Origin: Polytrichum commune
Taxonomy: Eukaryota > Streptophyta > Polytrichopsida > Polytrichales > Polytrichaceae
Direction: 5' to 3'
NCBI GenBank assembly: GCA_950295325.1
Contig: OX485803.1
Coordinates: 32,238,001 to 32,302,000 of the forward strand
Length of the DNA stretch: 64,000 bases
Below the pieces are notes generated by a model. The model ran no database searches. It saw only the letters and a list, made by a program, of their open reading frames with translations, and was not told the DNA's origin. The translations under genes and the position numbers were made by a program. This document shows positions 1-64,000 of the stretch, in pieces; the stretch's first letter is position 1, and each line of letters starts with the position of its first letter.

Positions 1-493
1 TCTAAAATGGGAGATGTGCAACATAGGGTATTTTAAGTCTTGTGAACTTTCATGATGCTTCAAAATAATGGCGTCATCATACGAGAATTGGATTGTCATA
101 AATGTACCACATATGCACACTGTACTTCTCCGGGTCTGATCAATTAAGGTATATTGCTTTAATTACTAATTTATGCAATAGAATCCACTATGTCTGAATA
201 GACATGGAGATATTCAATATAAGCCTTTGATTGACAAAAGAGGTTCAGATGCTCAAGCATCTTCCATGAGTTGACTATGGCAAGGACCAAAATGGACCTG
301 TAAGGGTTTTAAGCTTCACTGCCTGGCTTTTGTTATACTTCTTTTAAGAGCTTACGCAAATCATTTCACAGAGTAGACCTCCGGTTGGTGGTGTTTGTTG
401 GTGGCTGTAATTCTTTTAATTAATTTTTCCTGGAAAGTAGTGAATGGGTTTCCTCTTCTCTTCAAGTCTGAGTAAAATCCTTTCCTGTTGCAG
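1..493 (+). other. MON2 intron, upstream part
   Basis: No coding block resembling MON2 was found here. The stretch is T-rich and ends in a pyrimidine-rich acceptor with CAG at 491-493, so it is read as the intron before the first visible exon. Confidence 0.6.
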
Positions 494-3400
494 CATTCCG
501 ACATGACTGATGAAATTGTTCAGCTCAAGACGTTACAGACGTCACTGACAATTCTGCAGTCACAATTGTATCCCAGAGATGAGGTAGTGATCTTTCTTAT
601 TTTTTTATTGCTTCCCACTCCTCTATTCTTTGCCACCCTGCTTCTTACTGTCTCTATAAAACTGGGTACATTGCATTTTCTGAAATGTTTAGCTTGGAAT
701 GATGCTCTCTGTTACCAGGTTGTTAGCATGTGTGATTGCATAACTTTCACATACATGTTTGGTTTGCACTGCAATAATGTGTCACTTAAATTTTGGCAGG
801 ATCAAATGGCAATACTACTTGGGCTTTGTCTAAGGCTTCTTGGAAATAATCGCAACTCAGACAGCGTCCACAGGTATTTGGTACACATTTTTTGAGATAT
901 TTTGGCTGCTTTTGGAGAGCTTGCTTTGATTCTTCCACCTTTAAGCTTACTGTGGACAAACTTATTTCCTCAGGGTTCCTTACCAGCAGCTGCATTTATG
1001 AAAATTCAAACCCTTGCATCGGAGAAGGTGTTTGTTAGCCTTAGAGCTTCTTCACAATCCATCAGTTGTGAAGTAGCATTTAGCAACCTTGATTGGTTCA
1101 CTATAGTTTCACTGTGAAGTCAAAGAAGCAATTCAGAAGCTAACCCAAGCTCTGCATTTTTTTGGCATCAACTTTTTGAATAAATTGTGGATTTCAAGTC
1201 CAACCTTTATCCTGTTTCAATCCTTTCCTGATCAGATTCTTCTTTTATCTCTCTTATTGCAGTACTGCAGTTGCAACTTTGCGGCAAGCAGTTGCTCTGA
1301 TATTTGACAGAGTCTTGAGGGCTGAGGGGTTGCCAATATTGCACTATGGAGGAATTGGAGGAAGGCCTGCATCATCCAACTCAGTAGCTGGTGAAGTCAG
1401 CCGCAGTATGAGTGCATCTGAGTATGTTGTGCAATCCGAGTTGTTGTCTTAAATGCATTTGTTACCACTTTGCTGAGCTTTCTTTGAAGCCATCTGGAGC
1501 TTCAAGGTTTGGTCGATTACTCTAAACTGTCTGGCTTGTTCAGTCTTTTTTGGTCAATCACTCAAGAGTATTCATAATCATTATTTTCACAAAGCATATT
1601 CAACAAAAACAATGTACTCAGATGAATCATGATATATAATGCAGATGCAAAACCAACTTGACATATACTGTGTGTTTGACATTGTCCTCAGCCTGTGTTC
1701 ATAGCATCTAGTGTGAAGGGACAAGTAGTGTAGACATCCTTTTGTCTCAACAATTGAGAGGTATGTATGTGCCAAGATTGGAATCAATTAGTGCACCAAG
1801 GGTCACCAAAGTGTTCTGAATACAAAGAAATTCTTGCAATTATTGTCATCAACACTTAATGATAGAAATGGTGGAGTTGATCTACTCTCATATGCAAAGA
1901 TGATATGTGCACAAGGAAGTACATTTTAATTTGCTAGGGGAGAAATTCTGTATGAGTCTGTCATGTGGCTTAGTATGATGTGGTTTGTGATAAATTTGCA
2001 GACTTGCTGAGAATGTGTATTTTGACAATCGTCCAGCATTGGCAACAGAGAGTAAAACTTTGTCAATGGCTGGGAATCTTGCACTTCACCTTTTGGAGGA
2101 TCTCACATCTCTTGCAGGGGGTGGATCAGTAAAGACACATACCTCTCCCTATTTTCTATGAGGATTCTTTCTCTGATTCCGTTGTTTTCAGATTGGCCAA
2201 GGTCTTCTCCAGTACATCACTAAATGTTTAAATTAGCTTCGCCCCTGGTGCTGGCCGTTGAAAGCAGAAGGTTCAGGAACATGTTCTTAATGTGTTCAAT
2301 GTTATGTTGTATGTCCAGTGTCAAAACTAACAAGTCATTGACAAGGCTAGAATTGGGGCACCTGTACACCTTCATCGCATGTGGAGTACCGCAAAATTGA
2401 TGTTGTATTCTTGGCAGGCTGCTTGGCTTCAAGTTCCTCAACTTCCAAGGAGCTTTGCTCTTGATATGCTTGAGTGAGTATTCATTTCTTCCAGAGGTTT
2501 GAGCACCCGGTGTTAAAATGTTGTGGCAGACCCTTAGCTGCATACGTCTTTTGTAGATAGTTGCGACACCAATTTAACTTATGTTGGGTACTCACTCTTG
2601 TGTAGTCCATGTATTTGCTATCATCTATCAAGTTCCCTTGTCATCAACAATATAGAGTGTTGCTAACTAAGACTTCTGCATGGTGTAGTGGGTTGTCATT
2701 GCCATATGCATCCTTCATGGTTCCTGGTTCCATATGCAGTCTATGTTCCTTAGCATAGTTTTGGAGTTCGACTGTATTCTTGGTTTTTCTAGTCCTTCCC
2801 TTCAGGCATTTTAGACCTAAGGTTTAAGTTCTGTTGTTCCTCTTTCATAGGTTTGTTGACTTTGTTTTTCTACTATTCATTAGACAATTTGGAAAGGTGA
2901 AAAAATTATCTTAGTACCCTCTTTGTGATTTCTAAATTGGATAAGTAAAGGTGCTATGTAGATATGTCAGCAAAATCAACACTGCAACTGACAATTCTCT
3001 AGTGTTTGTTTGACAGATACGTCCTATCACATTATGCAATAATTTTCAGGAGGTTATCTCCTTTTGAGCAGGTAGCTCATCATCACACAATAAAGATTCT
3101 CTACTACTAAAGCATACATGCATTATGATTTTTAGAAGGTTACAATTAGGCAGTATCATATCAAAGGCAAGGTCATGTAAGTAGAGTCTAAAGTGCAGTA
3201 TGAAAGATTCTTTCTGTTCCAGAACGCATATCATATTCTTTCTCTGATTTGATTTCAATCTAACTTTGTTTTGAAGGTCTTGAGGCATCAAGTCTGCTCA
3301 TTACTTATGACTTCTCTACGCATGTCAACTGAGGTACCCAACTTCAATATCTTGTCAGTGTGTTGTACCCTTTGTTTAGGTGGTCCTCCCATTGTGGGTC

Positions 3401-6400
3401 AGTTAGTTCTTTTTTGACTCTCTTGTGACCATGTGGGCTGTTCCTGGATGTTAATGGTTTCCAAGTTCTAATATTTGCTGTCTATCTGGATACATCTGAT
3501 TGGTCTGGATATTTCTCATAATTTTCCTGTTTCTGCACTCCTCCAGAGTGACTCGGTAGTTAAGGAACCAGCATATCGACGTCTGCTTTTGAGATCAGTG
3601 GCCAGTGTCACAAGGCTATATAATTCTATTGTGACCACGGAGTGTGAGGTGAGCAGGACCTGAGAAGCTGTTTGAGATTCTACCAGAGCATGGCTGTGAA
3701 ATGACATATAACATGAGAAAAAAAGGATCTACTTCTGCATGACAAATTTACTCTTTGAAGATCGTTTTAATCATTATAAAAAAGCATTGCTTTGGGCTAT
3801 GGTTTTTACTTTCTCTAGGGAGTTGATGTTCATCTTATCTAGCTAAGTTGAGATGGTCATCATGTGGATAGATTGTGTTGTTCGAAAGTGCATTTTTTTT
3901 TGACATTCCAACTTCAGTTGATTAAACTGGCATGTGTAACAGCAGATCGTGTTTGTGTTATAATGTACTGAGGAATCGCTAGCTAATAGGTTTCATTTGC
4001 AGCCCAGTCTTGTTGTGTTGCCTTTTCACCAATTATGTGCTTCATTAGAAAGACTCTCTTTTGGTGCAGTTTTGCTTCAAGAGGAATTGATGTTCTGGTG
4101 TTTACTTTCTGTGGAAGTATAATCTTATGTATGTTTCAATTGTGAGAAGAGTGCTTAAATTATTGTTGAGCATGTTGAGTTTGCATACGAATTAGGTTAA
4201 GTTCAAGTTTATTTGAGTCACTGGGGTGTATAGAAAAACTCATGATTGTGCCATGTTTATGCCAGGTGTTCATGAGTATGCTCATCAAAAGTATTGATCT
4301 CGACTTACCTCCTTGGCACCAAAATATGGTGCTCGAGACTTTACGGGTATGTTTTATTAATGTTTCCTTCAGTTTCTAATTTATATCAACATACACACCC
4401 ACACACTTGCACGCGCACACACACACACATGTATAAGTTTGTTTCCTTTCTCTTGCGGACAAAAATGCTTTGAATCTAATTTAAGTAGAGAACATCTATA
4501 TGCAGGAGCTAACACTTGATATTTATGTGCTGGAATGTTTCAGGGGTTTTGTGTGGAAGCAAGAATGTTATGCCTTCTGTTTAAGACCTTTGACATGTAA
4601 GTCGGATGCCAAGGGATATTTTCAAGCTTAAATTACTAAAATCCTAGCAGTTTGTCTTGGTTGTAGTGGGGAACTTATGTATTGCTGCTTGGTGTTGCAA
4701 TCATTCAATTAAGCCTTCAGCAGTTTTGTGCAGTTTGTGTGTTAGACAAGTGTTGCTTTGGAAAATTGTTGCTAACCAATCTAAACGGAATCTCTTATTC
4801 AAAACATCTGAATAGGGACAGCTAGCAACTCTGAGTTAGATATTCTGATTGGACCTGGAAAAGGTGACACCTAGCTTCTGAGCTTTCCAAAGCAAATAGT
4901 GCCTAGATGCCATCGTGTGCCACTAATTGAAGTTTTACTGACAGGAAGCCAGCAAATACAGACATGGTGTTGAACATAGTACAAACATTGGCAAAAGTCG
5001 TGACCAGGGTTGAGGTTGGTAATCATAACCAAGCTCTCAATTCCAACTCATTCATATTTGTGATGAGCTTTTGGTTATTGCTTTAGCTCCCTTACATTTT
5101 CTTCATTCTGGTCTCCATCAGAGACTTGAGAACTCCTTCATCTTATTCTTAGTCTAGTTGGACTTGGTCCCTCATGTAGTGCCCGTTTAATGGTGACTCC
5201 AGAGTCCCATATTTGCTCATCAAAGATGATTGTGCAGTTGCTTGATGGCAGTGAGGAGACACTAGCTGCTGTCGCAGGCATGTTTCACTGTAAAGCGAAA
5301 GGTACTTTTTATCCTCTTGTGTGCACAACATTTTCCAATCACCCTGCGTCCTTCATGATTTTGCAGTGTGAATGATCAGGAATAATTTCAATTAAGGATT
5401 TCTTTGTTCTCTATGCCATATCCTCATATGAGTCTACTTATGTGCAGGTATAGAGTGGACATCCGAATATGATATGTCTGGTCTTGGAGCAGTGATTGCA
5501 AGTGAAGCACATGCTGTAACCTTAGCAGCAGAGGGTTTGCTGGGAGTCATATTCACTATTGCCACGTTGACAGATGAAGCAATTGGATCAGAGGAGGTAG
5601 GTTTCATTGGAAAGCAACAAACTTTCTATACTCATCCTTGCCATTTGGTCTGCTGTGCATTGTTGTTCAATGTCTAATTTTGTGATCTGAAATTAATATT
5701 ACCATTTCTGGCAACCCTGAGCAATTTTGTATGTCTAGATATGTATATTCCTCTTCTGGTGTAGGTGGAAATTTTCTCTCTTGTTGTTCCTTCTACTTTA
5801 TCCTGATTGTAACACCAAGAATTTTGTTGGTATATCCGCATCCATTGTTATCATGCCATATACATATTGCTGGGCTACTGTCTATGTTTTACCTTGTGAG
5901 TGTGAACTTGAATGGAAACTGCTGATGATGTTGCAGCTCACAACTTCTACAGTATTTGAAGCCTCCAATCTTGAAGCCTTTGCAAAATTATCCAACAGGA
6001 CAGAAGCAATTGCGGTGTGTACAGCCTTGGTGAACTCTGTCTGGAGACCATTGCTGGAAGCTCTAAGTTTCATTTTGTCAAGGTAAGAGGATCAGCTAGC
6101 CTGGTTTCAGGGGTTTGTCTTCTATGTTGTTAAGGATTTGGTGGAGCATTGTCTTTGTACAAACAATACCTGGCCGTAAATGCACATTTTTAGGCTTTCT
6201 GTAATATACAAATTCTGTATACATGCTCTATACTCTGATTTGCCTTATAGGAGTAGGTAGAACTTCCTGTGCTTGCATCTTACGTTCCGTTTCTTTTCAA
6301 AGCTATAATATAATTTAACAACAATTTTGCAGAGATTGGAACTTGCTAACTGTCACTCAAACCTTAGACGTATCTTTTATGAGGATTTCAGTTGTTCTAG

Positions 6401-9400
6401 AACTTTTGAAATTCTTACTATTTTCCATCGACATGTTTATTTTTCAGAACGCAGGGTGAGACAGTAGTTTCTGAGCTTTTCAAGGGATATCAAGCCTTTA
6501 CAAAGGTGTGGCATCTTGACCAATGTTCCTTAGAATAAACCTTATTTTCACGCTTTAAGTGGGTTATCTTCTGATCAATGTCATGTTCCATTCTTTCTCC
6601 CTGTAGGGATTGTTCTGATGCTGTTGTTTTTGAATTCTACAGAAGACACCTGATTTCTACTAGTAGTATAGATCTCTGACATGAATTGATGTGGGGATTT
6701 CCTGTAGGCTTGTGGTGTATTGTATGCAGTTGAACCACGAGATGCCTTCCTCGCATCTCTCTGCAGATTCACGTTTGCATACCAAAATGACCCCAATAGA
6801 GCATGGTATGCTTCGTCATTTTTTCTTTCTTTTCTTCCTGCCTTAATTTAAGACTAGCACCCCAAGTAGGATGCATTTTGTTGTCTTTGAATGCACACTT
6901 GCTGTTGTCCGTAAGGAGGATGTGTCCTCTTGAAGCTTGGTATCCTAGTCATGGTCTAGTTAGTATCCTGAGTTCCATGTGTCTTTGATTGCAATCAGGG
7001 CTGGTACAGTATCTTCAGGGGGTAAAAGACCAGACATTCTTGAGCAGAGAGCAGATGTTGTGTTGAGCCACAAAAATATCCAGGTACATAAACTGGGTTG
7101 GTATTTATTCTTCAAATTATTGTATGAGAAGACAATATGCTATGTGTTTGATCAGAGTACCGGACTGAGATGAACACTACAGATAGTCAAGGTTAAAATC
7201 TGGAGAGCCCGAAAAAGTTGTTAATCATGTTGTACTGATTTTGGTTAGTCTTGGGTGAAGATCCTTTGGGTGGTTTAGTGAGACCCTTTTAATGATCTTG
7301 AGTAAAGATCCTTTGGGCACAATCAATTATGTTGTTTAAAATTGTGTCATAAGACTTGCTGTGAAGCTAATGAAGAACTTCAAGTTTCTCATCACACAAT
7401 TTGATAAGGTCAAGGCTCATTTTACTGTCAGAAGTCTGAAGACAATGAAAGTGTCATCGTTTATCGCCTGAGTCAACAGGTTTGATATTGTCATAGTTCT
7501 AGAGAGCCATCCTCATAGGACAAGAACAGACAATCGACTATCTTCTTTGCAGGTCATCATTTAGTTGGTATGCTTGTGAAGTTGGAGTTTGTGCAGCTTG
7601 TGAATGGCTGTTAGTGGCGTGATGGTTTGAGAGCAGCCTTGCATTGCGTTTTACGTGGTTGAAGTTTTCCAGGCAATGAGGACTCTTTTCAACATTTCAC
7701 ATCAGTTGAACTTGGTGCTGGGTCCAACTTCTTGGATACTGGTTGGTGATTCTGTCTATTGCTTATGTTCTGTGCAGTATTTTCTCAAATGTGCAATTGA
7801 TCATCATAGTAATCTTTTAACAGTAACATAGTAATCTTTTACGAGTTTCTTAATCTATTTCAAGCAGGCACATCAAGAAGAGGAGAGTGTTGTTGTGTGT
7901 ATTCTGTGCTTGAAGTCACGGCATGAGTATTTGTACCATCTAGAATAGATTGGGAACCTCTTATGCCTATTCAGTGCTACCAATGTAGCGGAAGATATAA
8001 TGCTTTGAGTTTTCACTATGTTTTTGTATGTAAACCATGTTCGCCTAACTTAGTGTTCTGGTTTGTGTGTAGGTACTGGAGACATTAGAAGTGCTGGATA
8101 TGGTGATGCATTCTCCTCATTCTGTTGCACAGGTAGAATGTTACATGTAGCTTATGCAGAGTCTGGACTTGACAAAATCGTGTATCTTATAATCAGAATC
8201 ACGTGTTTGCAATTTGGTCTTGTAGGTGACTGTATGTCGACTTGTATTGTGTTCTGAGGACTATCTTGTGCATGACCTTATCCTGGATCTTTATGATGTT
8301 TGTCTGTTGAGATTTAATACGTACATGGGTATTTATAAATGATTTGAATAGCAGATATTTTTATTTTATTTTATTTGAGGTGAGAGAAGACTGAGTCATT
8401 GCATCAGATTATCAATGTTGTATTATCCTCAGGTCAGGGAATTGTCTTCTCATAGATAAGGAGTTGACCTTGTAGAGTATGTTCCTGGTAATAGATATTT
8501 TTAATATGTTCATGAATCTTAGACATGGTTTTGGCATAAGTCTTGGATATTCTAACCTCTTCAAGTGCAATGAATTGTAAAATTGTTACAAACATTATGT
8601 GTTGCATTTCCAGGATGGTATTGGGACTGCTGTTCGTATAAGAGAACAAAGTAATGACCTCAGTATTCTTTCTATGTATGATGCTCAGGTAAACCATATT
8701 GTTCTTTGACAACTTCCTTCAGGTTGCTATTTCCTCATTTCCTGTATAGGCATCTGATAGTTTGTGACTTCTTTGAGAATAGCTTGTTACATTCATGAGT
8801 TTTAAGGCAAGTCTTATGTATTTGCATGAGATGTTGCTAGTGTTTCTGGAGAATGATATACTTTTAGAAATTCAAGTTTTTACGACCAGTCTTGAATTGG
8901 CAATTTTCTAAGTGGGTGAGATGCACGACTGACTTGCTCCTGGTTTTGACCCAAGTCAAGAGGCGGACATGCTTATTCCTATGCAACTTGGATAAGCAAA
9001 GTATTCTAGGGATGGTAGATACTTCTTGTATTTGTAAGGGGAGTTCCCTTGGTTTAACTGGTGATTGCCATTGAAAGGTAGCAGTAGGTTATGTGAGGAA
9101 AGCAGGCAACACGAGTCTTGTAATTCCACTTTTAGGGCCTGAGAAAGTCATGGGAATGGTCTAATTAATTTTGGGATACTGTGTTCTGTTTGTTCTGGCT
9201 TTTGGCAGATGTTTGAAAGCACAGGGAAGCTAAGTATCCCTGCATTGTCTTTCTTCCTGACTGCTCTGCGCCATGTTTCTAACACCTTTGTTACTGGACT
9301 TTCGAGTGGGACAAACTCAGCATTTTCTAGTGGTGGCAGTAGTGCAGCAAATAACATGACTGGCCAATCAGCACTGAAGATGTTTGCTGTGGAGCGAATG

Positions 9401-12400
9401 TTGGCCACTCTTATGTTCAATGTGCATCGTAAGATCTCACACCAGTGTCAACTTGTGGGTGCCATCTGTATCTCCAGATGTAATTCTTCCAGTCATTTTG
9501 ATGAACTCTTCTTCTGATTGAATTTAGTGATTTTTTTGAGATAACTGTTAACTACTTACTTTCATTCTTGATTGGTTCAGGTCTGGAGCTTGTTTGGGAT
9601 CAAGTAACTGCACACCTTTTAGAGGTAACGTTGATCCACCAAACCTATGAGCAAATTATATGAACAATGAACAATTTGAATCTTTGGCAAAAATTTCGCA
9701 ATTTTTGTGAGAGGCAATCTACTTGAGTTTTAAACAGCATATGTGGATACATGTGCGGCTGTCCTGTTTTGGATACTTGCCAATCCTGATCTGGTTCTTA
9801 TCAGATACCGAGTGAAGTCTGTTTTGACAAATAAAAAATATGTATTCCAGTTGGCAGAGCATGAGAATCAACAAGTTCGAACAGCTGCATTGGATGCATT
9901 GGATCGAGCAATATGTGGGGTTTTGGCGAGTGAACACTTTCAGCAAGTTGTATTTAGAACTGGTGCGGGTGGGTTACTCAATGGGGACAGTAATGACAGG
10001 GTACTGGAGGTGGAACCTAGTGATATGAACGGGAAAAGCAGAAATTTAAACGAAAGGTCAATTGAAGAGGAGGGTGTTGAGAATGGTTCCCTCGAATGTG
10101 CACTGATACTGCCATTGTGCTCACTCTACAATGATGGCCGCACCACTGATGTCCGACCTGGAGCTCTTAGAATTTTGATGCATGTCTTGGAGGTGTGTTC
10201 AACAAACTTAGAGTAGACCTCTTTGCCAGTGCAGACTTTGATTGACGTACATTGGCAAACGACTGTAGCAAAATGCATGCAGGTTTATTTGTGTAATATT
10301 TTCTGACTTGTGCTATTGCCTGTTTCAAATTTGATCTGTGTTAAAAAATGATCCTGTAATGTTTGGAAATCTATTATTGGCTTTACCTACTTTCAAGAGA
10401 ATTGACTTTCTGGCTCTACTGCATTTAACCAGCGATATTAAATATTCCAGACTTGAAATATTCAGTGTAAGATACAGTGGCAGAGGAACAGTCAGGATGG
10501 GAAGATAAATGATTGGGAGAAACATGTGTTTACGCCAAAGACTTAAACACTGTTTTTGTATATGAATATATTTGTGCAGAGGCATGGGGAAAAGTTGTAT
10601 GAAAGTTGGCCAAGCATTCTTGAGCTACTGAGGTAAGATCTCTACAATGTACTTTCTAAATGTCTTGATTTTATATACCACCGAGCATGCAAGAGCGTTT
10701 TGAGTTTTCCATTGTTAGGGGGGCTTCAATTCCTCATCGGTCACTGCGGTTTTGTTGTTTTCGGGTTTGACTTCGCTATAGACAAAGCAGTTGTGTCAAT
10801 TTGTTCAAGTTTATTATTCACTTTGATGCTACTACAGTAGTTGTGTCTATTTTTCAAATGAGATAAGAAGGTTCTTTCTGTAGCTGATGCATGTGCATTT
10901 GGCAGATTAGTTGCAAATGCTTCAGAGAAGGAACTTGTGCCATTAGGTTTTCAGGTAATGGTCTTATTCAGAACTTCTCAAGGATTGCTTATGCTTCTCT
11001 TGTGTTTCTAGGTCTGTTCTTTTGTTATGCAGAATCGCCAAAAAGATTTCGCCTGCAGACATGGATTCACTAGAATGACAAATAGTTCAGTTTTGAGTAA
11101 TCCTGAGCAGTTTTGCTGATGAACACTGCTGCTATTTAATAAAGTGGATATTAAATGGCTGTTTTCTTATTACAAGACACATGTAACCCTTTTTATTTCA
11201 TTTTCATTTCAGAACCTCCGGGTCATCATGAATGACGGTCTTCTTTCAATACCAGCAGATGCGTTGGGGCTGTAAGACTTTACTGCAAACAATACATTCT
11301 GAATTTGATCAACCAAAGTCTAAGTTGAGATAGATGTATATATACTAGTTTGCTTCTGTTTGAAAGATTTCGTTAGATATTGAATGTAACTTCTAGAGAG
11401 CACCCTCTCATGATCACTGAAGTGTTTATCACTGGTGTGACTTTTGCAGTTGCATAGAGGTTGCTGGAGCATATGTGTCACAAAGAACAGATGTTAATAT
11501 AAGCTTGACAGCTATTGGGGCCTTGTGGACTACAGCAGATTTTTTTGCAAGAGGTGTCAATCATGAGTTTTGCAAACAACAAGGAATAAGTATGTGACCA
11601 TTAGACCTGCCTTTGAACTTGATCCATGTAAACTGTTCTCTTTTCCCTTGCAAAGCAGTTTCTAGATGATCTTACACTACTAGACCTATTAGTGCAATTA
11701 CTGTTGGCCGTGCTTATCCTAAAGTGATTACTTTTCACTAGAGCTAAATCGAGCTAAGCGTGAGAAAATATACGAGACCAAGAAGCTACCTTATTTTATA
11801 GAGATATTAATCCACAGTATATTTGGAGGCCACTAATTCCTTCCTTAAGTAATTGCATAGAAAGGTGTAATGACACTGTTCCTTGGGCTTGAGAACTACT
11901 GTGTGTGTTGGTGTTCTTATATTCCTTGGACATCAGAGTTTTTTTTGTTAAAATCATTCTTGACTGTTTGCATTGTCTTTTTATGTCTGATCTGGTAATG
12001 TCTTTGGTATGAGTACGTCTGATTTCCTAACTTCACATGTTGCTGATCAGCTGTTTGCAATGTCACATCTGGTGATACTGAGTAGTTGGATTGATGATCT
12101 GCAGGAAGAATGAGTGGTAACTTTGTACCTGTCAATTCTCCAGGCTCATTGGGCAGTGGGGGCTTGGGAAGGTCTGAGATGGAGGTGGAAGGAGACACTA
12201 AATCGCATTCCACTGGTTCAACACCTGGAAAGAGGCTTGATGTTGATTACGATTCCCTTTTACTGGCTGTTTATGGTGTAATCCAAGGACTGAGCACAGA
12301 TGAAAGGCCTGAGGTAGGTGTTGTGAAGCTTTCCTTCAAGTTTGACCTAGAATTCATTTTTTAGATGTTGTATATTCATCACTGAGTTTTATCATACACA

Positions 12401-15400
12401 TCTTTTGTCACTTTGCAGGTCAGTATTCTAGTTCAGATGTTTCTATATGAGGACTAGGTTCTGTTATTGACGAGTCTCTGATGTTCAGGTACGGCACTCT
12501 GCTATTCGTACACTCTTCCAGTCTATTAGCAGCCATGGACATCAGCTCTCAACAGCCATGTGGGAGCACTGTATTGGGAGCATAGTATTTCCATTGATTG
12601 ATACTGTGAGGAATTTGGTGAGTGTTCGGTTTCAAAAGTTTTGACAACTATTGACAAGGATTGAGTGTCTTTCTCTTGTTTGTGTATTGATAGGAGTGAA
12701 ATGTGCCCTTCACAGTGTCTAGTACAAGTGACCCTTACTAGTGTGAGTAAGCCAATTCCAGAGACTTCTTGTTAATTAATGTGGGACAGAAAATAATTCT
12801 CCACCAAATGATGCAAGATGTTGTTGATAATTGGATTTCTTGGGATCTCACTTTGATCATCCATTGTGGCACAGGCTTCAACATCTTCAAAGGATGAGTG
12901 GCATGGAAAGGAGCTTGGCATAGAAGGGGGCAAGCCTGTTCACATGCTCGTCCATCATAGGTAAAATCTTCCTGACAAGTGGCACAAATTTGGTCGTCTA
13001 TGCACACCAGTTTAGTAGCTTGAGTAGAATTGTACCACAATATTCACATTGTGAGTCTGTATCTGAGGATCTGGCACATCTTTGCACCCAAATATAATTT
13101 TCGTGTTGTGGGGTCGTTCTCACTTTGGTCTGCTTTTTGAACCTTTGTCCTACTCATTTGTGATAGCCGGAACACAGCTCAGAAGCAATGGGATGAAACT
13201 TTGGTGTTGGTGCTTGGTGGTATCAGTCGCCTCATGAAACCATATTTTAAGGTCTTTCAAACTCTGGATAACTTTAAGCACCGTAAGTTCCTTACTGATC
13301 TTATATATCTGGTTTTTGTAGGAGATCTTGAGTTCAGGTCTACAAAGATTTGCGTGTACTGAGGTTGCCTATGAGCATATAAGTCTCTCATCAAATTAGG
13401 CTGGCCTGTCCTGGCCAAGTGTGGCTTGTTCTTTACTTGTTAAATAGATGTCTATTAGAATTTTGAGCATTGTAGATGCACTTATCTCGAAAGTAGTCTC
13501 TTGTTTATGTATATTTTATTCTTGATAATGCGATTGACTCTTGCAAGGATGCAGGTTGGGAGTCCCTTCTTGAATTTCTCAGGGAGAGCATTCTGGATGG
13601 CAGCAAGGAAGTTTCACTTGCAGCAATCGCTTCGATGCATGCTGTACTTATTTCCCATTCTGTCAAGGTAACATTTGAATCTATGTAGGATACTGGACAC
13701 ATGTTTGTTGCCTTCCACCTTTGCCTTCAGTACCCTATGGATTTTCAAAGTGAACCCAGATGCAGAAGACTCAGTTCTGGTCGACCGTCTCATATGAGCT
13801 TATGAATGGACTTCTATAGAAACCAAATTAACAGGAGATTGTCATTCATGTTTGCTTTCCTGAGTTTAAATCCGCACCAGAATGTGAAATGAAGGGGCTC
13901 ACCGTGCATAACATGTGCTATGCAAGTTTCTCTCTACATGCTCATTCAGGCAGTAAACTTTTGTACTTTTGCAGGGTAATTTGCCAGCATACTACTTTGA
14001 ATCAGCTTTTTCAATGTATGAATCAGTAGTACAGAGTGCTGTACAAGCCAACAGCAGACTGGTTCCAAAGGTTCAAAAGGAACTTCTTCAAAGCTTAGGT
14101 GTGCAGCTTCTTTGGCTATGTACTTTGAATGATTCGGGCATCTAAAATATGCTAATTTGAGTCCGTACTAGCTTCACTTGCTTTGAGACTGATTACTTTG
14201 CCTGAATTGTACTCTGGTTAGAGAGTACAGCAGAGATTTTAAGAACTTTATCACAATCCTCTGGTTGATGTAGGTGACCTGTATGTGAATGGGCATTCGC
14301 TATTTTCAACAAGCTGTTACTTGGGACTGCTATCCTTGGTGGACCTTTTTGTTTGGATTCCAGTGCCATCTGGAGATGTAGCAGCAATTGGACAGGTAGA
14401 CATCCTATGGAATTTTTCAAACTTAATTTATCTCTTTTGTTGTAACCATTTTATGGTCAAATCACTACCTTGTTGTATGGGCCACTGGGAGATTTTCATC
14501 CTTCCTATATACTTTATACCTCTCGTGATTTTGTAAATACTGATAATACAACCTGTAGTTGCACTGTCATGCTTTGAAGTTGGGTCAAGGGTTTTATAAC
14601 GATCTTTGGTTTATTCATCTTTGTTTGCAGGTTCAGCAAGCAGTCTTAGCAGTGTTACCCCTTTTGAAGCCGGTTGATGACCACCTCTCTCCGCTCTGGC
14701 TGACTTTTATTTACCAGGTGCTTTCCTACTTACCAGATGGAAATGGCCTGTTCTGCAAAGATCCAAAATCAGTGGCTGTGCAGCTTGACAGCATTAAACT
14801 TCAGGATACTGGAAGATCTGTGGCATCCCCCAAAACATCTCCTATCCAAGTGAATGGACATTCCTTTGTGCCAGCCAAGGCAGCGGATGCAATCTCCAAA
14901 GGAGGCAGCCTGGGCAAGACAGTGTTGCCACTTGGATCAAGTAATCCAGGACTTAGTATCCCCGAAAAAAAGGTTACAGAAGAGTTATCTGCAGCATTTT
15001 CTGAGAAACTGGTCAAGGTTGTGCTTGAATTGTACCAGGGGTGCCCATCTGCTACTGGGGCCACCAGCTTACCTGACATTGTTGCTGCTTTTGGCAGGTA
15101 AGTGAGAGCAACTTAAAGCATTGACTTCTAAATATGTCAATGTCAGAAAAACCAGTATAAAAATTCTTTCTGAGTTGATCCTGAATCTGCTCGTTACCTT
15201 CATAATGTGGCTCGAATCTGCTCTGAATTTCATATACTATGAGCTCTCTATTTAATCCAATTTTAATGTACTTTTCCTGTTGCCTATTTCGTTGCCAAGG
15301 GATGTCATTGTATTCCTGAGTTGAATTTCTGGCTACAAAATAGTATAATTCATCTTCCATTCCACTAAGCTGTGGATTTCTTGCTTAGGTGTTAATTTGA

Positions 15401-17418
15401 TTTTTTGATGATAAATAATTTTTGCAAACAATCACTTTAAATTCACTCTATTCTGTACTGAGCACTAACGCCTGAATTGGATATCCCTATGTGAGTGCTG
15501 ACTGCAAGAATGATGGTCTGGCTAATCTTGAGCATTTTGTCAGATGCATGGCTACACGTCGAGATATTCCAATGGAAAAGTTGTGGAAAACAGCAGCAAA
15601 TGCTTTTATCTCTGTGCTCCGAGGAGCTTTGATCAGTGATACTCCAAATAGTGAACACCATGTTGCCCAGGAGAGTTTAGTTGCCAGTGGAACCATCAGG
15701 TCAAGGTTTTGGAAGGAGGTTGTGGATGTATATGAGAAGTTTATGGTGGGTGCTTGTGGACGAGCTGTTTCTCTCCCAGTGGGTGTTACAATAGAACCTG
15801 AAATACTGGATGCTGAAGAGCTACTAGAGAACAGAGTGCTATGTTTTCTATCTGACGAGCTTCTCACTTCCTGCCAAGATGCACCTCGTGAGGTATGGCA
15901 TAAGTGATTTGAAGTGGAGTTACTCCTTTCTTTGTTCAAGTCAGTGACACTGAATTTGAAATATCCATCCATCCATCCATCCATCCAGATTAGCTATTTG
16001 GTACGAGGTTTGAGTATCCTTGGAATGGAAATAGTGTGTCCCTTTGGAGTGGTGCCTCACTATCTGTCTTTGGGGATAAATTTCATAAGTCTTTAGAAAT
16101 TCCACTACTTAACAAGTGCTCTAACCCCTAGAAGTTCCAGGGGTTATACATGGTTAGTTGCTTACACTGATGTTTTGTATGGAACAGGTTTTGCATCGTT
16201 TAGTTTGCGTAATTGACCAGTGTGCAGCAAGGACCTCAGCTTTACCTCTTGCCAGTGTCACTCTTCTACCTGCTCACTGTGGCCGATTTTCTCTATCTTG
16301 TTTGGACAAGCTATTCAGTCTTTGCAGGTCCTTCATTCTCAAGCTCTCTTGTTACAATATGCATTGCTTTCCATTTGCGGACAGATACAAACATGATGCA
16401 AGTTTCATTTAAATTGAGGGAATGACTACTTACTCCACAACCTGGGTGTACCTTCAACTTGGGATTTGTACTACTGTGAGATCTTTTATGACATTATATT
16501 TCAGAATTCTATCTGACATGGCTTTATTGGACCTACTCCTTGCAGCTGCAAGCTTGAATCTGAAGAGGGACCTTCAAGAGTCATTGTGAGTCAAATTGCC
16601 ATACATGTCTTGATAGCGCGGTGCAGAGCCATCCTCCATCATTTTGCAGAAGCTGAAAAGCAAATTGGTACGTCTGCAAATTGGCAAACTTTATAATTAC
16701 CAACCCATGTTGTGATTTGTGAGTCTGATCAGTCGTTGGCATTACTCCTTCATTCAATATTCCTGTGTACTGCCATACAGTGGACAGGTGAAATGAAAAT
16801 CAGTGTTTTGAGGTTTGCACAAATTTATCGCAGGTGACGCATCATACCCGGAGATGAGTATGTGTGAGGTTCAATTTGTCCTTCGGGAACTTGGAAAGCT
16901 TGTCCTACATCCTCTAGTTGTTGCGTCTTTAAGTATTCCACTTCAGCGGAGAGAAACTGATGGAAAGAAAAAGGGTCAACAACAGGACACTGAAGTACAT
17001 AACTCCAGCAGTTTGAACAATATGAACAAATCACAACTAGAGTTTGGACGAGCTCATCTCTTGGTCCTTTACACCAGCCTCTGTGAACTTATTACCACGC
17101 GGTATGGCATCCAACCTCAGTTATATTCACCTTGTCAACACTGTTGACTTTTTTTGCGGGTCTAGTATAATTTCTGTCTTACTCCAGTTGTTCGCTGTAT
17201 GTCAAGTATATTTACCACTGATGAACTTTCCCTTGCATGCTTCTAACAAATCCAATTTCTATGAGGTTTAGTGAAATCAAATGATGCTCTCATATTGAAA
17301 TGTTTTTTTGTTTCCAAGTCTGATGAGTTTTTGTATCCTCTCTTTTGGCAGGGTACTGGAGGTACAAGAGCTTTTGCAAATGCTGCTGAAGTTGGTGGGG
17401 ATAGAGTTGGGATTGTAG
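494..17418 (+). CDS. MON2: MON2 homologue (Golgi/endosome trafficking scaffold), 5'-partial, 40 exons
   Basis: Exons read from splice sites: 494-583, 800-873, 1263-1421, 2002-2128, 2418-2473, 3017-3071, 3277-3333, 3547-3648, 4266-4346, 4544-4596, 4945-5014, 5238-5301, 5448-5596, 5937-6082, 6448-6505, 6708-6805, 6999-7083, 7673-7741, 8073-8132, 8614-8688, 9209-9428, 9581-9624, 9851-10192, 10580-10632, 10905-10953, 11213-11271, 11450-11589, 12105-12313, 12489-12617, 12875-12960, 13167-13282, 13555-13667, 13975-14098, 14274-14395, 14631-15097, 15496-15892, 16188-16327, 16546-16667, 16834-17101, 17352-17418. They sum to 4995 nt (1664 residues plus TAG) with phases matching at the joins I checked. 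Recognisable family blocks: TAVATLRQAVALIFD, YRRLLLRSVA, SEAHAVTLAAEGLLGV, ALDALDRAICGVL, QKQWDETLVLVLGGISRL and the C-terminal RAHLLVLYTSLCE. MON2 is a peripheral Golgi/endosome protein with the DCB-HUS architecture of large Arf-GEFs but no catalytic Sec7 domain; this is family knowledge. An N-terminal stretch, perhaps 100-200 residues, lies upstream of the window. The acceptors at 5238 and 15496 are the least certain; 5226 would also keep frame for the first. All 40 exons are open, so the gene looks functional. Confidence 0.93.
4390..4430 (+). repeat. CA-rich microsatellite in a MON2 intron
   Basis: An interrupted (CA)n run, broken by a short CG-containing section, lies in the intron between the exons ending at 4346 and starting at 4544. 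Confidence 0.8.
15961..15987 (+). repeat. (ATCC)n microsatellite in a MON2 intron
   Basis: About six tandem ATCC units lie shortly after the donor at 15893. Intronic, no function visible. Confidence 0.85.
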
Positions 17419-17525
17419 GTAGTAAGTTAGGAATTAGGTGATTATTGCACCCTTTTATTCACATGGTGCACAAATATTGTAAAATAGTCAATGTGGCCAG
17501 CCCTGTGTATTAATTCATGATGTTA

Positions 17526-17531
17526 AATAAA
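17526..17531 (+). terminator. Candidate MON2 polyadenylation signal
   Basis: AATAAA sits about 108 nt after the MON2 stop codon in an AT-rich context, a normal distance for a plant 3' UTR. The convergent kinase gene ends at 17760, so the two 3' UTRs probably lie very close or overlap. Confidence 0.45.
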
Positions 17532-17759
17532 ATTGATTTTGATCACCTAGGTGTTTCCAAACTCTAGTCTTCACTAATTTGAAACCAATTGTCTAGTGCC
17601 ATGTGGACAGATTTGAAGACTCACACCCAAGGCATGAGATACATCAAACACAGATGGAGCCCATGAAACCTATGACACCCATCAAGGTTAATCAATCAAA
17701 ATACGAAGTACTCATAAATCAATAACATCCAATTTGTGATGTCTTGCATCCATTGTAGA

Positions 17760-18995
17760 TTACATCAATTTGCAACCTAGCTGACCTTGTTTAGTGTTTC
17801 CATCTATGATGTGATGCCTCTTTCTTTCCTGTTCCACACCATCTAGTTCTCGTTCTTTTCGTTTCTGCAGCATGTGTTGCTCTTCGTTTCCAATTATGAT
17901 CTCGTGCTTTTCGCTTGCATCTTGTCTGTTGCTTTCATATTCTGCCTCACCTCCCGATGTTTGCATCTCTAAAATCTCTTGCTCTTTCGTTCCATGGAAT
18001 ATTTTCATTTGTTCTGTAACCCATGGATGTTCTTTGAACTCCTTCACTGTCAATCTCTCAGACACATTCATTGTCAACATCTGACTCAAAATATCCTTTG
18101 CACCTTCCGAAACACCATCCCAGAACTTGGATGATGGTATCACGAATTTCTCTCGCTCAAACTCGGTGTGAGCTGTAAGTAGCTTCCTTCTGTCCACGTT
18201 TCCAAAGTTGCTAGTTGCTGTAACTGCCTCTTCAAATGGTTGCTGTCCGCACATGAGGAAGTACATGGTGCATCCGGCGCTCCAGACATCGGCCCGACAA
18301 TCGTAACATTCATGAAGAACTTCTGGAGCTGTGTAGGCCGGGGTGCCCAACGGATCGCTCAACAACTCGATGGGTTGTATAAAACTTGACAACCCAAAAT
18401 CGCACACTTTGATTCCTATCGGCATCTTCTCATTTTTTGGATTATTATTTGTGTAGGGTTGGGTGAGCAAGATGTTCTCCGGCTTGATGTCACGATGCAC
18501 GACGCCTTTTGACTCACATTCGTCGAGTGCCTCCATGACTTGGAGCATCATAACCGCGACTTCAGTCTCTGAGAGGCCTTGTTGGCGCCGCCGTTTGATG
18601 AGATCCCAAAGCGACCCGCCTGCGCAATACTCCATGACGATGTACACGAAATCGGCGTCCTCAAATATGTCGTGGATGGTCACGATGTGGGGGCATCCGC
18701 GCAACGCAATCATAATCATCACTTCCTCATCTATGACTTTCAGGTATTGAGGATCGCGCGTTTTTGTGAATCGCTTGCACGCGTGTTCCGAGTTTGTCTC
18801 GCGATCGTAACATTTGAATACCACGGCGTTGCCACCCCGATCCAATACCTTGTCGGTAAGAATGTAAATGTCCTCCACTTTTCCTGTATCAGCTGAAAAC
18901 ACGTTTAATGGACCATCCGAATTTGAGTTTGTTGTTGTGGAACAATTGTTTTCTGGAGAAGACTCCCACTGCGGTGGTTTATGTGTCACCTCCAT
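17760..18995 (-). CDS. CAMK/CDPK-like serine/threonine kinase, intronless
   Basis: 411 residues from the first in-frame ATG (18995); the frame stays open upstream to about 19075 without an earlier ATG. Kinase domain at about residues 44-325: catalytic Lys74 (ACKRF), HRDIKPEN with Asp169, DFGLSS with Asp199, GTPAYTAPE with Glu225, ADVWSAGC, and subdomain XI SERLTVKEFKEHPWV. This is the CDPK/CaMK pattern of cytosolic or nuclear protein kinases phosphorylating Ser/Thr. The Gly-rich loop reads LDRGGNAVVF, so its first glycine is Asp. The tail after residue 335 is highly charged (KRKERELDGVEQERKRHH, NLS-like) and carries no EF hand, so direct calcium binding is not expected. The N-terminal 43 residues are low-complexity (Asn/Ser/Thr). 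The single exon contrasts with the intron-rich neighbours and may indicate a retrogene; alternatively the upstream in-frame residues belong to a spliced 5' exon. Confidence 0.85.
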   Translation of the reverse strand: MEVTHKPPQWESSPENNCSTTTNSNSDGPLNVFSADTGKVEDIYILTDKVLDRGGNAVVFKCYDRETNSEHACKRFTKTRDPQYLKVIDEEVMIMIALRGCPHIVTIHDIFEDADFVYIVMEYCAGGSLWDLIKRRRQQGLSETEVAVMMLQVMEALDECESKGVVHRDIKPENILLTQPYTNNNPKNEKMPIGIKVCDFGLSSFIQPIELLSDPLGTPAYTAPEVLHECYDCRADVWSAGCTMYFLMCGQQPFEEAVTATSNFGNVDRRKLLTAHTEFEREKFVIPSSKFWDGVSEGAKDILSQMLTMNVSERLTVKEFKEHPWVTEQMKIFHGTKEQEILEMQTSGGEAEYESNRQDASEKHEIIIGNEEQHMLQKRKERELDGVEQERKRHHIIDGNTKQGQLGCKLM

Positions 18996-19075
18996 TTCAA
19001 CAGATACCAAAACTTGGTTGCAGTTACCCAAAATGACCTCAACCTCACCACCTTTGTGAATGATCCATCTCAAGA

Positions 19076-21710
19076 TTCATGAGAGTTGGGATCAGTAAAT
19101 TTGAGCACATGAGAAGCAAAGGGACAAAAAATAAACAGCAGAGATGCCTACACAAAAATAAAGAAAAATAAAAGTTTCATATTTATGAGCACTTGCATGA
19201 CATATCACCAACTAATTAAAAGAAAACATAAGTTTTTTCAATGACGGAAGTTTACTTGTTAATTTACATCAATAATTTAAAAGTATCTATATTTAAATTT
19301 ATTTTTCTTGTGGATTTGTGGGCCCCTGGTGAACTAGGGTTGTTCAACCTCCCTTTTAATTCAAATGCCAACACATTACCGTTAATGTCAAGGGTATTTG
19401 AGTTCACTATCACCAACTTTTTTATTTTAAGCGGCCACTTATTGACGGTGCTTCAACAGGGTAAGCCGTCAGGAAATCATGAGCGTATGTGGTATTAAGG
19501 TAGGTGAGGATTAAATGGGCTAACTTTGGAGTGAAATCGACACTCAATCCATGTCGGCCGCAAAACTTAAAAGTAATTAAATTGTAGATGGTTGTGGATT
19601 TTAATAAATAAATAAAAATTAAAAATTGGGAGTAAAAATCTAGTATGTTAGTTTCGGTTGACTACAAGATCTAGTATGTTGGATCCAATTGACGATAAAA
19701 GAATGACATGTAATTTCATTTTTTTGTTGAGTTTATTAAGAGTTTATTAAGAGTTTTGCAAATGACATCTAGGATGCAACTGACTAGATGGAGAAGCCAT
19801 GTTGAATATCTAGGTAATTAGTAAAACTTGGTCCATTAGATTCATAAACTGCATTGAGAAATTGCAGTTGACACATTCACAATCAACTTAAGAGAGAATA
19901 CAATTCCAATCACAATTGACTACGTTTGCATGTGCATGTCTCGATTATACAAAAAACACTCTCAAATCCATTATTAATTTTGGACAAGCCTTTTGTCCAT
20001 ATTTACTTATATCCTAGTTGATGGGTTTTCGAAAAAAAATTGAATGAAAGCTCACATCAATTGCAAGTTGGTGGAAATGTAAGACTTTCAATGATTGGAT
20101 ATGTCTATTATATAATTATGTGAGATAATCCACACAAAATTTTACACATTTAGATCAATCAGCTTTTGAAAATAGATGATACATTGAATTTAACATAACA
20201 TCCTATTCGTTGGCATATTGAACTCTCATATGTTTGGATGTTGGAGTAAACAACCTATTTATGCTCTTCCAAAATGCATCAACGGTGTTCTTTAATAAAT
20301 TTGATAACCTTATCTCATGCATTGAATTAAATTTTCCAACTTAAGATGGTATATTATGCTCACATCAACTTGATCTTAGATTGTACTCTAAGGGTTAAGG
20401 TGTTGTTAAATATGCGTTCAAATTGTCGAAATATAACTTAGAGCTAAAAACATTGATGTGAAAAAGTTTTAGTTGTTGTGTAAGACTTGTATATGACCTC
20501 CATCATCCATGATTATTATCTAAACATACCATAGTCTCATTTGACCCTCAAGTCTACTTCCTAAATGCTTTTTGTTTTTGTTTTGTTTGGGATCTAAATG
20601 TAGTATGAGACACACTCATCTATGTGCACAATCAAGAAGCAATTTGATATCTTATAATTAGTGTATGTCACACTAACCTATGTGCCCATATTATGGACAC
20701 TTCCAACTCCACATACAATTTGGAGCATTACTAATTAGATTGGATTAGAGTTTATTGCATCTACTTAGTAGTTGTGACTTTAACACAATCGATTCTCCTA
20801 TCAAACCTACAAGCAATTAGAACAAATGTAAATTAATGGTAGAGTAGCAAGTGTGACATTTGATGTCAAGTATCTTACATCCACCCACCAAAAGGTGTCA
20901 GGTGTGTGGGCCTTATGTGGTCAATCTTCTTTATTGGATACCTATAATTGAGCACTAGAGTAGAGTTGCCTATTCCCAATCCAGACCCCATTCGAAACGT
21001 ATAGGGTGCCCTAGTTTCGATTAGGCTGGGACTGAATTTTGATTAGGTTGGGCACTAAATTTTGATCAAGCTAGAACCAATAGTGCCATGACACATGTCC
21101 GTGGTTTGAGTGCTAAAGTGAGGCGGAATGAGTGGTTATGACAAACTCTAGACATTAGCAATATGTTTAGGTCAACTTTTGGCTTCAAAAATTCATAGTA
21201 ATTTCAATTAGAGGAATAAAATTACCATTTTTTTTTCGCAATCCTCCTTATTTCTATCTTCCTACATGGGAAAAAATTGCACCACCTTCTACTTCTCTAG
21301 ATTCGGCACAAAACCTCTTAAGTGATCGGTTATGGACGCCTCTATTCTATATGGCGACGCTTAAAGTTGAGAATGGACTCTAAAAACACATGTGTTACGG
21401 TGAGATTAACCCGTATGCTGGAAATATAGACACCAATCTTAGATCTATGTTCAATTAGGGGTGTGAGCTCTAATATGTGATTATTTTAAATGATATGGAA
21501 TCTTCACTCTTACCTCTTATAACTTATGCATCTCAACATTAACTCAAAGAAAATTGAAATGATAACACAATATTCATTAAAATGAGAGTTTTCCAGTGAA
21601 TTGAGAGTACATAAAGCAAAATATTAATCCAAGAATGAAATGAAAACCACTGGAAAGTTGTAGAGTACAAGTAAAAAAATAACATTTGATTTTCCGCCGT
21701 AAATTCCGCC
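19076..21710. other. Intergenic, AT-rich, no gene seen
   Basis: Upstream of the kinase, so it should hold its promoter. Reading frames are short and stop-dense, with no recognisable family. No clear terminal inverted repeats were found. Confidence 0.5.
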
Positions 21711-22018
21711 GTAGTTTCCATTAAAATGAGAGTATGTTAAGCTGGGAAATCGACTCAACCTAAATTGACAACATATTGTCCTCATTTAGGTCGACTCAAC
21801 CTAAATTAACTAACATATTGTCCTCATTTAGGTCGACTCAACCTAAATTAACTAACATATTGTCCTCAATTAGGTCGACTCAACCTAAATTGACAACATA
21901 ATGTCCTCATTTAGGTCGACTCAACCTAAATTGACAAAATATTGTCCTCATTTAGGTCGACTCAACCTAAATGTGTCGATTTCCCAGCTTAACATACTCT
22001 CATTTTAATGGAAACTAC
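21711..22018. mobile_element. Foldback element: 44-bp perfect inverted arms around 41-42-bp tandem repeats
   Basis: Arms at 21711-21754 and 21975-22018 are perfect inverted copies beginning GTAGTTTCCATTAAAATGAG. Between them a 41-42-bp unit starting CGACTCAACCTAAATT repeats five times plus a partial copy. Each unit has its own dyad (ACCTAAAT / ATTTAGGT). Long arms plus internal tandem repeats are typical of foldback or Mutator-like non-autonomous elements. No reading frame of note and no clear target-site duplication. Confidence 0.75.
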
Positions 22019-22448
22019 ACGTCTGAAGTATAATTTAGTATTTATCAACCTAACATGACTTTTAGGTGTCCAAATAGCCAATATTATTTTGAGAGGATCC
22101 CACTCTCTCAAAATATTGAATATCGTGTTTGATAGGCTTTGTGATTCTCAATTGCTAACCAAATGAGTCCATAATTCTTCATCCGATCCAACAGTTAAAA
22201 TTGTCTGTGGAGTTGCAAGTGCTCACACTGTCGATCCAGAGAGTACCTTAGCTACGCTACTTATGCGGTGTCGCAATTACCTCAATCAATATTTGGATCA
22301 TGGTGATTTCATGTACTTATTTATCTTTCTTTTATCGAGTCATATAGGCATTTCAGGGATACAACTTGCTGTAAGCCAACTGCAGGGTGCCTATTACTGC
22401 AGGATATTACTGCAATATTTTAAGTACATCCATGATATATATATATAT

Positions 22449-22482
22449 TGTGTGTGTGTGTGGGGGGGGGGGGGGGGAGGGT
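22449..22482 (+). repeat. (TG)n followed by a poly-G run
   Basis: Simple-sequence tract: TA/TG dinucleotides then about 16 consecutive G. The poly-G length is prone to sequencing error. Confidence 0.8.
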
Positions 22483-22815
22483 TAGGTATGGATCTAAGAA
22501 TAAATATCAAAAGGATATGTGTTTAAAGACATTGGGTTTACATGTCTAAAAGTAATAAAATAATTTTTAGTTTAGTATTCTTGAGTATGATTTGAACTTT
22601 TTTAGATTTAAAAAGAAAGAAAGAGGGCATTCACTTTGATAATGAATAAGACACTCACACAAGCTCCATAAGTTTTCATAGAAAAAACACTACAACGTCC
22701 TCGCGTGGCCAATGATTTCAACCAACACCCTAAAATCTTGTACAATAAATTCATATTGATCATGAGAATTTCTACGTCAAACATCAGCTTTCCATGTTGG
22801 TTTTGCGTCATCCAC

Positions 22816-23286
22816 CAATCTCTAGTAGGGGAGACCGACTGCTAGTTACAGATGGGCCGGTTGAGTTACCCATTCAAGTTCAAGACCTTACACAAATGAA
22901 CCTTATGGCGGGACACTGGTGTCCCAAATGAATCAGAACCTCCTTAGGGATTGATTTTGTGGTTGTAAGCAATCGACAATAAAAACCAACTTCGAACACG
23001 AGAGCGTGTATAGGACGTCGAGATAATCTCAACGCCGCTTTGATCGCCTTCGCCTGATCATCTTTGACATTGACACGGGCTTTATGCGAGAACCAGTGTA
23101 TTATGAGACACCAGTGTCCCCGCCATAAGGTTCAAATCGCCAATCATGGAAGAGGAGTTGATACCCAAAAAAACCTCAAATGAATGAATAAAGAAAAAAC
23201 CGAAAACAATCAACATCTTACTGGTGGTTGGACTTGGAAACGCTTGGATCTCAAACCGATTTTGCCCAAATTCTCCCTGGCCACTG
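22816..23286 (+). mobile_element. hAT-type MITE (CARTG family), copy 1, interrupted
   Basis: Left part (GGGGAGACCGACTGCTAG, then GCCGGTTGAGTT) and right part (GGTTGGACTTGGAAACGC ... CACTG) match the two halves of the family seen intact at 36550 and 39044. A separate 239-bp inverted-repeat element sits in the middle (22895-23133). Ends are degraded and no duplication is clear. Confidence 0.65.
22895..23133. mobile_element. Nested MITE with ~27-bp terminal inverted repeats
   Basis: Left end GAACCTTATGGCGGGACACT and the inverted right end (revcomp GAACCTTATGGCGGGGACAC) match apart from one G. AAAT flanks both sides. It is nested in the hAT-type MITE at 22816-23286. The internal 185 bp carry no notable frame. 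Confidence 0.7.
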
Positions 23287-24374
23287 TTATATATACCTCT
23301 ATAACTTTTGCATACGAAATTCAACCAATACATAATTTGGTGTGCTGGAATCCCCTGTTACCTACTAACGAGAAAAATAATACAGTTTCTTTAAGAATAG
23401 TATCTATGCTCCTGTAGCGCTTAAAGTGACGGTTTCAGCAGTGAGCACCATCTAGCTTAGTAGGGAGTGGGAGCAGGGCTAAACATGCCCATGGCCCACT
23501 AATTACAGGTTTCCGGAATTACACGGAGTAGTGATCAATTACTTCAAAGTCACAGTCGAGTCGTAATTCTAAATTGATGTATGTCTACATTGTGGCTTTG
23601 AGGCACATGAAGAAGGTCGTTTGCAGGAGCGGTGTCTTTCCGCGACTGCCAAAGAGTGGATTAAGATGATGGCCCGATCAGTGCAACCTGCAGCAAAATA
23701 TTTGATCAGGTACTAAACGGGCAGGTGATCGAATAACATAATATCTGGGTCGCTGCTGCCTGCATGCTGCCAGTGACTTCGACTTCCAACTTCAACTCAC
23801 ACCCGACGATATTTTGTGATGCAACAACGCCGGGGTCTGTATCTATCTATCTATCCGTCCGTCTGTGTATCTGTCGATTTATAAATCGCATCAAATAACT
23901 TTGATTGCAGGGACGGACGCTGCTTATAACTATTTATTCAATTCTACAATCTCTGCCAAGAGATACGCATTAAGAGAATGGCCCATCAATCGCGGCTTCT
24001 AATCGGCCAGTACCACCACAACCGCAGGGGGTGGTCCAACTCCTAACAGCTAGATGCACAGGAAACGGCCAGTTGATCACTTGAACTTCACGCGAACGCA
24101 ACGGGTCGACTCGATTTTGCTTTTAAATTTTAAATTTGACTGTAAATTTCTCCCTCTTCCAACTTGAACTAGCTGGAACGCTGGTCAGTCAGTCAGTGAC
24201 CAGTCCACGCGAACCCTTCACTTCAATCCATTGCTGGCCGAAGATAATCAAGTCTTTCATGAGATTAGATTGTGCGTTCGTGCAATTCCATCAAGTAGGA
24301 GTACTGCGACTTCGACCTCCACTTCGACCTCGACCTATGCATGCAGGTGGGGGGGTGAATTGCAAAATATCAAG

Positions 24375-24405
<31 letters not shown>

Positions 24406-24578
24406 TGCCTGCACCCGTGATTATTACTCCGACTCATACAGCCATACTCGGTAATACTTGCAATCGAGCTTTATGATTTCGAAGCCAGAAAGTCGGAAGT
24501 GTCAATTTCGCCTCATGACAGATAACAGGAGACTGTCCGTTGCTTGTGATGGTGGCTCAATCAAGTACTGGGACGGGT
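23287..24578. other. Intergenic, no gene recognised
   Basis: Slightly more GC-rich than the surroundings. Contains short (TATC)n/(TCCG)n tracts near 23842 and a (GCT)n run at about 24378-24405. No conserved protein block seen on either strand. Confidence 0.45.
24378..24405 (+). repeat. (GCT)n trinucleotide microsatellite
   Basis: About nine tandem GCT/CTG units. The frames across it are short and look non-coding. Confidence 0.85.
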
Positions 24579-24789
24579 CAATGGAATGGGGAGGACCAAC
24601 TGCTAGTAGTTACAAGTGAACTGGTTGAAGTTCAAGGCTTCAGGAAAATGGCCCATCAGTTTAGAGAAATCTATGGGAATACACCTCAATTTAAGTAAAG
24701 AACAGCCGAGAGATCGCAACATGTGACCGGTTGGACTTGGAAACACTAGGATCTCGACCGATTATGTCCAAAACTCTCCGTAGACACTC
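24579..24789 (+). mobile_element. hAT-type MITE (CARTG family), copy 2
   Basis: Begins CAATGGAATGGGGAGG and ends near CACTC. The internal family landmarks are present: GAACTGGTTGAAGTTCAAG and ACCGGTTGGACTTGGAAACA. The flanking octamers (GGACGGGT / GGAAATGT) agree at only 5 of 8, so the copy is older. Confidence 0.7.
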
Positions 24790-26063
24790 GGAAATGTTTA
24801 TTTAGAACGATTGGATTGATACACGTGTAAAACGTAACCTAGAAATGTTAGTTTGTGGATGGTTTCAGTAGTGCCGGTTCATAATGTTACTTGGCCGATG
24901 AGCTGTGTTCATGGGGTTAGCAGTGGATTCGAGAATGAAGACTCCGGATGTTGGAAGCCCATTGCTTCAAACTGAAATTTGAAGTTAGGGTAATTGAACA
25001 TAACTCATCAGCTGAGTAATGTTATGTTACCGAATCGAAAGAGCTCAATTAAATTTTAGGTTTGAAAGGTCTCAAGATGCCACACAAAGGTGTTTACAAC
25101 GCTTTGGGTTCATAATAATGATTTGATGACTTGGATTTACAACAATGAAAACATAATTATAGAACCACGTTGTCACTTCCTTATCTTTGTAGCACGTTCG
25201 TTTTGAATATAGTTTCAATCTCATATACCAAAGGAAAACTGGTTTTTAATTATTGTTGGGTGCTTGTACAATCAGTCACGTAGACCATCCAACGGTCAAC
25301 TTGAAACCATTCGATAGGGATTAACAAAGAGTGAGTGTTAAATACTATGTGTCCAAATAATACATGTCAACTCCTAAGATAGGGAAAAAGACATCAACCC
25401 AGACATAAATACATACCCTATATATGATATATCAGATCACCATTATTCCATGTAATCTCATTTGCACTTCAAAGTTCATCCACATGATGTTAATAAAATT
25501 GTATTGAATGTAAGTATAGTTTCAATCTCATATTGTTTCTTCCATACATGCATGGATGAGACAAGGAAATGAGAAAAATCATTTATTCTACTTTCACCCA
25601 ATATTAAAATGCCTATCCCATAAAGTCTACTGACACTATCATACAAGTACAAGTGTTGCCTATTTCTAAAGGTCCTTCATGCATGTACATAACTACAAGT
25701 TACAATTTGTGCAGCCTTCGTACACATAGTACAACAAAGGTCAAATTAATACCCCTTGCGTGCACTCACATATACTCCTACGTGTTACGAAAGAACGGTG
25801 CACCTCCCAAGGCATCATACATCCTTTGCGACGCGATGTGATAAAGTAATCACTTTTGATATTTATTTTCTCACAAATAACATAGCGGGCACGCAACTAA
25901 AACGTGTTGCAGCAAGAGACGCAATCGACATCTAAAACTACTACTTGTCGATTCTATAATAAAGGTCCACTGATAGAAGTGCACGTATACATTTTTCACC
26001 ATGTCCAGAATGCATGCATAAGTCTCGATTCACTGAAAACCCAATTCAACTCAACTCCCAGGA
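24790..26063. other. Intergenic with a dispersed repeat
   Basis: Positions about 25537-25705 resemble 49285-49460 (shared CTTCC-ATAC-TGGATGAGA, then ACAAGTACAA, then ATGTACATAA). No gene seen. Confidence 0.5.
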
Positions 26064-26763
26064 CAATGCTCGAAGAGATTTACGAGCATAATCGGTTGAA
26101 AATCTAGTGGTGTTGTGATCTTTTGTTTTATGAGCATAGTGTATCCAAGCTCCAATAGGTGACATCGTGTTGTGATCTTTTGGTTTTCCTCTAATAACTT
26201 GAGGTATATTCCATAGATTCCTCTAAAATGATGGGTAATTCTCCTGAAGTCTTGATGAACTTCAACCGGTTAAGGTAGAAATACCATAACCCGTTAACCA
26301 CCCTCTAGCCGTGCACTAGACCGCCGTCATAATGGTGAAGTGCCATTTCTAAAACGGATCATGGCTCAGCAGCAACTTCAATGTGTGTACACTTAGTGTG
26401 GCCAATGGGAGTCAAGTGTTAATGTACTCATGAGGTAACCGATTTAGGCGATGTTCTGTATGAAAATGCGGATTACTGTGTTCAGTGTAGGGAGAATCTA
26501 GTGAACGAGTAGGGGGTTGGACAACTTTCCACTTTGAAAAATTGTAGCATTTTGTTGTATAGGACAAAAAAAAATGAAACAACTTGCATCCTTCATGAAT
26601 CCTTTTTGTCTATCTTGGAAAATTATCTCATGATTGTCAGACCAGATCTTCAATGCGAATCACCTTCTTAATTTTCACGGGTTATGGTATTTCTACCTTA
26701 GTTCTCAAACTCAACCGATTCATCTGTAACTAGCGGCCGGCGTTTTTATAATCTTTTACTTCT
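26064..26763 (-). mobile_element. hAT-type MITE (CARTG family), copy 3, interrupted by a TA MITE
   Basis: Reverse-oriented copy starting CAATGCTCG, with GCATAATCGGTTGA and TTCAACCGGTT inside. It resumes at about 26701 with CTCAAACTCAACCGATTCAT after the nested 426-bp element. Flanking octamers TCCCAGGA (26056-26063) and TCCCAGAA (26764-26771) differ at one base. Confidence 0.75.
26273..26698. mobile_element. TA-target MITE, copy A (426 bp)
   Basis: Terminal inverted repeats start AGGTAGAAATACCATAACCC and end with its inverse. TA flanks both ends (26271-26272, 26699-26700). The host sequence is the hAT-type MITE; another copy of that MITE (around 36719-36722) shows the uninterrupted site with a single TA. 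The family fits Tc1/mariner-type target use. No transposase frame. Confidence 0.88.
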
Positions 26764-26959
26764 TCCCAGAAATTTCTATCACTGCCACTTTTAGTCATGT
26801 CGAGCTGCCAACTGTGAGGACATTCAAGCTGGTCCATTCCAGTCGTTTTCGACTTTGATTACTTCCTCAGAGCGGGACTATTACTACTACTTAAGCGGGA
26901 AGTTTTGGGTCACCTCCACCTTTAATTTTGCATGCAGTGGGAGCCTGCAGTGGTCCGTA

Positions 26960-26997
26960 TGAGGCCACACGTGTGTGTGTGTGTGAGAGAGAGAGAG
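26960..26997 (+). repeat. (TG)n(GA)n microsatellite
   Basis: Compound run of TG then GA dinucleotides. Confidence 0.8.
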
Positions 26998-27351
26998 TCG
27001 GGGGCATGTCAATCAAAACTATTTAATGAATAATCGACACTTTCAACTTTGAAACTAACCCTAATTTTACAACCGCAAGTCGAGTCGAGTCGAGTCACCC
27101 ATCGATCGGTGGAGTTAACTCGGCGCGGGAACGTACTTGCTCGTGTCATCATCCGGGTCTTTGATTCGACATGAAAGTTTTATGGGTTTGGTAATTACAC
27201 CTATAGTTGTCACGCCCTTTTGAGTATTGGAGTAGGAATTAGTACTACTAGATTACGTTAATCTTCTTGTGTCTTTGTTGGCAATCAAAAGAGGATCTCA
27301 ACATATCTTAAGCATGTACCCAAACATTTGGCGGGAGCCACCAAGAGAAAA

Positions 27352-27600
27352 GAAGGCATTATCACATATGAGCGTGCCTCTCATTCATCCAATAAAAAGT
27401 AACCTTGAAATAGTTCCACAATCTAGAAATTGACTTTAAAAAAACGTTGATCTAACGTTGAACTTAGTTTTAAAGACATCCGAGTTAGTCTAGTCCAAGC
27501 CATTTTGAGATGAGTCGGCCACAAACTTATAGGGGGTCAAGTAAGGTTTTTTGTTAATGTTGGATGGATGAGAGGTACCTTCGTATGTGATAATTCCTTC
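27352..27600. mobile_element. MITE with ATCACATA-type inverted repeats, copy 1
   Basis: Left end GAAGGCATTATCACATATGA and the inverse of the right end GAAGGAATTATCACATACGA match at 18 of 20; the similarity continues through CCTCTCATTCATCCAA. A single-ended relative lies at about 27623-27660. Confidence 0.7.
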
Positions 27601-27660
27601 TTTCCAGGCCAAAGAGAGGGAGAGTTATCACATATATGTGTACCTCTCATTCATCCAAGA

Positions 27661-29010
27661 TTAAAACCCTGAAATAATATGCAGTATGAAGGTTACACAA
27701 CCCGTATGAGGCCACACGTGTACCAGGAGCATACCAATCCACCTTCATGACTAAAATTTCAATATTCTAAATAACCCTCATTTTGCCCTCGACAAACCAA
27801 AGGATGAGTACTATAGATGGGAAACCACTCTAAATTTTTCATCTCATGTCATCATCCGGATCTCTCATTCAACATGAAGATTGTTATATTTTTCATGTTT
27901 TAAGAAATTTAGATACAGTAATTATGCCTATACTTACTTATGCCAGGTACTTACTCTAAATTCAAGATTTTCAAAACCTCATCTAAGTGAAAGTGAAATC
28001 TAGTGGCGTGTTATTGAAGTCTTCCAAAGTGGAGTTTTAATTCACTAGTCAAATGCGCTTGATGACTCATATAGGTACACTGAATACGGGTTCACTTCAC
28101 ATTAAACAAATGTCGGAATCAACCCAAGATACGGGCTCCGACTAAAATCTTGGGTACCACTAACAAAATCACATCAAAAGCTCCAACATCCGACACCCAC
28201 GTTGTCCGAAAGCAAAGTTGAAGAGAAAAAGTATCTTGTGACCTAAGTTATATCTAGTTTTATGGGCCACTTTGGTGTGACACTCCACACATTTTTAGAA
28301 ACTAATGTGGACCACACCCACCGTGAGTTTAGCTAAGATAGAGGGTCCTAAAGCCGTGTGCATATATGTATGCTATTATCATATATGGAAATTGTAAGCG
28401 TCTCAATGTTTTCAATGTAAATTATAGGTCAATGTACATAGTAGAGCCCGAAATGATTGCTTGGGCGTGGTTTATTTCATCTTTACTAGTGTCGGGATGT
28501 TGGTCTCAACCAATGTAGAAATGACGTGTGGAAAATTTGAGGAGAAAGAAATTAGTTTGTGGTGGAATAGAGAGTGGCTTTCTACATATGTTGTCCAATA
28601 AAGGAATTTAGGAATGTTGGTTAAGTGTGGGATGAGATGAAATGAGATTGATTTTAGATTCTGGGAAGTCCAAAAGGCTTATGAGATTGAAAGTACATCA
28701 AGATGATGTCAAACTGGTTAATTTCCTAGATTGGAAAAGTGCATTAGCATTTGTGAGATAAAGGCTAATATCGGCTTGATGGTCCAATTGCATGAAAGAT
28801 GTGAGGCTCTTTTATACTACATTTTTTGAAAGTAATTGGAACTTATCCCTAATGGAGTTATATATATAGGGGACACTCTAACACAAAGTGTGCTTTAGTT
28901 TCAATTGCTTTATAAGAGCAAAAGTGGCATAATATGCATTATCTCTAGAGATAGGATTAGTTGACTACTGTCTGGTTTCCATGGCAAGTCTATGATTCAA
29001 GGTCTGGTAC
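27661..29010. other. Intergenic, no gene recognised
   Basis: AT-rich, stop-dense in all frames. No inverted-repeat element delimited with confidence. Confidence 0.4.
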
Positions 29011-29018
29011 GCAACAAT

Positions 29019-29356
29019 CTCGGGGGGGGGGGGCAGTGTGTTAAAAAGTTAAGGATATAGGTGCGAACAACCACTATTTTATAGGGGGGTATTACTTTCA
29101 ATTCTCTTCTTTTTTTCACATGCTATCATTATGTAAATTTCTACTTTGGGTTAATAGAAAAATGGCTTGCATTACTTATAATTCCAAAATACCTATTATT
29201 CCATACCCTATAGTACTTTAAAGATGTCCAGTGCCATTTTTGATACCCTATATTACTCTTAAGTCCATTTATAAATTTTAGCTCCTATGTTTTTGAAATA
29301 CCCTATCATTTGTTCGCACGTATATTGCTACTCCAACCAATGACTACCCCCCCGAG
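29019..29356. mobile_element. G-rich-ended MITE with 8-bp target duplication
   Basis: Starts CTCGGGGGGG and ends CCCCCCCGAG. GCAACAAT is duplicated perfectly at 29011-29018 and 29357-29364. No coding frame. Confidence 0.8.
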
Positions 29357-29364
29357 GCAACAAT

Positions 29365-30178
29365 GATCTTGCACTGCGGTGATGGCCATGGTTACAATTC
29401 ACATTTGTATTTGAGAAAATATGCGACATGGAGGTAATGTAGTTTCTCCCCAAGAGATGGAAATTCCCACTCTTTAGCAAGAAAAGCCACATTGAGATCA
29501 CCAAATTTGATTGGGATTTGGATTTTGATGTCGTTGGGTTGTCCTAGGTTTCCCTATGAGATAGACCCCACGATGCCTTCCACATGGTTGTCAATGGCTG
29601 CTTTGTGTATTCCAGATCTATGTTAAATCCTTGATTGACAAGGTGTGCTCTAATTCATGCATATATTCAAACATACTTAAATCCTAGTTTTATGGAACTC
29701 GGGGTTTTGGCAATGACATGTGTCCAAATGGTATTCTTTAGGGGGCTATAAGTTATACCTTCAAGATAGAAATATTCTTAAGATATTACAAATATTATCA
29801 TGATATTTCACAAATATTCTCTCATATGAATTCAAAAGACCATTTGTTATTTTAAGAATCTCAAATTTTTCTACCAATCAACTATAAAGAAACACCCTCG
29901 GTCTCTTTGGACTCACCTATATTTCTAAGACTAATTTCAATGACCCCCGAGTTAAAGGAAATGCCTATTCAATCAGTGAAACTTGGCAGATGCGTCATGC
30001 ATTACAAGCATGAACACATATCTTTTGGGAAACCTCGTTCACTGATGTTATTCAAGGTAGGTGCATGTTTTCATGTTTGTGACCTATTCTAGACACCTGC
30101 AATTAAGGGTATAACAGGCACAAAGCCCCCACAAAAGCATATGTTATATGAATTTTGAAAGAATGAAAACCAAGTGGA
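29365..30178. other. Intergenic, no gene recognised
   Basis: AT-rich, short frames only. Nothing identified. Confidence 0.4.
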
Positions 30179-30186
30179 GGCATAAC

Positions 30187-31685
30187 CACAGGGAGGTCAC
30201 TCAGTAGGATTTTTGTGTACCACGTGCGGCGGAGGGGTATTTTTTTAGGGGCTATTTACCTCCAAGGCACGAATTAAAAGCTCCCTATAATTACATAATA
30301 TTCTAAAATGGCCTATTTTTTGGTACCCTATCATTACTTATAATGCCCATGTCATTGAAATTTTGTGTAGTCTATATTCATTTTAATTAAAAAAACTGAA
30401 TTTAAGAATGTATGCAATGCAAAAGTGATGGGAAAAGCATGGCAACAAAAAAAAATAAAAATTACGTACCATTGCAAAAACCAAGTACAAAAACTTAAAG
30501 TGAAAATACAAAAAGAAGACTTAGGATGGAACACAACATGATTGAGTGTGTGTTTACAAACACAACAAGATTGTGAGTGTGTTCACAAACACAACACCCG
30601 CTCCATAAAAATCTTTTATTCAAAATCACATTACATGCTAGTGAAGACCAAAACCATATAGTGTGAAACACTTTAAGCTTGGTCATGAATCTTATATAGT
30701 TCGTTCTGTCACAAACTTGGACAGTTGCTCTGAATCATTCCTATCAAGAGTGTACACCTCATTTGTAGAATTGTAGCTCATGGTTGCCGTAGATATAATG
30801 CAATCTACATCAATCCATTTGCTATCCGTGTGATCATACTTAAATTTGTTATGGCCTGGATATTTTCTATAATATTGCAACATTACTTCAATGTGGGGAT
30901 TATTAGGATTTCTCCTCCCTGATTCCTCCGTTCGAGCAAGGAGGTCAACCGCTTGCCTAAGTACTCCAAATTGTTTCCCATTGCGCCGCCGCATAGCCTG
31001 CACCCTACCCACCCACCATGAACTGGAATCTACTTCGTTCAATATGTTAGTACCATTTCCAGCTTTAACATCAGTCATTGAACGTCCCCTTTTTCGTTTG
31101 GCAGCAGATTTTATAGTTGACAATAGCATTGTCGTGCTCCGTTGGACAAAATGCACCCCACAATCAGATCCTATAGATAACAAACTTGATCCACATGAAG
31201 ATCTTGCTTAGAGACAATTATCATGGTTGTTGAAATGAATACTATGTTTAATTCTTGCTAATCTATCTTTGGATAGGAAAACATTACCATTGAGTTGCGA
31301 GACAAACGTTGACTTGTAAATGGAATGCCCGTCAACTTCTACGGTTGGCAAAATTTTCCGGTTCTCTGTACTGAGGCTTCCAATTTCATCCATTTTTGGA
31401 TGAATGATGAGTAATTTTTCATCCATCCCACGTGAGGCATGCGTACGAAATTGATTCTACTAAACATACATCCTAAGATCCTTATTTTCAACCCCTATAT
31501 TATTTTTACTAAAAGGGAATGGCCCATATTTTATACCTATCTATTTTACTTGTAATGGGCTTATGTACTTTTAATGGACCCTTCATTATTTAGAATTCTT
31601 TTATAATTTTTATGTCAAATGATTTTAATCCTCCCTATATTATGCCGCACGTCGTTTTTTAAATGCACTAAGTGACCTCCCTGTG
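30187..31685. mobile_element. 1.5-kb hAT-type element carrying a non-transposase reading frame
   Basis: Ends CACAGGGAGGTCACT / AGTGACCTCCCTGTG are perfect for 15 bp, and GGCATAAC is duplicated exactly at 30179-30186 and 31686-31693. An 8-bp duplication plus a CA-starting end is the hAT signature. The interior holds a minus-strand frame of about 245 codons (30692-31426) with no recognisable hAT transposase motif. The rest is AT-rich. Confidence 0.85.
30692..31426 (-). pseudogene. Unrecognised protein carried by the hAT-type element, one in-frame stop
   Basis: Two consecutive frames (31426-31208 and 31205-30692) lie in the same phase, separated by a single TAA at 31208-31210. Together they read as one hydrophilic protein: an N-terminal part with VDGHSIYKSTFVSQLNGN and LSKDRLARIKHS, then a basic patch (AAKRKRGRS), SSWWVGRVQAMRRRNGKQFG, and a C-terminal KFKYDHTDSKWIDVDCIIS. 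The balanced composition and blocks suggest real coding ancestry. I do not recognise the family. The stop makes it a probable pseudogene unless it is read through or the sequence is wrong. Confidence 0.5.
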
Positions 31686-32164
31686 GGCATAACATACCCT
31701 ATGTGTTGTACATAAACAAGTACACCACATCATACACTTTGACGGACAAGTGAGTGCAAGCTTGAACATAAGGAGGGCCAATTTTTTTATAGTTTAGCGA
31801 GTCTACATTATAGAGTCCTTAGCATTCATCCAACCCTCATCGGATAATCTTATAAAATTAAAGGAGAGTAAGTTCATTCTTGAGGTGTTTTATTTGTTAA
31901 GAAATTTAGCTCAAATTTGAGGAAAAGAATAATTTTAAGTAATTAGTTGATATATGTAGTAACATTCATAGATTCTGTGGATTTTTATGACAATATTAGG
32001 TTGTGGTTCATAGATATTTGGTCATTCCAAAGCTTTATTTAATTTTTTTAATAGCAAGTTCATTAAAATTCAATTTGTTTCCCCATTATTATCCTGGAAA
32101 GTGAACACTTATTATTTGATTTAATTTAAATCCAAATGGAAAGGATTGGACACTTTATAAAAGG

Positions 32165-32890
32165 CTCAAGGGGGTGGATTCTTTATTGGAAACCTAAATG
32201 AAGTGAGTGGGTCACTATGAAATTAAAGTCCTTATATACAAGAAGTTTATAAAAAAAATGATATGTATATGTACTAACGACATGCTAAAATATGGACTCA
32301 AGTATAATTACTTGAATATAATTACATATAAGTTGTGAAAGCTTCATAATGGACCTTATATGTAATTATACTTGAGTCCATATTTAATATGTGTATTACA
32401 TATAGAGTCCACTTTTACTTTCCAAAGAGAAAGTCATTGAATTTTTTTCATTCATAGCATGTAACTCAACTTATATTGAAAAAACATAGATATGAGCGTA
32501 ATAATTAGCCATTGTCTAGTGAGCAAAACTAAAAGAAGCCCATGAGAGCTCCAAGAGCCTTTAGTTTGTGAATTTCTAGAACCCAAATACAAACCCTAAC
32601 AAGAAAGCCTCATGGTAGTCATTGAGGACTATGACCATGTGAAAATAAGGGATGGAAATGTGGAGTGGATGAAACTAACACATTTATCACCATTTTTTTC
32701 CTCTAAACTTTAGGGCCCCTTTTTGTACAACTACCTTTACTTCATAAAATTTAACAACCTTTTTACATTTACACACTAGAGAGAAACAATACGTCCCCCT
32801 TATGTATACTTTGTATGCCAATGCCTCAAATAATACCCCTTCCTACACCCACGTTAGTTCGTACATGGTATGAAGAGTCCACCCCTTGAG
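32165..32890. mobile_element. 726-bp inverted-repeat element with ends CTCAAGGGG
   Basis: Left end CTCAAGGGGGTGGATTCTTT and right end AAGAGTCCACCCCTTGAG are inverted repeats. Internal sequence reappears from about 49792 (plus) and inverted from about 52646-53110, e.g. TTGGAAACCTAAATGA and the AACCCAAATRCAAA stretch. Non-coding. Confidence 0.65.
32300..32385. repeat. AT-rich inverted repeat (hairpin)
   Basis: GGACTCAAGTATAATTA near 32290-32310 is inverted as TAATTATACTTGAGTCC near 32364-32384, giving a strong potential stem inside the element at 32165-32890. Confidence 0.65.
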
Positions 32891-33089
32891 ATACAATAAT
32901 CTCCTACTTGAGTACACACCTCTTTAAGTGTGCAATTTTTTTGACAAAAATCAGGGTTCATATTTTATTGTTTGAACATGTCAAGCAAAGTCATTTGCCA
33001 CGAATGCATGAATTTTTTACGCTTGACATTCAATGTCAATTTGTTAATGTTTCCTTGAAACGTCTCAAGCGATCGTCGTGGTTCATCAT

Positions 33090-33360
33090 ACATTTGTCTA
33101 ACTTCCGTTTGAACATCGGAGCAAAGCAATTGATTGTTGATGTTGAGGACAATGTTGTGTAGAGCTTCAAAGCCTTTGAAGTCGGTCGCACTTTCAAAAT
33201 CAACAAATGTCTCGATAAGCTGGATTTCATCATCGATAGGGGGTTTTCTTCTGAGGTTGTCAAAGCTTGTCCATCAACATTAAGCCTTAATGGGAAGGGG
33301 ATCAAACAAAACCAGCGGCTTCGTGAGCACCCTAACATGTATTCCTCAAGGGTAAGCTAG
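33090..33360 (+). pseudogene. Possible mTERF-repeat gene fragment
   Basis: The plus frame after a TAG at about 33160 reads INKCLDKLDFIIDRGFSSEV then VKACPSTLSLNGKG, resembling the mTERF repeat (hydrophobic helix, 'GFS..V', 'P..LSL'). It continues from NIGAKQLIVDVEDNVV before the stop, and ends near a plausible GTAAGC donor at 33351. mTERF proteins act in organelle gene expression. The match is short and the frame is broken, so this is a weak call; it could be an old transposon-borne fragment. Confidence 0.3.
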
Positions 33361-34938
33361 ATGGGTATTAAATGATTAATTTTTCCGACTAGCCCAATCT
33401 GGAACTGAGGCGATATGAGTGAAGTACGCACCTACCAACTAAGTGCGCACCCACAACTCCTGTTCAAAGTGCGTACTTAAGCGGTAGATTATTGTTTAAG
33501 GTAATGTGAGAGCTTGTGGCATCTCACTTGTAACTTGTGGTCCCACATTCTCACAATCTTGAGATATGATGCAAAGCCACTAAAGTTTTTCAAGAAGTGC
33601 TTTAATGTCATGGGCAGAAATTCTTCATAAGGATTAAGAACAAAATAGTGTGTGTGCGTCACCTTCATACCCCATATACTAAACAATGTGCAAGAAAAAA
33701 CAAGATTATACGTATAAATGTAGAAATTCCATATAGCCTTAAATAAATGTACATGTCCAAAATATATTCACCCATTCATGGCTAGAATTGAGATTTTTCA
33801 TCCTCACCTAGCTGATAGGCCTATTGACAATGTACTTCTTCATATTAGAAACATCACAAATTAACCTAAAATATAAATACAAACCATATCTTCAACAATA
33901 TCCATGCTATATGAACAAGGTACATGAGATGTTCAACATATACCCCTTCTAAGTTCTATGCATCCAAGTGGGTAGGTACTACAATGTAGAATGCATCCCT
34001 TAGGATTTTATCCCATGCATAACACGGAGCATGACCTAGATGATAGAAGATTTAGATGTCCATATATGACCACAATGAACTTTGGTTTAGTCTAAAAACA
34101 AATCTTGAAAGAAAATGAGGCAACTAATATACCATCTTTGTTACTCTCATGAACAAACAAAGATGGAATTGTTTGGTGCAATTCTCCTTAACTATATCTT
34201 ATCTTGAACATATTACCATTGTCATCCATGAACTTAATTTTTGATAGTCTTAAAAACATTGAAATGCATTTTATGAACATGAAAATACCATTGAAATGCG
34301 CCCAATCTAAGATATTCTAAGAAAATACTTAACAAGCAAATACTTCATCTAATATATGGATAAGGTATCGTCATAAAGTTTGAAAATTTTGAATATATCC
34401 TATCCGTAGATGTATGATAACATGATCAAACATGATTGATTTTAATGACTAGTTAATGATATAATTTTGGTGCGTATCATAAGATAAAATTATAAAATGT
34501 AATTATTTGACAAGTGAGATGTATCTCAATGAATATAAAAGAATAAATATATTAAATGATACATTTGGTGAAATAAGACATATTGATGATCATCCTTTTT
34601 GATGTCATTGTACTTCTCTTATTTTGATGATTTTTATTTTTCATTTAACATAGCCACACAACATCAATAAAATAATCTAATTATAATATTTTATATTCAT
34701 CCCAATTGTGTATTTTTTTATTTAACTTATTACATACTAAAATTCTCGCACGTGCAAAATAAATGATGGATTAATTAGAACAAAATTTGGTTGGAACAAT
34801 ACGCCATATTGACTTGCCATATGTTACACAAATGGACACCTATATTATTATTGAATATAGATACTTAGGTGACAACATCATACAGATCATGTCACATCCT
34901 GGCCTTGATGACAACTCGTGTGAGATTAGAAAATAAGC
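33361..34938. other. Intergenic, very AT-rich, no gene seen
   Basis: No frame with recognisable composition; no defined repeat ends. Confidence 0.4.
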
Positions 34939-35556
34939 GGGGTGCAAGCACGGTAAAGTGGACATCTCCTAATCCCTGCCTAGTGTTCAATGAAAGTGAT
35001 TCAAAACTATACACTTACTTTGAATCTTGTGAAGAAAAAAATCATAGACATTTTGAAAACATATTAGTGTACAAAGCCAAGCGAATTATGATGACAAAAA
35101 GCATTCCAAGAAAATTCTATGTATTTTAGAAGACGGAACAAGTGGTGTGCAAGTAGGTGATATTGAACAAGTGATTTTCTAAAATTTGTTTAAAGTACGA
35201 TAAAGTTACATTAAATTGATGGTTTTCCACAAAGTTTTGTGTTGATGCCCTCAAGTAGATAATGAATTCAAGGAATATGAAAGAAATTCCCAACTTCAAA
35301 ATAGTTAAGGTCATGAAATCTACGTCCAAAACCATACTCAACCATTTGCTTTTGAGCACCACTTTTAATAATCACTTGTATTGAAGATTTCAACTTGATT
35401 TTCTACATTTGAGTATTCAACACAACAACAAAGGTCATCCTGAAAAGTAATCCAATTTAAACAATGCTTTGCACTACTTTTAGGTCTTTGACCAAAAAAA
35501 TTATGGGTTTAGTACACCTGAGCACTTCTTTGGTCCACTTTACCATGCTTGCACCC
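34939..35556. mobile_element. Inverted-repeat element with ends GGGTGCAAGCAYGGTAAAGT
   Basis: GGGTGCAAGCACGGTAAAGT at about 34940 is inverted at 35532-35556 (one mismatch over more than 20 bp). Flanking TAGAAAATA / TAGAATATC match at 6 of 9, compatible with an aged 9-bp Mutator-like duplication. The internal frames are short and unrecognised. Confidence 0.6.
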
Positions 35557-35936
35557 AGGGCTAGAATATCCTAAAACCACATCATGATTCTATGCCACCT
35601 ATTTGCGATTTCACAAAATAGCAAGAACTCTAGAATAGCTAGGAGGGGACAATAGGTCTTACACGCCAAGTCAAAGGTACTTCCCTAAACTAAGCTTCAT
35701 CCAACCCTCTTGATGAACTCATCCACATTTTGTTACCAGATGGCTTTACATGAGTGCCACGAATCCCCGGCCACTACATGGTGAGTGCTAAACTAGATAT
35801 CATAAACGTGATTGTCGTCCTACTACGAGCTGGAAGAGGGCTCCTCATGTATAATAACTAGTACATTTGGTTCGCAATTGTTCATACTTATGTACACACA
35901 AGCCAAGAAATTATTATGATGTCAATGTTAGAGTCT

Positions 35937-36153
35937 GAGAGGGTCATATACAAGCATACCTCTCGTTTATCCAACATGAAAACTTGACCTATCCTATAAG
36001 TTTGTTACCAATTCATCTCAAATGACATTCGAATAGACTAATTTAAGGTCTTTTAAGCTAATTCCGGTGTCAAATCAAATTAAAAAAATCAACCGTCCAA
36101 GACTTGTTTGTTAGATGAGTGAGAGGTACGCTTGTATGTGATTATTCCCTCTC
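35937..36153. mobile_element. MITE with ATCACATA-type inverted repeats, copy 2
   Basis: Left GAGAGGGTCATATACAAGC and inverted right GAGAGGGAATAATCACATAC; both continue into a CCTCTC...ATCCAA/ATC block shared with the copy at 27352. Confidence 0.6.
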
Positions 36154-36549
36154 TCCGTTGATCTTGGGGTCTCTTCTTCGTCAGGAAACACCAAGATGAA
36201 ACTCTATATCACTCAACCTCATACTACGAGGTAGTAGGTGCATTTTAAGTCAATCTAGTAATTCCACTATCATCACAACTTCCATGATTCTCAGACCGTG
36301 TGTCAATCAAGTGGAAATTTTTTATTGAATAGGGATTTTATATATCCTGCCCTCCAAACCTAAGTCTCACATGAAGAAGAGAAGGTGAACCACACCACCC
36401 AAGGTTCAGTTTATGTGTCTAATCATGCTGTTTCATATTTAAAAAACGCATTGCAAAAAATTCGATTGTATCGAGCTGCCTGTTTCATTGCAACTGCGGG
36501 CTCCATTCTCGCTCGTTATTAACTTACGGAGCAACTTAGAGGAGAGTGA

Positions 36550-36778
36550 CAGTGATTGGGGAGATTTTTGGGCATAATCGATTGAGATCCTAATGTTTGC
36601 AAGTCCAACCGGTTACATGTTGACATCCTCTGGTTTTCCTTTATTAAATTGGGGTATATTCTATAAATTCCTTTAAAATGATCGGTCATTTTCCTGCAGT
36701 CTTGACCTTCAACCAGTGGTTATTTCTCAAACTCAACTGGTTCATCTGTAACTAACTGCCGGTTCTCCCCAATCATTG
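36550..36778 (-). mobile_element. hAT-type MITE (CARTG family), copy 4 (best preserved)
   Basis: Ends CAGTGATTGGGGAGA and TCTCCCCAATCATTG are inverted repeats with one mismatch. Target duplication GAGAGTGA (36542-36549) / GAGAGTGG (36779-36786). An 8-bp duplication with CARTG ends indicates a hAT-mobilised, 229-bp non-autonomous element. Internal AACCGGTT-like palindromes recur. Confidence 0.85.
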
Positions 36779-36786
36779 GAGAGTGG

Positions 36787-39043
36787 TGAAATTTGAGAGA
36801 AGATTGTTGGAGGATGTCCTGCTGCCTCTTGCACACCCTTTGGCATCTCACAAAGACTCTGACATGAAATGGAGATTGATTCGACCTCATGGAAGTGATA
36901 GTGATAGTAGGATAAGTTGATGTAATTAACACAACTGCACGTCGTCCTTCTTCTTCGTATCGGCGGCTGTCCACTCCAACCCCAAGTTTGGTTCCAAATT
37001 TGTCGTTGCACAAACAAGATCCACAGAATTATGATCAGGCCTGTCAATTTTGAAGAACATCATTCTTGAAGTCACTTCTTGTGAACTAGAAGAAACTGAC
37101 AACATAATCCTTCCATGGCACTTACAATCAGTAAATTCAGAACCATCAACTCAGAAAAACTGACAATATTTTCATCCCATGGCACTTACAATCAGTAAAG
37201 TCACAACCATCAACTCCATGATCCATCAGACTGTGGAACGAATTCTATTGATTCTCCCGAATCTTTAAATCTCCTGACATCACCACCCACACAAGAGGTG
37301 GCATCAAATCATCCGTTTGATAGCACTTCTTATTAACGAGCATGCCAAAATGAGTTTGACCCTCAATGCACAGATATCGAATGTTCTTTGTTCAAATCTC
37401 CTTGACGACGACTCCAAACACGTGCCTGAAACTTACTGAACATGAAAAGATTTGAATGCTGCAAAAACAATAAAACTCTTGACCGAAACTCTGGTTCGAT
37501 TGAAGGATTCAATCAATCAGTAGCAACTGAGTCTCTCTTTTCTTACTCTATTTCACACATGTGCAGACTAAGTTATCAAGAATTATTGGATGTCACGGTA
37601 CTGGTAAGTAGTTTGGTGTAGGGATATGCCAACGCTCAACCTTGCATCCACTCTGCATTTACTAATTCATGTCATGGTTGTTGTAAATGTCTTCCAAGTG
37701 GGTAAAGTTTTGTGACACCTACGATGGGGGAGGGTGAAAATGCAAAGAACCATTGTACGTGACTTATGATTTGAACCAATTTGACCACTAAATTTGGGGA
37801 AAAAGACTATGATTTAGCCTAGTGAGACCCCATTGGAATAAACTAGCAGGCTCTCAAACTTGGGAAGAGCATGTTTTTAGTGCATCTTGTAGGTGTCATG
37901 AACTAATATCCGTCTTGCACATGCCACTACAAGTTGGACTCTCTAGTGTACTAATTAATGTATTTATTGTCACCAATTTTCTTTGTGATTGCTCAATACT
38001 ATTTGTTAATCGCATGTGTAGTGTCACTAACACTAAACCTAACATTATTAGTCATTCCTTGTAAAAAGTTTTTGGGCATTATAGATTTACAATGTTGCAA
38101 TTAGTGTCACTAACCAAGTGATTTTCCATGGCATGTGGACGAATCAATAATAAGTTGGGATGACAATGCTTGTAAACTTATTCATAAGACATGCCATTAG
38201 GAAAGTTCCCATAGCGACATAAAAATACCATATGATACTAAATAGAATATCTAGTGTAGTGCACATTCATGAGAAGACCACTCCAAGAGGCCTTGTCAGT
38301 TCTTGGAGTAAAGGTATATTTATTATTACCAAAGACGAGACCGGTGCAATTTGAGAAAATATTGTTGGGGACGTCCTATAGAATTTGTAGCATATGTTGG
38401 GCCCCCTATCTACGCTTGATTCATTAGCATGAGTACCTTACTCTCATGCTAAAAAAAAGGGGAAAGTTCACAAGGAATCCTCATAATTTATGACAAAAGT
38501 GAACTTTGCTCTCCGACCACGTGGCTCAAGTGCAAACTTGTAATTCCACTACACCGTTTATGGTATTCAGTGTCCCATGCGTAATAGTGTCATTCACCCT
38601 ATTTTAATGCTAGGCTACACCATTGATCACTTTGCCATTAATATGCTCAATAATATCCTCCCCTTGCATACTGATATACAAAACTATCATCTCAAGTATC
38701 CCAATGTGCTACGCTAAATATTATAATGTAAATAATTTCTTATGTTGACGAATAGCATTATTTTTTCCGTTTAGGGGACATGACACTTTGAGACCTCAAG
38801 GCATCTAGTTTAGGTCCTTTGCAAATAGTGACATGATTCTAAATACCACAAACGGTGTAGTGCACATGATCCCTTTTGAAGAAGGTTTTCATTTCTCAGG
38901 CATCTAAATGTTATAGTGGCTGCCCTACTTGAAATTCCTCTCCCTATTTGATATGGATAATTCCACATTTTAGTTCAAGTTTACCCACAAGTGGCACCTC
39001 CTCCATGCAATTCACATGGTCAAACAATATGCCTACAACCAAT
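36787..39043. other. Intergenic with dispersed repeats
   Basis: 36787-36900 resembles the 42050-42110 stretch (GATGTCCTG..., TTTGGCATC). 37960-38265 resembles 47750-48067, including GGCATTATAGATTTACA-type sequence and AAAATACCATATGA. No gene identified. Confidence 0.45.
38542..38866. mobile_element. CACTA-like MITE with ends CACTACACCGTTTRTGGTAT
   Basis: CACTACACCGTTTATGGTAT at about 38542 is inverted as ACCACAAACGGTGTAGTG ending at about 38866. Related ends occur near 41222, 41450, 44930, 45140 and 48050. CACTA termini suggest a CACTA/En-Spm group, but no clean 3-bp duplication is visible. Confidence 0.6.
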
Positions 39044-39248
39044 CAATGAATGGGGAGAACCGACCGCTAGTTACAGATAAATTGGTTGAGTTTCCAAAAT
39101 GACCGGTTGAAGTTCAAGATTTTTGGAAAATTACCCACCATTTTAGAGAAATCTATAATCGAATCTAATAATGAAAAACTGAGAGCTGGTTGGACTTGGA
39201 AACACTAGGATTTTGACTGATTATGCCCCAAAATCACTTCCGACACTG
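39044..39248 (+). mobile_element. hAT-type MITE (CARTG family), copy 5
   Basis: CAATGAATGGGGAGAACC at the left and GACACTG at the right, flanked by a perfect 8-bp duplication CAACCAAT (39036-39043 and 39249-39256). 205 bp. Confidence 0.88.
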
Positions 39249-41559
39249 CAACCAATAAGTGATTGTTTATTTCTGCATTTCTATGCCTCCACCTTTTTCC
39301 TTTTTTTTTTTTCTTCTTTTAATTTTTTAAAGCTGGAAAGCTGAGCTTAAACTAGAAAGGATTTTTGACATGAAAGTGATTTATTGATGTAAGGGAACTG
39401 CACTCAAATAGTATCTGCTGTTCACTACCAACTTTTTGGGTCCAAATTCTTCTCATGAGCAGGACCCAAAGAATTGTCGTTCTGTTGATTTCGTTACATC
39501 AATCCTGATATCACTTCTTGGTACCAAACACCAGGATTACATACTCCATGACCAGAATCATACTAGCTCTGCAATTTAGAATTTAGAGTCTAGTAACTTC
39601 ACAACCATCACTTCCATGACCCGGCCCTTAACTGAAATGGGACTCAGAGAATCTGAGATTCGAGAGAAAGAGATTGTTCGGGGTGTCCTGCCTGCAGTAG
39701 TCCTTTGGAATCTCGTACGAAATGACAAACGACAGTGTGGATATGCAAGTGGTGGTGGTATTGATGTATCTCAATGCTGGCCACAGACCACCCACAACAT
39801 TTCAGCTCAAAAAATTCTTTGCAAGTACAGATAGGATTGGAAGAAGAATTGTGACGATGCTGTCGATTTCGATTACGTCATTCTTGAAGTCACTTTCTTG
39901 TCAGGAGAACCTGAGCACTATAGAGCACTGGGTACATGTTGTAGTATTACCCAATCTAGTAACCTCACGGCCATCACTTCGATGATGCCGATCAGTCCGT
40001 CGGAAAGGATTTATGTTGGCCCGAGTCTCTAGAACTGGAGACACTGATTCATCCTGACTGTTGAAATCTTGAGTCATTTCCTAAGCTCATCACAGGAATA
40101 CTAAGGTACATGTGGTTAATGTGGACACCTCCAGCCCTGTGGAATCATCTAGCTCATGGGTTCAAGCATTGAAAGGTTGAGCAGGTTAGAAATTGCAAAT
40201 CAAGATTAAAGAATTTGAAATCACTGACATCGGAGTTTAGGAGTGTTGATCTACTTCCCAGTGTGGTGTTATAGGGGGGAACTCTATTATCGTTTAATGT
40301 TGTGTAAGTGGACGACATCGTTAGCAGATTTTACATGGGTCATTTTCCAATGATAACCAAGTTGAATCTCAATATTGGTTTTGTCATGTCTCTAAAGCGG
40401 TCACGTGTAAGATAAAATGTTGCCAAATTGTTTTTTCATGATAGAATACCCACAATACAAGCTGGTCGACACCTCACAACCACATGTTGTCTCCTGATTT
40501 GCCCACCTGGGCCAAAAAAATCAAGCATGTCATAACTTAGTGGATAGCACTCCTAATTATGGAGGATGGTGGATGTAGTTTGGCTTCTGTGAACGTGACT
40601 AACCCAAAAATCATCAAGACGGTAGCTAAATCACCATGTATTACTCTCACCCACCGAATTAAAGCGACTGTGCCGCTAATTGAAAGCCAAAAATAGATGT
40701 CCGTTTAAGTAAGGCTAACTGAATTAGCCTCATCTACCTTATAGTTATGTGGGTGCTATTCGTTTTTCATGTTCTCCAACTTCTACTGATTACATTACAC
40801 AAACAGAACTTGTGTTGTATTAGAAAATGCACGATGAAGCGTAGGCCAAAAGCATATTAAAAATTGGACCTTATGTTACTTAGTTATGGTAACTACGGAA
40901 GTGCATGTGTGTTGACTACTTCTATTCATTGTTTTGATTGTGTGGAGTAATCAATAAAATGTTGAAGACATACTCCAATCGCCATGATAAACAATATTAT
41001 ACTAGATGCGTAAGGTTTGTTGCCATATATATACCGTAGAGGATTCCCTATTTCATCTTTACATGTGCCAGAATGTAGTTTCCATGTGGGATACAAGTAG
41101 GTCATGGCAAATGTGAGCATGACATGTGGCAAAATTTTGAAAGGGGAAACAATTATTTTGTGTCACAATAGAGAATCCTCTACAATATATCAACGTACAG
41201 ACATCTAATCAATGGGCACTCAACCACTACACCGTTTATGGTATTTAGTGTCACTTACTATTTGTAGTTACGTAGTGTTATAACTTTCACCTGTTAATAT
41301 AATTTTAACAATATAAAGATGTGAATGTTCTATAATGATCATACAACCAGTTTGATTTTCGTTGGTGGAAAATGAGATCAATAGGAAATAAATGTAGCAT
41401 TGTGTAATTTCAAATAGTATATGACACTAATTAAATACCGTAAACAGTGTACCTATCAAAATCCATCAAACTTTGTTCCCAAGCAGCAAAGGTAAACTTG
41501 AGGTAACCATAACCTGAGGCATTGTAGCCTGAGCCTTGAGGCAATTTACCTATTTTTTT

Positions 41560-41592
41560 TATTTTTTTTTATTTTTTTTTTAAATTTTTGTC
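41560..41592 (+). repeat. T-rich low-complexity tract
   Basis: Runs of T interrupted by A, in unit A; absent at the corresponding place in unit B. Confidence 0.7.
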
Positions 41593-42284
41593 AAGGGTTG
41601 ATTCTTCAAAATTTTCATTGGTAAATGTCAATTGTTTGAGCCTGGTGCATCACAATTCTAGTTTGCTATTATGGTAGATATTCCTAATTCGGTTACTTAA
41701 CTCAATTGGAGTGGTATGTGGTTTGTTGTGGCTCCAAGGACGGACACCAAAAGACATGTGTCCAAAAAGATTGGATTGTGTGCTAGATATATGAGAACAT
41801 TCCAGCCTCAATAATCAACATATTTTGGGTTGACCTACATGACCATTTAATGAGCACGAGAATCTTGACTCTGATAATGAAGAACAAATTCACATGAGCT
41901 TCAAGTATTACAAGGAAAGTGGCTATGGCCTCGCTTTGGAATTTCTAACCATCTCGTACTAGTTTTCTTCTTTCATATCCTAGGAGAAGTGGGCTAATTC
42001 GAGAAATTAACTGTTTAAGACTCTATATGTAGCAAACTTGGAATGGATGAGATTTGAGATAAAGATTGTGTATAAGGATGTCCTGACTCATGCAAACCTT
42101 TGGCATCAATGAACACGGAGAAATTAGAGCGAACTCGGTTGCCATCCTTATACATAAGTTGATAATAAAGAAACATTAACTGTAATTTTCCCCCAAATAT
42201 GATTTAGTTCAATTCCTAGAATTTTGATCTTGAACTGCTGAATTGGGAAAATGAACTGGTTCATGTGTAACAAGTAGCCGGTTC

Positions 42285-42494
42285 CAATGAATGGGGAGAG
42301 AACTGGACTGCTAAGGTTACACATGAACCGGTTGAAGTTCAAGACTTCGGGAAAATTACCAAGCATTTTAGAGGAATTCAGAGAATATACCTCAAATTAA
42401 TAAAGAAAAACTGTAAGATGTCAACATGTAACCGGTCGGATTTGGAAACACTAGAATCTCAACTGATTATGCCCAAAAACCTCCCCAGACACTG
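42285..42494 (+). mobile_element. hAT-type MITE (CARTG family), copy 6
   Basis: CAATGAATGGGGAGAG to CACTG, flanked by GCCGGTTC / GCCAGTTT (6 of 8). A reverse partial copy abuts it at about 42189-42284, giving a palindromic pair. Confidence 0.75.
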
Positions 42495-44296
42495 GCCAGT
42501 TTTCCCCATTTCTTGTTTGGCATCTGGCACAAAAGCTTATATGAAATTAGACAGATTTGACATGGAGGTGGCAGTATTGATGTGCTAATCAATGCACCTG
42601 TGCATCCTCAAAGTGCACATCCACTACAAACTTGTTGGTTCCAAATTCATGGGCATGTTGCAGGAGCCAAAGAAATTATTAATATCCTGTCGATTTCAAT
42701 ACTAATGTCATCCTTGAAGTCACTTCTTGTCAGGAACCACCAAGAGGATGATACCGGTTGTCGAATATTATACTAGGTTGGGTAACTTCACAATCATCAG
42801 AACTCCATCATCATCAGCCCAGGGGCAGACGAAGGAATTGTGGAGTCTCCAGAACTGGGAGCAATAATGGAACTCTGACTGTTGAAATCTCCTGTCATCT
42901 CATGAACCGATTGCAGTTTGCTCGTGGTTGTGGACTCGAGGTTGACCTCGCTGGGTTTTTGATGTGTTGTTAATATGTACCACTCCAAGTGGGGATTGGC
43001 TAGAGTTGAGATTAGATGGATGGATTTGACATGGAAGTGACCCCTGTTGTTGCTGTAAAGCTGAGCTTAAAAGGCATCTGACATGAAAGTGATTTATTGA
43101 TGTAATGGAACTGCACTTGAACAACATCTGCTGTCCACTACCAACTTTTTGGGTCCAAATTCTTCTCATGAGCAGGACCCGAAGAATTGTCATTCTGTTG
43201 ATTTCGTTACATCATTCCTGATATCACTTCTTGGTACCAAACACCAGGATTACATACTCCATGACCAGAATCATACTAGCTCTGCAGTTTAGGGTTTAGA
43301 GTCTAGTAACTTCACAACCATCACTTCCATGACCCGGCCCTTAACTGAAATGGGACTCAGAGAATCTGAGATTGGAGAGAAAGAGATTGTTTGGGGTGTC
43401 CTGCCTGCAGTAGTCCTTTGGAATCTCGTACGAAATGACAAACGACAGTGTGGATATGCAAGTGGTGGTGGTATTGATGTATCTCAATGCTGGCCACAGA
43501 CCACCCACAACATTTCAGCTCAAAAAATTCTTTGCACGTACAGATAGGATTGGAAGAAGAATTGTGGCGATGCTGTCTATTTTGATTCTGTCATTCTTGA
43601 AGTCACTTTCTTGTCAGGGAAACCTGAGCACTATAGAGCACTGTGTACATGTTGTAGTATAACCCAATCTAGTAACCTCATGGCCATCACTTCGATGATG
43701 CCAATCAGTCTGTCGGAAAGGATTTATGTCGGCCTGAGTCTCTAGAACTGGAGACACTAATTTATCCCAACTGTTGAATTCTCGAGTCATCTCCCAAGCT
43801 CATCCTGGGGATACTAAGTTATAAGTATGTGACTGTTGTTCATTTTTCGTGTTCTTGAACTTCTACCGCTTATATTTACACAAACGGAACTTATGTTGCA
43901 TTGGGAAATGTACGATGAAGCATCAGCAAAAATTGGATTGAAAATTGAACGTTTTCTTATTTAGTCAATGTTACTACGGGAGCGCGTGTTTGTTGAGTAT
44001 TTTAATTGAACACATGTATCCTTTTAAATTACATTCACTATTAATAAATGTAGTTAATCAAATTTGAAGACGCAATCCAATCTCCATGACGAATAATATC
44101 ATACTACATACGTAGGTTGTGTTGCCTTATGTATGTATAATTTTGGGCACTTCCAACTCCACACATAATTTTGACCGTCAAATCAACTCGGGAACTGTCT
44201 CATCCGTCTACCAATTGCTAATCACAAAGATTGCCAAATTGCCGATTCCAGTTTCTTGTATTGCAGTAGAGATGCAAATCATATAAGAGGCCAAGG

Positions 44297-44710
44297 CTCA
44301 GGGAGTGCACTTAAAGTTAAGACTAGGAATCACGTGAGTGCGTACTTTTGACCCCCCTATGTATGTACTAAAAAATCATCTAAAATTTGTAAAAAAAATA
44401 TGAAGTTGTTAAACACAATCTAAAGTTCTTGTTGTATAAATTTCAAAAAATAATCAATTGAAAATATTTTTAAATTTATTTTTGAAGCAAAAAACAAAGC
44501 ATTTTAGTTCAAACTTCTATCATTTTTTAAAATATTTTTTTAAAAAAAATCGTCCTGAAATTTATACCAAGTGATAGATATATACGTAATGATTTGGCAC
44601 TTAAAAAGTCTTAATTTAAAAACTATTTTAAGGCCAAGTATTGTAGGGGGTATGCCATTAAAACGCACTCACGTGTATTCCTAATCTTAACTTTAAGTGC
44701 ACTCCCCGGG
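44297..44710. mobile_element. 414-bp MITE with ~42-bp inverted repeats and 8-bp target duplication
   Basis: Left CTCAGGGAGTGCACTTAAAG and right end inverted (CTTTAAGTGCACTCCC). The arms extend through AGTTAAGAYTAGGAAT to CACGTGAGTGCG with few mismatches. GGCCAAGG is repeated exactly at 44289-44296 and 44711-44718. The centre is AT-rich and non-coding. Confidence 0.85.
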
Positions 44711-45339
44711 GGCCAAGGTGAGGATTTTCGTACAAGTTCTTTAATTTGATCACAAAGGTCCTCCCATTTGTTGCACTTTTGAACATGGAATGGTGTCTAG
44801 ATTTTGTGCATGTACTTGACTCACATCGTAACACATTTCTTGGTTGTGTTCATTCTCAACTAGAAGCCTTCTCATATGCCACTCAACAAACATATAGACA
44901 TCTAATTAACGAGGACTTGTTAACTACACCATAATTTATAGTATTTAGTGTCACTTACTATTTGGAGTTACGCAATGCTATATCTTTTCATTGTTACTGT
45001 AACTTTTAAGAAAATTAAGATGTGAATGATCTATAATGTTCAAACAACCAATTTAATTTTTGTTGGTGAAAAATGAGATGTATGGTAATTGATTTTAACA
45101 TTGTATAGTTCAATATTGTAAGTGACACTAAATACCATAAACAGTTGACCTATTTAAATCCACCAAACTTTGTTCCCAAGAAGCAAAGCTAAACTTGAGG
45201 TAACCATAACTTGAGGCTTAAGGCAATTCACCAAATTTATTTTTGTGTCAAGGATTGATTCTTCATAATTCTTCTTGATAAATCTAAATCTAAATTTTAT
45301 AGAGTTTGCTGCAGCAGAATTCTAGTTTCCTATTTTAAT

Positions 45340-45690
45340 GGTAGATGTGCCTAATTCGGTCACTTATATCAATTGGACACCTATATTTGACTCTTTGAGT
45401 GGTATGGGGATTGGTGTGGCTCCAAGAATTGACATCAAAAAGACATGTTTCGAAAAGATTACATTGTGTGCTTGAAATATGATAAACATACTAGGCTCAA
45501 TAATCAACATAATTTGGGAGGACCTATATGATCATTTAATGAGCATGAGAAATTTCACATTGATGATGGATAACATATTCATAAGGGATCCAAAGATTAG
45601 GAGGAAAGTGGCTACAACCTCAATTTGGATTGCCAACCATCTCATATTGATTGTGTGTTTCATATCCTAGGAGAAGTGGGCTTGTTGGAA
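45340..45690 (+). repeat. Dispersed repeat with coding-like text
   Basis: Contains a frame reading LGSIINIIWEDLYDHLMSM then FTLMMDNIFIRDPKIRRKVA. Homologous DNA occurs at about 41690-41990 (plus), 58225-58020, 58870-58790 and 59200-58990 (minus). All copies carry stops or frameshifts. Family not recognised. Confidence 0.5.
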
Positions 45691-46530
45691 AATATAACCA
45701 TTTAACTCTCATCTACTTTATGTAGCAAAATTGGAATGGGTGAGATTGTGTACAAGAATATTCTGACTCTCATGGACCTTTGGCATCTATGAACAGCGAG
45801 AAAATTCAAGCAAACTCAGTCATTATCCTTACTTCTTTATTATCAACCAGTTATTCATTGAAATGCTACAATTATTGCTTTCTTTTTTTACTTGAAATAC
45901 AAACTTTCCAAAACATGGTTCAGTTCATTTCCTAGATTTTTTAGATTTTGAACTAGTCATTTGGGGAAACGCACAAGTTAAAACTGTAACTACATTGATT
46001 ACACCAATTAGTGCGTGTGGCACTAAACCCCGAAACATGCACTATTTTGCCAAGTCTCAAAATTAATGAGGGCTGAAATTATTACTGAGTGATACTAAAA
46101 TCATGGACACGTGCTCATTTACCATGCATTTCAAGTAAACCAGCGCATGCTCCAAAGTGTTGGTAGAGCGATGAAAAAAATTATGTGCAAACACGTGCTT
46201 GTCAGAGAATAGTGCCAAGATGAATAGTGTCGGTGTTTTCAGTGAATAATGCCAAGATGAACAATGCTTCCTCGATCGTTCGGTGACACTACTAATTTCA
46301 TAAAGCAAAGAAATTTAGTATGATCTTCATTAATTTCCCACACGCACTATTCGCCCTCCCTCCCTCCCAATCAGTGTAACTTAGTAGCCGGTTCTCTTCG
46401 TTCACTGTTTGGCATCTCGCACGAAAGCTTATGTGGAATTAGGCAGATTTGACATGGGAATGGCAGTATCGATGCAATCAATGCGCCTGCGCGTCCTCAA
46501 ATCGCACGTCCACTGCAAATCTGTCAGTTC

Positions 46531-46780
46531 CAATGAACATGGAGAACTGACCGCTAGTCACGTCACAGATGAACCGGTTGAGTTTGATAAATAACATAAA
46601 TGGTTCAAAAGTTCGAGACTCCAGGGAAGTTACCGAGCCATTTTGAGGAATCTACCGAATATTCTTCGATTTAATAACGAGAAAAAAAACCACCAAAAGA
46701 CGCCAACATGTAACGGGTCGGTCGGTCTTGGAAACACTCGGATCTCGACCGATTGTGTCCAAGAATCTGCCCGGGCGCTG
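46531..46780 (+). mobile_element. hAT-type MITE (CARTG family), copy 7
   Basis: CAATGAACATGGAGAACTG to GCGCTG. Flanks GTCAGTTC / GTTGGTTC (6 of 8). The corresponding spot in unit A (about 42632-42640) lacks the element, so it is an empty site. Confidence 0.8.
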
Positions 46781-47293
46781 GTTGGTTCCAAGTTCGTGGC
46801 ATGTTGCAGGAGCCCAAGAAATTATTAGTATCCTGCCGACTTCAATACTTAACGTCATCCTTGAAGTCACTCCTTGTCAGGAACCACCTCCAAGACTGTG
46901 ATACCGGTTGTCGAATATTATACTAGGTTGGGTAACTTCACAATCATCAGAACTCCATCATCATCAGCCCCGGCGGCAGGCAGAGGGAGGAATTGTGGAG
47001 TCTCCAGAACTGGGAAGCAATAATGAAACTCTGACTGTTGAAATCTCCTGCCACCTCATGGACCGATTGCACTTTGCTCGTGGTTGCGGACTCGAGGTTG
47101 ACCTAGATAGCTGGGTTATTTAGTGATGTGTTGCTAATGTGTACCAATTCGAGAGGGGGATTGGCTGGAGTTGAGAAGAGAAGAGATTGTTTAGATATTG
47201 TGCAGACAGGGAACCTGACATCGAATTAACTTAGACGGATGGATTTGACATGGAAGTGATTGATGTCTAGTGGTGTTAAATCTTGATGTGACA

Positions 47294-47586
47294 AGTCATA
47301 ATTTGCATCACTTCCATGGATACATAGTATAATTATATCCACTGCTGTCCACTCCAATTCACTTTCTGATTTCTAAATTCCTTCTGCAACGTACAGGATC
47401 CGCTGAAGAATTTTATTATCATGTTGAATTCAATCACTTCAAGTCATAATTTGCATCACTTCCATGTATACGTAGTATAATTATATCCACTGCTGTCCAC
47501 TCCAATTCACTTTTAGATTTCTGAATTCTTTCTGCACGTACAGGATCCGCTGAAGAATTTTATTTTTGTGTTGAATTCAATCACTT
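47294..47586 (+). repeat. Two-copy tandem repeat, period 148 bp
   Basis: AGTCATAATTTGCATCACTT begins at 47294 and again at 47442; the copies stay nearly identical through GATCCGCTGAAGAATTTTAT. Confidence 0.85.
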
Positions 47587-47689
47587 TGTTCTTTTCTTTA
47601 AGGTCACGTTGTGTCAGCTGGAAACACCCAGAATATCCCATCAACACTGGAGTAAAGTTCGACGTCACCGCAAACACATTAGGACACGA

Positions 47690-48067
47690 AATATGATATT
47701 TAGTGTCACCCACTCTAGTTGTCATCCTCAGTAGTAATTGTGATTCACGGTATAGTGTCACCAACACTGTATAGTAGTAACCCAACATTATTTGTCATTT
47801 TTTGTAAATTTTTTGGGGGATTATAGATTTACAGTGTTGCAATTACTGCCACTTACCAAGTGAGTTTTCATCCCAATTTCAATCGTCCCTGACAATGTTT
47901 CATCACAAGTTGCTGACAAGAGAAGGTAGGGTTTTTGGCCAATGGATGAACTCATCCATCGTCCATGACAATGTTTGTTCACTTGTTCATAAGAAGTGTC
48001 ATCCAAAAAGTTGCCATAGTGACAAAAAATACCATATGACACCAAGTATCATATTAAGTGTAGTGTA
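47690..48067. repeat. Dispersed repeat with CACTA-like ends
   Basis: ATATTTAGTGTCACC at the left and ATTAAGTGTAGTG at the right; the middle is shared with 37960-38265. Non-coding. Confidence 0.5.
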
Positions 48068-51000
48068 GAACTTCTATCAATTTACCCTTTTGGTGGCCCG
48101 TTTGGATTCGGTGGTTGGTAGGGTGGTTTAGTGTTTCATAAAAACACCAAGATTTATGGAAACTCCATTTTTAGGGGGGGGGATATTTAACAAGTATTGT
48201 TAAGGGAAAACGATAATTTTTTATTGTGTCAAATTCTATATTGGGAAATGAACCAAATGATTAAAAGTTAAGATCATGACCGTCTAGATAGCATGGTACT
48301 ATATGAATTACCTGAGGGTGCGCCCTTTATTAAAAGCACACTTCACGTGCATGTGGCACCTTCAAACTTTTAACCCTATATACAATCCTTAAGGGATATA
48401 TTTACAAAAGGTGTACCTAAGAAATATGTATATCACACAAAAGTCAAATAAAAAGGTAACATCCTATCTCACGTGGGGCACTCTTCTTTGAAAGTCGGAG
48501 CCATGTGTGTGGATGGGGTTGGGGCGTTATGAAACCTTTCCGTATACAAAATTCCCTTCACCAAAAAGAAGACTACACATACATATGATAAGAGTTTTTT
48601 TTCCATAATCCACACTACAACTTTGCGAAGTGGATTATATGCATTGTAAAGACATGGTTTTTTCCACCATTTATATTTGTGTATGTGATTTAGAAATTTA
48701 TCCCCGGGAGGTCCACCTTTCATTAAGAACCAAGAACCACGTGCGTTCACAACATACTTTAGAAAACCCCTACATACATTTTTTTTGTTTGTAAAATCAA
48801 GTAACACATCTTCAATTTCAATGATAAAAACACAAGTCACAATATGTATACGTAAAACATTTTACATTCATATATAGTCATTAACATAAGTATACAAATA
48901 TGCTTTTGAATAATAATGAACCCCTATCACATGTATAATGTAAAACCTTAGCATTCACTAATAAAGTTGTTGAAGAGTTTTTCATCCCCCGGATGTAACT
49001 CATAACTTCATAAGCATCTAAGTCTATAATATATGTCATAGAAGCTAATGCAATCATTGTTTCTAAATATACCATCAAATGATCTGTCAGATTGTAAATC
49101 CCCTTATTTGTTGCATGCTTGATCCTAGAGCTTGCAACCCTTAGGACTTGCAACAATTGCAATCCCTAAATGTTTGATCCAAATTGTTGCACAAATCGAA
49201 GGTTTGCTAATGCTACAGAAATGATTGAGAGAAAATCCACTTGGGAATTAGTACCTCTGCAATTTCGATGCCACCCATGACCTTAATATTGCTTCTTCCA
49301 TACGTACATGGATGAGATAAGGAAATGAGAAAATGATTCATCCTAGTCTCATCTAATATTAAATACTTATTCCATAAAGTCTAGTGACCTTACCATACAA
49401 GTACAAATGTTATATATTCTCTAGAGGTCAGTGCTCCTTACATGTACATAAGTACAAGTTATGATTTCAATAACATATGTATACGTAGTATGGAAAAGTT
49501 CAAATTAATAACCTTTTTGTGCGCTAATGTATAAACATATGCGTCCTGAAAGGTGTAACCCCCATGCATTTCTCATACTAAACTGACAACTGTAGTATAA
49601 ATACATTAGTCTACTATCAAGCATACATCAGTTTGTACACCTAGTATGTTTTCTTCTAAAACATTCTTGTCTATGGGGGGTTTTAATTTCTCAATCACCC
49701 ATGCATGTCATTTAGAGTTTCAATGAAGAGTGGGACCCCCATGATTACACAATGTCCACCACCGTCCTCCAATTCATCACTACCAAATTCGTGGGGGGTG
49801 GACTCCTCATTGGAAACCTAAATGATGTGCGTGGGTCACTATGAAATCAAACCCCTTATATACATGAATTTCATGGAGGGAAAAAAAAAATTGTAGTTAT
49901 ACTAAGCTTTTCAATTGAATGTGATAAATGCATCCACTACACATACAAAATGTAAATCATAATTTAAATTAGCCTTTATTACAAATTAAAACCGCTCTCA
50001 CTTTCGTATGAGAAAGTCATTGAACAATTTTTCATCCATAGCATGCAACTCAACAATTGCATCAAACAAACAAAGAATAGAGCATAACAATAGCCGTAAT
50101 CCGGAGAGCACACATGAAGACTCCAAGAGCTTGAAGTTTATAAAAACCCAGAACCCAAATGCAAATTCCAAGAAGAATGGACATGGTAATCATTAAGGAT
50201 TGTTACAATAGATCAAAATGTGAATTGGACAAAATTAACACACCTATTGTCAATCTTTCCTCTAAACTTGTACTTATTCCTCTTAATGCATTGTTTCCAA
50301 GCATGTTGCTCCTTTATGTGAAATAAAAAATACCCAATTCATTCAAGGTATTAGGAAGTGATTTAGAAACAAGTACTCTAAAGGTGAGAGTTGCCACCCT
50401 AGGTCACAAGGTTCAACACACATAACATAGAGAACATGCTTGAAATTCTCAAGACATCGTATGCACTCTTTCAAGCTTATCTCAATCTAGCATGTATGAT
50501 TCTAGATATTATGAAGGCACGATTACCTTCTCTCATGACTTGCATGAAAAAATTAGGTTTTTGACATAACGTTCTGATCATTTTTGAAGTCATTAAAAGA
50601 GGCAACAAAATCTTAAGTTGCAATACAGACAACCGTTATCAACATTAGGCCAACGAGCTCACATTCACGCCGGTATTTTGATACATGCGTTATCTTTTCT
50701 TTTCTTTTCTTTTTGAAGTCATTCACAGCAAGCGACATAATCTTGGATCTCATATAAATTAAAATTCAATAATGACAAGTTCATACACGGTTTTCTTTAG
50801 TGAAAATATTAAAGGCGTATAGTAATATCCATTGTCCACTTCGCAAAAATTTTCCCAAAGATGAGGTCCATTGACCATCTTCATTTCGATTCTATAAGGA
50901 AATGGAAATGGAAGAGGAGGATGTTGTAATGTCTACCTATTGGTCGGTGGACTCAAAGAGTAAACTTAAGATATCAAAGGGGAAACTTAATTTAATGGAA

Positions 51001-51725
51001 TTGGGGCTTGGTGTTTCTCAACCTTTCTCTTATTGGGGACTATATAGGTAAGATATTTGATGGCATTGAGGGAGATAGTTTCCATAAGTGATATGATTTT
51101 GGATTATGGGATGTCAAGGTCCATGAGTTTGTTAATGGAAGAATGGTGGATCATGGCTCTTATCCTAGTTGTAATGACCATAGGGGAGAGTGCTTGCCAG
51201 TAAAGTTGTCTAAGGTGTGGGATAAGGATATCATATTTGGCATGCTTACGAGTGATTGTGGCCTCTAAGAATCTATCATTCCAATAAGTGAATTCTATGG
51301 ATTGAACAATGAGTTAGGGGGATGGAGAGAAAGGTGGGCATGTCCATTAGATGTGTGCCTTTAAGGCAAAGAATATCTTAGCAAAGTCGTGCTTGGCGTT
51401 TACATTTGGGGAGGTAAAATGAGCATGGTAGAAGCCAGGATGGCAGTGTGTTTTCAAGATGTTTGTATTTATCTGCACTTGCATGAATTAGTGTGAAATG
51501 CCGGGAAGTGAGGATGGGAGAGGACTGCGTGAGCCAAGGTGTGAGTTGCTTTATTGTGACGGTTAGTGCGTAGGCCGCTTATGTGTTTCTTAGTACAACA
51601 TGAGAGGAGGTCTAAGGCAGTTGTCATTTTGGTCAAGACGACAAAGGGTGTGAAAGGGAGATCATACCAATAAAATTACTACCAAATTATAATCAATGGG
51701 CAAAACAAAGTTTTCCATGCTCTCG
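48068..51725. other. Repeat-rich intergenic DNA, no firm gene
   Basis: Includes 49285-49460 (relative of about 25537-25705), 49792-50270 (relative of the element at 32165) and a (TTTTC)n tract near 50695. On the minus strand 49162-48881 reads as an open frame with KGIYNLTDHLMVYLETMIAL then SMTYIIDLDAYEVMSYI, which looks protein-like but matches nothing I recognise. Confidence 0.4.
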
Positions 51726-51902
51726 CACTACTAGGAAATGTGGTTCTAGAACACACTTTCCATTTCACAGAGGCAGTCGTTAGCACATGACTCTATTTAC
51801 AGATGTCAAATGCAATCTATGACATTTGTAGATCAGACTCGAAACTTGTCAATGGGCCCATGTGCTAAATGATGTGTGTTCTACCACCACATTTTCTAGT
51901 AC
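51726..51902. mobile_element. CACTA-type MITE
   Basis: Left end CACTACTAGGAAATGTGG and right end CCACATTTTCTAGT(A) are inverted repeats extending over GAACACA/TGTGTTC. CACTACTAGAAA-like termini are characteristic of plant CACTA (En/Spm) transposons. About 177 bp and non-coding. The extreme right end is degraded. Confidence 0.7.
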
Positions 51903-52198
51903 TACTGCTTCCTTCCTTCCAAATGTTAGACCCTTATACGTGTAGGTGTTAATCATGGCAAACATTATGAACATATTATCCCATCTTGGTTGCTTTCGCT
52001 TTTCGCTCATCTGCAAATGTCTTGCTTCTTTAACACAAGTGACCGGGCATCTTATCCATGTAGAGCCCTCATAAAAACCTAACTTTTCAACCAACATTAA
52101 CATCATCAACACTCTTCATGTTTGTGTTGAATTCAACCGTGATCAACATTAGGCTAACGGGTTCACATTCATGCCAGTAAATGGATACGGGTGTTACT

Positions 52199-52227
52199 TT
52201 TTCTTTTCTTTTCTTTTCTTTTCTTTG
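52199..52227 (+). repeat. (CTTTT)n microsatellite
   Basis: Five to six tandem TTTTC units; a similar tract occurs near 50695. Confidence 0.8.
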
Positions 52228-52645
52228 TGTTGAATTCACACACTGTAATAATCATTTTCCAAAACAAAGAAATTACTTCGGTAGATGAGAAATATATGTT
52301 GAATTGCTTGACAAGTTTCTCATACGTGCATTTCCAACCCCAGCTGCACATATGACCGACAAATCATCTCAAGAAATTGCCTCATGTGGTTAGCAATGCA
52401 CAAGACAAAGATTGTTGTTTCAAGTTTTAGAGTCAAAGTTGAAATGCACTAGGTACAAGGGCTCAAAGTGAAGACGAATTCTCTTGTTTTCCAATAATTT
52501 TTTCTTGTGATCACATAGACTCCCACCCCAATTTTGTTGACTATTAAATCTAGAATGGGTGTCACATAGTCCAATCTCGTCGTGACACTCGTGTTTTGGG
52601 CTCCTTTTTGGTGTCCGACTTTAACTACAAACGGTGCCATATACC

Positions 52646-53110
52646 TCAGGGGTGGACTCTTCGTACCATATATGGACTAACGTGAGTTATTATTTGGAAT
52701 AAGAGGATTATTATTTAAGGTATTAGCGTACATAGTATGCATAAGGGAGAGATATTATTTTTCTCTAGAGTGTACATTTTAAAAGGCTATTAAGAATGTT
52801 GAAGTAAAGGTAGATGTACAGAAGGGGGCCTTAGGATTTAGAGGAAAAAATTGACAATTGATGTGTTAGTTCCATCCAATTCACGTTTTCATTCATTGTT
52901 GTCGAATGGTAATAGTCCTTCATGACCACCTTGCCCATTCTTGTTGGGGTTTGCATTTGGGTTCTAGGTTTTCACAAAGTGAAGGCTCATGGAGCACTTA
53001 TAGGCTCCCTTGAGTTTCACTCTCCAGATTGTGGCTAGGTTATTGTGCTCTTGTCTATGATTGCTTGATGCAATCATTGAGTTACATGCTATGGGTGAAA
53101 AATGTTCAAT
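52646..53110 (-). repeat. Inverted relative of the 32165-32890 element
   Basis: Starts GGGGTGGACTCTTCGTACCA and runs antiparallel to 32890-32440 through the TAGGTTTT/AAACCC and ATGCTATGGGTGAAAAATG stretches. Confidence 0.6.
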
Positions 53111-53307
53111 GACTTTCTTATTGGAAAGTGAAAGTGGATTTTACATGTAATGAATACTTGTGTTATTATACTAGATTCATATTTTGTATACGTAGTGGAG
53201 GCATCTACTACATTACACTGAAAGCTTAGTATAAATACATGAGTCCATTTCTAGCTTGTTGTTAGTACATATGCATTTGTTACATAGTTTCATCTATGAA
53301 ACTATGT

Positions 53308-54087
53308 GTTTCAAGTGGGCTTGTGTAATTGTCCATCGTCCATTACAAACACCTCCAAATGCGAGTTTGTGCAAGGGGTTTGAAGATGGGTGTAGGGGTA
53401 TACAATCTATGCAGTATATGAAATTTGTGTTTCTAAGGTAGAAATGCCATAAGCGGTTAACCACCCTCTAGCTGTGCACTAGACCACCGTCATAATGGTG
53501 AAGTGCCATTTCTAAACAGATCATGGCTCGGCGGCAACTTCAATGCATATACACTTAGTGTAGCCAGTGGGAGTCAAGTGTTAATGTACTCATGAGGTAA
53601 CCAATTTAGGCAATGTTCTGTATGGAAATGAGGATTACCGTGCTCGGTGTAGGTTAAACCTAGTGAACGAGTAGGGGGTTGGACAACTTTCCACTTTGAG
53701 AAATTGTAGCATTTTTTTGTATAGGGCAGAAAAATATGAAACAACTTGCATTCTTCATGAATCCTTGTCGTCTATCTTGGAAAATTATCTCATGATTGTC
53801 AGACCAGATCTTCAATGCGAATCACCTTCTTTTCACGGGTTATGGTATTTCTACCTTGGTATGCAAATGTACATCCTGTTCAATTCTTGAAAGTTGGGAT
53901 CACGAGGTTTAAATGCAAGCACCCTTTGTGGGTTTTTCGAGTGTGTATGTTGATCTCCTCAGCTCTGTTTTAATGCTTTTCTTATCAGCAGCTTTTCTTT
54001 CAGATGAGATCTGGTTTGATTGATTGTAGCCCTGAAGATGAGATTATGACTCATCTTTTTGTGAGTCGTTGAGCTTCTTCATTTCAC
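53308..54087 (+). pseudogene. Inverted partial copy of the HdeD-like gene's 3' end
   Basis: Matches the reverse complement of about 59630-59985: the last coding codons and stop (AAGTGGGCTTGTGTAATTGT), then 3' UTR and downstream DNA through GATGAGATTATGACTCATCT. A 421-bp MITE interrupts it. Without the membrane domains it cannot encode the protein. Confidence 0.8.
53436..53856. mobile_element. TA-target MITE, copy B (421 bp)
   Basis: Ends AGGTAGAAATGCCATAA / inverse of AGGTAGAAATACCATAAC. Body closely similar to copy A at 26273. The empty site is the paralogous HdeD 3' region (reverse complement around 59850-59855), where GTTTCTA is followed directly by GTGTGCAAATG. The left TA is intact; the right TA has become TG. 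Confidence 0.88.
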
Positions 54088-55011
54088 ATTCTGATTTGAC
54101 TTTGTGTATCAAATACAAGAAAGTCTTATCAAGTATTATCAACTTCTGTGTATGTAACATTCATAAACAGGGTAACAATATTTTATCTAACATTCTAAGC
54201 AGGGTACCGCACATGGTATATAAGTTGCTGTATTGCTGAGTGACATTACACGAAGTGTGCATCAGATGACTTCTGATTTCTATACAGCACATTCAGAAGC
54301 ATCAAGACATGATATATATAGTGATTCCAATCCAATATGCTCTAATATTTTGTCATAAAGCCGTAATCATCATACTTCGATCATTCCAAAACATGATTCT
54401 AAGAATAAAGCTTAATATGTCATTCTTTCACAAATCCCACAGTTCCATAGATGAAACTGAGTTCAAGCATCCTACGAATTAGTGAAATTCACTGAATGCT
54501 GGAAGCATCGAAATATTTTGGGTTGACTATAATTGTAGTGATTACCACAACTATTAATCGTACTACCCCTTTGCACACATTCAATAAATTGATCTACCTT
54601 CCTCATAGAACCAAGGGCTTGTCAATCCAAGCGCTGAAATTGTAACTTTGTATCTTGATTCAGTCCCTGCTGTGGTGTATGAGTGCTGCGAGAAATTCTT
54701 CTACACACGTTCACTTGAACCTGTACTCACTCGAATCTGCATGCAGATTATGAGAATGTGTTGGGTCATGTCCATGTTATTTTCCTATCAGTCGGTTGCA
54801 CAATTTGTTACGCGTGCTCGCACTGTAAATACTGTAAAGAACTTCTGCATTCTCTTTCCACAATACACCATTAAGGTAGATGTGCCTTATTGGGATACTG
54901 TTCTCTTTGAACCACTTCTAGTAAGACATGAAACACGCAATCAGTGAGAGATGATTAGTCCCAAATCGTGTCTGTAGCCATTTGCCTCATAATTTTTGGA
55001 GCTCATATGAA
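54088..55011. other. Intergenic, no gene recognised
   Basis: A plus-strand open frame of about 90 codons (54648-54947) has ordinary composition but no recognisable domain. The last 65 bp are a copy of the repeat that was the retroelement's target. Confidence 0.4.
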
Positions 55012-55025
55012 TATCTTCTTCGTTA
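55012..55025 (+). repeat. Target-site duplication, left (retroelement)
   Basis: TATCTTCTTCGTTA, repeated exactly at 58011-58024 on the other side of the retroelement. Confidence 0.88.
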
Positions 55026-57569
55026 GAAAGACAACACAAACATTTTTCAAACATAATTAATGCCTACTTCTCCACAGAACAACATAGAGACACAAGATAC
55101 GTCACACCAACCACAATAATTCCACTAGCACATATCTCTAATAATGAATGCGACCCAGAAAACGACATCGAAACAAACTCTGATACCATCCAAACACAAT
55201 TCGATGTCGCTCACATATACGAAGACAATGGCCGACACCTCATTACCATCCCGAAAGCTAGACTAACATGGCTATGGAAACAATACCAATTGGCAAAAAA
55301 CAACACACACGGTCTAGAACCATCTACCCAATCGTTCGAAACTGAAATTGTTTGGTTATACCAAAGGTACAAATACCGTATCCCAAAAAATGACCCACTC
55401 AAACGAGCCCAATATACAATACCAACCCAAATATTAGATCTCCTGATTACAACATTCAATATTAACCACTCATATTTTTCATCCCCAGTTACATGTCCCA
55501 CACAATTCACCCAATTCTACTCACCATTCTCGCGAGACATAATATTTGGATCCCTAGGTAAAACGTTTGACCATAAATGGCAAGGAATCGGTTACGCACA
55601 CCCTCATAATACAACAGACCTACAACAAGTTATTCACTGGGCGCGCATAGCGGCCCAAAATGATCCATATACAATCACTATACTTATATCTCCGGATACT
55701 AATTGGTACCAAAACTCCAACCCACACACAGGCCCATTCCCAGACACACACGTCATTGCCCATTTCGCCGCTGATACGATCACGTATGAGGAACCCACAA
55801 TACCCCCCGAGCTCAATATCACAAGAAAAGAACCATCTACCATGCAAATATTTTGTATCCATCACCAAAACAATAACATAGGCACCTACGAACAAATGAA
55901 ATTAATAAACGACACAGCAAATAACCTCCAAATACTACAAAGTCACACACAAACTGCACCACCCACCCCTCCAAACATCACCGTTAACCCTAGTAAAAAA
56001 TGGGCTAAATCAAACTACCCAAATACAATCCCACACAATAATACCCCTACCCCACAACTTCCAAACTACCAAACTAACTTACCGCTAAAATTCCACCCCC
56101 AATTTAGCTACTACACAGACGGATCCTTTATAAAACCCAAAGAAATTACCCCTGGGGTATGGAGAAGAGAAAGAGCTGGATACGGTATCTATAGCCCCAA
56201 AGGCTTAAATATCGCCAAAAGACTCCATGGGCATCAAAACATACTACGTGCAGAAATGATGGCTATACACAAAACACTAAGAATCATCAATACAAAATTC
56301 CCTAATGAACCCGTATTCATATTCACAGACAGTCTAAACGTATTATACCTACTCAACACACAAATTAAACACCCCACTCTCCATAATAGTCACCCCGACC
56401 AAACCACACTCAACTCTATGGTAAAAATCCTCCAAGACCGTACACAACCAGTCACACTATACAAAGTCAGAGCACACGTCAACATTGACGGTAATGAAAA
56501 AGCGGATAAACTAGCAAAAGACGGGTTAGAATTAGAACACAGAATTGCCATCCACCCATACGAACATGCCCACGCCATCCCGTATTATTACCAAAAGGAC
56601 GTCTGGGCCTCGATGGCAGACGTCCCAGACAAAGGTCCAGTAAGATTCTTAGAAAAACAAATTAAAAAATATGATAGGGAAACCAATATAGCAATCATGG
56701 CCACACAAACCCCCAACACGTGTAAATGGACAGAAAATATAGACATTGACAAAGAACTGTCCAACGCATTTTGGACAAATCCCTTAATCACAGACAAACA
56801 AAAATCCTGCCTTATTAAATTCCACACAGGAACATACATGGGTAATGCTAAAAAACAAATGTTCTTCGGTCACCAGAGGTACCCCTCTATCACATGCCCT
56901 ATATGCAACTCAAACGATCCAGACACTTGGCTACATGTTCTACTGAAATGCAACCAACAACATATACACTCATTACGAATTAAAAGACATAACAAAGCAG
57001 TCGGAGAAATTAGAAAGCTTCTAATCTCGTCCGAAAAATCCCGATGTTTTACTCTCATGAATGCCGGTACCTTCAATAATAACCCCCAAGAAAATACAGT
57101 CCCCAATTGGCTACTCCCCTGCACATGTAACACACAAAGATGTCATTGCAACGCAAGATTTCGACCTGATATACTCTACATTAAAGGATTACCATATCAA
57201 AATGACCCTCCCATTGACATTGACCCTAACCTCACCATACAATTTATTGAATTCACATATTGTAACGACAGATTTTCCCCAGAAACAATAGAAGCAAAAA
57301 ACAACAAATACAAACCTTTGATTGATAGTATCGCTTCCAGAGGATGGAAAATCGAACCACTTATTGTCATCACAGCTGGGGCCCGAGCTACGGCCCACAT
57401 CCCATCTATGAAAATACTAGAAGAAAATCTCAAAATACCCCTGGTTACCATCAAAAATACCTTTAAAAACATTAATACCATTGCAATACAATATGCCATG
57501 TCCATCCTCCTCCATAAGCGGAGAATTGAAAACCACCAACCGCTCCCCCAAAACTTAGACCCTCCATAA
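55026..57569 (+). pseudogene. LINE polyprotein C-terminal part: RNase H, CCHC knuckle, restriction-like endonuclease
   Basis: An open frame of about 848 codons with no stop and no ATG near its 5' edge. Residues are numbered from the TTG at 55290. RNase H: Asp277 (YTDGS), Glu322 (RAEMM), Asp347 (FTDSLN), His396 and Asp406 (HVNIDGNEKADKLA), a complete catalytic set for cutting RNA in RNA-DNA hybrids. CCHC knuckle: Cys536, Cys539, His549, Cys554, followed by RHN at 566-568. Endonuclease: Arg625-Pro626-Asp627 and Glu654 (FIEFTYCND), the PD-(D/E)XK pattern of R2-like enzymes that nick target DNA. No reverse transcriptase is present. The coding strand is A- and C-rich and poor in G, unlike the host exons. 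The catalytic residues are intact, but the truncated copy has no normal start. Confidence 0.85.
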
Positions 57570-57714
57570 ACCCAAAAAACTTATATAATATTTAGTATCT
57601 ATTGACAGCTCAGAATGAAGGATTGGTGCCGGTTGGTTGGTACAAATTTCCTGCCCTTTACTCACTTGCAGCACCAAGTCACGCGTTACATGTTAGACGA
57701 TCATACGGACTCGA

Positions 57715-57776
57715 CTGAAATCGAACCCGGAACGTCTTAACTCAAACATCCTCCCACAACCAACCGAGGAATCATG
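57715..57776 (-). other. tRNA-like promoter boxes antisense in the retroelement 3' UTR
   Basis: On the minus strand GGTTGGTTGTGGGAGG (A-box-like, with CCTC/GAGG able to form a D-stem) is followed 39 nt later by GGGTTCGATTTC (B-box-like), a spacing close to a real tRNA. The T-stem does not pair well, so this is not a functional tRNA; it could be a relic of a tRNA-derived SINE. Confidence 0.4.
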
Positions 57777-58010
57777 ACTTGGCGTTCACTCTCATAACAA
57801 AAACACTAATTATACCTAAAAGGCAGGCACCACCATGGGCCATGATCGGCCCACGTTATTTGTTTCTCGGTTACTATAGTGTCCATCCTCGAAAGAGGAG
57901 AGTAGTTTTGTCCCAGCTTCCCCATGTCCTGTGGGCATCGGGTTGTTGGCATTACGAACGGACACTCTATTCACGCCGGCCCCTAAAAGGGACCGGAGTT
58001 TCTATCTATC

Positions 58011-59200
58011 TATCTTCTTCGTTATCAAAGTGAAGATTCTCTTGCTCATTCTATAAGTGGTCATATAGGTCCCTTCAAGTATGTTGACTATTGAGCCTAG
58101 AATAGTTAGCATGTTGTCGAGTCTCTTTGAAACATATGCCTTTTTGGTGTCTGTTTTACCTACATACCCTCCAAATGTAAATGTCCAAATTTTTACTGTG
58201 TTGGAATTAGGCACGTCCATGTATCTTATTAGTTGGGTTTGTCCAAGCCAACTAATAACTGATTACAATTTGATTGTCATTGAATTTTCAGTCTGTTGGA
58301 CTTACATCATACATTTGCACTCATCAAATAAGTTGTAATGTGCCGGACATTGACTCATGTCAAACCTTATCGCAACATCATTTCACATTTTTCGCATCAT
58401 TCTGCAGCATTAAAACAAGATATGCAAATAGGTTTTGACTTAGGTGATATTAGCCTTTTGTCATCACCTTAATACTTTTGAGTCTCATAAGCCTTTTGGC
58501 TTCCCGAACTTTGCAATTCCATTTCATTGTTAATCTTCATGCAGAGAGGTGCTGAAGAGTTCTAATATGTGTTTTGGTTAGAATTGCGAGTCCTGATGGC
58601 AATGGAACTTGCTCAGCCGAAACTTTTAGGGCACAGCCATGGCTAAAATAAGAAGCGTGTAGAGAGACAAAAACATTATACTGCACACAATAACTCATGT
58701 AGTTAAGTATCTCAATCACCACCCTCGTACTAATCAAAGAACTTGTAATTGATCAAAACCAAGTCCGAATTGTGTCTGTAGCCATTTGCCATTTGCCTCA
58801 TGATTTTTGGAGTTCATATGAATATCTTATTCATTATCAAAGTGAAGATTTTTGTGCTCATTAAGTGGTAATAAAAGTCTCCTCAATCATGTACCTTAAG
58901 CTGGTTTGATATGGACAGTTTTTAGCTCTCCATCCAATGTTGGTAGATTATGAAACACAAATTAGTGCAATGTGGTTATTGAGTCCTTGTCTGTAGGGAT
59001 TTTCCTCATGACCTTGGGAGCTCCTATGAATGTCTTATTCACTATCAAAGTGAAGCTTGTCTTCCTCATTAAACGATCATATAGGTGCTCCCAATTATGC
59101 TGGCTATGGAGCCTAGAATGGTTAACAAGTTGGGAATAAATTTTGAGAACATAGGCCAATCTCTTTATGAACATATGTCTTATTTAGTGTCCATTCTTAG
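58011..59200. repeat. Three related repeat units flanking the retroelement
   Basis: The block (GTGTCTGTAG..., TTTGGAGTTCATATGAATAT, ATCAAAGTGAAG) occurs as the split target (54960-55025 plus 58011-58080), at 58760-58870, and more diverged at 58980-59110. They belong to the same family as 45340-45690. Confidence 0.65.
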
Positions 59201-59629
59201 ATCCACACCTGACCACACTCCACTCACATATGGGTGTATGATTACAAAAAGTAATAAGGCTTGCATACCTTACAGTTTCCCATGAAGGATTGCGGGGAGG
59301 CTGAGCATGACAGGCGACAATCTCCTGCTATTCATTGACCTCCTTCAAATCCTTGCAACTTAACCCTTAACTTCTTGGAGTGTACTGTGGTTTCATAAGA
59401 TCATCTAAAAAGTAAGCTTTTGAGATCTCATTTTGATTGTACCTAAAAGAAAAGTTGTTGCTAATGATTTAAGATCACATCAATATGGTAGCAAATTTCA
59501 GATTTGTTTATAATCCATTTAAAATCATTAAACTTCAAAAAATAATTTTTATAAATATGTGCAATAAAGTCATTATACTTTATAATAATTTATAATAATT
59601 GATACCCGAAGTCAAAACAGAATGTGTGA
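59201..59629. other. Intergenic, AT-rich
   Basis: Downstream of the HdeD-like gene. No gene or defined repeat seen. Confidence 0.4.
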
Positions 59630-59960
59630 AACGAAGGAGCTCAAAAATTCACAAAAAGATGAGTCATAATCTCATCTTCAGGGATACAATCAATCAAACC
59701 ACATCTCATCTGAAGGAAAAGCTGTTCATAAGAAAAAATTTAAAACAGAGCTGTGGAGATCAACATACACACTCGAAAAACCCAAAAAGGGTGATTGCAT
59801 TTAAACCTCGTGATTCCAACTTTCAGGATTGAACAGGATGTACATTTGCACACTAGAAACACATATTTCATACACTGCACAGATCGCATACCCCTACAGG
59901 CACCTTCAAACCCCCTGCACAAACTCTCATTTGGAGGGGTTTGTACTGGACGATGGACAA

Positions 59961-62119
59961 TTACGCAAGCCCACTTTGAGCCAAAAGTGGTTGATGAGTC
60001 TCCTTGGCCTTGTGACCTGCACGAACATTTTTCCATTTCCAAGTAAATTTCCAGGTGAAGAACGAAGATATTCGGTCACTGGGTATGCATGAACGCAAAG
60101 AAAATGGCATATTCTCGCAGAAGTAGAAAAATAAATCCAAGGAAACACTTTTCAAATTTTTGAGAGTCTTCGAAGGAAAGCATACCGAGACGGGCCATGA
60201 AAGCAATGAGAAGGAGAGCCACAGATGTCAGGATCAGGTCGGAACCAACGAAAATGCCAAGAAGCTTGATGGATTCCTTGAACATCCAAGAGCTTAGGGC
60301 CAAAATCACAAATGCCAGAATGACGGACACAAGCCCGCTCACCAACACTGCAGGCCAGGTCGCCATCTGCCGCACTTGGCATGCCATCAACAACTTCAAC
60401 ACACCCTGAACTCGGCACAAATTCCAACACACAGCTCAGCAGTGAGAATTTACACCAGGCACCTGTATTATCCCATTGAGTTAAGAACAAGCTTGCACCA
60501 TCAAAAATAACAGCCATCCAGTTAAAAGTTCAAAAAGTGCGTTTGGCCCTACTACAATGACTTCATCGTATAACAAATCCCACTATTCTGATAAGAAACC
60601 TGATAAGATTGGTTCAATTTATGATCAAGCATCGTGGAAGGCTGCAATCGAATATGATCTTGAAATGATCAAACTAATAAAATGTGTCTTGAGATGCGAA
60701 CACTTCATGAGGCATAAAGGATAACTATGCACAAACTTTTCTGATGAAGCTTTTGGAGTTGACAGAACTTTGATACCTCTGTTTAAGGAGATCAGTTAAT
60801 TAAAAATAATTATCTTTTAGCAAGATCCAATCATTTGAAGTTTACTCCCATTTTGAGACGTTTAAACCATTCAGGGTTAAGATTGTAGCAATCCAATCCA
60901 AAGACAATAGTTCCATTCTGAAAGGATTCCAAAATGTTCACAGATGATCTCGTATCTGTATCAGAACTCATTATCATTATCAAGTCTCTCAAAACCTCAT
61001 GTTTTAGTAGGGAGTTTTGCCCCACTTTTGACATTTGACATTTTATAATGTTTAAGGAACGCTAAGTGGTATTGAAAACCTCACTGCTGGTGAAATGCCG
61101 TAATCCGTAACCGTCGTCTTTTGGACGAAGTCAAATTCTTCCCCTTCATTTCACCGGCAGTGAGGTTTTCAATACCACTTGAGCGCTCTCTAAACATTGT
61201 AAAATGTCAAAAGGGCGAAACTCCCTACCAGATCAGGAGTTTTTGAGAGACTTCAAGGAGATAACTCTGATACTCAGACAGAGAGAAGGGGGAGTCAAGT
61301 TCTGAAATCTCACATGGATGAGGAACCAGCCGGCAATGATGAAGATGAGCATGGTAGGGTTGGGGACAGGCTGCAGCAGCATCCACAACCCCACACCCAA
61401 ATGCAAGGCGCCGAGGAGCAGGAATGCTGTGGTTCCAGGTGCACCACACACAAGGATGAACTGCAGGAGCGTGACACCTCCACCAGCTACCAGCAACCAT
61501 GCCAGTAGCTGGTCAAGGGGAAAGTTGAAGAAAAGTGGCAGCACAATTGCTACAGCTCCAACAACTCCAAACACGAGAGCGTAGATCGTGTAGTAAAGTG
61601 ATAACCTTTGCAAGTGCTCATCGGCCACCTGCATTGAATCCATCCTCCAGAATAAACCTTCAGCATCTCATCAACATGTCTGGGGTTAAACAATTTCAGT
61701 CAAGCTACACATACACCGACAGAGCAGGAATTGCACCCGCTCTAGTAATGCTGTAATCTTTGCATTGATTCAATCCTCCAAAAGAAAACGTAGCATCTCA
61801 TCAAATCACAATGATAACCCTGACACTAACACTGCTTGAATTGCTGACAAGCCATGGTGAGGCCATGCAACTCCAAAAATTACATGGCGTTTCGCAACAG
61901 ATCACAGTCCATGGAACGGAGTGTATGTTATTGCCGAAGCAAAACTTCATCAAATGGTGATGTGTAATCAGGGTACGAGATGAAAGACCCTCATAAGAAA
62001 TAAATCAATACCTGGCCGGTGAGAGGGTGAATTGGGATGTTGACATAGTACGTCCGCTCATCCGGCATCCGAACTTCCGGCCGCTGCTCCGGTACTTCAT
62101 TATAATTGCCGTCCGCCAT
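59961..62119 (-). CDS. HdeD/DUF308-family six-helix membrane protein, four coding exons
   Basis: Exons on the minus strand: 62119-62012, 61628-61314, 60405-60186, 60016-59961 (699 nt, 232 residues, GT-AG junctions, phases agree). The start MADGNYNEVPEQRPEV follows an in-frame TAA. A hydrophilic N-terminus (1-44) precedes six predicted helices at about 46-70, 76-96, 102-122, 127-148, 157-177 and 187-209, with Gly-rich helix pairs as in the DUF308 tandem repeat (LLVAGGGVTLLQF, LGALHLGVGLWMLL, WFLIHGVLKLL). The C-terminal tail HKAKETHQPLLAQSG is polar. Bacterial HdeD is an inner-membrane protein linked to acid resistance; the role in a plant is unknown. Intron 2 (61313-60406) contains a hairpin MITE. 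The family assignment rests on length and helix layout, not on a search. Confidence 0.8.
61010..61225. mobile_element. Hairpin MITE inside an HdeD-gene intron
   Basis: Ends GGGAGTTTTGCCCC / inverse of GGGAGTTTCGCCC, with arms continuing about 85 bp on each side (e.g. TAAGTGGTATTGAAAACCTC inverted) and only a ~40-bp loop. TA flanks both ends (61008-61009, 61226-61227). It lies wholly in intron 2, so coding is untouched, but the pre-mRNA would carry a long hairpin. Confidence 0.85.
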
Positions 62120-62156
62120 CTTTCACTTAAGCGTCTCCTTCCTCAGCCTCTGACTT
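62120..62156 (-). other. Probable 5' UTR part of the HdeD-like gene's ATG exon
   Basis: A TTTGTTCACAG acceptor ends at 62157 and the sequence up to the ATG contains an in-frame TAA, so this is read as 5' UTR joined to an upstream non-coding exon. Confidence 0.4.
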
Positions 62157-62454
62157 CTGTGAACAAACCCCGATCATGTTTCTGAGTACTGAATTATGAA
62201 AGATCTTGCAGACCATAACTAACTTGGAGAGAGAGTTCTGAAATAATATAAAATCATTACTACCATCATACTTTCTGCATAGGGATAGCAAGCATCCGGT
62301 GGTAGCTAGCTGCATATTAGACTTGGATGATAAGATCCCCCTGTTTCATCCAAAATCTTTCTAAAGTCACATTGAGCACTAGATCACCTCCAGAGCAAAA
62401 CTCTTCCTCAAATTGAATGCACAACAGCTCTGAATGTGATCACCAAGCTAATAA

Positions 62455-63295
62455 TTGGAATGACACCAGCTTCCAGACAGAACCTAAGTTAAACTTCTTC
62501 ATCTCGGATTTGCATAAGTTGCTTGCAAAAGTGGTTCTCCTGGCCTTACGCTTCAGGCAGGCAAGACTCGAACCATGTCAAGATGCACTTTCACCAGAAC
62601 ACTGAAACTGTAAAACATGCATACACAAAAACGACATCCACGTACGCACTTGAGTTGAAGAAAGAGCGTAAAGAATTATTCAATTCAAGATGGCAGCAGC
62701 ATCCAGACACAACCTAAATTTCGTCATCTTGGATTTAGCACACGTTCACTTCAAAAGTGGTTCAATCTAAACCATCTCAAGATGCACTATCTCAACTCAT
62801 GCCAAGATGCACTTTCGCCAAAACACTAGAAAAATACATAAACAAGAACTGCACCACTTGAATTGCAGAAAGAGCGTTAACAGAATTTGAATTCCAGATG
62901 GCATCAGCCTCCCTACACAACCTAAAATTTCTTCATCTCGGATTTAGCATACGTTCACTTCCCAAATTGGTTCTATCCAAACCATGTCATGATGCACTAT
63001 TTCAACTCATGCCAAGACACATTTTCGCCATACCACTGAAACATATATACACAAGGACTCCACCACTTGAGGTGTGGAAACAGCGTATAAGCCGTTTGAA
63101 TTTCAAGATGACATCAGCCTCCAGACACAACCTGGATTTACTCATCTTGGATTTAGCACACGTTCACTTCAAAACTGTTTCTCCCTAACCATGTCAAGAT
63201 GCACATCCAAGCTCATTCCAAGAAGCACTTCCGCCAAAAACGCTAAAACATACAGACACGAGAACTATACCACTTGACTTGTGTGGATAGAGAGA
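62455..63295. repeat. Four-copy tandem repeat, period about 209 bp
   Basis: The landmark TCATCTYGGATTTRGCAYACG recurs near 62498 (diverged), 62725, 62933 and 63141, with CCAAGATGCACTTTCGCCA and CACCACTTGA following in order. It lies upstream of the HdeD ATG, probably within a 5' UTR intron. The copies are imperfect (visibly diverged, with small indels). Confidence 0.85.
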
Positions 63296-63616
63296 GACTT
63301 TTTAAATTATTATTAAATTAAAAACATCTGAATTCAAGTCCCTTGAAACCACTGGCAGATTTTATTTTCGCATAACTCACACTACGTGCACAACAGCTCT
63401 GAATCATTATGGCACTCAAACAAGCTACCGGAAGAATTACAAGGGGTTACGCTTCCAAATTGGCAGTCAGACAGCCAGAACTCCAGGGTCGTGCCTACTA
63501 CCTCAACAACTCCCGATAGCACGAAATTTAGCTTAAAACCTCAAACAGAGTACAATCCACACGCAGACACAACAAAAAAGAAAACTACATACATGCAGGC
63601 AGCTAAGGTACTTTAC

Positions 63617-63793
63617 CTGCACTTTGGTGGCGGATCTGCAGTGGTATGCCCTCCAGAAAGATGCCAAAAGCGGCTGCCGACTCTCCGTCGTTGGCGTGCG
63701 CTGATGCGTCGCAAGAGGCGGGAGAGGTGAGAAATTTGGAGGATCGCATTCTCAAGTGGAGAGATGGGGAGGTTTTGTCAAGGGCTGGGAAGC

Positions 63794-63800
<7 letters not shown>
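63617..63800 (-). promoter_or_regulatory. Candidate first (non-coding) exon of the HdeD-like gene
   Basis: A GC-rich stretch ends at a good donor (GTGCAG|GTAAAG, boundary 63617/63616) on the minus strand, just downstream of a long CT tract of the kind common in plant 5' UTRs. An ATG at about 63751 opens a frame (MRSSKFLTSPASCDAS...) that would stop a few codons after splicing to 62156, i.e. an upstream ORF of about 50 codons. It could instead be the first exon of an unrelated gene. Confidence 0.35.

Positions 63801-63844
<44 letters not shown>
63796..63844. repeat. (GA)n/(CT)n tract
   Basis: About 24 uninterrupted GA units on the plus strand; CT on the strand of the HdeD-like gene. Confidence 0.92.
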
Positions 63845-63850
<6 letters not shown>

Positions 63851-64000
63851 GAGAGCGCGAGACGGACGAACAGGCCAACTGGAGGAGCAGGCCATGCAGG
63901 TGCCACGCGGCCAAGGTGGGGTGACGCGTGGCCAAAGTTGTGGGCCACGTAGACGTATACGCGAGACGCCGGATGCCATGTCAGCTCTGGAATCGACGCC
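63845..64000. other. GC-rich flank, probable promoter
   Basis: GC content rises sharply with several ACGCG/CACG motifs (GTGACGCGTGGC, GCCACGTAGACG). CACGTG-like cores are common in plant promoters; orientation and target gene are not settled. Confidence 0.3.

What the first reader, a model, noticed from the sequence alone, without database searches (positions are those of the whole stretch)
55026..58010. LINE fragment combining RNase H with a restriction-like endonuclease
The frame has an apparently complete RNase H catalytic set, a CCHC knuckle and a PD-(D/E)XK-type endonuclease. Typical angiosperm LINEs carry an APE endonuclease instead. RNase H plus restriction-like endonuclease recalls Dualen/RandI elements known from green algae. 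The frame has no stops over about 848 codons, so the insertion looks young and full-length relatives may still be active in this genome.
Basis: partly seen in the sequence, partly recalled or inferred. Interest (0 to 1): 0.72.

Follow-up and report, generated by a model that had tools for sequence, protein, structure and literature searches.

The report
Dual-endonuclease LINE with cap-methyltransferase-like domain
This is the 3' end of a very long, recently inserted jumping gene of a land plant that carries two different DNA-cutting enzymes and, unexpectedly, a domain related to the enzyme that methylates the start of animal mRNAs, with its active-site motif replaced.

Summary
Window 55026-58010 is a 5'-truncated non-LTR retrotransposon with a 14-bp target-site duplication, a (TCTA)n tail and an open 847-codon frame. 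RNase H, CCHC knuckle and an R2-like restriction-like endonuclease (RLE) are there. Copies elsewhere in the genome settle the architecture: three of 12.0-12.7 kb have an ORF1 and a 2,625-codon ORF2 with a 2A-like peptide, APE endonuclease, RT, a further domain, RNase H, CCHC and RLE. New is the further domain: a homologue of PCIF1/CAPAM, the cap-specific adenosine N6-methyltransferase (Pfam PF12237, E down to 8e-14; in a blind, low-confidence fold CAPAM ranks first, tied with RlmJ). Its catalytic NPPF reads AHPH in 42 of 46 fetched loci and NPP in none; 368 genomic sites match the codon pattern, 0 reversed. dN/dS 0.10 shows that it is maintained. I read it as a repurposed RNA-5'-end/cap-binding module; that function is inferred. 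The host has a chloroplast genome and looks bryophyte-like rather than angiosperm. Whether algal Dualen carries the domain could not be checked, and no RT tree with Dualen was possible.

The parts
55012..55025 (+). 5' copy of the 14-bp target-site duplication TATCTTCTTCGTTA
   Evidence: repeats at window 58788-58862 and elsewhere show the same flanks without the insert
55026..58010 (+). 5'-truncated Dualen-type non-LTR retrotransposon copy (2,985 bp of a 12.0-12.7 kb element)
   Evidence: 97.3-98.0% DNA identity to three full-length copies
55026..57569 (+). open 3' part of ORF2, 847 codons plus TAA
55203..56015 (+). PCIF1/CAPAM-like methyltransferase-fold domain (core PF12237 match 55299-55589; loop GYAHPHN at 55590-55610 in place of the NPPF loop)
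56106..56528 (+). RNase H domain, D-E-D-H-D set
56895..56951 (+). CCHC knuckle C-x2-C-x9-H-x4-C
56955..57527 (+). R2-like restriction-like endonuclease (RPD, E, K-x2-KY)
57120..57149 (+). second invariant cysteine cluster CxC-x4-CxC directly before the RPD motif
57570..58000 (+). 3' UTR ending in a short GC hairpin (57976-57996)
   Evidence: the stem letters differ between families
58001..58010 (+). (TCTA)n tail
   Evidence: tails of this type in 14 of 14 copies examined
58011..58024 (+). 3' copy of the target-site duplication (first bases ambiguous with the tail)

Best explanation
The feature is a 5'-truncated, recent insertion of a Dualen-type LINE. The full element is 12.0-12.7 kb, with an ORF1 and an ORF2 polyprotein: 2A-like peptide, APE, RT, PCIF1-like domain, RNase H, CCHC, RLE. 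It most likely moves by target-primed reverse transcription: an element endonuclease nicks the target, RT starts at the 3' hairpin/(TCTA)n end of the RNA, a second nick 12-14 bp away gives the duplication, and RNase H removes template RNA (inferred from knowledge of LINEs). With two conserved endonucleases, each may cut one strand (inferred). The PCIF1-like domain keeps the methyltransferase fold but not the NPPF adenine-methylation loop; I propose that it is a reader of the RNA 5' end or cap that holds full-length element RNA on the polyprotein (inferred, the weakest step, about 0.3).
For: Full-length copies: 3 of 53 scored copies have a 2,625-codon frame and are flanked by three different 12-bp duplications. 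Domains: RVT_1 E 1e-29, RNase_H and PCIF1_WW above cut-off; Exo_endo_phos above cut-off in the L012 family (25.5 against 24.5 bits), E 8.8e-4 in L010, exodeoxyribonuclease III model E 0.0038 in L009; APE motif residues present. RLE fold: R2 first. PCIF1: window E 7.1e-11, L009 3.6e-10, best 8.2e-14; blind model: human CAPAM first at Z 7.4, six CAPAM entries at 6.3-7.4, RlmJ group at 6.8-7.4, next rows 4.4 and lower. Selection, L009 against L013: dN/dS APE 0.068, RT 0.059, PCIF1-like 0.102, RNase H 0.058, CCHC+RLE 0.089, against 0.511 in the pre-2A stretch and 0.482 in the PCIF1-RNase H linker. Loop: AHPH in 42 of 46 fetched loci that hold the site, AHPP, AHPY, GHPY and AYPH in one each, NPP in none; 368 degenerate-codon matches in the genome, 0 for the reversed control.
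Against: No RT tree with real Dualen sequences could be made. APE is weak by sequence: L009 and L013 gave no PF03372 line at E<=1, L010 is below cut-off, and the solved-structure match is 14.5 bits, E 0.17. The R2 and bunyavirus rows are tied, and a profile of the RLE region found no solved-structure sequence up to E 10. The PCIF1 model is poor (mean pLDDT 50.8; Z 7.4 is middling, rmsd 7.5 A; RlmJ ties with lower rmsd), and the profile match to CAPAM sequences is weak (E 0.078). 20 of the 21 members of A4 were picked by the PF12237 search, so 21 of 21 matching is mostly circular. Against cap reading in particular: a review assigns cap binding to the helical domain of PCIF1 (PMC10544176, passage), while my matches lie in the methyltransferase part (fold range 426-668). 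Expression and activity untested.
Confidence: 0.85

Rival explanations
1. The PCIF1-like domain is still a working methyltransferase with a changed catalytic loop (A-H-P-H-N/T), perhaps with another base or substrate.
For: Fold kept, dN/dS 0.10, loop nearly invariant across families with 57-93% protein identity; RlmJ, an rRNA adenine methyltransferase, also scores Z 7.4.
Against: The residue aligned to Asn of NPPF is His in 45 of 46 loci and Tyr in one; disrupting NPPF reduces or abolishes PCIF1 activity (PMC6318281, PMC10544176, passages).
Confidence: 0.25
2. An R2/NeSL-type LINE that independently gained APE, RNase H and the PCIF1-like domain: a convergent dual-endonuclease element, not Dualen.
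For: RT scores higher with R2 (110 bits) than with L1 (59 bits) among solved structures; RLE fold rows begin with R2.
Against: APE plus RLE plus RNase H plus non-A tail is what is reported for Dualen/RandI; one origin is simpler. No Dualen is in that structure library to compete.
Confidence: 0.12
3. Ordinary plant L1 LINE with misread C-terminal motifs.
For: Has APE, RT and RNase H in ORF2.
Against: RLE fold found without templates; RNase H has H484, not the Arg reported for the archaeal type of plant L1 (PMC4640811, passage); (TCTA)n tail, not poly(A).
Confidence: 0.02
4. Assembly chimera or fused host gene.
For: Unusual combination of domains.
Against: 53 scored copies (of 7,060 first-look candidates) on contigs C1-C7 carry the same C-terminal arrangement; three intact copies have distinct duplications.
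Confidence: 0.01

Closest known systems
Dualen/RandI non-LTR retrotransposons (Chlamydomonas and other green algae)
   Same: Both APE and a PD-(D/E)XK-like endonuclease (definition in PMC3636483, passage), RNase H reported for the group (PMC4640811, passage), 3' tails of non-A repeats (PMC3747384, table passage)
   Different: Land-plant host; PCIF1-like domain between RT and RNase H, not mentioned for Dualen in the passages that I read. The original description (Kojima and Fujiwara 2005) is not held, so it is unknown whether algal elements have the domain
R2 retrotransposons
   Same: RLE fold, CCHC before it, RPD...E...K layout; RT closest among solved structures
   Different: R2-group elements have RT and a PD-(D/E)XK-like endonuclease without APE (PMC3636483, passage) and R2 is site-specific; no RNase H or PCIF1-like domain (recalled); this element is dispersed
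PCIF1/CAPAM cap-specific adenosine N6-methyltransferase
   Same: PF12237 match above cut-off, F(S/A)SP-x2-C...FGS-x-G segment, methyltransferase fold
   Different: NPPF replaced, mostly by HPHN/HPHT; no WW family listed in the scans; matches lie in the methyltransferase part, the cap-binding helical domain is not evidenced; embedded in a LINE polyprotein
Plant L1 with archaeal-type RNase H
   Same: APE, RT and RNase H in ORF2
   Different: Here RNase H has His, an RLE follows, and the tail is (TCTA)n

Membership tests
Dualen/RandI | APE and PD-(D/E)XK endonuclease in the same polyprotein | tested here: met
   APE: (weak by sequence in L009, above cut-off in L012); RLE; one 2,625-codon frame in L009-L011
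Dualen/RandI | RNase H | tested here: met
   PF00075 E 7.3e-13 in L009
Dualen/RandI | 3' tail of short repeats other than (A)n | tested here: met
   (TCTA)n-type in 14 of 14 copies; 8 of 8 green-algal RandI families in the table of PMC3747384 have other repeats
Dualen/RandI | RT phylogenetic position with RandI elements | not testable with these tools
   No Dualen/RandI sequence found in what is held; scans of viral contigs gave no relative
R2 group | RLE with CCHC, no APE | tested here: not met
   RLE and CCHC present but APE is present as well
R2 group | insertion at one specific site | tested here: not met
   14 copies have 14 different 3' flanks; duplications differ
PCIF1/CAPAM | PF12237 domain | tested here: met
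   150 of 150 scored places above cut-off (697 candidates)
PCIF1/CAPAM | NPPF catalytic motif | tested here: not met
   AHPH 42, AHPP 1, AHPY 1, GHPY 1, AYPH 1 of 46 fetched loci with the site; the other places of the genome were not read for other variants
PCIF1/CAPAM | N-terminal WW domain | tested here: inconclusive
   No WW family listed at E<=1 in the scans of ORF2
Plant L1 | archaeal-type RNase H with Arg for His | tested here: not met
   H484 invariant in the 11 aligned sequences
2A/StopGo peptide | (D/G/C/N)(V/I)ExNPGP (PMC12846837, abstract passage) | tested here: met
   DIEPNPGP in L009-L011 and DIETNPGP in L012; the L013 family departs, DIKPNPGP; cleavage not tested

The most novel reading that the evidence does not exclude
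A LINE lineage captured a cap-specific adenosine methyltransferase, lost its NPPF chemistry, and fixed a new AHPH loop, so that the polyprotein reads the 5' end (cap) of its own RNA and couples integration to full-length template, or carries out a new modification there.
Probability: 0.27. Interest if true: 0.85.

Novelty: new variant of a known kind. Interest (0 to 1): 0.62.

Why it matters
It places a dual-endonuclease LINE, known to me from green algae, in a land plant with dozens of scored copies at 94-98% identity and some intact frames, so that the question of what each endonuclease does becomes testable in a plant. I found no report of a PCIF1-like domain in a retrotransposon (searches, open-licence papers only): it would link the mRNA-cap machinery to LINE integration and add a branch to the PCIF1 family with a changed active site.

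Tried and rejected
Tried without result: a profile of the RLE region matched no solved-structure sequence up to E 10, so the RLE claim rests on fold and motifs. The profile of the PCIF1-like region matched CAPAM only weakly by sequence (E 0.078 and 0.09). Viral-contig scans with the C-terminal alignment, the RT alignment and the AHPH pattern found no relative. The same pattern in prokaryote genomes gave 5 places; none is a convincing relative (best E 0.009 over 20 residues around the pattern), so I take them as chance. ORF1 has no Pfam family above cut-off and only weak, implausible solved-structure matches (best E 0.042). Duplications were not found for L012, L013 and L014: their ORF1 runs off the fetched stretch, so their 5' ends are not known. 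dN/dS for the seven pairs other than L009-L013 rests on synonymous distances mostly above 1; the PCIF1-like values there, 0.096-0.173, are in line but not relied on. My first tally of the loop by a text pattern (41 sites) missed some loci, among them L003 with AYPH; one search replaces it. The original Dualen paper is not held. Paper searches for Dualen/RandI in land plants listed nothing to the point. I considered and rejected an L1 with misread motifs and an assembly chimera. After re-checking, the probability of the novel case was lowered from 0.3 to 0.27, because the cap-binding helical domain of PCIF1 is not evidenced here.

Full report
What is in the window. The joined flanks match other repeats in the window that lack the insert, best 91% over 75 bases at 58788-58862, also 58988-59132, 45485-45616 and 41796-41925: an empty site of a local repeat family.

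Restriction-like endonuclease. A template-free AlphaFold model made from 11 window/genome sequences was poor as a whole (mean pLDDT 41.6) and confident mainly at the C-terminus (blocks of 62-87 between residues 651 and 820, with dips to 39 and 49). Against solved structures its first six rows are R2 proteins: 9nl2 Z 10.2 (rmsd 7.1, 167 residues), 9nl3 10.0, 8ibz 9.8 (rmsd 3.1, 147 residues, 16% identity), 9dou 9.8, 8iby 9.7, 8ibw 9.7; bunyavirus cap-snatching endonucleases follow at up to 9.4, which the tool counts as a tie. Both share the PD-(D/E)XK fold (recalled). CCHC residues C624, C627, H637, C642 are invariant in the 11 sequences, and P714-D715, E742, K758, K761-Y762 in 8 of 8. A profile search by sequence found nothing, so the case rests on fold, motifs and position.

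Full-length copies. The genome (407.8 Mb, 64 contigs) gave 53 scored copies out of 7,060 first-look candidates; the 52 besides the window copy are 94-98% identical in protein, and 3 of 53 lie in a frame of 2,625 codons. The 3' UTR gave 1,880 first-look candidates, of which 40 were scored, 39 at 97-98% and the window copy itself. I fetched the three long ones (L009-L011) and their upstream DNA. Each is flanked by a different 12-bp duplication, giving elements of 12,490, 11,965 and 12,702 bp. They share 99.3-99.6% DNA identity in the main alignments, and the window copy is 97.3-98.0% identical to them. Their 5' parts differ in extent and contain tandem repeats (98-base unit in L011; 18/54- and 48-base units in L009).

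Architecture of ORF2 (L009 numbering). 2A-like GDIEPNPGP at 277-285; APE motifs N507, Q535-E536, Y628, G662-D663-F664-N665, D722, S746-D747-H748 (positions; roles recalled from APE/L1 endonucleases); RT 1121-1387 (E 1e-29); PCIF1_WW 1871-1966; RNase H 2139-2279; then CCHC and RLE. The APE call is above Pfam's cut-off in the L012 family (25.5 against 24.5 bits), below it in L010 (19.5 bits, E 8.8e-4), and not listed for L009 or L013; for L009 exodeoxyribonuclease III models match weakly (E 0.0038; 14.5 bits, E 0.17). Together with the motif set and a dN/dS of 0.068 I take APE as present. ORF1 (747 codons open in L009-L011, at least 1,189 in L012) is 40% identical over 400 residues between L009 and L012 and has no Pfam family above cut-off.

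The PCIF1-like domain. PF12237 gave 150 scored places out of 697 candidates in this genome, all 150 over the curated cut-off. I fetched divergent families. All 21 members of an alignment with 57-93% identity to the window copy match PF12237, best E 8.2e-14, and no other family matches more than 2 of 21; but 20 of the 21 had been chosen by that model, so the count is mostly circular. Not circular are the window copy, L009 and L010. Independently, a template-free model of this region (mean pLDDT 50.8) has human CAPAM (PCIF1; 6irv) as its top row at Z 7.4 (rmsd 7.5 over 188 residues), six CAPAM entries at 6.3-7.4, the rRNA adenine methyltransferase RlmJ and a relative at 6.8-7.4 with lower rmsd, and then a drop to 4.4. 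Z under 8 is middling by the tool's own note; the agreement of two methods is the argument.

Its active site. In the profile alignment to human CAPAM, ANPPF of the catalytic loop faces AHPHN of the element. Among the 54 loci held from this genome, 46 hold the site: AHPH 42, AHPP 1 (L012), AHPY 1 (L047), GHPY 1 (L020), AYPH 1 (L003) (L001 is the window copy, and L002-L011 are its near relatives). In the whole genome the degenerate codon pattern for WxGxGYAHPH has 195 + 173 exact matches, and 0 + 0 when read backwards. Disrupting NPPF reduces or abolishes PCIF1 activity (PMC6318281 and PMC10544176, passages). So ordinary m6Am chemistry is unlikely here, while the fold and this loop are selected. 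[quoted passage not shown] my matches lie in the methyltransferase part (426-668 in 6irv), which counts against a simple transfer of cap binding.

Selection. Between L009 and L013, the one pair with unsaturated synonymous sites throughout (dS 0.29-0.69), dN/dS is 0.068 APE, 0.059 RT, 0.102 PCIF1-like, 0.058 RNase H, 0.089 CCHC+RLE, against 0.511 in the stretch before 2A and 0.482 in the linker between PCIF1-like and RNase H. The weakly constrained stretches are internal controls. The domains, both endonucleases and the PCIF1-like one, are therefore kept.

3' end and targets. 14 of 14 copies examined (window, L002-L014) end in a (TCTA)n-type tail after a short GC hairpin whose letters differ between families. 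Their 14 3' flanks are all different, so there is no site specificity at this scale.

Relation to known elements. Dualen/RandI is defined by coding for both APE and a PD-(D/E)XK-like endonuclease (PMC3636483, passages), is listed among elements with RNase H (PMC4640811, passages), and green-algal RandI families have non-A tails, 8 of 8 (PMC3747384, table passage). The present element meets all three. RT position could not be tested, as I found no Dualen sequence in what is held; among solved RTs it scores 110 bits with R2 and 59 with human L1. The archaeal-type RNase H of plant L1 is excluded by H484, where PMC4640811 reports Arg. I found no PCIF1-like domain in a retrotransposon in print: searches (listings, with passages of PMC7824862, which mentions phage methylases close to PCIF1; open-licence papers only). 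The original Dualen paper is not held.

Host. Contig C8 has rbcL, trnR-CCG and a 315-codon frame that I read as accD in a row, and rpoA about 19 kb away. I recall this order from bryophytes; the species was not identified.

Mechanism and its status. Shown: domain content, selection, duplications, tail, 5' truncation of the window copy. Inferred from knowledge of LINEs: target-primed reverse transcription, RNase H removal of template. Inferred and open: division of labour between two endonucleases; 2A-like release of the ORF2 leader; PCIF1-like domain as an RNA-5'-end or cap reader (about 0.3 for that step) or as an altered methyltransferase (0.25).

Noticed in passing
L032:3-3500 and L009:8703-9989 (-): ORF1 protein conserved at 40% over 400 residues between families, no Pfam family above cut-off; fold unknown.
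   Followed up: partly
L029:1588-1770, L029:2279-2377, L031:2092-2302: Tandem repeats near the 5' ends of L009 and L011 and 5' ends of different extent, reminiscent of monomer-type LINE promoters (recalled).
   Followed up: partly
window 57120-57149: Second invariant cysteine cluster CxC-x4-CxC just before the RPD motif of the RLE.
   Followed up: no
window 54001-58000: The coding strand of the element is A/C-rich (GC skew -0.25 to -0.28, AT skew +0.11 to +0.24); AT skew of about +0.16 recurs at 60001-64000 without explanation.
   Followed up: no
window 41796-41925, 45485-45616, 58788-58862, 58988-59132: Dispersed local repeat family into one copy of which the LINE inserted.
   Followed up: partly
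window 17763-19076 (-): Uninterrupted 438-codon frame with a protein kinase domain (PF00069 E 1e-63), probably a host gene.
   Followed up: no
L009-L014 with L029-L034, junction of ORF1 and ORF2: ORF1 and ORF2 overlap by 22-88 bases in different frames; how ORF2 is started is unclear, since the stretch before the 2A-like peptide is weakly constrained.
   Followed up: partly
L013 and L014 (G000 C4 and C1): Two copies of another family are 99.7% identical over 12,696 bases on different contigs with different 3' flanks: recent movement in that family too.
   Followed up: no
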